The position numbers and the translations under genes were made by a program. From Chrysophaeum taylorii (taxonomy: Eukaryota > Sar > Pelagophyceae > Pelagomonadales > Pelagomonadaceae), in contig JAQMWT010000003.1 in the NCBI GenBank assembly GCA_029834535.1, positions 178,830 to 242,829 on the forward strand: a stretch of 64,000 nt of DNA. Reading direction: 5' to 3'. A model generated the notes under the pieces. That model made no database searches. It was not told the DNA's origin and saw only the letters and a list, made by a program, of their open reading frames with translations. How positions within the stretch are numbered: the first letter of the stretch is position 1; every line of letters starts with the position of its first letter. Below are positions 1-64,000 of this stretch, piece by piece.

Positions 1-795
1 ATGTCTGAAGGGAGAGGGTTGTCATGAGCATCATAGTCTAATAACAAATCTTTCCCTGGAGGTTGGCGAAGATAGTATTGCGGGTTTATAGCAAAAGCCA
101 TTTCCGTCAACAGTTTACGTAACCAGACCACATCATCACCACACATATTAAGGGCAATAAGCTCACTCTCATGCGTGGAAGTGGCTGGCTGTTAAAGGTT
201 GTAGTTTGGACTTCCAAGTGATAAGGGAACCAAACAAAAAGATAGCATAACCAGTTGTAGATTTGCGGCCTTGTTCGTAAGATGGCGCATTATCAGCGTC
301 GACGAACGCGACCAGTGGATCAAAATTACCCGAATTCACTTGTTCTTTAATGTAGTCCAACATAGTTGCCATATCGGTACGATTGCCGATGAGAGATCTA
401 AGATGGTCCATTAGAGCGGAAGAACCAGAGTAGTACCATAGTCGAAGATTGCGATTTTCTGGTTTGCGCAAATAACGAAGTACTCCTGTTAATACCTGGA
501 CGTGCAGATAATCTGGATTGTGCATTCCTCGGGAACAACGACTGAGGCTTTGTGATAAATCAGGGCGACAGGCCAACTGTACAAAAGTGAGCTTGCCCAG
601 TAGGGTGGAGAAGGTGTGTTGGATGAACTTGTCCATATCAGAGGATGGCTCTCCAGTTTTATATATAGTTGAAGGAGATTTAGGGGTAGACGTAGGACGT
701 AAATTTGCTACTATAGGGTACTCTTCAAACAAGGCATCAATTTTGGCTTGGCAATCAAGTGAGATGGAGCCATCATTAGTGCGTGTTACTCGCAT
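1..795 (-). pseudogene. copia A RNase H / C-terminal pol fragment
   Basis: The frame contains the usual copia segment between RT and RNase H (LGKLTFVQLACRPDLSQ, then GMHNP and LRYLR) followed by RNase H signatures (AFVDADNAPSYEQGRKSTTG, then ITWKSK). It reads to a stop near 169 in this frame. After a one-base frame change it continues into the conserved 'ELIAL...VVWLRKLL' segment up to the window edge. In an intact element this domain removes the RNA strand of the RNA/DNA hybrid. The break marks it as decayed. Confidence 0.85.
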
Positions 796-855
796 GCCTA
801 GAAGAGTATGAGCATCTTCAAAGTCTTCAACAGAGTATTCTTTCTTTATGGCTTG

Positions 856-2058
856 TTAAAATTCGCGACGTAGACTTTCCGATGTACAGATGATAACAAC
901 ATCATCCACTGATAGAGTACAAAGTAAAAACGTAGCGTCGGATTGGACATTGGCATAGATACAGGTATCTGTTCGAAAGCGTTGATAGCCTAGCGTGTCG
1001 AAGGAGCCATTTATGGTTTGGTTCCAGAGTGCAGGACTCTGTCGTAATCCATAAAGAGATTTGAGCAGTTTTGGGAGACGTCGTCCTTGGTACTTTGCAT
1101 CTTTAGGATCCAGTAGCTGAATACCTTGTGGCATTTTAACGTAGACATGAGAATCTATGGGGGCTTGAACAAACGCATTAGGCACATCTATGTGATAGAC
1201 GGGAAGTCGGAGGTGTGCTGCGAGCGCCAGAACACAACGGATACCAGTGAGCTGCGCCATTGGACTAAATGTGTTAAAAAAGTCGGTGCCCAGGGAGGCT
1301 AAAAATCCCCGTAGGACCAATCTCGCTTTATGTTTGATGTATTCGCCGGCAGCGTTGGTCTTTATACGTAATACCAGCCGGGTATCAAGAGGCTTGGAAT
1401 TGGCCATGGGCAACGATAGCTTAAAACAGCCAAATTTGACAATATCAAAAATAATCTCCTTGGAAATTGCGGTGATGTAAGCCTTGCGATCAGCATCGGA
1501 AAGACCTTTTAGGCAAGTCAACTCATATTCATCAATCTTGATATCCTTGGCTTGAATTTTATATTCGTCCGGACCAACAGTGCTGGGATCTTGAGCATGA
1601 GTGAGGTGGATGATCGTGTAAGAATCAGCAATAGCGTTAGTATGATCGGGATCGGGAGTTTCGACAAGTTGAATAACAAGTAGAGGATCATCTCCAAGGT
1701 GTGCATCGATGTAATGAGACTGCACAGTGATGTAGTCTTCAATGGCGGAGAGGCGGGGTTCTGAAGCGCCATAAGAAGCATCGTTATGATCCAAAACAGA
1801 ATGGGGCGTTAGCAAAGCATAAGCATATTGAGCGGGAGAAATTTGAAAAGCTTGAGCGTGTACAGAAATTAGATGAACAAGAGCGCGAGGAAGGTGAAGG
1901 TCCGAGAGGCTGAAGTCGTAGAGGAGATGAACAGCAGTGGCATCCGCCGACGGATGGCTAAGGCTACTATGACACATACCAGAAGAAGACTGGAATAGCG
2001 CTTGGTGAAATTGATGATGAAGAGGTCGTGTAAATTCCACCCCTGGAGGCATAGCCAT
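856..2058 (-). pseudogene. copia A reverse transcriptase region
   Basis: The ORF of about 400 codons matches copia RT: KARLVLRGF, TFSPMAQLTGIRCVLALAA, the DVPNAFVQAPI motif with its catalytic Asp, LYGLRQSPALWN, and the active-site box SVDDVVII (the VDD of YVDD). The first ~180 residues are the poorly conserved spacer upstream of RT. The reading frame ends just after VDD and resumes in another frame at 795, so pol is frameshifted. The ATG at 2058 is simply the first Met in the open frame; there is no evidence that translation starts there. Confidence 0.87.
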
Positions 2059-2218
2059 CCAGTGGATGCCATGAGCAGCATGAAGGGAGTGGAGGGTGGG
2101 GTCGCAGAAGGTAATGTACTGCTTGGAGAGGTCATACTTGAAGTCAGCGAGCGTACCACCAGCTTGTTTATAAGCGGCAACGGTTGGCGAAGCAATGCGA
2201 GTGAGGACAGCCTTGAGA

Positions 2219-3018
2219 TTAGTCTTGCGACGAGGCTGAGGGTGATAATTGCTGTTTTAAGTACGAGACATCGTTAGACGAGACAGTTTCATAAAAGCCA
2301 AAAGCTATAAGCATTATGGCGCGCGTTTTGTTAGGAAGATAGTTTTTGTTAGACACCTTAGTTATGGCTGGCCAGGCCGCGAGACCTGGTTTGTTCACAC
2401 TCTCGTGATTAAAAAATGTATACAGGAAAGTTGCATACCTATTTTGGTAAGTATGCCAGTCGGCATGAGTTAAAGCGAACATGGACACTGGCGCGTTAAC
2501 TCTGCCATCAAAGGTAAGTTCGCGAGGATGGGTGATGTTGAGGTTACGTTCACCCTCCTTAAAGCGACCGTTAACTTCGGGGCGGACCGTACAAACTCCA
2601 TTATCATAGCAGACAGTGGCCAACTGTGCTACTTCGTGATCAAGAAGATGTGGGAGCGCTTCAGCTGTGAAATGCCAGACCTGGTATTGCCGGAGCCAGA
2701 TCGCGACTGATCCCAGGTTGAATTCCGCCACTTTGGCGTTTTACCACTCGAGGAGGACTTGGTCAAGAAACCTATTGCGCAAGACTTCATAGTCAACGCA
2801 TGGCCTTGTGTAGCTTCGTACGAGTCGTACTCGAATAGGGCATCGGCGTGATGAAACCGAAGCATCTGCCGAATTTGCCGGATCTGCAAAGAGACCTTTC
2901 GAGTTTGAAGTTGGAAGCGAGTCCCATTATTGAGGAACTCAACAACGGGTGCCTCGAGCTTGATTATATCAGCTCCCGTCACCGCCTTGGGAGCTGCTCT
3001 GCCTGCTCGTTCTGCCAT
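2219..3018 (-). pseudogene. copia A gag, frameshifted
   Basis: Gag starts at the ATG at 3018 (MAERAGRAAPKAV). The same start region recurs in copia B at 9821, which supports it as the true start. The first frame runs to 2629 and the second frame (2731-2219) carries the rest, including HADWHTYQNRYATFLYTFF, so there is a frameshift around 2700-2760. No CCHC zinc knuckle is present before the stop. Together with the absent protease and integrase, this points to a deletion downstream of gag. Confidence 0.7.
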
Positions 3019-3483
3019 GAGAACTGTGACGTGAACCTGTGGGTTCTGGTCAGAGCAGAGTTAACTAACTACCTCTAGACTTTCTAGGGGGCACTGTCTA
3101 TCAGAAGTCTATGTACATTCATCGGTTAGACGATGGAAGGATGCACGTATAGCAGCCGTACAAACTGTGATTCCAGTCAATGTGAGGTTAGCACTGACTG
3201 GAAGTTGTACGGTTGTGCTCTCTATATTGAGAAAGCTATTAGTGCATCATATCGTTGAGCGTCCAGGTGGACACACCCAACATATTCCATAGCGCGCGTG
3301 CAATCAGTGCAGTTAGACAGAGTACACACACACCAACACTCTTACGACAATACGAAGACATATAGACATACACACAAAGTTACGCGGCCTTAACGTGTGT
3401 GTGGTGTAGCTATGTACAACCCATGTTAAGCGTATATACAAGCGTGTTGCATGGCGAGGCTAGACTGGCGCGGTAACAGTCCA
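3019..3483 (-). other. copia A untranslated leader, gag-proximal part
   Basis: This segment is an inverted, diverged copy of 9360-9820 in copia B, including the GTATATACAAGCGTGTTGC and CCAGGTGGAC stretches. It lies between the PBS and the gag ATG of copia A. It is separated from the PBS by the inserted Crypton. No ORF is shared between the two copies, so it is leader rather than coding sequence. Confidence 0.8.
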
Positions 3484-4443
3484 ATACCTAGAGCGTATCA
3501 CCCGGGTCTACTTGTCGCCGCGAAGCCTTACCCGTCCCTCCCCGCGGGGCGAACCCGTCCCGCTAAACGGAAGCCGTCCCAACTTTTCGGAATCCGAGGT
3601 ATCGCGTCCTCAGCCCCTCGGTCCGCGTCGAGGCGCCCGACCACCCCCGGGGCGGGCGACCGCCGAGGGCCGCCGCGCGCCCCGACGTCGCCAGCTCTGG
3701 CCAATGCCGGGCGGCGCGACCGGGCGGCCGCGCCGAAGGCCTTCGCGCGACGACGTCCGAGAAGCCCGAATTCTACGCGGCCGCTGCCTGCGCGGGCGGC
3801 GAGGAGCAGGCGAAGTGTTTCGGAGCGTTGTGGGTCCCGTCGATGTTGGGCGTACCAACCCCGTCGACCACCGACGCGCGGTTCGCGCGACGGTCGAGGG
3901 CTCGGCGACCCGCCGCCGACATCGACCGCAGCTCGTGGTCGCGCGTCCGAGCACGCGCTCTCGCGCGCTCTCGGTGTTGTTGCGGCTTGCTGCTCGCGCG
4001 TCTCGCCGACGGTCGGTTGCGGCGGCGTCCGACGTGCAGGGCTTCCTTGTCGCCCTCCTCTTGGGTGCTGATCCGGATCGAGGAACCCGAGAGCACGTGC
4101 GGCAGACCTCAACCCGCGCGGAGAACACGTCGCCGCGAGTGTAGCGTAGTGTAGCTTCCTAACCGCCTGCGCTCTTGCGACCGATTCGGTAGAGGAAGGG
4201 GCGCTTGCGCTTTTCTCATCGGTGTCCTTGGCGCGGGAGGGAGGGTGCGGCCCGAGTAACCGAAGCCGAATTTTGTACTAGTATAACCAAGATCGCCGGC
4301 ACGAAGCGCGGCAAGGTGCACCCGCACCACGGAAGCTCTCCGTATCCTCGAGGGTATCCTCATAGTGAGCCCCTGGAGCTTGTGGCTTTGGAGATCAACG
4401 AGCGAGGGGTCGCTGTTAGGCGGCCTCGAGCCTCGGAGAACGA

Positions 4444-4586
4444 CAGAAAACTTTCAAGCGCGTTAGACAGAAATGTTACTGAGTACCCGAGTATTCGATC
4501 ACATTCCTGTCAAAATACGACAGGAATGTGATAGAATACTTGGGTACTCAGTAACATTTCTGTCTAACGTGCTTGAAAGTTTTCTG
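4444..4586. repeat. near-perfect 68-bp inverted repeat (fold-back element or hairpin)
   Basis: The left arm is 4444-4511, the 7-nt loop 4512-4518 (AAAATAC), and the right arm 4519-4586. The arms differ at only a few positions. It is AT-rich inside the GC-rich non-coding half of the Crypton, so it looks like a later insertion of a fold-back MITE. I find no clear target-site duplication. A transcript across it would form a long hairpin, so a small-RNA source is an alternative. Confidence 0.85.
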
Positions 4587-5812
4587 TTACGTGTGCACCG
4601 GGGCATAACATAACACTTAGGCGCCAAGCCCTACACGTGCGCCGCGCGGGCCCTATCAGCGCGACGTAACGCCCAGGAGCCTCCTCCCTTCAACGCCCGG
4701 CTCATTGCTACGAGGCTAGCGAGTTACCCGAACCTAGCGAGTCCCTGGATCTGCCCCGCAAGGAGCAAGCTGTGGTCACGTGGTATATTCTTGCTCGAGG
4801 GCTGGACGAGGAAACGGGGCGACAGGCTGTGCCGATGTTGTCGAGTGCGCTGCTCGACGTGAATCACGACACTAGTCAAGGAGGAACTTGGACCCGAGGC
4901 GCGCTCGGCACGCTTGAGCCTGGCATCGACGCACGCGCCGCTTCGCTTCACCAACGACTCGAACCATAAGAAAGGGACCAAAGCAGCCATCTCGTGCAGA
5001 TGCTCCGGCAATCGCGTCTAGACGCCAAGGCCCACCCATAACTGTCGAACGAATGCCCCGCGATCATGCCGCTCGATGTGGGAACTGGAAAGAATATCGA
5101 GCGATGATCCCGTACGTGCACTACGCTCAAGGTCTCGAAGCTTCGACGGGAGCCTTCGTACTTGACATCAGGTGTCCCAGTCAATCCTTCAGTCTCGGTG
5201 CTTCCTATTCGGCTTATCGCTGGACTTCGACTTCTCCAGCGCGTCTCACCAGGAATGTCTCTTGAGACTTGGCCGAGTCGTGACTCCGTCCAGGAGGACT
5301 CACGGCGGTTAAATCCTGCTCGTTCCTCCTCGGCACGGTGAACGTCGAGTCGATGATACACGAACCGCCGCTGTCGCCTTCGTCGTTGTTCCCGCAATCG
5401 AACGCCGCGCCCCTCCCATCGCGCTCCGAACGCACCCAATCTGTGAGAACGGTTTCTGGGAACATTCTGGACATTCTGGTTGCGCCCTTTCTTTCGGCGC
5501 TGGGCTTGCTAGGGGTCCGACTCTCGCTGCAGCGATTTGCCGTCGACCCCGGCGCCAGCACTCAGGACTTAGAGCAGACCCAAAAACTCCTCATCCTGGG
5601 CCGAGACTGGGCCGAGACCAATATGCTGACGAACTACGCCTCCTCTGGTCCCCGATCCCCTCGTGGCTTCGCCACCACCGCGCACCCACGGATGGTCAAC
5701 TCTCCCGACCCATTGCTAGTTGGAGGGCGAGGCCCAGCCACTCGTGGCACAAGCGCCCGCCAGTTTCACAAAATGAACGCCAGTTAACAAGACTAGGTCG
5801 CCTTATCCGGGG
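4587..5812. other. Crypton downstream region, no recognisable gene
   Basis: Several overlapping open frames exist on both strands, but none has a recognisable domain. They are the arginine/serine/proline-rich frames expected by chance in GC-rich DNA. I see nothing else to annotate here. Confidence 0.5.
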
Positions 5813-5837
5813 CTATTTGCGTCGACCACGCAAAAGC

Positions 5838-8494
5838 TCAGGTCGGCAGGTCGTCGTCGTTGTTGTCGGCGTTCGTGGATTTGTCGTGGGTGGCAGCGCC
5901 ATCGACGAGTCGTTGCTTCTTACTTGGGCCCCCATCACGGCCCTTTTTGCCACGGGCGCGGTTCTTGGCGTAGTTGGGCCTTCGCTTTGAGAGCTCCTTC
6001 TGGAGCCAGACGAGGTGGGAAACTCGGATTTGCGGGAGTGGGGGAACTGGTCCTTGATGAGTCCGTCGAGGAATGCGACGCCCGCGTCCTCGCCCCTCGC
6101 GTCTAGGACCTCGTAGATCACGGCGCGCTTGCTGAACGCTTTCTCGAAAGCGCGGTTGTCCTTGCGGGTGCCATTCGAGCGCCACGAGTGCTTGCCGTTT
6201 TTGCCCATCCCGGACCGCTTTTTGGACCGTAGAAGCGCTCGAGCTCCTTGACCGGCGGGCCCCCGTCGACGCCGCGAAAGTACTCTTGGGCCACCTCCTG
6301 GGGTGACTCGCACGGTCGTAGCTGATAACACGACGCGAATTTGGGAGCGGGTCCTCGTCCCAGGTCGACGAGTCAGCAACGACGAGAGGTCGCATGCCAA
6401 ACATGAGCTCGTCGTCCGCCATGTCCTCGGTGGCAAGACGACGTGGTGGCGTCGCAGGCGGATCGGCGTGGCCACTTCGAGCGGTCGAGCGCCCGGCGGG
6501 CACGACGGTAGCCTCGGGACGAGACTGGGCGTCGCATACGCGGCTGTGGATCTCGCTGAGCTGGCGCGCGGGCGTGTTCGCGAGCCGGACGGCGGTCGTC
6601 GTCGAGGGGACGGCCGCGGCGGCGACCTTGTGGTGGGTGTCGCAGAGCGAGGCGTAGATCGCGTTGATGGCGGCGGCAGTCAGCGTGTCGCCGCGCTCCT
6701 GCGCCGCCGCCGCCGTCATCCGCAGGCGCTCGATCGGCATGTTCTTCATGGCGGCGTCTTGGCGCTCGACGTAGTCGGCGAACTCTTTCGTGTTGAACGG
6801 CGCGAAGCCCCACATCGGGTGGTCGTCCATCTTCCCAAGTTTGCGCATGAGCGCCGCATCTTGGACGAGGCACTCGGCGAGGTGATCGAGCATGTCGAGG
6901 TGGTTGCGCGTATTGCGATCGAAGGTCGCCTCGTCGGAGCGCATCATCGCTCGAACCGGGTCGACCACGGAGCCGAAGACCATATTCCTGAGTCGGTCCG
7001 GCACGGGCTCGAGCGATCGCGCGACGTAGTAACACCCGCCTATGATCGGGAAAGCTCGAGCGATCGCGCGACGTCGTCACACGACACCCACCGTCGATCG
7101 GGAAACCGGCGCTGTGTCGAATGAAGCGCATCGGGAAGTCGTTGCAGTACGACACGCTGAGCGCGTCCGCCTGCCGATGGTGTGCGGCTTGCCGCAGCTC
7201 GTCGCGGCCGACTCCGGCCGCCTCCGCCATCCGGAGAGCCTCGCCGCGGCGCAGGTGGACGACGTGCTCGGGGTCTTCTATTGGAACCGCGATCCGCGCG
7301 TACATGCCCTTGGTCTCGTCGAGCATCGCCTTGTCCGAGAGCGGGTTCTTCGGGTCGGGAGGTCCCGACTTGCCGCGGCGGCCAGCAGGCTTGCCGTCGA
7401 AGACGAGGAAGTAGTCCATCCACTCGCGGACGACGATCGGCTGCCCGTCCTTCTCGTCCACGCCGGCGTACGGCGTGTAATTGGGCTTGCGGACGCCGAG
7501 AACGGTCCACATCGTGAACAAGTAGAGCGCCATGCTGAAGTGGAGGCACCTGCGGATCCAGCGCGTGAACGGACGCGACGCGGCGGGGCGCTCACCTCTC
7601 CGGGTTCGTCGCGTGGCGCATCGCGGCGCTCACGTCGGCGTGTCCCGTGACGTTCGTCTTGCCGTTGTCGTGGAGAAAGACGAGCAGCCGGCAAGCGTGG
7701 GGCCCCTCGGCGGACCGCGTTTGAAACACGAGCCAGTCGGCGAGTTGGGCCTTGCGGAGGCTGTCGCCGCGCAGAGCGAGCACGTGCTGGACCACGTGCG
7801 CGAATCGCGCGCGAGTCCCGCGGAAGAGCTTGTTGCGCTCGGTCGGGCCCGGCGCGCCGTCGAAGAGCGCGTACTCGCAGAGCATTCCGTGCTGCTCGTC
7901 GTTGTAGCCGACCAGCAGCGCCCGCGTGTGGCGGCACAGGTACTTCTGGCGCTTGCGGCGCGCCGTGTCCTTCGCGTGATTCGACAGCACTATGGCGACG
8001 CCGTAGTGCGATCGGGGCGAGGGGATGTTGTGCTTCTGGATGCGGTGCCTGTACTTGTCGTCGGTTAGCTGCTCCTGGTAGTAGTCGACGAGGGCCTTCA
8101 GCAGCTGGCGCAGCGTGCTGATGCCGACCACGTCCCCGTCGATAGGTTTGCCGTACGAGTCGAGCTTCGCGCGCCCCGCCGTGAAGCGCAAGAACTCGAG
8201 GCACTTGTCCGGCGTGACGAGGTCGTCGCCGCCGTCGTACGCCTCGCGATCCGGATCGATGCGGTTGCCGTAGAGCGTCGACCCCGGCGCCGCCGCCACG
8301 AACTCGCGGAATTGCTTGATCCACCGCGTCCCCGGGCCCGCCGACGTCCCGTAGGACTTCGACGTGTTCGCGGGCCGCCTCTCGAGCTGGCTCGCCCGAA
8401 GATCGCGGCTCACCTGCGCCGAACGCTCCGCCGTCGCCGTCGCCGCCGCTCCGCTCGACGTCCGCTCGTCGCGCCTCGCGCCGGGGGGTCTCAC
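5838..8494 (-). CDS. Crypton tyrosine recombinase with GCR1_C-type DNA-binding tail, two introns, C-terminus frameshifted
   Basis: Exons in order are 8494-7596, 7549-7092 and 7039-5838. The introns, 7550-7595 (46 nt) and 7040-7091 (52 nt), both start GT, end AG and keep the frame. The first exon has the core-binding part (RPANTSKSYG, VTPDKCLEFLRF, TLRQLLKALVDYYQEQ) and the catalytic-domain start (ALRGDSLR with the first Arg, DNGKTNVTG, MRHATNP). The second has the H-x-x-R box (HLRRGEALR) and the likely nucleophile Tyr (SVSYCNDFPMRFIRHSAGFP). The third continues with GCYYVARSLEPVPDRL and GFAPFN. The GCR1_C-like tail (YFRGVDGGPPVKELERFYG, then a basic AFSKRAVIYEVLDARG block) is reached only by frame changes near 6300 and 6220. 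There is no in-frame ATG at the 5' end; 8494 is a GTG just after a stop, and an ATG at 8504 is in another frame, so the start is unresolved. Confidence 0.82.
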
Positions 8495-8727
8495 TCGGTG
8501 TCATGCCGGCGGGTCGCCTTCAACGCGCGATTCAACTTTCGAATCTCTTGGGACGCCCGCCCGCGCCCGCGGCCGCCACGCCAGAACTGCACCCGAACTC
8601 CAACGGACCGTCGTTCCGGACCTGTCTCGCCCGAGACGCGAATCCCGTCTTTCCGGACGCGTGCCGGTCTCCGAGTCGGTGATACCCGACAGTTACGTGG
8701 ATGCAACACATGATTCTTCAGGACCCC

Positions 8728-8743
8728 GCTGGGCCCATAACCC
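8728..8743 (-). other. copia A primer binding site, half-tRNA initiator Met type
   Basis: The plus strand reads GCTGGGCCCATAACCC directly next to the LTR end at 8744. This is the sequence of the anticodon stem-loop of initiator tRNA-Met (anticodon CAT, C33 form). The element RNA would therefore pair with the internal anticodon arm, the half-tRNA priming known from Drosophila copia, rather than with a tRNA 3' end. Copia B has the same site in mutated form at 9300. Confidence 0.8.
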
Positions 8744-8985
8744 GCAGAGTATTTCGCGAGGCCGTGGTATAAAGTCACTGAAGAACCATCCCGTCTCACC
8801 GTGTGAGTCTGGCAGGTTAAGTTCAGAGAACAGGTTAGTTCCCCTAGCCTCAGCACACGACAGACGGCACGTAGAACTACTCCTAGTTTAACATGCAAGT
8901 CTACGTACCTACGGAACGCGTTAGACCATGATGATGAGCGTGAGCACAAATCAGAGGACTATAGATTTGTTTAAAAGGGAAGGAG
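8744..8985 (-). repeat. copia A LTR, truncated
   Basis: This is an inverted copy of the copia B LTR (8986-9299), for example GGCAGGTTAAGTTCAGA and TAAACTAGGTG in reverse. About 242 of ~314 bp remain. The missing outer part begins where copia B starts. Confidence 0.85.
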
Positions 8986-9299
8986 TGTAGGGAAATCAGT
9001 AGACTCCTGCTCTTATTCCGCCCGTTGAGAGCGCGATCTCTTCCTTACCCGATCTTCTTCCTTTTCACCAAATCAATTAGTATTCTGATTTGCACATCAC
9101 GATCATCATCATGGTCTATAACGCGCTCCGTAGGTACGTAGACTTGCATGTTAAACTAGGTGTCGTTCTACGAGTCGTCTGTCGTGTGCTGAGGCTAGGG
9201 GAACTAACCTGTTATCTGAACTTAACCTGCCAGACTCACACGGCGAGACGGGAAGGTTCTTCAGTGACTTTATACCGCTGCCTCGCGGAATACTCTGCA
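8986..9299 (+). repeat. copia B 5' LTR (314 bp)
   Basis: It starts TGTAGGGAAATC and ends ATACTCTGCA, so it has TG...CA ends. The limits are fixed by comparison with the solo LTR of the same family at 51387-51701 (315 bp), which has an exact target-site duplication. Confidence 0.88.
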
Positions 9300-9315
9300 G
9301 GTTATGGGCATAGCG
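9300..9315 (+). other. copia B primer binding site (mutated initiator tRNA-Met half-tRNA site)
   Basis: The sequence GGTTATGGGCATAGC directly follows the LTR. It differs slightly from the better conserved site of copia A (GGGTTATGGGCCCAGC on its coding strand), which matches the initiator tRNA anticodon arm. Confidence 0.65.
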
Positions 9316-9820
9316 GGGTCCTGAAGAATCATGTGTTGCATCCACGTAACTGTCGGGTATTGGACTGTTACCGCACCAGTCTAGCCTCGCCATGCAACAC
9401 GCTTGTATATACGCTTAACATGGGTTGTACATAGCTACACCACACACGTTAGGGCCGCGTAACTTTGTGTGTCTGTATATATGTCTTCGTATTGTCGTAA
9501 GGGTGTTGGTGTGTGTGTATTTTGTCCAACTGTCTGATTGCGTGCGCGCCATGGAATTTTTTGGGTATGTCCACCTGGACGCTCAACGATGATGCACTAA
9601 CAGCTCTCTCAATACAGAGAGGACAACCTTACAACTGACCAGTCAGTGCTAACCTCACACTGATTGGAATCACAGTTTGTACAGTTGCTGTATATGCTTC
9701 CTTCCATCGTCTAACCGATGAATCTACATAGACTTCCGATAGACAGAGCCCCATAGAATTGCTAGAGGTAGCTGGTTAACTCTGCTTTGACAGAACCCAC
9801 AGGCTCACGTCACAGTTCTC

Positions 9821-9907
9821 ATGGTAGAACGAGCAGGAAGAGTCGCACCCAAAGCAGTCACGGTTGCTGACATTCTCAAACTTGAGGCACCCGTTGTTGA
9901 GTTTCTC
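9821..9907 (+). pseudogene. copia B gag, first ~29 codons only
   Basis: The ATG at 9821 opens a frame that parallels the copia A gag start (ERAGR.APKAV, LEAPVVEFL). Similarity stops after the FL codons and a stop follows in unrelated sequence. It is a truncated remnant. Confidence 0.75.
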
Positions 9908-10029
9908 CCTACCATGATTAGCGCACCTAGTTCGTTGTTTCAAATTACGTACAATATGTAGAAGACCGGAACCTTCGCCGAAGGTGAAACCCTTCATTAA
10001 ACGTTCCCCAGTTATCCTGATGATGATGA

Positions 10030-11859
10030 ATGAATGACGAAGAAATGAGGCAGCCGACGGCGCGGACGTGTCCTACGAGGTGCACGTGCAGGTTTTGCAC
10101 GAGGCTGAAAGCCGTGGACGCGGTTCGTGTGGCGCGGTGGCGCGAGAGGCGCGAGAGGCGGCGGATGAAAAACGAAGACGTCGGAGCTCGTTGCAATCTG
10201 AAAGTGCCCGCCGATGGTCCTCGGAAGCGTGTGCGGGTGTTCGAGGGGTGCGTGGTGGTGTTGGAGGGCCTGGGGAAGCGAGGGGAACAGATGCGGAAGA
10301 GGATCGAGGAGCGCGGGGGAAGAACGTGCGCTGCGTTGGAAGAAGCAACGCACGTCGTCGTCGGCGGAAGCACTATGCCAGCAGAGCCGACGACGGGCAC
10401 CGTCGTGACGGACGCGTGGGTCGTGGAGTCGCTCGCCAAGGAGGCGCTCCAGTCGACGGAGAAGTTCGAAGTCGTCGACGCGAGATTTCCGCGAAAGCGA
10501 TTGCGAGCGGAAATTAAGACGAAAGATTTCGGGATAGCGAAGAAATTCGCGTGCCAAAGGGAGCCCGAGTACAGAGCGCAGCACGCGCAGCGAAGCGCGT
10601 ACGCGGCGCGGGTCGAGCCGGTGTTCCGCGAGATTTTGGGTTTCATGGAGCGGTCGACAGAGGTCGTCGAGCGCGAGTTCAAGTCTCGCGCGTACGGCAA
10701 AGCGATCGGACGGCTGGAACGGTCCGAGAAGGCTCTCGAGGAGCTCTCGAGGGAGGAGCTCGCCGCGGAGCTCGGTCCCCAGTGCGGGAAGCAGATGCTC
10801 AAGCACATCGACCAGATCCTGTCGACGGGCGAGTGCGACAAGCTCGTCGCGCTCCGGCAGGACCCTCGTCGCGCGGCCGTCCGCGACCTTAGTCAAGTCT
10901 GGGGCATCGGCCCGGTGACGGCGCTCAAGTTGTACGTGGAGTACGACGTCAAGACGGTCAACGAGCTTCGGGACCTCGTCAAAAACCAACCGACCTTGCT
11001 GCAGCCGCGGGTCTGTCGCGCGCTCGAGTGTTACGAGGATCTGCTCGAGCGAATGCCCCGCGACGAGGCCGATCAGATCCGGGAGCGCGCGGTCGCGGCG
11101 GCCAAGAGGGCGTGCGGCGATGTCATCGCCGACGCTGCGGGGAGTTTCCGCCGCGGCAAGCTAACCTGCGGCGACGTCGACGTTTTGGTCGCCAAAAGGG
11201 ACTGGGAAACGAACGCGAGCGCGCCGCGCGACAGGACGTCGGTCCTCGAAACCATAGTCGAGGACTTGCACGCCCAAGGCTTTTTGACGCACGATTTGAC
11301 CGACGTCACCAGAAAACGCTCCCGACCGGAGGACGAAGGGGACGAACGCGACCAGTCGTTCGAGGCGCGAGGCGCGGGACCCGCGACGTACATGGGCATT
11401 TGCAAGATCCGCGCCAAGCACCGTCGCATCGACATCAAGGTCTACGACCCCGCGCAGCTCCCGTTCGCGCTCCTCTACTTTACGGGATCCGACCACTTCA
11501 ACCGGTCGATGCGCTACTACGCCAAGAAAATCGGCTACTCGCTTTCCGACCAGGGCCTCTACGAGCGCCGGCCCGACGGCACCAAGGGCAGGTCGATCGC
11601 CTGCAAGTCGGAACGCGAGGTCTTCGAGAAGCTCGGCCTCGAGTTCCGCGAGCCCTACGAGAGGGGTGTCGACGTCGACCGCGCCACCGTCGACGCCGCC
11701 AAACAACGACTCCAAGCCGAAGGCCGCCTCGGACAGGAACACCAACACCTAAACCACCACCCCGCGGGTGTGGTGGCGGTGCAGCCGCCCGCACCACCGA
11801 CGCGGCAGACACCGACATCCCATACCTCGCAAACATCCTCCAATGGGTGGTGGGGCTAA
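10030..11859 (+). CDS. POLL: family X DNA polymerase, Pol lambda-like, with BRCT domain
   Basis: A single exon encodes 609 aa. The order is a basic N-terminus, a BRCT domain (about 66-150: VRVFEGCVVVLEGLG, RIEERGG, ATHVVVGG, VVTDAWVVESL), the 8-kDa domain (about 185-285), a helix-hairpin-helix (VWGIGPVTALKLY), the palm with GSFRRGK and GDVDVLV carrying two catalytic Asp, the third Asp in RRIDIKVY, and the YFTGSDHFNRSMR and YSLSDQGLY fingers/thumb motifs. Such enzymes fill short gaps in base-excision repair and end joining in the nucleus. The BRCT plus YFTG combination resembles Pol lambda; Pol mu or TdT is less likely in a protist. ATG 10030 is the first Met in the frame; a Met at codon 46 also precedes the BRCT and is possible. 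Confidence 0.93.
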   Translation: MNDEEMRQPTARTCPTRCTCRFCTRLKAVDAVRVARWRERRERRRMKNEDVGARCNLKVPADGPRKRVRVFEGCVVVLEGLGKRGEQMRKRIEERGGRTCAALEEATHVVVGGSTMPAEPTTGTVVTDAWVVESLAKEALQSTEKFEVVDARFPRKRLRAEIKTKDFGIAKKFACQREPEYRAQHAQRSAYAARVEPVFREILGFMERSTEVVEREFKSRAYGKAIGRLERSEKALEELSREELAAELGPQCGKQMLKHIDQILSTGECDKLVALRQDPRRAAVRDLSQVWGIGPVTALKLYVEYDVKTVNELRDLVKNQPTLLQPRVCRALECYEDLLERMPRDEADQIRERAVAAAKRACGDVIADAAGSFRRGKLTCGDVDVLVAKRDWETNASAPRDRTSVLETIVEDLHAQGFLTHDLTDVTRKRSRPEDEGDERDQSFEARGAGPATYMGICKIRAKHRRIDIKVYDPAQLPFALLYFTGSDHFNRSMRYYAKKIGYSLSDQGLYERRPDGTKGRSIACKSEREVFEKLGLEFREPYERGVDVDRATVDAAKQRLQAEGRLGQEHQHLNHHPAGVVAVQPPAPPTRQTPTSHTSQTSSNGWWG

Positions 11860-12072
11860 AGATGAGCGTTCAGAACTGTAGTAGTGGTAGTAATGGGGGT
11901 GGGCGTTAGAATTTAGGGTTCGAATCGTGGTGCGCTTGACGTTGAATCGATACCACCTGGCCGTAATAATCGCTTCCTGAAAGAGGCAGGCAGGCAGAAC
12001 AAGATGGAGAGAGAGATTCTTAGCAGCGATCTGGCTCAGAGGAGACTACGACGACGGTAGGAGGAGGCGAGG
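11860..12072. other. spacer between Pol X and transporter genes
   Basis: About 210 bp. It has a TTCGAATC box near 11929, but no tRNA cloverleaf can be built around it. It should hold the 3' end of the polymerase transcript and the promoter of the transporter. Confidence 0.4.
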
Positions 12073-13630
12073 ATGTGGGTCGATGGGCTCGGGGCGCGGT
12101 GGCGGATATGCTGGCTGCTGTTCTTGAGCCGCGGCGTGTGCCAGGCAAACCGCGTGTTGCTTGGGGCATTAATGCCGTTCGTGTCGGCCGACGTGGAGAT
12201 GACGAGCCAGGAGAAGGGGAGCGTGCTCGCGGCGTTCGCGACGGGGTACATGATGACGCAAGTGCTGGGGGGCTCGGCCGCAGACCGATTCGGCGGCAAG
12301 CTGTTGGTGCTGTTCGCGATCACGACGATGTCTCTGGGATCGTTGGTCGCGCCGAGCCTGATGACGGTCTGGGGGCTGCAGCCGTTTTGGTGTTGCTACT
12401 TTTTGATGGGCCTCGCCGAGGGGCCGAGCTATCCGACGACGGGTTCGATGCTGTCCAAGTGGATCCCTGTTCACGAGCGAGGCGCGGCGATGAGCATCGT
12501 CGACACGGGATCTTCGATCGCCTCGATGTTGACCTTTTCGTGCGCGCCGCTGCTCGCGACGTCCTTCGGGTGGCAATTTGCCTTTCGGATCTTTGGGTAC
12601 GTTTCCCTTGCGATCTGTGGCTTGTGGGCCGTCTTCGCCTCGAACAACCCTAGAGATTGTCCTCTCATCTCGGACGACGAGAGAAGATATCTCGTAGCGA
12701 GCGGCATGGCCGTCAACGATATCTACGGCCGCCAGCACAACTCCCCCGACGCGACGCCCCCCTCGACATCTCGGACCGAGCTGCTCCCGGCGACCTCCTC
12801 GGCCGGAAAACGCTCGCAGCACCAGCCCGAGGCGGCGGCCGCCGAGCAGGCTAAGACGAACGGCGACGCGAACTGTCCCGTCGTCAAGAAGCCGGGGCCG
12901 CCCCCCAAGCAAGCGCCCTCCTTTCCGTTCCGCCTCTTCTGCTTCGCGAGTGCCTGGGCCGTCGTCGCGGCCCACGCCGCCTTCAACTTTGGCCGCTACT
13001 TTGTCTACAACTCGATCGTCTCGTGCGTATCCGTATCGGTTTTCCCGCGAAAGAAAGAAAGAAAGAAAGAAAGAAACGTATTCCGCGCGCAGGTATTACG
13101 TCGAGGTCGTCGGCACGTCGGCGGTCGTCGCTGGCCAGCAGGTCCTCCTCGGCCAGATCGCCGACGCCCTCGGAAAATTTGGATTCGCTCCCTTTGTTGA
13201 CTCGGCGATAAGAGATAATCCCTCGAGCAAGAGCAAGGTTCGCAAGGTCGTGTCTGGCCTGGCGTTCGTGGCCTTTGCTGCGTCCATGCTCATCATGGCC
13301 TCCTCGACCTCCCTCGGCGTCGTCACGGCAGCCCTCGTCGCCTGTAAGATTGCCTCCTCCGCCCACGTCTGCGGCTTCAAGACGTCCTTCCTCGACCTCA
13401 CCTCCAAGCACACCGGCTCCTTCACCGGCGTCTCCAACACCGTCGCGACCCTCTCGGCCATGCTCTCTCCCATCATCGCCGGCCGCCTCCTGGCCGACGG
13501 ACAACAAGGGTGGGTCAACATGTTCCTCGTTATCGCTGGGGTCAACGTGATCGCGTGTTTCGTTTGGGTCGTCTTCGCCTCGGCAGAGTCCATCGACGAC
13601 AAAATACCGCCCTCGAAGGCCACTTTGTAG
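12073..13630 (+). CDS. MFS transporter of the SLC17 / anion transporter (ANTR) type, one intron
   Basis: Exons are 12073-13022 and 13093-13630. The 70-nt intron begins GTGCGTATCC, ends CGCGCAG, contains a (GAAA)n run and restores ...NSIVS|YYVEVVG in frame (495 aa). Family marks are GYMMTQVLGGSAADRFGGK after the first helix pair, FLMGLAEGPSYPTTGSM and SKWIPVHERGAAMS. A ~75-residue hydrophilic loop (about 210-290) separates the two six-helix halves. The second half has QIADALGKFG, followed by SKVRKVVSGL. SLC17/ANTR proteins carry organic or inorganic anions (phosphate, glutamate, sialic acid) across plasma, lysosomal or plastid membranes. The substrate cannot be read from this sequence, and no clear targeting peptide precedes the first helix. 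Confidence 0.88.
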
Positions 13631-14167
13631 CAGCGCGCGCTCGATCGCTCGCTCGCTCGCTCGAGAAAAATAGCGAGCCCCCCGTCACCGAAAAAGAAAC
13701 ACACCAAAGTCGTGTCGTTTCGTTTCTCCACCAAAGATTCCTCCCGAGCGGCAGTTTTGTGCTGCGGGGCCGTTTTTTTTCCGCGGGCTTTCGAAAATGA
13801 AATGCGCTCGCTCTCTTGCACGAACACCGACAACTGTCGTCGGACGAGCGACCTCGTCTGCGACCGTGATCAGCATTCTCGGATCATCCACCATCACATT
13901 GCCGCGGCGGCGGCGGCGACGACGACGAGTCCTTCGTTGTTCGAATACCCCTCCACCTCCATCTTGTTGTTGTTCTTCTTCTTCTTCCGAAAACCCGCGA
14001 CCTACCTCCCCAGTGCACTGTAGTAGTACAAGAACGAGAGCATAATAATAACAATAATAATAATAATATTTCGCTCATTCGCGTTCGACCCGCCGGCCGG
14101 TCGGGGTCGCTGCCTGCCTGCCTGTCTGTCTGTCTGTCTGTCTGTCTCCGCTGTCGTAGTAATAAGA
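13631..14167. other. convergent intergenic region with simple repeats
   Basis: This lies between the 3' ends of the transporter and WDR5. It holds (CTCG)n near 13646, (CGG)n near 13905, a CTT run near 13975, AAT/AAC repeats near 14045 and (CTGT)n near 14125. I see no gene. Confidence 0.5.
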
Positions 14168-15519
14168 TCATGCTGATTCTAATCCGAGACGCGGGCGCTT
14201 TTGCTGATGGTGATCGGAGGACGCGTCGGCAGCGGGCTCCTCCGAGGATGTCGTCTGCTCTGGCGTGATAGGCGGCGGGGGAAGGAAGACGCGGATCTCG
14301 TCCGGCGTCGGGTTGATGCGCAGCAAGTCGGGGTCCGGAATAGGGGCGGGGAGCGGGCCCGGGGCGTCGTCGTCCATCGGTGCGGCAGTTGATGGCGAGG
14401 ATCTTCCTTGGGGGGGCGACATGTCATCGGGGGGCTCTTCGTCGTCAGTCTCCTGCCATCGCCAGAGCTTGACGAGGGCGTCGCGGGTCATGCCGCCGGT
14501 GGCGACGAGGTCCTCGCGCGGGTGCGGGTCGACGGCGAGAACGGCGTCGTCGTGGGCTGGGATCGAGTGCTCTATGGCGGCCGTCTGCAGGTTCCAGACA
14601 ACGAGCCTCCCGTCTTCCGAGCCCGAGACGACGGCGTGGTTTTTTGGGTCGCCGCGTCGATCGGGGCTAGCGTGGAAGGCGCAAGCGCCGCAAAAGCGCG
14701 CGGCCTCGAGACCCTCGTAGCACTTGGCGTGGGCGCAGGGCGGGCTCGCGACGCGCCAGAGACGGAGGGTCGAGTCGTGGTTGGCCGACAAGACGAAGTT
14801 GCCGTTCGGGGCGTAGACGACGTGCGAGACGGCCGCGTGCTTGGAGTGGGTCTCGCCGTCCATTTCCGCGAAGATCGTCGCGAGGCACTCGCCGAGTGCC
14901 GTGTCCCAGAGTCGGAGGAGTCCGTCGTAGCTCGAGGAAGCGATAATGGTGCCGTCGCGCTTGTTGAACGACACTCCCGTCACGGGATCGCTGTGAGCGT
15001 TTATCGTCTTGATCGCCCGCTCGCATCGCGCGTCCCAGCACTTGACCGTCTCGTCGAAGCTCCCCGAGGCCAGCAGGGTATTCTGGGGGTTCACGTCCAC
15101 GCAGAACACGTACGACTCGTGGCCCTCGTAGGTCACGACGCACGATCCAGTCTCGACGTCCCAGAGCCTCACCGTCTTGTCGTCGCTCGCCGTCGCGCAT
15201 CGCGCGCTGTCTCGCCACCACGTCGCGTCGTTCAGACCCTCGCCGTGGCCCACGAGGCTCGTCGCGCACGACCACGCGTTCGACGACGACGAGGAAGGCT
15301 CTGACCGCCACACTTTCGCGGTCGCATCGGCGGACGTAGAAAGAAGTCGGAGCCCGTCTGCGGGGCCGTCATGACACGACCGACTCAGTGCGTTAGTTAC
15401 TCACCGCGAGACCACGAAACGCTCGCCACGGCACGTTTGTGTCCGCTCAGCGTCGCGACGCACGCGTACCTTCCGTCGCCACCGGATTTTCTTCTTCTTG
15501 GAGCATCGTCTTCCTCCAT
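14168..15519 (-). CDS. WDR5: WDR5-like WD40 repeat protein, one intron
   Basis: Exon 1 is 15519-15405 and exon 2 is 15357-14168. The 47-nt intron (15358-15404, GTGAGT...GCAG) joins ...SWSR|DGLRLLS in frame and supplies the missing first blade (LSGHKRAVASVSW). The product is 434 aa with seven WD repeats. Matches to WDR5 are close: TASDDKTVRLWDVETG, GHESYVFCVDVNPQ, SGSFDETVKCWD, AHSDPVTGVSFN, SSSYDGLLRLWDTALGECL, VSGSEDGRLVVWNLQT. WDR5 is the propeller scaffold of COMPASS/MLL histone H3K4 methyltransferases in the nucleus. A ~120-residue acidic, proline-rich C-terminal extension absent from animal WDR5 ends in a basic KRPRLG patch that could be a nuclear signal. Confidence 0.92.
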
Positions 15520-15760
15520 ATTATTACTGCTTTCGGTTCAGACTACCTACTACCGAGACTACTACTTTCTACTACTGTAACCAAAACCCCTCTTCTTCGT
15601 CTAGACGACTTCTTCTACTTGTTCGGCGGCGGGACCTAAGAACTGGCCGCCGTGGTTGTCGGTGGGCGCGAAGGGAAGGTTATTAGAACAACAACACACG
15701 GTCGAATCGTCGAGAGTCGCCGATTGGATTGATTGGATTGGCCGCCGCCACCGAGAGACA
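15520..15760. other. spacer between WDR5 and the CTLD-RBR gene
   Basis: About 240 bp between two genes that run in the same direction. It should contain the WDR5 promoter and the 3' end of the upstream transcript. The repeat GATTGGATTGATTGGATTGG lies near 15723. Confidence 0.4.
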
Positions 15761-18700
15761 TCAATCATCCTCAGCGGACTGCGTCTCTTCCGCCGACGCC
15801 CTGCCAGAGAGGTCGGGGCCCCAGGATTCGAGGTCCTTGAAGGACAAGGGCCCGGGCGGGACGAGGCCGCGGCAGACGACGCAGCCGCCGGTGCACTGCG
15901 GGCAGGGCGCGCCCTCGCGGCAGTCGGCGCAGAAGCTGCGCGGACGACCGAGCGAGTCACGACGCGAGGAGGAAAGTACTACTACTCACGGGCAGCCGCA
16001 GCGGCGGTCGTGCGGATAGGGTAAGCGCTCGATGTTGTTGACGATGTCCGAGTTCTGGCAAAACAAACGACAGCCGCAGCTGGTGCCCGAGGTGCCGCGG
16101 CGGAGGCATCTGTAGCAGAAGTGCGTGCCGCAGTTGAGGCAGCCCGTGCCCGGGCGGATGTGGTGGCAGGCGTGGCCGTGGTGATGCGTGATGCGAAAGC
16201 TGCACTGCGGGCACGGCTTGCTCGTGGCCTCGACGAAGAGCGTCGTCGCGATGACACCGGGACCGCCCGTTTTTACCTCCTTGCACGTGAGGAGCGAGTG
16301 CGCCGGGACCTTGCAGCGCAGGCACGATTGCCGACCGCACCAGGGACACGACACGAAGGGGGGGGTGGTCTCCCAGCAGATGTCGTCGTCGTCGTTGACC
16401 AGCGGCGCCTCGGAAGCACCCCTCTCCTCGTCGTCGTCGTCGTCGTCAGAGCCTCCGCGAGCGTCGTCCTCCCGACCGGACGCCTCGACGTCGCCCGGGT
16501 CGCTCGTTATCGTCGATGCCGGCGACGCGCGCGGAATTTGTTGTTGTTGTTGTTGTTGTGGTTCGGGAGGCGGGGCCGTTCGGAATGCCGTGCGGAGGCG
16601 CTGGAAAATGAGTTTGGGGGCGCGTCTGACGGAGTCGGTCGGTGGCGCTCCGTAGCGCGTGAGATGGTCGCGGTGCTCGACCGCGAAGAGACGCGAGCAG
16701 TCGGCCCAGCAGCAGTAGAATCGTTCGTAGATTTTAATGGATGCCTCGTACATGAAGCGGAGGAGGCGGTCGAGCTCGTCGGCGCGGAGCGGAAGAACGT
16801 CGGCCGCCAGGTCTGGTCTGATGTCGCGCGCGACGAGGCGCTCGACGACGTCCTTGGTGACGACGCCGTCGCAGGTGTCGGTCGAGTACTTTGAACCGCC
16901 GAGCGGGCAGCGCATGCCCGCGGCCGTGACCTGCTCGGCGACGTTGGCGAGGGCCGAGCGGACGTAGCCGATGCTGCAGGCCGTGCAGATTTGGTGTCCG
17001 CACGAGCCGAGCGCGACGAGATACTGGGCGCTCACGACGTCGAAGCAGACCGAGCACGATTGCTCGAGGACGGGTTCCTGGAGGTCGGCGGCCTCGCCGC
17101 AGCGCGAGCAGACGTTGCCGTGGATCGCGCGGTAGGTCGCCGCGCACTCGGCGCAGAGGGTCGCGTGACCGCACGGAATGTCGACCACGAGGAGTTTGGC
17201 GAGCGCGCAGCCGCCGCAGGTGCTCGCGAGAAAGCGTTGGCGGGCGCCGGCGCGAACGCGTTTCGTCGCGGCGATCGCCGCCCGCAGATCGCGGACCGAG
17301 GCTGTCCTCCGGTCGAAGGTCCGGAGCTCGACCTCGACGCTCGCGGCGTCGGAAACGCCGGCGCCGGCGCCGCCGGCGCCGAATAAGAGGAGGCGTGAGT
17401 CCTGCGCCGGGGGGGGCCTCGTGGGTCGTGTGGGGGCGCGGCGGGTCCGGAGCGTCGAGCGGCGTAGCTGGACGTCGTGGAGCTCGGAGGGTTGGCGGCA
17501 CGCGTTGCAGACGTCGCCGTTCTCCTCCACGAAGGTCCTCGCGCAGTCGACGCAAAAGAACTGGTGGCCGCACGGCATGTTGAGGGCGTCGGCGCGGCCT
17601 TGGCCGCAGAGCGTGCAGCCAAAGCTCGTGACGACGCCGTTCAGGGCTTCGTCCTGCTGCTCGCGCTCCCTTTTCCACTTGATCATCTGGCCTCGGAGCT
17701 TGCGGCGGAGGCGGAGCGAGACGAGGCGGTCGTGGATCGCGCGGAGGACGGCGAGGAGATCGACGACGGGAATAGATGCGACAAGAGCGCTGGCGACGAT
17801 GGCGAGGCAGAGCATGCCGGTCACGAAGTAGGGGTAGCGGCGCGCCGGGTCGCAGCCCTTTTCCTCGGTCGTCGCGGCGAGGCGGCCCTTGTAGGGCCAG
17901 TCCTCCGCGTTCTGTCGAATCGGCTTGAGCCAGTTGGCGACGACGGCGCCCCCGACGACCCCAAAGGTGAAGACGGCGGTCCCCGAGAACGTGACAATCT
18001 TGGTGCGCCACTCGGCGTCGCGCGTCGGCCATGCGGCGAAGCCGCGGCGCGCGAGGGTCGCGCCGACGACGAACTGGGCGGTCATGACGCCCGCGGCGAG
18101 CAAGCCGGGGCCGACGGCGGTCGCGACGCTGACCGCAATGTAGGCGGCGCGCTGCGGCCTCCCGAGGCTGCCGCCGCACTGGACGGCGCCGTTCTGGCCA
18201 AACTGGGCGACCAGGAGCGCGGCGGGGCTCGTCGCCGGGCAGGGCGTGCACGAATCGCTCCCGTCGGCGCTCGCGTACCGTCCCCACGCGCACGCCTGGC
18301 ACTCGACGGCCCCCGTGGTCGAGAAGGTTCCCTTGCGGCAGGGGGCGCAGGTCGTCGCGGCCATTGTGACGGGGGCCTCGCACACGAAGGGCCTCTTGCT
18401 TCGGCAGTTCTCGTCGTGGAGTTTGGCGTCCGAGTCGCTACGGACGCACCGATACGACTCGAGTTCCGTGTCTTCCTTGGGTTCGCGCGTCGTCTGGCTG
18501 TCCGAGTCGACCGACTCGAACCAGTTCCGGTAGTCCGAGCAGCACCTCGGGTTAGTCCAGGTGAACGACTTCTCGTTCCCCCTTTCGCTGAGGCCAACCC
18601 AAAAGCTTTCTATGCTCCAGTCGTCCGAAAACGTATCCGCGACAAATTTGGCCTCGCGCCGTCCGCCTAAGCATACCAAGTGCCCGCCGAGCTCGTGGCA

Positions 18701-19150
18701 CTTCCGCTCGGCCGAGGTCCAGTACCGGATGCCCTCGCCAAAGTAGTAGCACGACTCCCCAAAGGCGCGCACCTCGCGCGCGTGAGTGATCGCGCCGTCG
18801 TAGACTATCGACTCGTAAGCCGTGCCCGGGAAGCACGCGCCTAAACTCGGGACCTTGCCCCCCGGGCACGTCAGGCACCGCCGTTCCTCGTCGCCGCCGG
18901 TGCGGTACGTCCCGGCCTCGCACGCACCGCACGCCCCCGTCCCCTGGCTCGCGTTCCAAGTCCCAAATCCCGCGGGGCATCCGAACGCAGTTGGCCCAAA
19001 AGACCCGCTCGGCAGTACCGACGGCACGACCGTGGGGACCTCCGTCGGCACGCTGCTGTTCTGCGCGCCGACACCAGGCAACAACAACCATAACAATAAC
19101 AACAACAATAAGCTCCTCGTTGTTGCTGTTCCGGAATGACGGAAGGACAT
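15761..19150 (-). CDS. membrane protein: signal peptide, C-type lectin domain, three TM spans, two RING-like fingers and an RBR ubiquitin-ligase module
   Basis: Exons are 19150-15990 and 15935-15761. The 54-nt intron (15936-15989, GTGAGT...GCAG) joins RRCGCP|FCADCRE, giving 1111 aa. Order: signal peptide (1-29, poly-Leu), Cys-rich GCC2/3-like segment (58-105), C-type lectin-like domain (130-258: ESCYYFGEG, W.SAERKCHELGGHLVCL, FWVGLSE, KRPFVCE), a second GCC-like stretch (268-305), helices near 335-368, 385-407 and 440-469, C3HC4-type fingers (512-552 and 645-684), then RING1 (699-760), an IBR interrupted by a poly-Gln/acidic insert (812-956) and RING2 (980-1018, Cys995 in HACHHI the likely catalytic residue). 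Another Cys-rich tail follows. Three spans put the lectin outside and the ligase in the cytosol. The family function is ubiquitin transfer through a Cys thioester; a receptor role is inference. I know of no named family with this architecture. Confidence 0.85.
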
Positions 19151-19676
19151 CAGATTGCGTCCTCGATTCTTCCGTCGCGTCCAGAAAGAAGGGTACTAAA
19201 AAAACTCCAAGGAGGGTGCTAGGGGCGCGCTATATGGTGGGATGTGTGGAGGGATGCATGAAAGGCGGAGATATCCCATCCCGCCCAGGGATTTGGGGGA
19301 TTGTGTGAAGACGATGCCTGAAAGGCGGGGCCAAGTCGGGTTCATCGCCGAGCCTGCCGGGGCAGGCGGCGGAGATAGGACGACGACGACGCCGAGTGTG
19401 TGGGTCTGTCAGTCAAAAAAGAAAGGAAGGGTTTTAAAAAATTTTTGATCATGAGTCTTTCATCCAAAAGCTTTAACAACTTTACCCTATGTTGAAGCAC
19501 CACGTGTAACAAATGATTCGGCTCGTCGCACTGCCGGTGGCCACCACCATCATAACGTGGTGCCATGCGTGCGTTTGGGAGCCCGCCCTTCGTTGACGGA
19601 CTGGTGGTGACCACGAGGCCTTCTTAGGTTCCAGCCTCCGCCGCCTTCGCGCGCCTCGGTGCGAACCCAAGGCTTT
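19151..19676. other. divergent intergenic region
   Basis: This lies between the start of the lectin/RBR gene (minus strand) and the parvulin gene (plus strand), so it should hold both promoters. Two short TGAAAGGCGG repeats occur near 19257 and 19318. The frame stays open upstream of the parvulin ATG back to about 19611, so an upstream exon with a targeting peptide could lie here. Confidence 0.45.
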
Positions 19677-20087
19677 ATGGATATCCTAAAGAACGCCTTC
19701 GCGAACGAAGAGTTCGACGACCGCAGAGTCCGCGCCTCCCACATCCTCGTCAAGGACGAAACCAAGGCCAACGAAGTCAAGGCGATGATCTCCGACGGCC
19801 AAAAAAGTGAGTGACGTGACTCGACTCGCGGGTCCGACTTGACCCTCGCAGCCTTCGCCGAAGCTGCGGCCGAGTTTTCCCGGTGCCCCTCCGCCAAGAA
19901 CGGCGGCGACCTCGGCGTCTTCGAGCCCGGCAAGATGGTCCCCGCCTTTGATGAAGTATGTTTCGACGAGTCTGTCGAACTCGGCACCGTTGTCGGACCC
20001 GTTTCGACCCAGTTCGGCCATCACCTCATCCAAGTACAAGAGCGCTTCGTCAACACGGTCAAGAGCGAGGGCTCCTCTGTCTTCTAG
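19677..20087 (+). CDS. parvulin-type peptidyl-prolyl cis-trans isomerase (PpiC-like), one intron
   Basis: Exons are 19677-19806 and 19852-20087. The 45-nt intron (GTGAGT...CGCAG) joins GQK|TFAEAA in frame, giving 121 aa. The whole parvulin fold is present: ASHILVKDETKA, FAEAAAEFSRCPSAKNGGDLG, F.PGKMVPAFDEV and GPVSTQFGHHLIQV. It is closest in style to bacterial PpiC and plastid relatives rather than to Pin1, because it lacks a WW domain and the basic phosphate-binding loop. It catalyses prolyl isomerisation in protein folding. The start is the first ATG; a longer N-terminus with a plastid or mitochondrial signal cannot be excluded. The stop codon abuts a long ACGA microsatellite. Confidence 0.9.
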
Positions 20088-20182
20088 AACGAACGAACGA
20101 ACGAACGAACGAACGAACGAACGAACGAACGAACGAACGAACGAACGAACGAACGAACGAACGAACGAACGAACGAACGAAC
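20088..20182. repeat. (ACGA)n microsatellite, about 24 copies
   Basis: A near-perfect tetranucleotide run of 95 bp begins directly after the parvulin stop codon and would lie in its 3' UTR. Confidence 0.95.
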
Positions 20183-20239
20183 AAAACACAAAAAAAAAAC
20201 AACGAGAGGCGCCCTCCGTTTCCGTACATTAATTAATTA

Positions 20240-21240
20240 ACAAGTGCAGGCCAGTAAGTTCGCCAGTAAGTTCACCTGGTCCCAATCTCTAACCCCAGTA
20301 AGTTCACCTGGTCCCAGTAAGTTTACCTAGTCCCGTGCTCACATCCATTCACCCCACTCTCCTTCGAGCTCGTCGCTCTCACCTCCGCCAATCTAAGCTG
20401 CTTTGATCCGTACACGCCGCTAGCCTTTGCGTTTACTCTAAAAACCCCAGTAAGTTCACTTGGTCCCAGTAAGTTCACCTGGTCACTAAGTTCACCTAGT
20501 CCCAATCTCAAACCCCAGTAAGTTCACCTGGTCCCAGTAAGCTCACCTACCGTGCGCGTGTAGACGCCGGGAGGGGGCTTATCGGTATTGCGCAGCACGT
20601 GTGGGGTAGGGTGGAGTCGTCGACTCAGAAGAGGATATCCTCGGGGTTGCCGATCGACAGAGAGCCACGTAGAGCTGGACGTGGCAGAAGACGGGCTTGG
20701 GCGAGAGGACGCCGACCTCGCGGGGCGTCTGGCCCTGGCTCTTGGTGATCGTTTGGCGTCGGCGGGCCTTACGGGATACAGGTTGGAGGAGCCTCGGTGA
20801 CAACGACACGATCGATCATGTATCTGGTACCGTTGCAGTGGCCGTGCGACGGGTCGAGGTTGCGAAGACTTTAAGCTCGCGATCAAAGTCAGCATGCCGT
20901 TGGTTGTCAGGGAGTTGAAAACTCGACTGTAAAGAGCGAGGCGTCGGCTTCCGACCCAACCTAGTCGGCCGAAAAGAACTCCGACGCCTCGTCTTCGGGA
21001 AAAAAAAAGGCCGCGGTCATGCGCGCGTTGTCAGCATCGACAACATCGTTTCGACGGGGCGTGAGAATGGCGCGCTGAAAGAGCCGCCGCGGGTCGTGGA
21101 AATAGTCTGCAAGGTCGCCGTAGACGGCTTGGAGGATCACTGTCTGGCTCTCGCGCCTACCTGATCCTTACTCTCGCGTGTAACCTGATCCTTACCCTAA
21201 ATCGAGGGACAGACAGACAAACAGACAAACAAACAGACAA
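20240..21240 (-). pseudogene. Helitron/PIF1-type helicase 3' fragment, tandem copy 1
   Basis: The minus strand encodes pieces of the C-terminal part of PIF1-like Helitron helicases: ITKSQGQTPREVGV followed by F.HVQLYVALCRS (helicase motifs near the C-terminus). Upstream is a segment like the one preserved better in copy 2. Frames change between pieces and stops intervene. The distal part (20245-20550) holds several copies of an 18-20 bp unit around CAGTAAGTTCACCTGGTCC. The unit recurs as a ~1-kb direct duplication at 21241-22262. No Rep domain is nearby. Confidence 0.7.
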
Positions 21241-22262
21241 ACACAAGTGCAGGCCAGTAAGTTCACATATCTCTAACCCCAGTAAGTTCACCTGGTCCCA
21301 GTAAGCTCACCTAGTCCCAATCTCTAACCCCAGTAAGTTCGGAGTAAGCCCACTCGTGCTCACACCCACTCACCCCACTCTCCTTCGAGCTCGTCGCTCT
21401 CGCCTCCGCCAATCGAAGCTGCTTTGATCCGCACGCGCCGCTAACCTTTGAGTTTACTCTAAAACCCCCAGTAAGTTCACCTGGTCCCAGTAAGTTCACC
21501 TGGTCACTATATTCACCTATCCCAATCTCAAACCCCAGTAAGTTCACCTGGTCCCAGTATGTTCACCTACAGTGCGCGTGTAGACGCCAGGAGGGGGCTT
21601 ATCGGTATTGCGGAGCACGTGTGAGGTAGGGTGGAGTCGTCGACTCAGAAAAGCATATTCTCGGGGTTGCCGATCGACAGAGAGCCACGTAGAGCTGGAC
21701 GTGACAGAAGACGGGCTTGTGGGCAAGAGGACGCCGACCTCGCGGGGCGTCTGGCCCTGGCTCTTGGTGATCGTTTGGCGTCGGCGGGCCTTACGGGATA
21801 CAGGTTGGAGGAGCCTCGGTGACAACGACACGATCGATCATGTATCTGGTACCGTTGCAGTGGCCGTGCGACGGGTCGAGGTTGCGAAGACTTTAAGCTC
21901 GCGATCAAAGTCAGCATGCCGTTGGTTGTCAGGGAGTTGAAAACTCGACTGTAAAGAGCGAGGCGTCGGCTTCCGACCCAACCTAGTCGGCCGAAAAGAA
22001 CTCCGACGCCTCGTCTTCGGGAAAAAAAGGCCGCGGTCATGCGCGCGTAATCAGCATCGACAACATCGTTTCGACGGGGCGTGAGAATGGCGCGCTGAAA
22101 AAGCCGCCGCGGGTCGTGGAAATAGTCTGCGAGGTCGCCGTAGACGGCTTGGAGGATCACTGTCTGGCTCTCGCGCCTACCTGATCCTTACTCTCGCGCC
22201 TACCTGATCCTTACCCTAAATCGAGGGACAGACAGACAGACAAACAGACAAACAGATAAACA
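21241..22262 (-). pseudogene. Helitron/PIF1-type helicase 3' fragment, tandem copy 2
   Basis: This is a close copy of 20240-21240. The minus-strand frame 22160-21645 begins LQAVYGDLADYFHDPRRLFQ, then RAILTPR and VVDADYARM, matching the segment before the last helicase motifs of Helitron RepHel proteins (Q.VYP.L, RAIL.P.N..VD). Further on are FNSLTTNGM and ITKSQGQTPREVGV in shifted frames. It too is followed by the CAGTAAGTTCACCTGG repeats. Small differences (for example VGVLL versus VGVLS) show the copies have diverged slightly. Confidence 0.72.
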
Positions 22263-22346
22263 TCTGTCGATTAGTAGTTAGGATCTGTCGATTAGTAGTT
22301 AGGATTATTATACTGCGGCTTATGGTACTTTAGCCTTACCCTTTCC
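22263..22346. repeat. short duplicated motif upstream of peptide deformylase
   Basis: The 21-bp motif ATCTGTCGATTAGTAGTTAG occurs twice in tandem at about 22262-22303, just upstream of the deformylase ATG. A promoter role is possible but unproven. Confidence 0.5.
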
Positions 22347-23027
22347 ATGCGCCGTGTCGTCTTCTTCGTCGTGGTGGCGGTGATGAAGGGTGCGCGGGGA
22401 TATTTGACGAGGACGGCGCGGCACTGCTCGCGGCGGCGGCTCGCCGCTGCGTCCCAAGTAGAGGAGGTAGACCCGGGAATAGTCGCGGGCCTGCAGATCG
22501 TCAAGTACCCGCACCCAGCCCTTCGCGCCGCCAACGTCGAGGTGAGGGAGTCCGAGTTCGAGACCGCCGAGAAACTCGCGCGCCGCATGCTGGACCTCAT
22601 GTACGAGGCTAAGGGCGTCGGCCTCGCCGCGCCGCAGGTCGGAGTCAACAAACGGCTCATGGTCTTCAACCCGGAAGGCAAGCGGGAACGATGGCTCGAC
22701 GAGGTCGTCTTCCTTAATCCCAAGATTGTCGACAGCTCCAAGGGCCGCGACAGCGAACCGGAGGGTTGTTTGTCCTTTCCCGACATGCAGGGGAACGTCG
22801 ACCGAGCCAAGTGGATCAAAGTCGAGGGGCTGTCGCCCAAGGGACGTAAAATTAAGAAAAAGTATACCGGTTGGGTTGCCAGAATCTTTCAACACGAATT
22901 CGACCACCTCGACGGCATCGTCTACGTCGACAGACTCAACGACCAAGACAGGGGTGCCATCCAACCCAAGCTCGACGACCTCGTACAAAATCACGACGGC
23001 GCGAAGCACGGCCCGCCAGCTCTTTGA
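22347..23027 (+). CDS. PDF: peptide deformylase (type 1B-like), organellar
   Basis: A single exon encodes 226 aa. All three catalytic motifs are intact: GVGLAAPQVG, EGCLSFP (metal-binding Cys) and QHEFDHLDG (two metal-binding His and the catalytic Glu). The enzyme removes the formyl group from the initiator Met of proteins made in plastids or mitochondria. The first ~45 residues precede the enzyme core (LQIVKYPHPALR) and consist of a hydrophobic stretch (VVFFVVVAV) followed by an Arg/Ala/Ser-rich segment. This fits an organellar or bipartite plastid targeting peptide. A second in-frame Met (codon 13) would drop the hydrophobic part and could give mitochondrial targeting. Confidence 0.95.
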   Translation: MRRVVFFVVVAVMKGARGYLTRTARHCSRRRLAAASQVEEVDPGIVAGLQIVKYPHPALRAANVEVRESEFETAEKLARRMLDLMYEAKGVGLAAPQVGVNKRLMVFNPEGKRERWLDEVVFLNPKIVDSSKGRDSEPEGCLSFPDMQGNVDRAKWIKVEGLSPKGRKIKKKYTGWVARIFQHEFDHLDGIVYVDRLNDQDRGAIQPKLDDLVQNHDGAKHGPPAL

Positions 23028-23783
23028 TGCGATGCGAAGATGCGAAGCGAAGCACATCCCGCGCGGGCCTTTGCTACAACCTCGCAGCTAGCTCTCTTAA
23101 TATGCATGCACCGATCGATACTTCTTCTGTTTACGTAGCGTAGTAGGACGGCTACTCCTACTGCTGAACAATAGAGTACGGTAGACAGACATCAGGAGGA
23201 AAACGAAACGAAACGAAACGAAACGACGCGCAAAATTAATATGTCTACAAGACAGAAGAAGAAAGGAACTTTGGTGGTTGCTGGGTCACCCATCAATCCA
23301 CATCCAGGAATATAGGATGTAAGACACGTCTCCTTCTTCTTCTTCTTCTTCTGAAGGGCAGCATTTCATTTGTCTGTGGTGCGACACCACCAAAGCGGGG
23401 CCGGCCGTTTGCGTGCCAGAGTGCAAAATAACATCATCATGGGTGCGCGGGTCGTCGCGGGTGGGTGCGTGCAGCGGGGCAACAACATCGTCCTCGTCGT
23501 CGTTCGTCATCATCTATGAAGGAAGGAAAAGGAAGGATGGAAAAAAGCAAGCCAAAAAAAACGACAAGCGGCGCACGCGAAGACAAAAAGTCGGCGCGCG
23601 CGAGACGATGGACACACAAGGCGCTCAGCAGCAGCAGCAAAGTAGGAGAAAGAAGATGGCGACGAGGGAGCGCGATATTTCATCGTCGTAATATAAATTA
23701 GTGGCACGGGCGGTGGCTTTGGTGGTGCTTTGCTTTGCTTTGCTTTGCGTTGCGTTGCGTCGAAGAGAGAAAGATTCTTCAGA
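23028..23783. other. convergent intergenic region
   Basis: This lies between the 3' ends of the deformylase and the phosphatase. It holds an (AAACG)n run near 23205, a CTT run near 23335 and (CTTTG)n near 23735. Open frames here are low-complexity and have no recognisable domain. Confidence 0.5.
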
Positions 23784-25655
23784 TTAGCTTTCTTCATCGT
23801 CGGGCATGAAGCTGTAGTTAGCGTCGACGAGACGCGCGGCGGGGCCTCCTCGGACGGGCGGCGTTTGGTGGTCGCCGGATAGAGGTCTACGGTGCCCGCG
23901 AGCGGTGGAGAGACCGGCAAAACGCTCGTCGTCGTCTTCGTCCAAGCCGTCGTCGTCGTCGTCGTCGTCGTAAAAGTCGTCTTCGTCGAATCCAAGATAA
24001 TGTCCGGCGTCCTCTTCGTCGTCCGGCACGACCAATCCGAGCGCGGCGCGCTGCTTAAGCTCGTGGGCGGTGAGTCCCGCGAGAGAAATCGAGTCGCGGC
24101 GGTGAACGTACCTGTTTTTGTAGTGGGGGGAACGGTTGATGACTTGTATGGCCTCGAGGTCGATCAGGACGCAGCCGGCCCGCGCGAGCGAGCCCTGGTG
24201 GTGGTCCTTAGAGGTGGAGAAGATGGTGAAGACGGTGGCCATCTTGGAGAGCGAGACGCCGTAGGCGTGGGCCTCGTGGGCTCGCATGATAAAACTGCAG
24301 CCCGTTTCGGCGAGAAAGTCCTTGATGGCCGCGTGTCCGAAGCATATCGTGCCGCCGCCGCGCATCGACTCGCCAAAGCCCGACGCGTCCAACGCAGGTT
24401 CCTGGTCCTCGAGCGCGGGGTCGCTCCAGACGCACTCCGAGGCCATGCGCTGAAGCTCGGGGTCGACGTCGCACTGCGGGGGGTTGATCGTAAGGGTCGA
24501 GGGGATGCAGTCGATGAGATCGAGGCGCGAGGCGGCCGCGTCGGCGTCGCGGGGACGCCGCGGGATGCCCCCGTGGACGCAAAAGATCTCGTCGTCGACG
24601 AGCGCGGCGAGAGGAAGGCGATCGAACGCGTCGTTCACCGCCTCCCAGACCAAAGCCCCGCGCTCGGGGCCAAACCTCTGCTCGCACTGCCACAAGAAGC
24701 TGCGATCGCCGTAGTGCTCCTTCCACCCGTTGACGTCCCGGGTCTCGTGGTTTCCCCTCAAGAGCCAGACCTTGCGGGGCTCGCGCGTCTTGAGCGCGAA
24801 GAGGTAAGCGACGACCTCGAGGCTCGAGAGGCCTCGGTCGACGTAGTCGCCGAGGAAGAGGAGGTGCCCGCCCACCAACGCGACCCCGAGCTTCCAGATG
24901 TGGTCCGAAAAAAAATGCAAGTCCTCGAGATTTCCGTGGACGTCGCCGAAGACGTACGCGGGCGACTCGATCCTCGCGACGCGAGGTTCGCGTTCGAGCT
25001 TGCGCGCGACCACCTCGGACAGCGCGGCGAGGTCGTCGGCGAAGTGCTGGGAGCACAAGTATGCCGTGTGCTCGGCGCGGAGCGGCTCGCGGAACACGTC
25101 CATCACGCGCTGCGCGAGCTGGGCGACCGCCTGCCGATCGCCCGCGAAGCTCGACGCGCGTCGCGGCAGCTCGCGCAGCACGTTCGCCGTACCTACCGAA
25201 GCCGTCCGCGACATCTTGTCGCGCGACACCCGTACTGCTGGCTGGGGCGCCGGCGTCGTCTCCTCGACGGTGTGGAGGATCGAGTCCCGCAGCAAGTGCC
25301 GTCGACGGTGCGACCGACGGCTCGAACGCCGTCGCCCCGACGCGAGCGCCTCGCTCGATCGCCGACGAGCGAGCACCTCCAGCCGCGCGACGCGCTCCCG
25401 CAGCTTCTCGTTCTCGCCCGCGAGGCTCGCGTTCTCGGACTCGAGCTGCAGCAGGCGACCCTCGCCCCCGAGAGACAGCTGCTTGAGACCCCCCGAGTCG
25501 CCGGGTTCCTCGGTCTCGCGCCGCGCGCTCCGTCGCGTCATGTTCCGCATCACCGTCGCCTCGTTCGGGGATTCCCGCCCGGGGGACACGCCCCCGAACG
25601 ACAGAAACCCCGCCGACGACGACGACACCTCGCCGCCGCCGAACAGGTTGGCCAT
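23784..25655 (-). CDS. PPP-family serine/threonine protein phosphatase with N-terminal coiled coil
   Basis: A single exon encodes 623 aa from the ATG at 25655 ([10 protein letters not shown]). Residues ~1-190 are Ser/Arg-rich with a short coiled coil ([20 protein letters not shown]). The catalytic domain from about residue 235 has every PPP signature: [20 protein letters not shown], then CVHGG, with further conserved blocks [24 protein letters not shown] and FSTSKDH. These motifs bind the two metal ions and phosphate. The C-terminus is very acidic (a run of Asp near 560-590). It fits none of the standard PP1/PP2A/PP2B/PP5 classes and has no TPR or EF-hand region, so it is called only as a divergent PPP phosphatase. 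Its start faces a small plus-strand ORF 65 bp away. Confidence 0.9.
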
Positions 25656-25720
25656 GCGCACGTCAGGGGGATCTAGACTACTTCTACTAGGGGGGTCTCG
25701 TCTGTCGACGTCACCAGGTC

Positions 25721-26191
25721 ATGTGGTGGTTGGCCTTCCTCGCCTCCGCCCGCTTTTCCCGCCTTTTTCCTCAGCGCGCCATACTCCCTGGACAGTCCTT
25801 GGGCGACGTCCCCGAGGCCCTCGCGCGACAGCGCACGGGCTGGCCCCACTGGAAGCCAGCCGCGCCGCCTCGAGACGACGACGAACACTCCAACCACAAC
25901 AACAGAAACCAATCCGTTTCGTCCTCCTCGGACCTCCTCGTCCGCGACCTTTCCTACGCCACGCTCGCCTCCCTCGAGGCTGCGCTCGACGCCCTCGAAC
26001 CCATGGCCGCTGCCGACGCCCTCTCCCACGGGTTGCGCGAACGCGTCCGACGCGCGAACAACCGCCTCCAACACATTTCCGCAACCCTGTCGAACCAACG
26101 CATTTCCGCAACCCTGTCGAACCAACACATTTCCGCAACCCTATCGAACCATAACTCCAATTCTTCTTCTTCTTCTTCTTCTTCTTCTTAG
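25721..26191 (+). CDS. small unknown protein with internal 9-residue repeats
   Basis: 156 codons, divergent from the phosphatase with only 65 bp between start codons. The N-terminus (WWLAFLASARFSRLFPQRAI) is hydrophobic then basic and could be a mitochondrial signal. It is followed by an Asn/Ser-rich linker and an Ala/Leu-rich helix (YATLASLEAALDALEPMAAA). The C-terminus has three copies of HISATLSNQ, encoded by 27-bp repeats at 26072-26154, then poly-Ser from a (TTC)n run. I recognise no family. The ORF could be a chance frame in GC-rich DNA; the orderly helix and position favour a real gene only weakly. Confidence 0.4.
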   Translation: MWWLAFLASARFSRLFPQRAILPGQSLGDVPEALARQRTGWPHWKPAAPPRDDDEHSNHNNRNQSVSSSSDLLVRDLSYATLASLEAALDALEPMAAADALSHGLRERVRRANNRLQHISATLSNQRISATLSNQHISATLSNHNSNSSSSSSSSS

Positions 26192-27732
26192 GGATCTCGA
26201 ACTTGGCCTCGTCTCGCTTGACCTTCGCGCGCGTACGGTCGATCTCCGCGCGGAATGACGCGGTATCCTATAGTCGTCCGTCCAGCGCGTCGCAAGATTC
26301 GGAGCACCATAGGACACGACAGTACCTATGGACGAGACCCCACCCACCAGAAAAAACGACGATACTGTTGTGTGAACGTCCACACTCGGTGCACGATCTT
26401 TTTTTTATCTAGGCCAATCCACTCGGGGAGCTGCGTGCTTCGAACGATGCATAATGCGTGGAGAGACACGCGGGTTGTTTGTTGCGCCCACAACGAGTCA
26501 GTCCGCCAGGGGAGGATGCGCACTCACCCTCCGTTGCTGCCGCCCATTACACCTCAATCCTCGCCGAACCACAAGTTCTATTAAAATTATGAAAGCTGCA
26601 TGCGCCTCCCCGAGACTTCACGGCGTCTTCGCGAGCGAGGCCTATCCAAGTGCAGCTGAACATCACGTGCGCTCGCGGCGTATCATGGTTTATCGCGCTG
26701 TCTTTTTTACACCCGGTGGACGACTATACTCTTTCGAGCGACTGCTAGCCCTCGTCGTTCGAATTCGAGTCGCCGCCGATGGCCAACCTCCCCAGGTTCG
26801 GCGCCCAAAATCAAGGAGCTCCCAACTAGTTTCATTTCATACATAACTCGGCGGCACGTGGATTCTAATCCTCGCCCCCCCTGGGGAACGTGCTTTTTCC
26901 ATACAGAAAAAAGATGTGGTCGTAGTCCGGGGAGGGCGTGAATCGTATGGCCGAGTAGCCAGATGAACATCATTAATTGTGAGCGACTGAAAGCGAACTT
27001 GGGGCATTCGCAGCATTCAATATGGTGCGTGATCGCGCTCGCGACGAGCCGGAGGATAGCTCTGGTTTTTTTTAACACCCTTTTTTTTTTGAGTGAAAGC
27101 CATATTTGTTGACTCGAAGAAAGAGAAGGAAAAGAGGGCGGGCGAGGCAAAGAGAGGAAGGTGGGGCCCCGTAAGTCCGAGTCCGCCGCGTCAACGCCCT
27201 GCCGCGCTTGTTTACGGGAGATCCCCGCGACGAATCCTCCAGATTGCTCTTGCCAGATGAGAAGCCACGTCGATCACCTCTTGAGCTAGGTTCGTGCGGC
27301 ATCATCGTCTCTCCTTCCTCTGAGGTCGGCAGGTCTCGAATTTCCACAATAACGGGTGTTGAAAGGTCGCCTGCTATGAGGGGGTGAGCACGCGCACGCA
27401 GGGTGTTCAGTGAGTTGAAAGTTGACTGCTAAGAGGGGGGAGTGCGAGTGTTCGAACGGAATAACTAACTTCAAGTATTACCCTCCTCGCCCAACTCACG
27501 TTCGAACGGAATAAGGGTTTTGAAAGGTCAAGTGCTACATCCAGCCAAGTACTGCGGCCGTTTTAAAGGTCAAGTGCTATACATCCACCCAAGTACTGCC
27601 GCGTGATCCATCTGTCAAAAAACAAGACTCTTAAAACTAGACCCTCTCTCTCTCTCTCTCCCTCCCTCCCCAAAGTGCAAGAATAAGCCCTTTTTGTAGA
27701 GACTTGTATATAAACGTATGTATACTCGACCC
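26192..27732. other. intergenic region, no gene recognised
   Basis: No open frame here has a recognisable domain. Near 27350-27610 there is a patch of short degenerate repeats: GTTCGAACGGAATAA twice and a ~45-bp unit around AAAGGTCAAGTGCTA...CCAAGTACTG twice. A CT-rich run precedes the SINE-like element at 27640. Confidence 0.45.
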
Positions 27733-28052
27733 TTGCCCCTGATCGGCGAGGGCATCCGGCCTCCCGGTTGGCACCTGTTCGCCTCCTGGGCGGGGCGGTT
27801 GGCAGCCGGAACGTTCGCAGTGGGACGGGGTATGGCCGGGGGGCGTAGACGGAAGGTTGTCGACGAGTTGGTTGTCAGTCACATCGCGGTCCGCGTCGCA
27901 TGGCGAAAAGCCTGATGATCACTCTCCGCCGACCCACGTTTCGGCGCCCCTCGTCGACAGACCCGTGATTCTGGACTGGCATCTGTCGGTCCGGCCTGGC
28001 TCCCATGCTCTATGCTCCTATGCTCGGGAGAGGTCTGAAGTTAGTTAGTTAG
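27733..28052 (+). mobile_element. SINE-like retroposon copy S1
   Basis: A ~320-bp unit starts CCCCTGATCGG and ends GAGGTCTGAAGTTAGTTAGTT. The same unit, with the same (AGTT)n tail, recurs at 37775-38030 (inverted), 50801-51166 and 63214-63302, and as a variant directly downstream (S2). It has no ORF of its own. The simple-repeat tail and 5'-truncated copies elsewhere fit a retroposon copied by a non-LTR element. No flanking duplication was found for S1. Confidence 0.75.
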
Positions 28053-28301
28053 TGCCCCTGATCGCGAACCGCACGGTCGCCATGGAGAACTGTGCCTTCT
28101 GACCTGCGCCTTGCGAGGGCATTCGTCCGGCATAGGCTGGGACCTGTTCGCCTCCCGGGCGGGCCGGTTGGAAGCCGAAACGTTCGCAGCGGGACCCCTC
28201 GTCCCAATTCCCAGGTCTTTTGGTCCCGCGCGCTACGGCGCTGGGATCAGCCTGCGCCCCATGCACTGGGCTGGCCTATAGTTAGTTCGTTAGTTAGTTA
28301 G
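28053..28301 (+). mobile_element. SINE-like retroposon copy S2 (variant)
   Basis: It starts CCCCTGATCGCGAACCGC, shares GCGAGGGCATTCG and the GGCGGGCCGGTTGG core with the other copies, has a different 3' half, and ends (GTTA)n like them. It follows S1 directly, sharing the tail/start junction, so S2 may have been present when S1 inserted or the two may be a dimer. Confidence 0.65.
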
Positions 28302-28629
28302 ATGCACGTCTGAATTTCTGCGGCGGACCTCACCGGCTCACCGCAACTTCGACTCCTCGGTTGCACCCGGCGGCGGGGGGTGGAGATCGAAGGCCTTGAT
28401 CATCGTGTGTCGGAGGGTGCCCTCGCGAACTTCGCATCCTGCGAAGCGAAGCTCGGGGCAATCCTTTCGATGATCTTTGCGTAGGTGAGCCCGCTATTCA
28501 GCCGCTCGAAGACTCGCTTCACCTCGGTGGCCTCCTGCGCCTTTTCCTCGTCCTTTTTATTTGGGTGCCGGCCACGTGAAGCTGTGCACAGAGCGCCTGA
28601 GGTACATTTCGACATCGCGCGGGATCGAT
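28302..28629. other. unassigned ORF region, minus strand
   Basis: A 71-codon minus-strand frame (28615-28400) reads KKDEEKAQEATEVKRVFERL then NSGLTYAKIIERIAPSF, which looks more protein-like than its surroundings. It may be the frameshifted continuation of the coiled-coil ORF just upstream (28836-28630). No family is recognised. Confidence 0.25.
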
Positions 28630-28905
28630 TCAGAACCGGTGCCTTTGGAGCGCAAGTCGAAGAGCATCAAGTTCGGCCTGTACGCGACGGATTTCCTCTT
28701 GCAGGGCAGTGATCTTATCCTTTTTTTCGTCCGGCGCGCAATGCTGGCGGTTGACTGTCACGCGTAGCTTCTTCACCAAAGCTTCATGATCACGGAGCCG
28801 CTTTTGCAGCTCCTCCAAACTCAACTCCGCGTCCATCTCGTTGCCCTCGCGGTATTCGCCGTCATCTTCCTGATCACTCTCTCGACGTTTCTGGCGAGGC
28901 GGCGT
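28630..28905 (-). CDS. short coiled-coil ORF, unknown
   Basis: The minus-strand frame is open from about 28905 and has an ATG at 28836. It encodes a heptad-like helix (LSLEELQKRLRDHEALVKKL, then DKITALQEEIRRVQAELDAL). Coiled coils of this length occur in the N-terminal parts of many element gag proteins, including those at 40744 and 53400 here. This may be a remnant of an unidentified element. Neither neighbours nor domains give a function. Confidence 0.3.
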   Translation of the reverse strand, partial: TPPRQKRRESDQEDDGEYREGNEMDAELSLEELQKRLRDHEALVKKLRVTVNRQHCAPDEKKDKITALQEEIRRVQAELDALRLALQRHRF

Positions 28906-30025
28906 GGCTTAGCTTCGGCCATGTTGGACACGTCGCTTGCTCCCGGACGACGGTGTCGACGACGTGCTTCGAACTCGGCCGGTGTCGGTGCTCTGCACGA
29001 CTGGGACTGCCGGGGCGGGCGCCGGAGCCGGCAGAATCGCAAGCGCTGGCTCACGCGAAGGGCTGCGGGGCGCTCGAGCGGGCGGGCCTCAAACGTGCCG
29101 AGCTAGGGTTTGGACGGATTCTCGCGACGGAGTTCAAACGAGTGCCGCTGCTGGTCTCGATGTGCCCCGGCACGCGTCGTAGCCCATGGCGAGAGGGTCG
29201 GCGACGTGTTCCCACTTCGCACGACCGCGCACGGCGCAGCAGTCCTCTGGAGAAGAACCAATGGATGCGAATCCTGAATGACTGCCACGTCAGAATATTT
29301 CTCTTCCGAACGCTGATGACGTCAAATTGACTCACTTTTTCTACAAAGCTGGATGTTGTAGGAAAGAAGGGAGGGTTGAGGAGGGTTTCTTATTTACTTC
29401 AAGGTCTAATAACCTCGGTCCTCATGGGGGTGCGACTGGAAGTTGCGTGGCACCCAACAGCAACAGACTGGGAGTTGCCTGGAACGCAACAGCAACTGGC
29501 AATGCAAGCGCCCAGGTCGCCGTCGCGGGCTCTACGAAGAATTCAATAATTGTAGTAATAACCTCAGTATCTACAAGACACGTGGTATAATCATACCGAC
29601 ATCGGCGCTTGTATCCCCCTGAAAAAGAAAGGGGGGGGGGGGGTATGGCGGACGGACGCGCACTACGTGTCGTCGTCCAGGGACGCCACGCGCTGCCGTC
29701 GACGCAGCGCGAAGTGCTCGGCACGGAAAAAATCAGGTTCGAAAGAAAGCGCAGCAGGGCTTGTTGTGTGGTGTCGGGGGGGGGCTAGTAAAGGGAGGGA
29801 CAGGAAAGGACAGGACAGGACAGGAAAGGGAAGGGAAGGGGAGGACATAATAATAGTCGCCAAGAGGAGGTACGGAGAGGCGATGGGGCAGCAGCTATAA
29901 AGAAGAATGGCCTTACGAGCGAGATGTGCAGCAACGGACGGACGTGTAAATCGAACGAGCAAGGATTCGGGGTTGGAGGATATCGATCGAAGCGATGAGG
30001 AAGACGACGACGAGGAGGAGGCGAG
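28906..30025. other. intergenic region, no gene recognised
   Basis: The region holds a G homopolymer near 29630 and AGG-rich simple sequence (ACAGGAAAGG units) at about 29790-29845. Nothing else can be supported. Confidence 0.45.
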
Positions 30026-32042
30026 TTACATATCATGAGAGAGGAGGCGAGGGTGGTCAGATATAGTTGCCTTGCGCGGGCGTTTGAGGCGACCGCGCTG
30101 TCGCGGCGGGCGAGAGTTGTGCCATTCGGAGGTAAGAGGTCGCGGGGTGACCCCGGGCGGGGGGGCGCCGTCGACGGTGCTGAAGGCGGTGCCAACGAGC
30201 GGGTGATAGATGGCGAGGGAACCGCGGCTCCGGGAGGTTGCGCGGAGGTACTTGTCGTACTCGCAGAGTACGAACTGGACGTCGTGGACGGTGAGATCGG
30301 CAAGGTGCGTCCGTTTTCGGATTGCGGCGTGGATTAGCCTGATCTCGGCGACAAAGCGGGCTTCGACCGCGGAATCGGCCGGCGCGAGAACACCCCAATT
30401 GAGGGCCCGGTCCGCGACGCGGTTGAGGCCGCGGCGCGCTCCCGGTCCGGCGAGCGTCCAGGTGCCGTCGTCGACGTGGGCGTCGCGCACGCTGGGCCAC
30501 CCGAAGCAATCGAGCAGGAGCTCCTTTGCGGCGAAGCCCGTACCGCCAAAGCCCGTCACGGCGCGGATCGTCGCGGCGAGGCCGCGCCAGGTGCCGCCGG
30601 AAGACGGGAAGGTCGGGGATTTCTGAAGGAACTCGGCGAGGCGCAGAACGCGTCGGAAGGCGCGCGCGTAGAGATCCGAGGGCGGCATTTCGGCGTTTCC
30701 GCGTTCGGCGTTGAAGAAGGGTCTTCGGTACGCGCGCGTGAACGCGTGAACGCCCCTGCGCCAGACGGCCTCGGCGGCGCGGACCGCGTCGTCGGGCGAC
30801 AAAAACGCCTCGAGCGACGACTGCCACCCGACTTCCTCGGCAAAGGCAACAGTCCCAAAGGCGCGAAAGAGTGCGCAGTTGAGGAGGACGAGTCGCGCGT
30901 CGGCGTCCGAGTGGTCGCGCGTCCAGCGCGACCGGAGCCACCGCGTGACGCGATCGTGCTCGCGACGCACGTTGGTGAAGCGGTACCTGTTGAGGGTATC
31001 GTCGCTCGACCACGGCCAGGGCGCGCCCGCCTCCTTGTTGCGGCGCACGGTCTCCCGCGCGAGCACAAAGGCGACTAATTTCGCGACGCTCGCGTCGTCG
31101 ACGCGCGCCGAGCTCGACGGGACCTCGGGTCGCACCGCGAGCGACGCGGGGAGAGACGCGCGCGATTTCCGACGCCTCGAGGAGGAGGAGCGTTCGAGTC
31201 GTCGCTCGTAGCGCGCCGCGGCGATGGCTGCTCGAGCGGCCTCGCGATCCGCGTCGAGCTGGCGTTCCTCGTACCATCGAGCGTAGGACGCCGCGAAAAA
31301 GTCGGGCGCTCGCGCGAGCTCGAGCCGCCGAGGGACGGCCGTCGTCGCCGCGTCGATCAGCGCCTCGAGGACGTCGCGCGCGATTGACCTCGAAGACATG
31401 TTCGCATATCGCTCGGGGTCGCGCCACCTGCGGATTTTTTTTCGTGTCACTGGCGGAGGGTCGGTCGCACGGTTCGAGGCCGGCGCGGTGGATCGTGTAC
31501 ACGACGTCGCCCATCGCCTCGCCGACTCGCGCGCGCTCGTAAGGTGCCGCGACCGGGTCGACGAGACCGCGTTGCACTACGTCGAGGATCGAAGAACGCC
31601 GCCGCCAAGCCTCGTCGCTCGCGCACCATCCCGGCTCTCTGTCGACGTCGCCGACGCGATAGCGCCGATTCTCCGACGCCTCGTCGTTCTTCTCGCGATA
31701 GTAACACCACCTCCCGCCGTCGACCTCCTCCCCAAAGTCCACCAACCGCTGCACTTTCGCGTCAGGAGTCACGACCCCGCGCGAGTTCTCCCAGGAACCC
31801 TCGTCGAACGACCCCTCCCGGACCGTCCTCCGCGACGGCGTAGTAAACGATAATAACCCGCCGTCGGCCGACGAGACGGAACGCGACACCTCGTCGCTTT
31901 CTTCTTCTTCTTCTTCTTCTTCGAATTCATGCCAACGCCGCAACCTTCTCCGCCTCACCGGAGGATCGTCTTCGGAGCTCACCTTTTCGGTCCGAGCCCG
32001 TCTAGTTCCTCTACTGATCACGTCATCGCGCTCGCACCGCAT
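30026..32042 (-). CDS. protein with 5-hmdU DNA kinase helical-type domain (putrescinyl/glutamyl-thymine pyrophosphorylase-like), one intron
   Basis: Exon 1 is 32042-31501 and exon 2 is 31427-30026. The 73-nt intron (31428-31500, GTACACG...CCGCAG) restores one frame of 647 aa. The start is the first ATG; the frame is open upstream. Residues ~1-120 are basic then Glu-rich and likely nuclear. From ~290 to 600 the protein matches the helical domain (Pfam HMUDK_hel, to my recollection) of phage enzymes that build hypermodified thymines: GAPWPWSSDDTLNRYRFTNV, REHDRVTRWLR, GFGGTGFAAKELLLD, WTLAGPGARRGLNR and HDVQFVLCEYDKYLR. In phages, members act on 5-hydroxymethyluracil in DNA. Eukaryotic members have been linked to DNA base modification by comparative genomics. 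The activity here is unproven. GC content and intron match the host genes, so it is probably a resident gene. Confidence 0.78.
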
Positions 32043-33885
32043 GACGCTCGCTCGGAATCGCGAAAACAGTACCGGGGATGGATGATAACCCGACGCAACC
32101 TTATCGGTGGCTTGATGAAATCCAACCAACGCATCGACCAAGCGCCAGCCTCTTCGCGAAGAAGCGCTTCGTGAGCGAGACCGCTACCTGTCCCTGTTGC
32201 GCCGTATTCAACTTGTGGAATAATAGAACACGTAGGGGGTACGTGGGGGTTTTTTGCCCTCTTAAATGCGCACGTGGCATACTTTGGGACACCGGTCCGT
32301 TACCTTCTGACACAAGTGCAATCTTCAAAACTTTTTTTTTTCCTTCCTCGGTTGTCTTTTTTTGTTGTATATGTATTGACCCACCTCGGGCCGGTCAACG
32401 ACGATGACGTAGAGTGACCCTCTCGGCACACACAACAATGGCGTGGTCCAACCTTGTGGCATGGTCCTTGTGCACGCGATCGGCCTCCTTTCTCGGGAAT
32501 TGTGTGGCTTTGAAGCTATGCTTAGCCAAGCCAAGCTGACCTAACCTATACGCTATGTATGCAATCCCCGTGCCGTGGCGTGGCGTGGCGCCGCGTCGCA
32601 CACACCCCGGCCACGCCATTCCAATTTCTGCGTGGGCTCCAGGCGGGCAATGTTGAGGCGCAACTTTCGGGATTTACGTAAGTTCGCCTTCGGTTGCTTT
32701 CGACAAGAGAAGAAGAAGACACCCCGATGGTGGTTTCGATACAAGAATGAGGGTTTTAAATTCATCAATACTAGCAAAAATCCTTGTGCTTTAGTAAGTG
32801 GACGTACATATTATTGTATTGGGGGGCAGTTGCGGGTTGTTTATGAGAGACGACTACTACTACGTCTCTTGTGGGAGTACGGAAAATTTGGTGCGCCTTG
32901 GGGGGTCTCCGAGAGGGCATCAGAGGCGGGCGGGCGGGCACACGTAAAATGAAAAGTGGATTTCGCATACGCGAAAAGAGACATCGTTCGAGTCATCGAC
33001 GGCACGTTGTTACCAATAATTCATTCTGGGGCTCTTCGAGCTTTTCTTGTTGTTGTTGGGAGTTGCTATCCATGATAACAATAGAAATTTTCAACATACT
33101 TCATGTGGCCAACCAATGCAGCGCTATATCAATATGACTACGGCAAGCAACTCTCAGGTCCAAAGTCCCAAGAGCATCTGCCAGGCTCAAATGAACCAGA
33201 AGGTGGATGATAGACTCTAGGACACAACGCGTTCGCCCCGCAAGCAATAATCTGACATCGCGACTTGCTGCTGGAAAGTCGCGACAAATATCAGCTCTCG
33301 CGCGAGCCACGAACTCGGCTTCCTTGACACTTGGACAATCCGCCAACTGACTTCGTATCACCAGTATCTCTGGTTGGTCTCTCGGACTTATCGAAAAGTC
33401 GCGATATGTCGCGATATTCGCGTGTGGACGACCGAGAGGTCGCCGTGGACCACAGCGAAAGACATTGCGCGCGCAACCAACCGACGAGGACCTCACGACC
33501 TCTCTCGCTAGGTCGCCGGCCACTTCCTTGGTAAGGAACTTCGCCGACTCCGTGTGACGGACAAGTGTCCCGGAGGACGAGCTCTTTCACCCCAACGACG
33601 GAGGGGGTCAGGTCGTCGCCGGGCTTGAGCGCATGTTCACATTGACCGTTTACGCTGATTTGTTTTATAGGCCACCAGGTCTTTCCACGGTCTTCGCATC
33701 TTGAATCGCCAGTGTATTGCGCTCGTACTTCTTCCTGCTTGCTCTTGATCTCGACTTGCTCTGATCGACATGTAATAACCACCCATACACAGTAAAGAAT
33801 AACGGCAACTTCAAATCAATTACGAATGTCTCGCAATAATTCTTCATCAGGACAAGACTAGTCGAGTAGTAACTTGGTTCTGACA
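32043..33885. other. intergenic region, no gene recognised
   Basis: Base composition falls compared with the gene to the left. The minus-strand frames at 33101-33782 are long but have no recognisable motif and overlap each other. I cannot support a gene here. Confidence 0.4.
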
Positions 33886-35058
33886 ATGCGTAGGATGTTG
33901 TTCGTATGCGCCGTCGCCTTGGGCGTCGTCTTACGGTCTGAGTGGCTGGTGTTTGCGGCACGCGTGTGGTTGCACGACTTGCTCGTCAGGGCTAGCGAAG
34001 CCACGATGCCGCCCATTGGCAGGGTCCGCGAGATCATTGCCGGAGAGGCGCTCTCAATGACGCTGTTTCACCTAGTCAATCTCGGGATTTTCGACGAACT
34101 CGCGGAAAGAGGACCGACGGCGTGTGGAGAGCTTGGGCGCGGGAACTTCTCAAAGGTCGGGGCGAGCTTCGCATGTCGGTACGCGCGGTTCGGCGCAGGT
34201 GCCGGACTTCTGGAACGACTCTCCAATGGGAGCTTTGCGCTGACGGAGGTCGGCGAGCTCCTCGTGTCAAGCCATCCGAACTCGCTCAGGGATTATGCCA
34301 TGTTCAAGCTCGACCAGCGGTACTACGAAGCCGAGCGACGTGTTGGCGAGCCTTCGAACCTGGCAGCGCTGAAGCCAGAATCGGGCTTCAAGCTTGCAAC
34401 TGGGCTCGAGTTCTTCGACTACACGAAGACGGCGCCCAGTTTCGCGGACTCCTTCGACGGGGCGATGCAGGGGGTGAGCGCGGGCGTCGATCTAGCCATT
34501 GTTGCCGACTATAACTTATCACCAACCGCGACGATCTGCGACGTTGGGGGTGGAAGAGGACACCTCCTCGCCTCCTTCTTGCAAGAATATCCCAAGGCCC
34601 AAGGCGTCCTCTTTGATATGGATGATCAGGTCAATGCGGCGCTACAAAAGGGACCACTGAGGCCGTTTGCTGAGCGGACTCACTTTGTACCCGCGAACTT
34701 CTTCGAACCACTCTCACCAGTCGCCGCGACCTGCGACGTCATCCTCATGAAGTGGATCGTCCACGACTGGGGCGACGAAGATGCGGTCCGGATCTTGCGC
34801 AACGTCGCCGCCTCCGCACGGCCCGGCACCACACTTGTCCTCTTTGAAACGATTCTCGATATCGATGGTCTCTCCTTCGAACGCACCAAGCATGCCGCCG
34901 ACTTCACCATGCTCATCCTTCCGGCTGGCGCGCGCGAACGCACATTTGCCGAATTCTCTGATTTATTTCAGGCCACCGGCCGCTTGTCGCCGCCGCGTCG
35001 TGTCAAACTGCGCTCTGTCAATTCCGGCATCCAAGCTACCATCTCGACCCCCCACTAG
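33886..35058 (+). CDS. SAM-dependent O-methyltransferase (plant/bacterial O-methyltransferase family 2 type)
   Basis: A single exon encodes 390 aa from the first ATG (MRRMLFVCAVALGVVL). The N-terminus has a hydrophobic segment (about 1-35) that could anchor it or act as a signal. A dimerisation/winged-helix region follows (SMTLFHLVNLGIFDELAERG, GAGLLERL). The catalytic domain has the SAM loop DVGGGRGHLL, the acidic DMDD at the end of the next strand, and MKWIVHDWGDEDAVRILRN with the catalytic His of the VHDW box. Members transfer methyl groups to hydroxyls of small phenolic, indolic or polyketide molecules; the substrate is unknown. It has no intron and lies between repeats, away from the gene island, so horizontal acquisition is possible but unproven. 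Confidence 0.9.
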   Translation: MRRMLFVCAVALGVVLRSEWLVFAARVWLHDLLVRASEATMPPIGRVREIIAGEALSMTLFHLVNLGIFDELAERGPTACGELGRGNFSKVGASFACRYARFGAGAGLLERLSNGSFALTEVGELLVSSHPNSLRDYAMFKLDQRYYEAERRVGEPSNLAALKPESGFKLATGLEFFDYTKTAPSFADSFDGAMQGVSAGVDLAIVADYNLSPTATICDVGGGRGHLLASFLQEYPKAQGVLFDMDDQVNAALQKGPLRPFAERTHFVPANFFEPLSPVAATCDVILMKWIVHDWGDEDAVRILRNVAASARPGTTLVLFETILDIDGLSFERTKHAADFTMLILPAGARERTFAEFSDLFQATGRLSPPRRVKLRSVNSGIQATISTPH

Positions 35059-35217
35059 AAGTATACGCCACGCGCTCCATCGATGACTCCCGATACCCTA
35101 TATCGCCCTGTCTTTCTAGCTGCCACACCAGTTAGTCCTTGCTATGCCCGCTGGCCTCCATATAGCATCATCTTTGTGTTAGCCGCTTGTCCCTGGGTGT
35201 GTCGCTTCGTGTTCACA

Positions 35218-35316
35218 CTAGAGAACACTAAAAATCACTGTGCCTCTGGTAGAGAATGGTGGTAGTGGTAGTGCTGCCTTTCGTCCTGTCCTCTAACGAC
35301 ACAAAGAGCAGCACGG
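35218..35316. repeat. repeat X, left copy (~100 bp), inverted relative to 40201-40300
   Basis: It starts CTAGAGAACACTAAAAATC and runs to AAAGAGCAGCAC. The reverse complement at 40201-40300 differs at only a few positions. The arms face each other about 4.9 kb apart like terminal inverted repeats. No target-site duplication is visible outside them. Confidence 0.9.
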
Positions 35317-35414
35317 CGTGCGACACAGCGATTTTGTGGTTGTAAGTGTGGAGTGATGAGGTTAAGGGGTTGGGGGGAGGGTTCCTAACCCTAAATGGAA
35401 TTTTCTATCTCTAC
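35314..35414 (+). repeat. repeat Y, left copy (~100 bp), direct repeat of 43816-43917
   Basis: This begins where repeat X ends (GCGATTTTGTGGTTGTAAG) and runs to AATTTTCTATCTCTAC, including a G-rich run and CCTAACCCTAAATGG. The second copy, in the same orientation, lies 8.5 kb away at 43816. The two copies mark the outer limits of the unassigned repeat complex. Confidence 0.9.
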
Positions 35415-35721
35415 GCCCTCGCAGATTGAACCCGGGGATGAGCGAAATCTGGAACAAACAAAACAAATGTCTGGCCAGGGACAAATGGATGTCGAGTCGT
35501 GAGGAGGCGTTGAAGGAAAGTGTGCGAAGTGCATGGAAGAGAGAGAGGAAAACGAAACGCAGGTGGTGTGTGAAGTGAGAAAGGAGAAAGAGCGGGTGAT
35601 CAAAGAAAGGAAAAAGCATCGATCGTGAGTAAGAAGAAATGTGGGGGAAGATGCTAAGTAGGCTAACGATGAAGTATGGCGAGTGTTGTGCGAGAGAGCA
35701 GATCGTCATCTTGCTCGGTGG

Positions 35722-38700
35722 CTAATGATATAGGGGATGGTGTGTGCCGGTGGATAAATCCGAAGTAGCTGGGGGATCATTTGAGGAGAGCGGATGGTCC
35801 AACGAATAATAACAGGAGGGATCATGGGTCAGGCAGTCGGGAATGGTGCAGCAGACCAATGGTTGATGGAAAGGCGAATAATGAGAGTGGCCGTGTGGAT
35901 GAGAGGCTATTGTGGCTAATGTTGGGCGAGTAAAGATTTGACGATATGACGGAGCGCCAGCGTGATCCCATGAAGAGATATGACCATTTAACCAAATCGG
36001 TTTCGACATGGTAAGGTAATCGTCGTAATGAGAGCGAGTAAGGCGGAGCTGTTGCTGGAATAGGAGAGAACCAGAATTGCCTGTCACATACGTGTCAAAG
36101 CGGTCGTCTTGAGTGTAGCGTGGGACAGCTGAAGCTAGGCTATGAGCGTCTAAAATAATATGCGGATAATCGTAGCGCGATGAGGACATCGGGATAAAGT
36201 TGTCTGGGGGTGGCCATAAATATGAAAACTCTAAATTTGCTGTAGCTTTGGGTTCGTACTCTAAACTTGCTGTAGGTTTGGATTCGTAGTCTCGTGTAAG
36301 CAGCCAGTGGCTATCATCAAAAGTTGATTGGGCGGAGACTGAGGTTTGCGAGTGTATCGCGTATGATGGTGGGTACAGGCGTGTGTCCTGTGCTGACGAG
36401 TCGGTGCCCTGTGCAGAAAATGCAGAAGAGTTGGGCAACAGAAGAGAATGCCTGAAGGCGATGGACTGCTTGAAGAAAGTGTCCGTGCCAGGGGGAGAGT
36501 TGACTTCGAAGGTATGGTCAAAGTCGCATCTTTCGTGTTCTATGTTGCAAAGTGATCCTGAACTGAGACAATCGACTGATCTATTCATTTCATGTCCGGA
36601 GTCGTTGACATCAGAATCAAACGAAACGTTTTCACCAGAATCAAACTTCCCTTGATGTACAAGCGCGAGGGAGCGTGGTACATCCCTGGTGAATCGTGCA
36701 GTGACTGAAAGGGGAGACATTCGACAGTAGGGATTTGTCGATACGCGAGAGCTGTACAGTTTACAACGTGTAGGGAGCGTATGTTGCAAGAGAGGATTAA
36801 TCTGTGGACGGGGGATGTCCGAAGAATGAACATGATGTGAGGTGACGTCCATAATGCGAGAACTCTCCGACAATGAGTCATGCGAGACTGTGGCTGGTAC
36901 CGAGTGTGCAGCGACTTTGCGGGGATGAAGGAAGAGATAGGCATGGCAGTTAACTTCCCTTGATTCGTAACACAACTGGGTGGGGCTAGCGGTGTGCGGC
37001 AGTGACACCCGGTAGAATGCTGGGAGCAGAGCGCGTGTCCAACCTGTGGAGATTGGGAGTTATCCTCGCGGGTGCTACGGAAAGCGTCGGCTGGGTGCGA
37101 ATCGCAATGGCGGCTCTTGGATTCAGAGTTCTGCAAGATTGAACCTGCAGTGCGAACGGAGAGGAGCGAACCGAGTGCGCCATAAGAGCGTAATACGCTG
37201 GTGCTGTCTGAGCTGTGTCCGAAGCATGATTCCGATAACAATGTCGACAGATGCGAGGTATGATCAGAACTGGACGAGGATTTCGCGTGAAGTTGTGTTG
37301 CAACCGAACCATAGTGGTGCAGAGCTTCAACTTCAAGCATAGTGCTGGGAGGGACGTGAAGAGAGATGAGTAAAGGACTCTGCGTGCGGCTATCATTTGG
37401 TGGCGAGCATTTATTGCGCGAGACTAGCGATAACTGCGAAGTGTGGCGTTGGCGTGACTGAACTTCGTTTGCATATGGCAGCATGCTGGATAAAATCGAG
37501 CGAGGGTGGAATGCTGAAACTTGAGAGGTGTGACCTGCGAGAGACTGACGGAGGAGCGTGGGAGGCTCTGAATTGCATTGATGACGGAACTTAGTGTCAT
37601 CACAAATCGTCGGGGATTTGATCGTCGGGAGTCGCGTTGAAGCGGGGAGGAACGACGAATACTCATCAGATCTTGGCGTGTGACGGAGGTCCTTAGAAAG
37701 AGGGACTTCGGTACGTGCCCTGAATTGTGTTCCGGTGTAGCCAGAGTAGCCATAGGAGGCATGACTGATACGAACTAACTAACTAACTAACTTCAGACCT
37801 CCCCCGAGCATGGGAGCCAGGCCGGACCGACAGGAGCCAGTCCGGAATCACGGGCCTGTAGACGAGGAGCGCCGAAAGGTCGGTCGGCGGAGAGTGACCA
37901 TCAAGCTTGTCGCCATGCGACGAGGAGACCGCGATGTGACTGACAACCAACTCGTCGATAACCTTCCGTCTTCGCCCCCCGGCCATACCCCGTCCCACTG
38001 CGAACGTTCCGGCTGCCAACCGGCCCGCCCATACGAATCGAAACTAATCTTGTCGTCGGTGGAATACTAATGCGCCCTCGTAATTCGAACTGGGTGGAAT
38101 CTTCGAATTGCCGGTGAGACCGAGAGACCATGATTGCGAAACGAGCGCAGAGCCGGGAGGCGATCGGAGGAGGTGCTTCAGCGGTGGCTGAGACGACAGT
38201 GTTCTGCGTATCACGAATCAAAAGGTGTTTGGGCATCGTACTGTGCGACAAGCGAGCGTGCGTCTCAGTTGACTGTGAGTGTACCAGGGGTGTGGCGCAA
38301 TGTTCGTAGTCTAAACCGAGAGGGGCGGTGAGCGTGCCGTCGCGAGTGCATTGTAGCCTGTGCGGTGTCTGGGCTTTAATCGGAATATGACATATGACGT
38401 CATACAAAGCGATGGGAGCTGAATCTGACGTGATGGGACTGGCTAGTAGTGCCGGGAGCAGCATGTCGGGGGTGGCGCTCAGAGATGAGGGTGGAACGCA
38501 GTCCACTTCTATCTTGGTTGCCGTGTGTCGCGGTACTATGGGCGTAAACAAATGACATGAAGTAAATTCTTGTGTCCCGAACGAGAATGCGGTTATAGTC
38601 GCATGGGGAGGTTTCATTTTGTCTTTGCTGCAGTCAAATGCTTTGGAGGAAACCAATGGAGAAACCATGAGCACATGGGTGGCGCGTCTGGTGGCCAAAG

Positions 38701-40186
38701 TTCCTGTGGGAGTGGTTGAGGTGACTCCAAACAAGGATTCCTTCTTGGGTATGACTCAAGCGTTGCAATGAGTTCATGCTCGAGATCATAGTCGTCCATT
38801 AGATGACTTGAGGTGGTCGCGAATGAGCGATACGTCGACCTGGTGTCAGGGGAGACCGAGGTGGTGCAGTGACCTGACTGGCTGAGGTAGCCGTGCTGGT
38901 AAAATTCCAGCGGGTGCGCATAACTCTGCAGAGTGCTGACATTGGCTTGTGCCTGATCTGCCGTCGTGCAGGGAGGCGAGATCGTCTGTGCTAATACGAA
39001 TTGCAGCGACAGGGAAGGGTCAGGTGCCTGGGGGGCTGAGAGGCGGCCTTTGTCTTCCAGAGGCGAAGGGGTCAAGCAAAGCTGTAGATTCGTCTCATCG
39101 TGATCGGATAGGCGCAATGAGCTTGTGTGCATGATCGTGGTGCGCTTACCTGTGTCATCATGATGTACATTTGTGTCGTGTGGTGGTGCTTCTGCGAGCG
39201 GGACCTTTCTTAGGGATTGGTCCATCGGATGGGGTGCATCAGCTATGAATGAGACAGGAGCCAGTAGCAGTGCAAGGTCAGGTGACAGAACGTTTGCGTG
39301 GTCGAGTAATTGAGCGTTGGACCTGAGCATCGTCTGCATAGTCTGGAACCGTGCTGTGCAGTTGGTTTGCGTTGTCTCGTCTGCTACATCAATGAGCTGG
39401 CTGGTGTAGCTAGCCGTTGTGGTCTTATCTTTCGTCTTGTCGTCCAATAGAGACTGCGAGATAGTACTCGTTGCTATGTGCGAGACTTTAAGTAGCTGTT
39501 GAGCAGCTGTTGAGAGCTGAGTGCTCTCTTGTCTGGCAGTTTCTGTTGCTTTGGAGTTCCAGAGACATGATTGCGCAGCTTCAGACGCAATCTGCATTGG
39601 GGATTGCCATAAAGTAACTCGTAAGTTCAAAGTCGGACGTCGGAAAATGCATCGAAAGACCTGTGAGGTCGCCAATTGAAATACGCCCTCGTAAGGCGCG
39701 CGCGACGTGGTGCGGGCGCGAGCGACTTAGGTTGGTGATCTGAAGGTCGTGAGATACGTTGCGGCGCGGAGCGTCGGTGGAAATGAGGAGTGTCGTTTTG
39801 TTAAAGGCGGTGACGCGGAGAGCATCGAAAAGCGTGTCATGCGCCAAGAGCGAAAGCGCGTGATGCGGGTGGTCCGAAGTCAGTGCCAAAAAGAGTGTGG
39901 CTCGCGGCTGACCTGTCTGCAAGGTAGGGCAGATGGGCGCGTGAGCTGGGATCACGTGGTGGAGAGTATCCGGCCTGAAATGCTTGGGTTCCAGAGCGGG
40001 AAGTCGAAAAGAGGGGTCGCCGAAGGAGAGTGCAGTTGAACCAAAGGCGATGTAAGGGTCTGTCCTGCTGGGTGCATCCTCAATAGCGGAGATGCTGAGA
40101 CCAGAGCGGTGAGTACCGTAGTGACTAGGGTTTCCCTTAGGCGTGTAGAGCATTCGAAGGTGCGGGCATGTGACATGCGTCCTCAA
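35722..40186 (-). pseudogene. decayed His/Ser/Thr/Pro-rich ORF block of an unidentified element
   Basis: Five minus-strand frames follow one another (40186-39581, 39675-38614, 38734-37901, 37484-36585, 37008-35722), adding to ~4.4 kb with overlaps that look like frameshifts of one long coding region. The proteins are rich in His, Ser, Thr, Pro and Asp. An amphipathic stretch lies near the start (STAAQQLLKVSHIATSTISQ) and there is no recognisable RT, integrase or transposase motif. The block lies inside the X inverted repeats and is interrupted by SINE-like copy S3. The best guess is a gag-like or structural protein of a decayed element. Confidence 0.45.
37775..38030 (-). mobile_element. SINE-like retroposon copy S3, 5'-truncated, minus strand
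   Basis: This is an inverted copy of the S1/S4 unit, with its (AGTT)n tail at the left and its truncated 5' end at the right (GGGCGGGCCGGTTGGCAGCC on the minus strand). ATACGAA flanks it at 37768-37774 and 38031-38037, a likely 7-bp target-site duplication. Truncation at the 5' end fits target-primed reverse transcription. Confidence 0.82.
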
Positions 40187-40200
40187 ATAAGGAGTGACGT

Positions 40201-40300
40201 GCTGTGCTGCTCTTTGTGTCGTTAGAGGACAGGACGAAAGGCAGCACTACCACTGCCACCATTCTCTACCAGAGGCACAGTGATTTTTACTGTTCTCTAG
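40201..40300. repeat. repeat X, right copy, inverted
   Basis: Reverse complement of 35218-35316, ending TTTTTACTGTTCTCTAG. It separates the minus-strand ORF block from the plus-strand promoter repeats. Confidence 0.9.
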
Positions 40301-40428
40301 GTAAGGACCCAGTCCGGTACTGGTGGAGAAACGTCCTCCGAAAGACATCGATATCGATCGACGTCTCGGACAAAGGATCAGGATTTCCAGAAAAGAGCAA
40401 TCTCCTGAAGTTCCTGAAAGTCTTAAGC

Positions 40429-40647
40429 AAAAGGTGAGGGTAGGAATGCCGGTCCTGGTGTGTGCGAGTGCCCGGGGCTATATATACCCCTGTGCTTCCC
40501 CATCATAGTGAAACGTGAACATCTGGGGCGAGTCAAGCATGTATGCGAGACGGTGGGGACCCAGCAGACGACGACGCCATCAAAAGGTGAGGGTAGGAAT
40601 GCCGGTCCTGGTGTGTGCGAGTGCCCGGGGCTATATATACCCCTGTG
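40429..40647 (+). promoter_or_regulatory. duplicated 66-bp promoter-like unit with TATA box
   Basis: The unit AAAAGGTGAGGGTAGGAATG...GGCTATATATACCCCTGTG occurs at about 40429-40495 and again at 40582-40647. Each has a GGCTATATATACCCC TATA-type core. The second copy lies ~100 bp upstream of the ATG at 40744, a reasonable promoter distance. The first copy would start transcription further upstream. This is the clearest promoter in the window; function is inferred from sequence only. Confidence 0.6.
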
Positions 40648-40743
40648 TTAAGACCGTAGTCAAGTTTCATCGTTTGCTACTGGTGAAAAAGTGTGAAAAA
40701 AAAAAAAGGCAACCAACAACGCGCAAAACGCAACTCGAAAACG

Positions 40744-43690
40744 ATGGCGACTCAAAACCCACAAGTCCCGAGTCTGGAAGTAGCGACGCAATTCGCTACA
40801 CAACAAGCTCTCATTCAACGGTTCCAAGCCGATTTATTTGCTAAGTTCGCCGCTGATTGCCAACGGCGCAAAGCTAATTTCTTGGATCAACTCGCCGCTG
40901 ATCAAGCTATTGGCAAAGCCAGAATCGCCGCCGATTACGCTGATCTCAAAGCTAAAATCACTGCCGCAATCGAAGCTCGATGTGAGCAACTTGATCCAGA
41001 CGTGCAACTCGATCAAGACGAGCAACTTGAACAAGCTCCCCAACCAGCTGTTCATACGGCAACTCCCCTCAAGCACAAGCAAACTTCTCCCGAAGTCGCG
41101 ACCCAAGACCCGATCATCTCGATGGTCACCCCCCCTCATGCCGACAACTCCACCGGATGTCAAACACCCCACGGCAAAGTCTCAGACCCCACTGCCTTCC
41201 CTCCGGACCCAGGCATAGCCAAGGTTACTCCACAACCTGGCACACCCCACATTCACGAGGACATTCCACCTTGTTCGAATATCGCACCAGCAATTTTGAA
41301 CACACCACCACCAATAAACATTACTTCCTTCACCCCAACCCCACGGGAGCCTCCACCTCCTTCACTGGAGCCTAACTCCCCACTATCGGCGACTCCCGCT
41401 ACACCACATGTACACGTTCCCCAACATCCTCGTCAACCCGCTCGCCGCACCAGACACCTCCTTGATGATCATGCCATATACGGCCATGACGGCCCCGGCA
41501 CCTTCATCCCTGACCAAGCCCCCACCGCTGCTCAAGCTCATGCCGCCCCACTGTCGGATTCCCTTGTCCGATACCCATCATCTTCCGCTCAGGACTTTCA
41601 TCTCCATCCACAAGACCATGCCACCTACGGCCACAACGGCCCCGGGCACATCCATTTCTACCACAGCTCCTTCCGCGGCTCAAGTTCCTGCCGCCCAACC
41701 ATCGCACCCTCATGACAGACCTTCAACACCTTTCGAAAGTCGCTGTTCCCCCGATTTGCACCTCCACCCGCGTGACTATGCATTCCACGACTACCACCAT
41801 TCCTCCGTCCCCACTCAAGCACCCACCCACCTCCTTTATCCAAGTTCCAATGCACCTCCGTCTGAGCTCCAACGCGAGTTGGCCACAACTACGGCTGCAT
41901 TCCGCTCCCAAACCGCCGAACTGGCCGCAACTAAGGCCATGCTCCTTCAGAAGGATGACGCTTTGTCCTCCACAGCCAACAAACTCACCACCACCGACGC
42001 CGCCCTGGCTTTCGCCACTGCCTAGCTCGCCATCCAAGCCGACGAACTGGTCTCCACCTAAGCCGGACACCATCTCACCCACACCCAGCTCAAGGCACTC
42101 GAAACTGCCCACGCTGACATCCGCAGCTCCCACTTTGAAACCAACGCCGTCCTCCAAACCATTCTTACCTCATTGGATGCCACTCACCCCACCCAAGATG
42201 CTCCATCGCATCTTCCACCTCCTTTCCCCATCCACAACCAACCTTCATCCCCTTCCGAACCAACCTCCAATGCCTCTCCCCCGATTCTCCCCGAGTATCA
42301 TCACCACCTCCACGGATGCCCCGGATCTGGTTCTCCTGGTTCACCACCCACTCTGTCTCTCTGTTCTCCACATCCCGCCATCTCTGGCCCCTCCTCCTCT
42401 GCCAAATCACTCTTCGCCTCTCTGGCACCCCCTGAACCCCTTTGCACCCGCTCGCCTTATCAGCCCCCTGGTTCATTCCAACTCGACAACCTCCCCGCGT
42501 CCGAGTTGCGAGGGCGTACATTCAACACCTGCGACCGTACCCCTACCACCAGCGAAGATCACCACGTGCAAAGTCCCACCAAGAATCAAGACCACCCACA
42601 TCAAGAGTCGACAAGTTCCGAACTATCGAAAGACAGCTCTTTGCCAGATGGTCATGCTCACCATCATGCTGCCGAGACATGCATAAGGGCTTCTTCTCTC
42701 TTCGGGCACAACGGCCCAGGAAGCAATCTTGTCGAAGAAAGACCAAGCCATCTCGTTCCCACTTTCAACAAGTCAAAGATCAAGACACCTCGAGATGTTC
42801 CCGAGTATTACGCCTACATCGACTATGGCAACCACATCCAAGAATCTCAAGCTCCGCCGTATTCCATGCACCGGGCACAAGAGCCGCAGGCCACTGACAA
42901 CATCCCCTCTGATTCAGTCCCCTGGTATGATGCATACAACGAAGTAGCAAGACCCACTTCACAAGTCTCGAAGATGGTCTCCTCGACCATTCCAGATCAG
43001 CCGCCTCATCCAAGCACCACCAATGACCCCGCAATGCCGAATCCACAAGGACAAGACACGCTGTCAACGGTCCCACGGTCACCATACTCGCAGGCACTCA
43101 CCGCACCTGCAGGTATCAGCTCAGATTCACAAGGCATTCCCGCCTTATTCGATATCTCTCGATCAGCAGCTCCCGATCACTTCGAAGCTGGCTCCACCTC
43201 GCCGCCTCCCCTCCTCGAAGACAGGCGCGCACTGCCGCTCACCGGCGCTTGCTGCTGCACCCACCATCCACCTTCTCGGTTGGATGCACTGGATGACACT
43301 CCTCAGCAGGTTGCATGGACCCATCTGCGACCGCCATGTAACGATTTGATGGATGTCTTCGCACGAGCACCAGTCGCAACACCTGATCACCCGCTCCCTA
43401 ACCTTCGGTCAGAGGACGCACTCCTTTCGACCACCGATCCTTATGTCTCACCGCGACCAAGCCTCTGGAAAGCTTTCCCCATGGCTGCAGTAACAGACAC
43501 AGATTTCAAGAGTTCTGAACGACCCGATCAGCCGCAAACTATGCACAATTCCATTGCGACCACTTCGGTCCTGTGTGTCCCCTTGCATAGCATTCTTCTG
43601 GACGCCACACGCTCGCGCTGCCTCCTGAAAATCGACGTTGCGCTCTCAGGAACATTCTCCGCGCACTATGCACAGACTCGCTTCAACTGA
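40744..43690 (+). pseudogene. gag-like ORF block of an unidentified element, frameshifted
   Basis: Three overlapping or adjacent frames run 40744-41715, 41408-42025 and 42173-43690. The first starts with a helical, Ala/Gln/Asp-rich N-terminus (FAADCQRRKANFLDQLAADQ), followed by Pro/His-rich sequence with diverged ~150-bp internal repeats (YGHDGPGTF, YGHNGPGHI, and later FGHNGPGSN). The second frame ends in another Ala/Thr-rich coiled-coil stretch. The third is Pro/Ser/His-rich and ends in CLLKIDVALSGTF. A coiled-coil start plus a disordered Pro-rich body resembles non-autonomous element structural proteins, but no enzyme motif is present. Stops at 42024 and 42061 confirm decay. Confidence 0.45.
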
Positions 43691-43815
43691 ACCACTTCTG
43701 TAAGCATTTTCGCATCACTGGAATGCACGACAAACGTTCCACGCCAGCTGTCGGCTCCACCACAAACATGCACCCAAGTCACGTACGTTGCCTCCCTCAA
43801 AAGCGTCTTATCGCT

Positions 43816-43917
43816 CGGTGTGCGATACAGCGATTTTGTGGTTGTAAGTGTGGAGTGATGAGGTTAAGGGGGTTGGGGGGGGGGTTCCTAACCCTAAATG
43901 GAATTTTCTATCTCTAC
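43816..43917 (+). repeat. repeat Y, right copy
   Basis: Direct repeat of 35314-35414 with a longer G run. It ends the plus-strand ORF block region, about 125 bp after its last stop codon. Confidence 0.9.
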
Positions 43918-44533
43918 ACACCTTGAGTCCCCAGCCCATTTTACGCCTGCACGTCTTCCATTTCCTCTTTATCTCGTTTCTTTTGCAAGTCACTTCCCAC
44001 CTACTTCGCCATTTTGTTGCCAGCCGCTCTTCGCGGCGTCCCCGTCATGCCCACAATCTAGAGGTGAGCGAGCTACACATCAGCACGCTCCAAAAACTGT
44101 CATCCGGCCATCAGTACCAATATCGACGGCCTCTTCTTCGATAATTTCGCGTCGAAGTGCCACAGTATATACCATAGTAGCGGGATGGCGTCGAGGCCGA
44201 TGTCAAAAATGCGCATAACAGCCTTTGCGCACCGCCATTGCGCTCGTCCATTCTGGCAAGCTGTTTTGAGCTTATACATAATTAAACATGGGCGATATTA
44301 AGGATGAGAGCGCGCATTCACTTCACGCGTAGCGATGGATTTTGATCGGGGCTGATTTTGTACTGCGAGCTCTATGACGAGCTAATCTGAACGCTGATTG
44401 GTTCGTTTAGCTAGTCACACGTCAGCACTAGCCAATGAGAGGCCAGAATAGCTCGTCACACGTCAGCATTTTGCGGCGTGCTGCACAAGACATTTTGACG
44501 AGCAAGTAACATCGACTGACCACTGACCGAACG
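43918..44533. other. intergenic region
   Basis: The 14-bp GTCACACGTCAGCA occurs twice (about 44413 and 44455) upstream of the OTU-like ORF. No gene is seen. Confidence 0.4.
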
Positions 44534-45690
44534 ATGTCTCGGGGGAGGGACCTTCAGCAGCGAAAGCGCCGTACCAACGAAGAGATTGAACGCGACAAGC
44601 GTGCTGAGGAGCAGCGGGTAGATGAAGCAAAGGCGACGACGCTGCAGAGGCTCGAAGGGCCTCCTTCCAGCCGCGACCAGCTACGAAGAAACAAGCCAAA
44701 TCAGTCAGGGACAACGGTGGAGTGCGTGACGACGAGGACGACGAGGACGACGAGGACGGCGTACACAATGAGGTGATGTCAGAAGCAGAACCGGCCAGGC
44801 CGACTCCTGGAAGTAACGACCCGATTGACCTCCACGTCGACGTGACCGATGTGAATCCAAGCAATTTGTGTGGACTCGGCGCCTTCGACCTGCAAGAGTA
44901 CAGAGCTCCAGCGTCGGGTTTTGTACCGACAGCACTCGATCGCGAAGGCGTCATCCCGGGCGAGCTCCTGCACGGATGGACAATTATGTCTCGCTCGGCT
45001 GACAGCGGTCGCTCTTGGCCCCAAGAAGGAATTGTCCTCCGTCCTGCGGAAGCTGACACGGCGCTCTGTTCGGTGCGAATGGGCGACTCGGTAGTCGACC
45101 TCTTGTTGGCAACGTCGCACTACACGGATGGGCTTGGCGTCGCGACTTCGGAACCGCCCCCTTGGTTTCGGATCGTACGCAATGCAGATTTCGCCGACGT
45201 GATGCGCAGTCTTATCGACGAGCAAATGACGGAATGCGCACGCCGACGTCAGAACGAGGTGGGCGACGGGCACTGCGGCTACCGCGGTAGCGTGCGGCAG
45301 GTTCTCCTGAAGCGCGGTATTTGCGTCGACTCAATCACTGCCGCGCACGTCGAGATGTCGCGCGATGTGGTTGCAAGAGGATTGGAGGACAACCCTGACG
45401 CCATCGTCAAGCTGTCACTCGACCCCGACTTCGCGGCGCACGTTGCAAGGAGGCCATCGGATCTTCGTGCCGTCGACTGCACACAACCCTGCGACCGCCG
45501 CTACTGGTTCGGCGGCACCGACTCGATGTCCCAGACCAATGTTTACTCGACTTCGCTTATGGACATCACTGTTCGGAGATTCAACGCTGATGGGACCTTC
45601 GAAGACGTGCCGATCAGTCGCTGCACACACCGAGTCAGGAAGACCTGGTATTTGAGCACGACGGTAGAGTTCACTACACATCCTGTGTAA
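44534..45690 (+). pseudogene. OTU-like ORF with an acidic N-terminal region, frameshifted
   Basis: A first frame from ATG 44534 gives a basic/charged start (RGRDLQQRKRRTNEEIERDK). A second frame, offset by one base change inside a (GACGAG)n run near 44735, continues to 45690. That frame contains EVGDGHCGYRGSVRQVLLKRG, which resembles the catalytic-Cys loop of OTU cysteine proteases (DG.C.(F/Y)R), in the form common in transposon-associated OTU proteins. Downstream WFGGTDSMSQTNVYSTSL could match the following OTU strands, but I cannot place the catalytic His. OTU enzymes cleave ubiquitin chains. The call rests on one motif and is tentative. Confidence 0.4.
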
Positions 45691-47872
45691 GCGTCGAACT
45701 TGAGCAGGCTGCCATCACAGTACATAGATGGCTACCCGCAGCCTAGTTATGCGCTCGCAACCAGCGACACTTAGTGCTAATTCTCGCGCTTGCCGCAGTG
45801 ACTGAAGACACATAGTGCGAAAGCTAGATAGGGCACGGGAGAGCGAGGTGCGAGCTCGACCCATCTGCGTCGAGACGAGGACGAACTTCCTTCTTCTGTC
45901 TTTTCCCAGACCAAAACAATGGAATTTCTAGAGCTCGAGCTATAAAAACAGAGCCTTTTGATCTAGCACTGGTGCGTGGCTTCCCTGAAAGCCGCAAACT
46001 CTATAAACAGTCCACCTTAGTCGAGTCCCTTTAGCATCTTGCTGACGGCCACACGGCGCGTGGTCGGCTTGGAGCAGGTGTGCGGATCGCCTTTCCTGCA
46101 CGCATTTCTTTGTCATGACCGGCGCTGGTTTGTCACCTTCCAGTGACGTCGCCTTCTTGATTGGGTTTGCTCGACTTTTCGGCTATCCAGCTTGGGGTTG
46201 CGCGTCTTCGTACATATGAGCCTGCAGACGACGCCCCTCTACTTTTAATCACGCAGCTATCTTTTTGTCGGTCGTGTAAGTCCTTCATGGCACTCACCAT
46301 TAATTTGAAGTCCTCATGGCGCAATTGGCCACCATGCAGCGTCCTGTTGCCTGGGGGGGGGGGTGCCTTCCTTGATCACACACGTGTCGCCCGAGTCGCT
46401 TCGCTAACTTATGACTCCATGCCCAAATCCCGGCGCGACAGTGTTAGTGATTACGCTGCTATTTCATCTTGTACTTGCGAGCACACGCTTGCGTGACTGG
46501 TTGACTTCCCTTGTTTTTGCTCACCATACTTCCCTCGTGCTTGATTTAGGACGCGACGTTCTCTTGCCCTCCCCCTCCCCCTCGCATATGGGTGGCACTG
46601 ACGCTGCTTCTAACTTTGTGCTCGGTCGTTTGCCGGCGGAGCTCATGACCATCCTTGTTGCTTGTGCCGTCGATGCTGGTGACATGTGGTTAAGCTGTGT
46701 TCTCAAGACACTTGGCCGCCTCGCCCAGAACGAGAGAATCCTGGAGGCCTGTTTGGGAAGTGCGGCATCGTGCTGCCACTGCTATTTAGCGTCGTCACCC
46801 CGTGTCTTTCTTCATGGCATCGTCTTCCGCTGTCTCTCTTTGCTTCTTTTCTTCGTCGTTCTTCTTCTCTCTCGCTCCTTCTTCCTTCTGGTCTCTCGCC
46901 ACTTCCTGTCCTTTTCTTGAGTCGCCCCTTCTGCTCGCACCTGTTCTTCCCTCTTCTTGCCTCTCCCTCCATTTAATAAACTTCTTCATTTCGTCCCCCT
47001 TTTCCTGCTTCTTTGCCGTCCTCACAATGTGTCCTCTCTGTTCCACTCTTTGTTCTACAGTCGGCCCCTTCGCTGCCGCCGTCAACTTCGCGCCTTCCCC
47101 CTTCTTTCTTCGCCGTCCTCTGTGGTCTTTCTTCATTCTGCCTCTTAATCTGTGCCCATCCATTCTGGCTTTTTCAGCTTAAGAATTTATAACCGTGATG
47201 ATTATGACACGCTTGCGTTTTCTTGCTTCATTCTTCGCCGTCGTCTGTGTTCTTTCTTCGCTTTCCCCTCCTCTGCGCTCGTGGCTCTTGAGCCTCGGTG
47301 TTGCTTGCTTGCCAAATAATAGGTAATATAGCAGCTTTCGTCCTGTGGTTATCATGTGCAGCCGCGAACTTGAAAGCGGGTATGGACCTCCGCATCTCAA
47401 TCTTCGCCGAAGTGGAGGACAAGTCACGTAGGAAACTTCTCGAGCGCGTCTCCGTGGGCCTGCGGAGGAGGAGGTTCCTCGTGAGCGTCGCTCATGGAAA
47501 GCGCAAAAAGGCGAGGAAGGTCAGAGTGACTGAGTCGGGCAAGGTACCCAGCGAAAGAAAGGGCTTGGCGACAGCCGCGTCGGGGGTGGGGGGGGAGCTG
47601 CGACCCCCAGCACGAAAGTTTCGTGCTAGGGGGGTGGCTGACCACCGCGCGCGCACGCTAGAATAGGCCTTAACGCGAGGCTTGCATGCCTTGCTTGCCA
47701 GGCGCCCAGCATAGCTATAGACCTACGGACGGCCACGGACTGGGGGCCCGCGACTCGGCCGGGAGCGAGCGCCTCTGCTCGCCTCGCGCTCTTCGCGGGC
47801 ACAGGCGTTGGAGAATCGGACCAGAGGGAGCGCGGCTGCAGGGAAATCACGGTGGCTTAGGCATAAGCTCGA
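45691..47872. other. long region without a recognisable gene
   Basis: From about 46800 to 47290 the plus strand is strongly pyrimidine-rich (TTC/CTT/CCT), which keeps frames open artificially. A C/G homopolymer (GGGGGGGGGG) is near 46356 and another near 47590. The open frames give low-complexity Leu/Ser/Phe or Lys/Arg/Glu peptides. I see no conserved domain, RNA gene or element boundary until the possible copia C LTR start at 47873. Confidence 0.45.
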
Positions 47873-47959
47873 TGTGGCGGAAACTCCTGCTTCTTAGGGC
47901 TTACCCTACTTCTTAGTGCTTACCCTCCCTCCTTTTCCTTACCCTTTCCTGTGTCGCTG

Positions 47960-48896
47960 CCACCGCATACACCACCAGCAACCCCAGATTCTTCGCCGAA
48001 CGATTGCCGCTAACGTAACGAACCTCCGCCCAGGTGATGATCGATATCTGCAAGACTGCAGCGAATGCAAGCGCTGTCAATCGCATGTCAGCTTCAGTCA
48101 TAAGAACGCTTCCTGGTCACAGGATGAACTGGCCTACGCTCATGGCCAACATCTCCACATGGACGTATCCTACCCGAGAATCAGTAAATGCTATGGTGGA
48201 TTCCGCTACATAATGCACTTCGTGTGTGTTATTTCGGCACACAAACGGGTATACTTCCTGAGGAAAATGGGCGCGCAGGACGTTCTTGCTGGCATCCTCT
48301 ACGTGTTCAACGTGATTAAGGTCGAATTCGATTTAAGTGTGAAAATCATCTCATCTGATGCTTTTTCCACATTCCGCTCCGTACCTTTCCACCCGCTCAA
48401 GGTGCAACTTGGTATCCAGTTTCAAATCATTGGTCGCCACCTACACCAGCGGAACTTAGGGGAAAACATTATCAAAGAAAATACTCGAGGCACTGTCGTT
48501 CGCCTCCTTAATCTGCGCAGCGTCCGCATTGAAGGAAGGCCAATTAGCGCCGAGTATTACCACCCGTTTGCTCTGCTGCATAAGATCCAAGCAGACAATC
48601 AGCGCTCTCATGGATTGCCCTCGCGCACTCACATGCCCTGCACCGTCCCCAGGCGCATTATGTCATCTACGGCACCACTCTTGAAGCTCCTCCCCTTTGG
48701 CGAACCTGTCACATTCGTATACCCGCAAAGCCAAAACTGGAACCCTCCAGCGTCTCCGCCTCTTATTTTCATAGCAACAACAATCTACCGAAGCTTCCTG
48801 GCACGGACCGATTTATCCGCGATGTTCACAGCTCTATCCTGCTTGTACATCAAGGGCGATATGAAAAAGCGTCACCTCGAACGACTTCCACGTTGA
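47960..48896 (+). pseudogene. copia C integrase region
   Basis: The frame contains a zinc-binding remnant (CSECKRCQSH), then HLHMDVSYPRISKCYGGFRY with the first catalytic Asp, IISSDAFSTFR with the second, and ENIIKENTRGTVV as a likely position of the Glu. PFGEPVTFVYPQ, typical of the C-terminal part of copia integrases, follows. This enzyme would insert the cDNA into the host genome. The frame ends at a stop near 48896, well before RT, and several frames intervene, so pol is broken. Confidence 0.75.
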
Positions 48897-50800
48897 TGCG
48901 GACATGGTAGTCAATCGCAACAAGGAAATTGAGCGCATTAAAGCACAGGCGCAGTTTCCAGCAGAAGCACAGCAAGAGGACCCGCTCCCAGCTAAAAGCG
49001 ATCAGTCAATGCCGGAACTTAGACAGGAGTCGCAAAATGAGGGCGAGACTCATGATAACAACCATGAGACGAACCCGATGACGAAGACAAGAATAAGGAA
49101 CCAGATCAAACCTCTGCTACTGGTACAAGTCCCGTCAGCGACGAGACACCTGAACAGGACTTTTCGTTTCTCAACAGGCCACCTCCGCCGGATGGAGCAT
49201 TCCGATGCCCAAGCGAAAAGATCGCTTAGAGGTTGTTCTCGACGATTCAGGTTTTACTCCAGTCTTTGTGCATCGCAACCAGAGTGACAAACTCAAGGCA
49301 GATCTCAAAGACGAGCGCGGATTCCGCATTCCCAAAGATCAACTCTACATAGTGAAACGTGTTGACGATGGACAACTATTCACCAGACGCATTATCGCAT
49401 CAGAATATGGTCGCACTGGAAATACCAGCAGGAGCAACCCACGGCTCGCGCCACAGCCAGCATGTCTAGCACGTTGATGTTTCTTATCGGTGTCAGCGCT
49501 CAGCATCAAAGCCATGCCGCCAGCATCGCATCTGATCTCAACATTAGAAGGGACGCTAAGCCGCCAGATCATGTCCCGATAGGATGCCACCTCGCAAACA
49601 CCACCCAAGACTATGGTATCATTGGCGGCACTGCACTGGATCTGCAGAGAGAAACCGACGCAGAACTCGCGCACGTCAACTTCCCAAAGAACCCGTACCG
49701 TTCGTCTGTTCTGGTCGATCACCTGGACAACGACAATTCTGTTCTCGAGAATTATGTATGCCATGACGAATTGTCACCGGCAGAGTACTATGCGCGTCAA
49801 TGGAACCAAGAATTCTGTTGTATGAGTTCCTCTCTCTTATGGGACATCTCAGCGCATCAGCACTACCACCTAGCTTCTCGTCACAGACACGCCTTCATGC
49901 ATGATTCTGGCGAACTCGGACACCTTTTTTTAAGTCAAAGTGATCGGAATCAAGACATTCTCCAAGAAGTTATGGACTATGACTTACAGTGCATCGACCA
50001 TGTAGTGTTACAGCTCGTGACTGCTGATGACATTGTCTATGAGCCCAAGAAGATTGTCGAACTCAAAGGACTCAGCGAAGAGGATAAGCTCAAGCACATT
50101 GCTACGATTCGCAAGGAAATTGAAGGACTGTGCTCCAACGGCGTCTTTAAGCTAGAACCTTTACTGCGAGACCGTTCGTCTATCTCGACGAAACTCGAAC
50201 TGAAGGTCAAGTATTATTGCCGACGGCACCCCAGACCGCTACAAGGCTCGTCTAGTTGTCCGAGGTTTCTTGGCACGCGTCAGCATCGACTTTTATGCCA
50301 CATCTTCACCAACCGCGATGCTCGCCACTAACCGGTTATTGCTCGCCATCGCTGTGAAGCACAAGCTCCCCGTTGCGCACGCGGACATTCCCCAGGCCTT
50401 CATCCAATCGGCACTTGATCGCCCGGTATGGATCGACTTACCTCGTGGGATTCGTGTCTCACAGAACCTTGTCCAGCAGATACAGAAGAACCACCCAGAG
50501 TCCAAGTTAGCTCTCCGACTCGTCAAGGCTCTCTATGGTCTCAAACAGTCAGCTTTGTTATGGAACATTAAGCTTGACTCGTTTCTTCGACAACACGAGT
50601 TTGAACGCTCACAAGTCGACACCCGCCTATATGTCAGCTGGGATCGATCTACTAACAGATGGGTTCTCCTATCCGTCTCCGTCGATGATCTTTTGATCAC
50701 TGGAACCAACACCGCCAAAATCACATCTCTTCGCTCCACCTTGGAGAAAGAATATGGCAAAGGTACTTGGCACGACAATATTCGATCTTTTATTGGTATC
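48897..50800 (+). pseudogene. copia C reverse transcriptase region, frameshifted
   Basis: Frames at 49205-49477 and 49462-50331 carry the spacer, the pre-RT segment (VELKGLSEEDKLKHIATIRK) and the first RT block. The frame at 50270-50809 carries ATNRLLLAIAVKHKLPVAH, the catalytic DIPQAFIQSALD, LYGLKQSALLWN and SVDDLLITG (active site). The line is then cut by the SINE-like insertion at 50801 and resumes at 51175 (FLGIDVHYNVSAGHLTM). Frameshifts near 50200-50270 show it is not functional. Confidence 0.82.
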
Positions 50801-51166
50801 TTACCCTGATCGTCGACTGCGGTTGCGATGGAGGACGGTGCCTCATGAATCCTGAGCCTTGCGAGGGCATCCGCCCTCCCGGCGTAGGTTGGCACCTATT
50901 CGCCTCCCGGGCGGGCCGGTTGGCAGCCGGAACGTTCGCAGTGGGACGGGGTATGGCCGGGGGGCGAAGACGGTAGGTTATCGACGAGTTGGTTGTCAGT
51001 CACATCGCGGTCTCCTCGTCGCATGGCGGCAAGCTTGATGGTCACTCTCCGCCGACCGACCTTTCGGCGCTCCTCGTCTACAGGCCCGTGATTCCGGACT
51101 GGCTCCTGTTGGTCCGGCCTGGCTCCCATGCTCGGGAGAGGTCTGAAGTTAGTTTTAGTTAGTTTC
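50801..51166 (+). mobile_element. SINE-like retroposon copy S4, full-length, 8-bp TSD
   Basis: The 366-bp element starts TTACCCTGATCGTCG and ends AGTTTTAGTTAGTTTC. TTGGTATC flanks it at 50793-50800 and 51167-51174. Removing the element and one repeat rejoins copia C RT in the conserved F(I/L)GI block, so the ends are exact. It is the best copy of the family in the window. It has no ORF and no convincing pol III box could be assigned by eye. Confidence 0.9.
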
Positions 51167-51174
51167 TTGGTATC

Positions 51175-51386
51175 GACGTCCATTATAATGTCTCCGCTGG
51201 TCACCTCACTATGAATGTAGCAGCAAAGATAAACAAGATGCTCGCCGAGCATAAACTTAACCTCCGTAGTTCTGACGTCCCTTACTCTGAAATACTCACT
51301 CAGAAACCTTCTGCTAAGTTTCTTTCCGACTTGGCTCCTACCTTGGAACTATTACCCGAGCATTTTCCCCATTACTGTGGCACTAG
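51175..51386 (+). pseudogene. copia C pol, RT-RNase H connection fragment
   Basis: It resumes at LGIDVHYNVSAGHLTMNVAAK, continues through the linker and is interrupted at HYCGT by the solo LTR. The sequence after the solo LTR (SVTCRPDITTLHNKC) continues the usual copia order. Confidence 0.8.
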
Positions 51387-51701
51387 TGCAGAGAAATCTG
51401 CTAACTCCTACCCTTATTCCGTCCGTTGAGAACGCGATCTCTTCCTTACCCTTCTTCTTTCCGTTTCTACAGTAAAATAGTCCTCTTGGTCTGTGCTCAA
51501 GCTCATCATCATGGTCTAGCGCGTCCCGCAGGTACGTAGTAATTACATGTTACACTGATGTGTTGCTGTGTATCGTATGTCGTGTACCGAGGCTAGGGGG
51601 ACCCCTACCTTTAGTCCCCTGAAACCTACCTTGCCAGACTCACGCGGTGAGACGGGATGGTCTCTCAGTGATATAACCACTGCCTAGCGGAATTCTCTGC
51701 A
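51387..51701 (+). repeat. solo LTR of the copia A/B family, 5-bp TSD
   Basis: The 315-bp LTR starts TGCAGAGAAATC and ends AATTCTCTGCA, so TG...CA and a 9-10 bp terminal inverted repeat. ACTAG flanks it at 51382-51386 and 51702-51706. It aligns over its length with the copia B LTR at 8986. A solo LTR arises when the two LTRs of an insertion recombine, so a copia A/B element once sat inside copia C. Confidence 0.92.
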
Positions 51702-52140
51702 ACTAGTATCTACTTGTCTGTCACATGCCGTCCTGATATCACAACTCTGCACAACAAATGCTGCAAAGGCATGCACAACCCTGAGCAATCCCATCTCCTA
51801 CATTTATACGTTTTACTTCGCTATTTGAAGGGTACTCCGAATGATTCTCTCGACTATTCATCCGACAGCCCCTCTATTACGCCCTTTATTCAGCATCTTA
51901 TCAGCAACTACCCCGAATTGCATCATCTTAGTTCGCCTTTTATTTGTTTTACTGATGCCAGTTTCGCTGACAATTCTGGCCCTCGCTTACGATCTCATTC
52001 TGGTGCATGTATTTTCGTATTTGGCAACCTCGTACTCTGGTCTAGCAAACGCCAAACTCTTACTGTCAAAAGCACCATGAAGCCGAACTCATCGCCGCTA
52101 GCGCAGCCGCTGATGAATGCCAATGGTTTCATAATGTCTT
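51702..52140 (+). pseudogene. copia C RNase H, first part
   Basis: The frame contains SVTCRPDITTLHNKC, GMHNP, VLLRYLKGT, CFTDASFADNSGPRLRSHSG (with the RNase H Asp) and LVLWSSKRQTLT, all standard for copia RNase H. A frame change precedes AELIAASAAADECQWFHNV, after which the gypsy element begins at 52141. Confidence 0.82.
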
Positions 52141-52469
52141 TGTGGCAGTAACGCCCATTCCCCCCACTTGCCTGCCTACCACCCGACTTACCCTGATTGT
52201 TGCCCTGGTATTGACCTTGCACTTATGGGGGGGTGTCATCTTGACACCCTCACCTGCGCTTCCGCTGAACCCAATGTACCGGGCATTTGTATTGCTTTCT
52301 TGCTGTCTTCTTGATATTACCCTCATTTGATTGTCGATTTCGTGATGGCGTAAGGTATTACGCTGAGATCGGGCGTGTGGTGGTTTCACCCGCGGTTCGG
52401 GTTGGGAGAAAGGGTTGTTTAGGCCCCTGGTCCGGCCAGGAGGGGCGGGTATCTGAGAAAACCACTACA
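52141..52469 (+). repeat. gypsy 5' LTR (329 bp)
   Basis: It begins TGTGGCAGTAACGCCC and ends AAACCACTACA. It aligns with 61315-61641 throughout, for example CACTTATGGGGGGGTGTCAT and TTTCGTGATGGCGTAAGGTA. Confidence 0.93.
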
Positions 52470-52470
52470 G

Positions 52471-52487
52471 TGGTCTCAGAAACGGGA
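52471..52487 (+). other. gypsy primer binding site candidate
   Basis: TGGTCTCAGAAACGGGA begins one base after the LTR. A TGG start is expected for pairing to a tRNA 3' CCA end. The implied tRNA 3' end is TCCCGTTTCTGAGACCA; I cannot name that tRNA from sequence alone. Confidence 0.6.
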
Positions 52488-52893
52488 ATCGATAGTCCAA
52501 CTCCCGGACTATCGATCTCCTGTTTCTCGGCGGCGAGTCGGTTCGTAACGGTCGAGTGAGTGCGAAGCCGACGCATTTGTGGGTGAAGATCCAGAGGATC
52601 ACGGGTACCGCCGCGGGGTTCATTTTACGTGATTCGGATCGAACGGGGAGCGGAGTCACTGCGACTCATTGAGGCAAACATCGTAAGACATACAAGGCAA
52701 AGACAGAGTAAGACCTAACTTAGCTCGCGCGAGGCAGACCACCTCCCTGACGGCGAGCGACAGCACCGGGAAGGCCGTCCATAGTCTTCACGCGCAAGGC
52801 GAATACTTCCGTAAGTCCAGCGCACCGGTACAGCGCGCAGTCAGACGGCTGCCGGCAATTGTCGTCTGACGAAAAGAGTGCAACAAACGAGTT

Positions 52894-54981
52894 GTGAGCG
52901 TCCGGATTAAGCCTATTATCCGGGCAAAGCGCGGTCATGGCAGAGAGGCCAATGACAGAACGACCGCAGTGGTTTCGGGACACACAGGAGCGTCTGCAAC
53001 GATTCAGTGCAGGGACTCCATTTGCGTCTATTGGAAGAACACCATTCAGTACGCCTTTCAACGGCCGGAAGCCGAGGAAAGCGGCATCGAAAGAGAGGCA
53101 AGATCATCTGATAGCCTCGACAGCCCCCCAAGCGCGGTTATCCTTCCGGATCCACGCGCCGGCGAAGGGGGAGCTACGGTCGCGCCAGACGCAACTTCAA
53201 GACCGGGTGAGCCGACGGACCCGTATGCACGACCCTACGAACGTACGATGAATACTACGGAGTCATCTCGAGCGGAACCCGGACCGTTTACGGCGATGCG
53301 TGGACCAGAGGAGAGTGCACCTCCTAGGCCACCATCCGCGAATACGAGAGCGACAGATTTTCGCGTGGGTATCGACCCCGAGGTTCTGCAGACCAGCGCC
53401 GAACGATTCGAGATGTACCAGTCGCAGATCGAGCAAGTCATACGTGAAGTTGAAAGCACCCGCCGCGACGCGCAACAACAACGCTCAGAAGTGGAGCGGC
53501 AGCGGATCGACAACGATCGACTTCGACGAATGGTGGAGGACTCCATGCGGGCGCATGCTCGAGAGGCACGGCCAACCTCTCCGGATGCTACTCGTGTTAC
53601 GCCCGACGATGATGACGCTGTATCGGCACTGACCGATGATCAGCCACCGCGAAGTCGACCGGAGCCTACCCCGCACAATCATACTGATCCCGTTTCGGCG
53701 CGTCTTCGTGACGAAGAAGAGATACTTCATGTCAAGAAGGGAGCTGCTGGTATGACACGTATCACGTTTTCGAATCTCACTGGGCAAATTACTAAGGATC
53801 GTGATGAGGTGGACGCGTGGAGGATGTAATTGCGGCGTATGATCGAAGGCAGGATTGACAAACCCTCAATAGCGACGAACGTGATTGGAGGCGAGTATCA
53901 ACTCGCCCCTATGGAAGCTTATCGCAAATGGGAAGCCGAACGGCCGCAGATGTGGAAACAATACAAGGAAGGAACCATCGCGTTGAAAGAGTTGCGCCAG
54001 CATGATGAGGACTCTCTGGATGCTATGCAAGAGGCGACGAGGCTTCCTTGTCCACCTCGGGCTACGGTTGAGGAGCTTGAACGTGAGTGGTTCAATCTAC
54101 GGCAAGGGAATTTGTCATTGAATAAGTATATCGCGCGATGGGTGCAGAAATTCGGCCAGTGGAGAGCAATGTCAGGTCGCGATACTGATCCGGCTGCGTT
54201 CCGTTCGCACTTCATTGCTGGGCTCAATTCTGAGCGCTCGCGGACGAGCGTCGAACTTGCTCAGGCCTCACCGCATATGAAAGCATCTACTCTCACTCTC
54301 AACGATGTTATTCAATTGACCATCCAGATTTCCAAGATTCTGGAAGCCAACCCTACTGCCAACATCGAAGAGGCGATTAAGAAGGAGAAGGGAAAGGAGC
54401 GCGCACCACGGATGAGGAGAGAGCAGCAGCAACAGAGGCAGCAGTTGCAGCCAATCCAACGGGTTGGTTATGTTACTGACTCGGGAATTGGAACCTGGCT
54501 ACCACAGGGGATAGATAACCATACGCGTCAAGCAATTACGACGTGCCTCAGTTGCGGCCGGCATGGTAGTTTTAACCACGACAACGGTGTGTGTCCTGTG
54601 CCGGACAATCCCTCGAGGAAGAGGCGTGCTGCTCAGACGTTGACGAATGCGGGTTTTCCAGCAACGCCAGAAGGACAGGAGCAATACCGACGGACGCTTG
54701 TAGCTGCAGCAGGACAGGCTTCAGTGACTCAGCTAGCGGCCGCGCGTTGTGCAACAGCCGCAGGTGGTCTACACAGCAGCACAGGTGCCAGGTGCAGGTC
54801 AACAGCAGCTGGTTGCAGGCACTTAACAGCGTTTGGTTGCAGGCACTCAACAGCAGGTGGTCCGAAGGCAGCCCGCAGTGCAGCGGACCGCTCAGACCTC
54901 GGTGCGCCTGGAGGATCTGACTTCGGCTCTCAACACGATGAACCTGATTCGTCAGGCACAGCAGACGGCTCCACCGGTTAG
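52894..54981 (+). pseudogene. gypsy gag with coiled coil, gag core and zinc-knuckle-like motif; in-frame stop
   Basis: The frame runs from about 52894. It has a disordered N-terminus, a coiled coil (YQSQIEQVIREVESTRRDAQ, continuing QQQRSEVERQRIDNDRLRRM), then the retrotransposon gag core (VEELEREWFNLRQGNLSLNK, YIARWVQKFGQWRAM) and a Cys/His motif (CLSCGRHGSFNHDNGVCP). A TAA at 53827-53829 interrupts it in the same frame between VDAWRM and LRRMIEGRI, with no frame change. It is either one nonsense mutation or a translational control point; mutation is more likely because pol is broken too. Gag would form the particle shell. Confidence 0.8.
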
Positions 54982-55096
54982 AGGGCAACAGTCTCAGAGA
55001 GCGAACCCTAGCCAGCGCAATGATGGTGTCGCCGCTCAGTGGCTTGAAGTGCTTGGCGAAGATCAGGATGACACTAAGTGAGCGGACTACTGCACT

Positions 55097-57781
55097 GTGC
55101 AGTATTCTGAGCTCATGGAGGGCAACGTGTATGACGATGACGATGTTGGGGGCGATGATGATAGCTTCTCTGCAGAAGGCTATTCCCGTGGTGACCCCAT
55201 GGAACCTCCTTCCTTTTTGGTCATCACTGAAGATGCATGGGTGGAGGAGCAGGAGCAAAGTACCGAAGTGACTGGAGTTGCATCTAGAGCTCCCTCGGAA
55301 GACGAAGATAATCGTGACGAACTGGGGTATACGATTGTTCGTGGGGGACAAGATACCTTGGTTGCTATAGAGATAGTGCCACCGAGGGACGACTGCGCCG
55401 AGCGTTATGCCGCTCACCCTTCCATCTCTTCGGATTTCGAGAGTTTCTGCCCTCAGACTGCGTTGAATACCACTCAGGATCCCGACCATCGTGAAAATAA
55501 AGCCGTAAGGTACGATGGCACGAGATCCGCCTCTTTGACGTATGTGCCTGTGGCTGTCTCTTCGCTAGATGGTTCGAAATATTCCATCATCGCTGCCGGT
55601 TTGGATGGCATGGCTGATTCCCCCTACATCGATCACCGCTTGTATCGCAAACTTGATCGTGACGGCGAAATCATCTATCGTCAGCCACTCCCTACTATTC
55701 GTACTCTAAATGGATCAGGAGGTTCGGGAGCTGCTATTCGAGAATGGGTCATTCTCCGGATCTCCTTGGTGCCGACGACATCCATGCTGCTCATGTTCTT
55801 CGTTGGTCAAACGAATGGGCAGTTACTATTAGGAGCTCGAGAATTACGACTCTTGGGTACGATTTTGGATTATGCGACAGAGAGAGCTATTTTTCGGCGT
55901 TCTGAAGTGACCATTGGAGTTCTCAAGAATCGGACTTCCGCCTCGCCACAAGACCAGCATGGAATTGTCCTTTACAATGATGCATTCGATGCGACTCCGC
56001 AGGTAGTGCAGATGTTCCCGACAGCTAAGCTTGCTGTGCAATACGGAAATATCCAAACTTGGACGCCAGTTGGTAAACCGTGGAGTTATGACAGTCTACT
56101 GCGCTCTATTCGTATCAGAGCGAGTCACCATCACGTTCCTCCCGGTGATCAGACTGCTGAAAAAGCGGAAGACCAACTTAAATGTCCTGCAGACGAGGAA
56201 GATATCATCCCTCATTTCGCTTACGTGACGAGTACTCGATTTCTTCTTCCAAGCCAACCGTACTTCTTGGAGATGGAGTGCGATGTGCCGCTGGAAAAGG
56301 GTCACGTATTCCGACCTTATCGGTCACTCCTCCCAGATCTCCGCCTTGTACCTGGCTCCTATTCATCGTATTGCGCTGACGAGCCCAACGAAGTTCATGT
56401 GGCTGCGGAGCACATTGGTGACGAACCCATTGGTATCGACCCCGAAGTCCCGGTGGTCGAAGGCGAGATCATGCCGCATGAAGGATGTGTCAACATGCAG
56501 CTAGAAGCCACTGATGACGTGTGTCATGCCACTCTTACGGCTGCTGTTGACGACGACGAAGTCGAGGAGGATGTCTTGAGTGACAGACCTCCTCCTCAGC
56601 CACCTCCAGATGAAGAAGTGAAAAAAACACCAGAAATGAAGATGGAGGCGACTGTTAAGGAGCTGCTATCTAAGCACGCCTCCTTGGTTTGGATACCCAC
56701 CACCTACACCTTCGTCGTCGTCTACTTTGCTGGCGCTGGAGGATCAACATTGGGTATCCGGCGATGCAATGAGCTATATGGCAGTTCATTTCGCATTGTC
56801 CTGGCTTTGGATGCTTGTCCTCAAGCCCGAGCCACCTTTGAACTCAATTTTCCGAAGATTCCCTATGTTTTGCATGAGTTGGGGAAATCTCATCGTCGTA
56901 CATACGACTTGGTGTTGTCGTATTTACACTCAGATTTTTGGAAGCACTCTTATTTTCACGCCAGTCCGCCGTGTATCTATGGATCGACTGCCAATTTGCA
57001 CTACAGGGACGCACGCAAGGGCGCTACTATTACTTCTTGGGTCCTGCGTCATTTCCGCAACGCACCTTATGTGATTGGACGATGGACGCTCCAGCAGGAA
57101 CCATCAGTGATCCCTTTGTGCACACCAATTTTATTGCCGCGTGTTGATTTCTATAGTATCACGCCAGAGCTGCTGTGCTCGCGCACGCGCCTACTTGCTT
57201 GCAATGTTCGCTTGGAACTGCCGTTATTATCGCGTGTACCACCGAATTTACGGGACCGTTTTGGCCCAGCGTTGGGATTTACAGGGGAAATTATGACCGT
57301 TCCTGCTACGTGGCAATGGGGTGCGACAGTTTCCGAGACAGTAGCTATGAAGATGCTTGGCAGTATGGTGCCACCCGCGACTATGACGCGGATTGCGCTA
57401 GCAGTGCACAATGCGTTTGAACCTTCACTTCGAAATTTGGGTAAGTTGCGGAATATTGCGACGACTACGCTAGCCCAACCTGATCACCATATTCTACGGT
57501 TTTCACCTTTTGCTGTAGAGTCGCGCATTCCAACGCTCGACCCTGCCACTCGAAGTGTATCATGGATTGCGCCCGATGAACTCTACTCTTCTGCGAGTCC
57601 TGCACCATCCGCTGCTGCACCGTCGCCACTGCTGTTATGCAGAGCAACCATGTCGATAACCAGCCCTCCGCAACTGCGGAAGAAGAAGGCACCGCGAAAG
57701 AGCGACCCGCGTATTTCAATAAGTACGACGTTCCGTGGGCGGACGCGCCTCACGACGAACATGGTCAACCTTTACCGGTGA
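55097..57781 (+). CDS. gypsy pol N-terminal polyprotein: retropepsin-like domain plus C5-cytosine methyltransferase-like domain
   Basis: An open frame of 894 codons. After an acidic start, residues ~150-265 resemble a retroviral-type protease, with LLLGARELRLLGTILDY typical of its C-terminal half; the catalytic D-S/T-G is replaced by DGM in GLDGMADSPYID. Residues ~534-778 resemble a DNA cytosine-C5 methyltransferase: motif I YFAGAGGSTLGIRRCN (SAM), motif II region LALDACPQARATFELNFPKI, motif IV SPPC with the nucleophile Cys (56963-56974), a weak motif VI region (LQQEPS where ENV is usual), CSRTRLLAC like motif VIII, and VSETVAMKMLGSMVPPATMT like motif X with Ser for the usual Asn. RT follows in another frame. 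Methylation by an element enzyme is inference. The lost ENV and protease residues argue that this copy is inactive. Confidence 0.75.
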   Translation: MQYSELMEGNVYDDDDVGGDDDSFSAEGYSRGDPMEPPSFLVITEDAWVEEQEQSTEVTGVASRAPSEDEDNRDELGYTIVRGGQDTLVAIEIVPPRDDCAERYAAHPSISSDFESFCPQTALNTTQDPDHRENKAVRYDGTRSASLTYVPVAVSSLDGSKYSIIAAGLDGMADSPYIDHRLYRKLDRDGEIIYRQPLPTIRTLNGSGGSGAAIREWVILRISLVPTTSMLLMFFVGQTNGQLLLGARELRLLGTILDYATERAIFRRSEVTIGVLKNRTSASPQDQHGIVLYNDAFDATPQVVQMFPTAKLAVQYGNIQTWTPVGKPWSYDSLLRSIRIRASHHHVPPGDQTAEKAEDQLKCPADEEDIIPHFAYVTSTRFLLPSQPYFLEMECDVPLEKGHVFRPYRSLLPDLRLVPGSYSSYCADEPNEVHVAAEHIGDEPIGIDPEVPVVEGEIMPHEGCVNMQLEATDDVCHATLTAAVDDDEVEEDVLSDRPPPQPPPDEEVKKTPEMKMEATVKELLSKHASLVWIPTTYTFVVVYFAGAGGSTLGIRRCNELYGSSFRIVLALDACPQARATFELNFPKIPYVLHELGKSHRRTYDLVLSYLHSDFWKHSYFHASPPCIYGSTANLHYRDARKGATITSWVLRHFRNAPYVIGRWTLQQEPSVIPLCTPILLPRVDFYSITPELLCSRTRLLACNVRLELPLLSRVPPNLRDRFGPALGFTGEIMTVPATWQWGATVSETVAMKMLGSMVPPATMTRIALAVHNAFEPSLRNLGKLRNIATTTLAQPDHHILRFSPFAVESRIPTLDPATRSVSWIAPDELYSSASPAPSAAAPSPLLLCRATMSITSPPQLRKKKAPRKSDPRISISTTFRGRTRLTTNMVNLYR

Positions 57782-59797
57782 TGCCTCCTCATTTAGCGGG
57801 TCAGGAGAGCATGCAGGTCATCCCTCCGACCGTCGCGCAGGTCGAAGAGGTGATGACTGAGTTGGGTATTACAGAGCATCCTGCTTTAGATAATGACGAG
57901 AAGCTGATGATGAATCATTTAATCTCGTATTCGTGGGCATTTTCGATGATGTGATGAGACCTGTTGATTCACCTGAAGTGACGCTCCGGTTCAAAGAAGA
58001 GAACCCGACTCCCGTCAAACTCTCGCCATATCGGTTGTCGAAAGAAAAGATTGAATGTTGGCGGATGCAGATTGAAGCGTGGACCCGAGACGGAGTTATT
58101 CGTCCCGCGAATTCTCCATGGGGGTTCCCTATTTTGATGTTGCCTAAGAAAGGTGCTGAGCCTGGCACTTCCAATGCTTACAGAGCAGCTGTCGACCTAC
58201 GGCGCCTCAATGCATTGCTCAAGGATGATAGCTGGCCGAGTGTGAGCATGGCTGACGCGTTGATGTTTCTCATCGACAAGTTTTGTCGTTCCAGTTTGGA
58301 TATTCGTTGGGGCTATCACAATTTACGATTGTCGCTGGATGCACAAGATGTGGTCACCTTCACTAGTCCTCTGGGAGCGTACAGCTACATGCGTCTACCT
58401 TTGGGAGTCAAACCAGCCGGATGTTTGTTTGCAAGCAGTTGAACACTGACTTGTCGCAATGGCTATATCGTGATCTCGTGGCATATATCGACGATATTCT
58501 CGCCGGTCACGCAGATACAAAGAATCACTTGCAGTGCCTTTTGCAAGTTATTCCCCATCTCGCCTTGAAGGGGTACAGCGCCAAGATCAAGAAGATTCAT
58601 TTTATGCAAGAAGTCATTGAGTTTTTGGGTCATTTATCTACCCCGAACGGACTTCTTCCATCACCAAGGTCTTTAGAAGCCATCAGACACATGCCAATTC
58701 CTGGCACTTTGTCGGATGCTGACCCTAAGAAGCAAGTGCGATTTTTCCTTGGAATGGGGAGTTTTTGCCGGCGTTATGTAAGGAATTTTGCGAAAGTTGC
58801 AGAGCCATTAAGACAACTGACGTTGCCGGACGTGAAATTCAAGTGGACGAAAGAGTGTCAGGAAGCTTGGGATGCCATCATCGAGGCTATTGTCACTTCG
58901 AAGGGCGTCTACCATCCTGATTGCTCGTTACCTTTTTACATTCGAACTGATGCTTCCGCGCATGGGCTGGGTGTTTACCTATTTCAAAAGGTACCAGTCG
59001 TTGACGACGATGGAAGAGAAAGAATCGAAGAGAGAGTTATCGAGAACTGGAGTCGAACCGTGCCTAAGTCGACGAGGAAGTACGATCCTCGGCGCTTGGT
59101 ACTCCTCGCAGTACTCTCTGCTCTCGAAAATTTCCGATTTTATATCGAAGGTCATCAGATGAAGTTAGAGACGGATCATCGTAACTTAACGTTTCTTCGG
59201 GATTCGAATCATACGTCTGGACAGTTAGCACGATGGGCTATGCGGCTTGCTGCATTCGACCGGGAGCTCGGATACAAGCCTGGAAGCTCCCCTGGCATGC
59301 GTATTCCGGATTGTCTGTCGCGCAACCCTATCGACAAATTGATCGAGAAAGATGAAGACGGGGAACCGATCAATGAAGCTTTTTTGATTTTCCAAGAAAT
59401 CCCCACCGATGTCCCTGGCACAGCTTGCTTCACCTTCTCTTCGGTGACGATGCCTATGCTGACGGACAGCGGACCCACCGCGGCTATGGTAGCAGTTAGT
59501 ACGCGACAGAACGTACAACCACATCAATTCTCATACGAGTCTGAGCCAATTGACTCCGTCGAACGTCTCCCTTTTGCGGATCAAGCGGAGGATGAGATCA
59601 CTCTCGATGAGATAGCGAAAGAACAAGCTGAGGATGAAACATGCAAGCGCATCAGACGAAAGCTCGACTCTGAACAGAAAGATCAAGACGAGCAGTCATC
59701 ATACCATATGAGGTTGATGACAACGTGTTGTATAAGGTCGATGATTCAGCTTCTCAACGTCTTATTGTGGTCCCTCAGTCTATGCAAAAGCGTGTGA
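57637..59797 (+). pseudogene. gypsy reverse transcriptase and RNase H, frameshifted
   Basis: Three overlapping frames follow (57637-57954, 57933-58442, 58421-59797). They contain YRLSKEKIECWRMQIEAWTR, then GVIRPANSPWGFPILMLPKK, YRAAVDLRRLNAL, SLDIRWGYHNLRL (first catalytic Asp), PLGAYSYMRLPLGVKPAG, YIDDILAGH (active site, about 58481-58500), then the RNase H part [35 protein letters not shown] and LETDHRNLTFL. The order and motifs are those of Ty3/gypsy pol. Each frame change is a likely indel. Confidence 0.88.
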
Positions 59798-60890
59798 TCG
59801 CCATGCATCACCGAGGCTTGTTCGGAGGCCATGTAGGACGAGACTCCACAGCGAATCAAATCTTAGAACGGTATTGTGGCCAAACGTCTCATCATCCGTT
59901 AATGAGTTCGTCAATGCCTGCATTATTTGCTAGAAGATTCGATCCACCATGCCTAGGCGCCATGGCTTGCTCTGTCAACCGAATCGCGTCGGAGATTGCT
60001 ATGTCATAGGTATGGATTTGATTGGACCTCTGCGAGGCGCTGACCTGTACACGTACATACTCGCAATGTACGATGCAGCATCACATTTCTTGAAATTAGC
60101 TCTGATCAACACGAAGCAGGATTATTCGATTTTGAACGCGTTTGTGGAAAAGATTTTACTTGAGGGATGTCTACCGCGGTGCATAGTCACGGATAATGGA
60201 AATGAGTTCGCGAACAGGTTATTTCGCACGTTTGTTCGTCAATTCAACGTACGTTATCGTACTACCCTTCCGTATCACCCTCAGAGTAATCATACTGAGC
60301 GTGTCAATCGATTCATCAAAGCTTTCTTGCGAGCTGCGATCGATGAACAGCGTCAGCCAGACTGGTCGAATTTCCTCCCGTATGTGTCATTCATGTATAA
60401 TAGGATGTACATTCCGGGAACGAAGATTTCACCTTTCATGATGCGTACTGGCAAGCAACCCCTGTTACCACCCGATTACAATCTTTTGAGTGAACAGCGT
60501 GATCTACCGCAATCACGTCATCAGATTTTGGTGGACTTTAAGAACAAGTTTGAATTTTATAGTCGACTCGTTACACGAGCTCACTGCAGAGCACAGGAGC
60601 CAAAAACTCAACTATGATGCCCACCAAATTGACATCCAGTTTCCCCCAGGTGATTATGTTCTGCGTTTCGTGCCTCAGACGCGCCACAAGCTACGGCCCA
60701 TTTGGCGCGGGCCGAACATAGTTACCAGATAGATCTCTCCCGTCGTTTACGAAATTCAAGACGTCAACGACGATGATGCTGAATCGGTTGTAGTATCTGT
60801 ACAACAGATTGTGCCTTTGAAAGTGCCAACCATCGACACTTCTTCCGCCCCCCTGCATTTACCTTCGGACCGCGACCGGTTCAAACATGT
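59725..60890 (+). pseudogene. gypsy integrase, frameshifted
   Basis: The frame 59725-60009 holds part of the H2C2 zinc domain (HHRGLFGGHVGRDST). The frame 59949-60617 holds the catalytic core: VIGMDLIGPLRGADLYTYIL (first Asp), IVTDNGNEFANRLF (second Asp) and LPYHPQSNHTERVNRFIKAF (Glu). The frame 60490-60732 holds the C-terminal SH3-like part (FPPGDYVLRF, KLRPIWRGPNIV), which meets a stop at 60730. There is no chromodomain. Confidence 0.87.
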
Positions 60891-61296
60891 TAAGTTCGTG
60901 ATTTTCAGGGTGAAAGACGATCAACGCGTGGAAGAAGCGTATCTATGTTGCCGAAGTCTACGAAGAATATGACCACGACAATGATACAGTTGCGCTTCAC
61001 TATTATACCGATTTGGGACCGCGCGATGATCCTCGCGTCTTTGATCCTACTAAGCCTCTGGCTGAGCGACGCTTAAGACCAGAATATAAAGATGCGGACG
61101 GAGGTAGCTTCACACGTTTACGACCAAACATGGAGGGCTGTGAACCCTGTGTGACTGATTTCGCCCGGATGAAATCGATGTCCTCGTCACTAACTTCGGT
61201 CTCCACAGCAACAAAGTTCCTGCGATGTAGCTGAACGACTTATCGTACCATTCGTGAGCGTGACCTTCGTCACCCTTGAAGTCGAGGACGACTTCA

Positions 61297-61314
61297 TCTC
61301 AAGTAGGGGGCTCC
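61297..61314 (+). other. gypsy polypurine tract candidate
   Basis: AAGTAGGGGGCTCC lies directly upstream of the 3' LTR. The purine run AAGTAGGGGG, except its T, is where plus-strand synthesis would be primed. Confidence 0.55.
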
Positions 61315-61641
61315 TGTGGCAGTACGCCCATTCCCCCCACTTGCCTGCTTGCCACCTGACTACCCTGATTGCTGCCCTGGTACTGGACCTTGCACTTATG
61401 GGGGGGTGTCATCTCGACACCCTCACCTGCGCTTCCGCTGAACCCATGTACCGGGCATTTGTATTGCTTCTTGCTGTCTTCTTGAATTATTACCCTCATT
61501 GATTGTCCGATTTCGTGATGGCGTAAGGTATACGCTGAGAGATCGGGCGTGTGGTGGTTTCACCCACGGTTCGGGTTGGGAGAAGTCTGTTGAGGCCCCT
61601 GGTCCGGCAGGAGGGGGCGGGTATCTGAGAAAACCACTACA
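61315..61641 (+). repeat. gypsy 3' LTR (327 bp)
   Basis: It begins TGTGGCAGTACGCCC and ends AAACCACTACA. Compared with the 5' LTR it has many small indels (for example GTAACGCCC versus GTACGCCC), so the element is not recent. Confidence 0.93.
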
Positions 61642-61738
61642 TCTTCTCTTCTCATCGTCATCCGTTTTTTGCGTGATCATGCTCCCGCTATCCCCCTTGC
61701 TTATTGACAACGCAAGCGCATTACACGTCGCTAATCAC
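61642..61738 (+). pseudogene. copia C RNase H, second part
   Basis: It resumes after the gypsy TSD and contains LIDNASALHVANH, the copia 'DN.SA..(I/L)A.N' block with a catalytic Asp. An in-frame TGA near 61671 and frame changes show decay. The hAT-like element starts at 61739. Confidence 0.75.
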
Positions 61739-62830
61739 TACCGAACCTAAATACCGGTATCAAAAGTCAGGGTTTAGTTTTAGTACTTTAGTACATGTTT
61801 TAAACCGGTTTAAAACCGATTTAACTTGGATTTTACCGGTTTAAACATCTTCTCGCGTCCAGTTGACATCGAAACTCTCAGAAAACGCTGCAGGACGCCC
61901 GTTTGGTTCAGGGAGCAAAATCTTTCTCTTCTGTGCCACACGCTCGCTGCCTCCAGTTGAAGTTGCACACGCTGGTGACCGTTATGGTGACCATGTTCAT
62001 GGGTGAGGGGCGGGGAGGGGGAGGACGGCCCAGGAGTCGGTGAGCGACTACGTGATCACAACGCCAAGACGACGGCATGTTCGAATGGAGATGTGCGGCA
62101 CGCGGCTGCACGCACGCACGCACGCAAAAAGTTCAGCCAACTCAATGGTTTGAGCACATCGTCCTGGATTGCAATCACACGCCCGATGGCGTTAAGTGCA
62201 CGCTCGCGAGCAAGTCGTCAGCTAAGAATATCTCGGGGTGTGTATGGGCCACGAATAAGCGGCCCGCCGTTGTGTCCACGACCTTCGCGCCTCGAAGCGA
62301 CATCGTCCGCGCCTTCGTTGTTGCCGAAGACTGGGACGGCTCCGTCGCAAGTCGTGTCGAAGCAAGCTACTAGAGTCACCGAAGTCACTGATAGGTGTGA
62401 TACGCGCCGTGCCAATCTAATCAACGAGAAGATCACCAAATTCATGGTTGGTTGCGCTCTGCCTTTCAGCATCGTCAACACCTCTTTCTCCATCGATATG
62501 ATCAGGGCGCTCAACGCGCCTACGTCAAGCACTTGCCCAAGTCCGAGGCCTTTCGGCGCACGTGGGCGCCACGGCTTTTGGAAGAGACCGTACATAATAT
62601 CAACAAGATGTGGTTCGCCACCGGCAACTTCGCTCGAGCCATTGGGTTCGACGGCCTAGAAGACCAAGCCAAGGCCGGCACTCAATTCGGGGTTAGCACG
62701 AAGAGTGTACATGGTGAGCTGACGTGGCGGTACGAAAACCTAAACCCCCAAATTTGTGTGTTGTTTTTTACCGGAAAAAAAACAAAAAACCAGGTTTAAA
62801 CTACCCCTGTAAAAACCGAGTGGTACGGTA
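61739..62830 (+). mobile_element. hAT-like DNA transposon, 1.09 kb, 8-bp TSD
   Basis: CTAATCAC flanks it at 61731-61738 and 62831-62838. Removing the element rejoins copia C RNase H at VANH|PNQ. Terminal inverted repeats are short: TACCGAACC at the left and TACCGTACC (reverse complement) at the right, followed by related CCGGTTT-type sequence on both sides. An 8-bp duplication and a BED/transposase fragment inside point to hAT. The coding part is too short and broken to be autonomous. Confidence 0.82.
62077..62760 (+). pseudogene. hAT-type transposase N-terminal fragment with BED-like zinc finger
   Basis: A first frame (62077-62373) has a Cys2-His-Cys arrangement like a BED finger (CAARGCTHARTQ, then QPTQWFEHIVLDCNH). 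A second (to 62515) has LINEKITKFMVGCALPFSIV and SFSIDMIRALN, matching the hAT block 'I..F....(I/L)PF..V....F..(M/L)...L'. A third from 62515 has YVKHLPKSEAFRRTWAPRLL. These are in the right order for a hAT transposase N-terminal half. The catalytic core and dimerisation domain are absent. Confidence 0.65.
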
Positions 62831-62838
62831 CTAATCAC

Positions 62839-63050
62839 CCTAATCAGTGCTCCCTCTCGACATCAATTTGCGAAAGAATTTCGGATTCGAGACTACCAGG
62901 CCAACTCGGTCACTCGTCCCCTCTGGTGTCCTACTCACGACCAGATCGCTGATCATTTTTCAAAACTTCTTCCCCGCATCTTGTTCCGCAAGTTCAAGAA
63001 AGCCGACGGTCTTCATTTCGCCGGGATGGTTCGCTCGGTTGGGCAGAACG
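62839..63050 (+). pseudogene. copia C RNase H, C-terminal part
   Basis: After a frame change near 62860 the sequence reads SRHQFAKEFRIRDYQAN, then LWCPTHDQIADHFSKLLPR and LFRKFKKADGLHF. These match the end of copia pol ('RHI.IR...', 'PT.DQ.ADI.TK.LPR..F......G'). This proves that the sequence beyond the hAT-like element belongs to copia C. Confidence 0.82.
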
Positions 63051-63213
63051 AAACGAAACGCGACGGGACAGTCGATTGTTCGTGGACCACACGTCCGCGG
63101 CCTGCGACGCTTTTGCACGACCTCGCATAAAGACCGCGCGCAGTGGCGGTACACCATCAACAAGTCCGTCCTCGTCCCTCGCCTCTGCCCCAACTGCGTG
63201 ATTTTCCTCTGTG

Positions 63214-63302
63214 ATTCCGTACCGGCTCCTGCCGGTCCGGCCTGGCTCCCATGCTCGGGAGAGGTCTGAAGTTAGTTAGTTAGTTTAGTTAGTTTCATTC
63301 CA
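63214..63302 (+). mobile_element. SINE-like retroposon copy S5, strongly 5'-truncated, 8-bp TSD
   Basis: Only the last ~90 bp of the family unit is present (GGCTCCCATGCTCGGGAGAG, then the AGTT tail). CCTCTGTG flanks it at 63206-63213 and 63303-63310. It inserted at the border between copia C internal sequence and its 3' LTR. Confidence 0.8.
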
Positions 63303-63306
63303 CCTC

Positions 63307-64000
63307 TGTGGCGGCAACTCCTGACCGCTAAGGCTTACCCCTCCCTCCTCTCTCGAGGCTTGATACCCGTTCAACGGGACACCTTTCCCTATCTTCTTAG
63401 TGACGTCCATACCTCTCTCTGTGAGAAGCATTCTTGCTGTATTCTTGTAGTATCCTTGCTATCATAATCACCATCTCTCCATCTTGTTGAGGGGGCTTGG
63501 TGAGCGTGAGCAAGGTGTGTGGCGAGCGTATCCGACCCCGAGTCCGTGTTTTCCTCGTTTAGTGAGGTCTAGGACGAGTCGGTGAGTACCCCCTTTGTCA
63601 CCCGGGGGTCGGGAAGGTTTTTTCTGTACCGCCATACGCGGTGGAGGATAGTGAGATCGTGCGACTACATCGGTCGCCGACGAGCGAAGTGCTGCCGTTA
63701 CGTGTTGTATTACGTGGTCCGGATTTGTACGTGCGCCCTGATCAGCACACGGAGTTCCATTGGACCGGTTTGCGTTGAAATATACGCGAACGTTGTTTTT
63801 GTTCGTGTGCTCCGGAGTGACGACGAACGCACAGTGCGCGTCAAAGGTGAAAAGATCAAATAAGAGCCACCCTGAGTGAGGTACAATACTAATAAAAAGT
63901 TCGATGTGCCATGGAGGGATGCGCCACGCGATGCGACTGTGTACCGTTACCGCAGACTCCCGACAACGTCAAGGACAAGTCCTGAAAATCCTGACTGAAT
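63307..64000 (+). repeat. copia C 3' LTR start and downstream sequence, end not found
   Basis: It begins TGTGGCGGCAACTCCTGACC, like 47873. Similarity to 47873 extends only about 60 bp because the 5' copy is deleted. The LTR end cannot be set within the window. The region holds no recognisable gene; an open frame at 63582-63863 has no known domain. Confidence 0.5.

Follow-up and report, generated by a model that had tools for sequence, protein, structure and literature searches.

Ty3/gypsy families and a Ty1/copia lineage of Chrysophaeum taylorii with a C5-cytosine methyltransferase-like domain in Pol

Retrotransposons bearing a cytosine methyltransferase have been described in a small number of algae, namely LINE and DIRS elements in Symbiodinium and an LTR gypsy element with a DNMT3 in Klebsormidium nitens (PMC5890265). 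This paper and the others named here are cited from excerpts. Some DNMT3 members have also been placed in LTR Copia and DIRS elements (PMC12344493), although "Copia" may be a slip, since the statement is referenced to the 2018 paper, in which section 9 has Gypsy (PMC5890265). Stramenopiles are named among the hosts of gypsy and DIRS elements encoding DAM or DCM enzymes, for which antiviral roles have been speculated (PMC6338049), and an N4/N6-type enzyme has been described in a DNA transposon (PMC12477816). C5 methyltransferases in LTR elements did not occur in the excerpts of PMC9998398 and PMC12477816, and the literature as excerpted showed no gypsy element with EQE at motif VI and no confirmed copia example. 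Methyltransferase-bearing retrotransposons are already known; what appears to be new in C. taylorii is the presence of several gypsy families with EQE and of a copia lineage.

The window, that is the whole stretch of DNA analysed, comprises 64,000 nt of the C. taylorii genome of 70.8 Mb in 697 contigs. It contains a Ty3/gypsy element of 9.5 kb (52141-61641) with ordinary direct LTRs (329 and 327 bp; 8 substitutions over 319 aligned bases) and a 4-bp target site duplication (TSD). The class was assigned from Pfam matches to RVT_1, RT_RNaseH, Integrase_H2C2 and rve. The features typical of Ty3/gypsy were found, LTRs with a TSD and the order gag-PR-RT-RH-IN, with gag and PR recognised by weak match or reading only. 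The element is inserted in a Ty1/copia element, as the match of the related copia copy L067 to the window breaks off at 52140 and resumes at the right end of the gypsy element. The features are, in window coordinates:

47954-52140, plus strand: interrupted copia of the methyltransferase-copia lineage, integrase to RNase H (comparison with L067)
52137-52140, no strand: left TSD, TCTT (L067 runs across the insertion point)
52141-52469, plus strand: 5' LTR, TG...CA (comparison with the 3' LTR)
52870-53829, plus strand: first part of a gag-like frame, closed by an in-frame stop (open reading frames)
53830-54981, plus strand: gag frame (weak Retrotrans_gag match, E=0.0018, below cut-off)
55082-57781, plus strand: open frame of 899 aa with protease-like region, linker, methyltransferase and linker (list of open reading frames, Pfam)
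55480-55930, plus strand: retropepsin-like region, limits approximate (read from the sequence; constraint in relatives)
56690-57478, plus strand: C5-cytosine methyltransferase-like domain with motifs I, II, IV, altered VI, VIII and X (PF00145, alignment of copies)
56726-56758, plus strand: motif I, FAGAGGSTLGI (translation, alignment of copies)
56972-56974, plus strand: motif IV nucleophile Cys of SPPC (Cys in 33/33 family-1 copies examined)
57092-57094, plus strand: motif VI position, Gln codon (Glu in 30/33 family-1 copies)
57280-57286, plus strand: site of an internal deletion of 48 residues relative to copy L006, in the target-recognition/motif IX part (comparison of copies)
57897-58442, plus strand: first part of the reverse transcriptase (RVT_1, E=0.011 alone)
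58367-59797, plus strand: end of the reverse transcriptase (YIDD) and RNase H (Pfam)
59934-60617, plus strand: integrase core, rve (Pfam)
61315-61641, plus strand: 3' LTR (LTR comparison)
61642-61645, no strand: right TSD, TCTT (flank comparison)
61642-63015, plus strand: remaining 3' pieces of the interrupted copia, as non-continuous matches (comparison with L067)

The sequence-only reading had defined LTRs and a TSD and had placed a methyltransferase-like domain between a protease-like region and RT; both statements were borne out, the order PR-DNMT-RT being correct because RT, RNase H and integrase all lie downstream of the domain. The retropepsin-like region gave no match in the Pfam search and has LDGMADS at 55601 in place of the retropepsin D(S/T)G. 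The protease-like regions of families 1 and 3 (frames of the window copy, L044 and L068) have LDGMADS or VDGMADV in common, a conserved non-standard active-site motif. The reading frame of the window element shifts four times between gag and integrase, and gag is split by an in-frame stop; some of these frame changes could be assembly errors. Judged from its sequence, the window element is a dead, decayed copy of a high-copy lineage. Elsewhere in the window, a 67-nt direct repeat with 94% identity (51088-51154 and 63211-63277, 12.1 kb apart) lies outside the gypsy LTRs, and long overlapping proline-rich open frames occupy 40687-43690, the two longest of them without a Pfam match. An Rfam search of the window gave no match.

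The 899-aa frame carries FAGAGGSTLGI from 56726, LALDACPQA and SPPC, as had been read before. The proposal of a C5-cytosine methyltransferase-like domain inside a gypsy polyprotein had been made to depend on a significant profile match, and the window domain, when cut out of the frame, was matched by PF00145 at E=1e-5 (25.6 bits against a cut-off of 22); against the whole frame the score was slightly below the cut-off (E=2e-4, 21.3 bits). Matches to relatives were stronger. PF00145 matched L006 at E=7.6e-9, and in both L006 and L007 it did so in two stretches, of which the stronger one was C-terminal and covered motifs IX-X. In alignment A3, 8 of the 12 rows matched, the best at 1.6e-9, and a PHROG DNA methyltransferase matched L044 at 4e-12. 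L069, a member of family 4, had no PF00145 match when searched singly. With the NCBIfam dcm model (TIGR00675) the window domain scored far below the cut-off, and the NCBIfam scores in general fell far short of the curated one. Among PDB chains there was no significant match to the window domain, the best methyltransferase (E=0.87) ranking below a chance match, and a single-sequence structure model of the window copy was uninformative (mean pLDDT 33.6). A 16-row alignment that included five phage enzymes and DNMT2-like and DNMT5-like proteins of the host aligned the Glu of the gypsy EQE with the Glu of ENV, SPPC with motif IV and R-x-R with motif VIII. By profile and motif comparison, the domain in the gypsy Pol is homologous to C5-cytosine methyltransferases.

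A search of the genome with the family-1 domain gave 230 matching pieces among the best candidates scored, a number of pieces and not of copies, as many copies yield two. Long open frames are present in the family-1 copies L044 and L045, and L045 has the order DNMT, RT, RNase H, integrase. An RT search showed 54 copies at 64-66% identity. From these, L068 (family 3) and L069 (family 4) were picked, and in both the domain is located before RT. A first look at family 3 gave 1018 candidates, and all 131 places scored reached at least 80% identity; family 4 was represented by 23 places at 85% identity or more, some of them partial, together with one small extra piece. A listed DNMT match was found upstream of RT, on the same strand and 1.3-1.5 kb away, in 35/54 RT copies. 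Of the remaining 19, six were retrieved, and each of them contained a DNMT piece, which in one was only the end of the domain and in several was broken. The domain is 36-49% identical among the three gypsy families, and RT of the sister families is about 65% identical. On these counts, the methyltransferase-like domain is a fixed part of Pol between protease and RT in at least three gypsy families. The identical frame-shifted stretch between motifs VI and VIII in the family-1 copies L053 and L054 may mean that a damaged copy was copied on.

In C5 methyltransferases the Cys of motif IV is the nucleophile and motif VI contributes a further catalytic position. The motifs were scored in 24 domains of families 1, 3 and 4, consisting of 20 fetched places chosen without stop codons and four references. 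The F, G and G of motif I and the Asp of motif II were present in 24/24 domains, the motif IV Cys in 23, the motif VI Glu, within EQE, in 23, and the two Arg of the R-x-R of motif VIII in 24 and 23. The motif X Asn was absent, being replaced by Ser (18), Ala (5) or Phe (1), and only a short stretch separates motif VI from motif VIII. Among 33 family-1 copies the motif IV Cys was kept in all, and the motif VI position was Glu in 30, Gln in two (one of them the window copy) and Asp in one. ENV itself was not found in the gypsy families, in which EQE stands instead and the Glu alone is kept. The idea that motif VI had been lost throughout the family, with GRW at its place, was rejected, as the sister families show W-x-(L/I)-E-Q-E. 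As aligned, the expected catalytic and SAM-site residues are conserved in the gypsy domains, with EQE replacing ENV.

These data separate what is decay in the window copy from what is characteristic of the families. The copy had been taken for a decayed representative of better-kept relatives, and its frame changes, its deletion and its Glu-to-Gln change, all relative to fuller copies, agree with that. Its domain has 283 residues against 331 in most copies compared, and the 48 missing residues and the Gln in motif VI indicate damage to a catalytic position as well as to the target-recognition/motif IX part. The altered ENV had been attributed to decay as well, which holds for the Gln, particular to this copy and one other of the 33, but not for the rest, since EQE with its Glu kept is mainly a family trait. 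The altered motif X Asn, also ascribed to decay, proved to be a family trait instead, with Ser or Ala in 23/24 gypsy domains. The reading had also been made to depend on other copies in the genome with the domain between protease and RT, and many do have it before RT, with EQE instead of ENV.

Selection was estimated as dN/dS by the Nei-Gojobori method. Between L006 and L045, for which the DNMT comparison covered 309 codons at dS 1.61, the ratios by region were 0.276 before PR, 0.092 in PR, 0.222 in the linker, 0.064 in DNMT, 0.366 in the second linker and 0.036 in RT. The deep family-1 lineages (dS 0.9-2.0) gave 0.06-0.17, the highest value belonging to a copy with three stops, and the median over 406 pairs of the 33 family-1 copies with dS >0.05 was 0.19. 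For family 3 against 3b the median of 42 pairs was 0.063 at a median dS of 2.07, near saturation, and between the three gypsy families dS was saturated. Certain close pairs had ratios of 0.5-0.9, as expected of decaying insertions. These estimates show the domain to be under strong purifying selection, tighter than the protease-like region and the linkers.

Taking these results together, we consider, with a probability of about 0.6, that the window contains a dead copy of a high-copy gypsy lineage whose Pol includes a selected C5 methyltransferase-like domain acting on the replication product of the element. The domain would be produced as part of Pol and enclosed with RT in the virus-like particle, where it would methylate cytosines in what the element itself has replicated, most probably its new cDNA, either ahead of integration or during it. 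The cDNA would then carry a self-like mark, or the methylation would shape chromatin at the new insertion. The cDNA would suit as substrate because the domain stands beside RT in Pol, an argument made in PMC5890265 for the DIRS elements, for which methylation of cDNA was put forward as a hypothesis.

Against methylation of the element's own cDNA stands that neither CpG composition nor CpG mutation pointed clearly to a lasting CpG methylation, which would be visible as CpG loss. The CpG observed/expected ratio was 1.05-1.13 in the element loci against 1.27 in window positions 1-40000, which is lower but not depleted, and CpG transitions were hardly in excess (pairs among 29 loci: C-to-T 0.043 at CG and 0.040 at CT; G-to-A 0.038 at CG and 0.048 at GG). 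A methylase directed at a different target is a further possibility. The lack of a clear CpG signature would also fit a pseudo-methyltransferase kept as a non-catalytic, nucleic-acid-binding or assembly part of Pol, and EQE for ENV, a motif X without Asn and the short VI-VIII stretch agree with this, since with them activity may be weak, altered or lost. However, the Cys, the Glu, the motif I glycines, the motif II Asp and the motif VIII Arg are nearly invariant at 36-49% identity, and a binding role alone would not demand such conservation, so that we hold this explanation to be unlikely, although it deserves to be kept in mind.

Somewhat less probable still is that the domain methylates RNA, either the element RNA or a primer tRNA, and not DNA. 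Such a substrate was suggested as possible for the LINE type (PMC5890265) and would likewise leave no clear CpG signature. When the gypsy profile is compared with the PDB, DNMT2 chains rank second and third, but at E=0.18 and 0.2 they are not significant and are limited to motifs I-II, and a bacterial enzyme ranks above them as the best match (E=0.084, also not significant). Nor does the tree from the 16-row alignment group the domain with the DNMT2-like protein of the host, though long branches and open deep forks leave the gypsy domain unplaced in it. The host genes compared are L031:1498-2577 and L032:1006-3537, which from their motifs and class features we take to be DNMT2-like and DNMT5-like, respectively; a chlorophyll-binding-protein match adjoins the former. 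Finally, a chance resemblance of motifs in a fast-evolving spacer, which might be suggested by a window score that barely exceeds the Pfam cut-off, a whole-frame score that narrowly misses it and the lack of a significant PDB match, is ruled out for practical purposes by the two-ended PF00145 matches in relatives (L006, A3), by the tighter constraint on the domain than on the flanking linkers and by its motif-by-motif alignment with known enzymes.

Further relatives of the gypsy domain were not found in the collections searched. In a set of 5.8 billion proteins there were none for the domain region of the L006 polyprotein, for the L006 domain or for A3 (E limits 10, 1 and 0.01), and viral contigs gave none for profiles A1 or A2. 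Compared with the PDB up to E=1, profiles A1 and A3 picked up no DNMT3 chain, although hardly any enzyme matched them at all; by these profiles the gypsy domain is not recognisably DNMT3-like.

A second lineage came from a PF00145 search of the genome, blind to introns, which gave 57 places, eight of which were fetched. Two of the eight are the host genes L031 and L032, beside which the host may have further DNMTs. The other six (L033-L038) form one lineage, all matched by tblastn and with frames read for L033, L034 and L036. Its copia class was read from one whole copy, L047 with the adjoining L067, in which a protease motif (read), the methyltransferase, an integrase (weak rve, E=0.0048) and RVT_2 (7e-40) follow one another in the PR-IN-RT order of Ty1/copia. 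The copia element interrupted in the window belongs to this lineage, but the part with its protease and methyltransferase did not turn up within the 64-kb window. The copia domain yielded 79 pieces in the genome, matched PF00145 at 1.1e-9 (L034) and a phage methyltransferase at E=2e-6, and had a median dN/dS of 0.17 (45 pairs of 10 copies). In 16 copies, the motif IV Cys was kept in 15, the motif VI Glu and Asn each in 15 and the motif II Glu in 14, and motif I was unusual; ENV is thus mostly intact, unlike the EQE of gypsy.

Profile comparison detected no similarity between gypsy and copia domains, but the test is insensitive here, as the profiles gave nothing significant even against enzymes of the host itself, and the tree, with its long branches and open deep forks, is compatible with a common as well as a separate origin. 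The independent capture proposed in the sequence-only reading, like an effect on hiding copies or on host silencing, is conjectural. Two separate captures, by gypsy and by copia, are likely because both belong to different superfamilies. Tentatively, and at somewhat less than even odds, two unrelated LTR superfamilies in one photosynthetic eukaryote separately took up a C5 methyltransferase downstream of the protease and kept it under selection, with motif VI rebuilt as EQE in gypsy. If so, the rebuilt EQE may mean a changed chemistry or substrate, and the pair would show that methylating its own replication product is a repeatable strategy of retrotransposons. The domain matters because hosts commonly silence such elements by cytosine methylation, and elements with a writer enzyme of their own would turn this weapon round. 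With several hundred places matched in 70.8 Mb, three gypsy families under measurable selective constraint and a copia lineage, the genome offers natural material for studying domain function and for learning whether EQE can do the work of ENV.

Compared with bacterial and phage C5 methyltransferases (PF00145, phrog_116), the gypsy domain is alike in motifs I, II, IV and VIII, and its motif I aligns with those of 8yf3 and an Aphanizomenon phage enzyme; it differs in being embedded in Pol and in having EQE. The similarity of family 1 to the phage enzyme (E=1e-2) and to 8yf3 (E=0.29) is too weak to claim descent. KnitGypsy-Dnmt3 of K. nitens shares the Gypsy-type Pol, the in-frame C5 methyltransferase and the presence of several copies, and its reported Ka/Ks of <0.2, like the value of about 0.06 between deep lineages here, indicates purifying selection (PMC5890265). 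However, KnitGypsy-Dnmt3 is DNMT3-related, with key residues conserved and repeats arranged as in DIRS elements (PMC5890265), whereas the C. taylorii elements have direct LTRs, a 4-bp TSD and EQE, comprise at least three gypsy families and are accompanied by a copia lineage. SymbioLINE-Dnmt and SymbioDIRS-Dnmt3 of Symbiodinium are similar in having many copies per genome but belong to the LINE and DIRS types and to neither gypsy nor copia; SymbioDIRS-Dnmt3 methylates CG in assays (PMC5890265). The LTR Copia elements mentioned in PMC12344493, if correctly named there, carry DNMT3 members, an affinity that the C. taylorii copia domain may not share.
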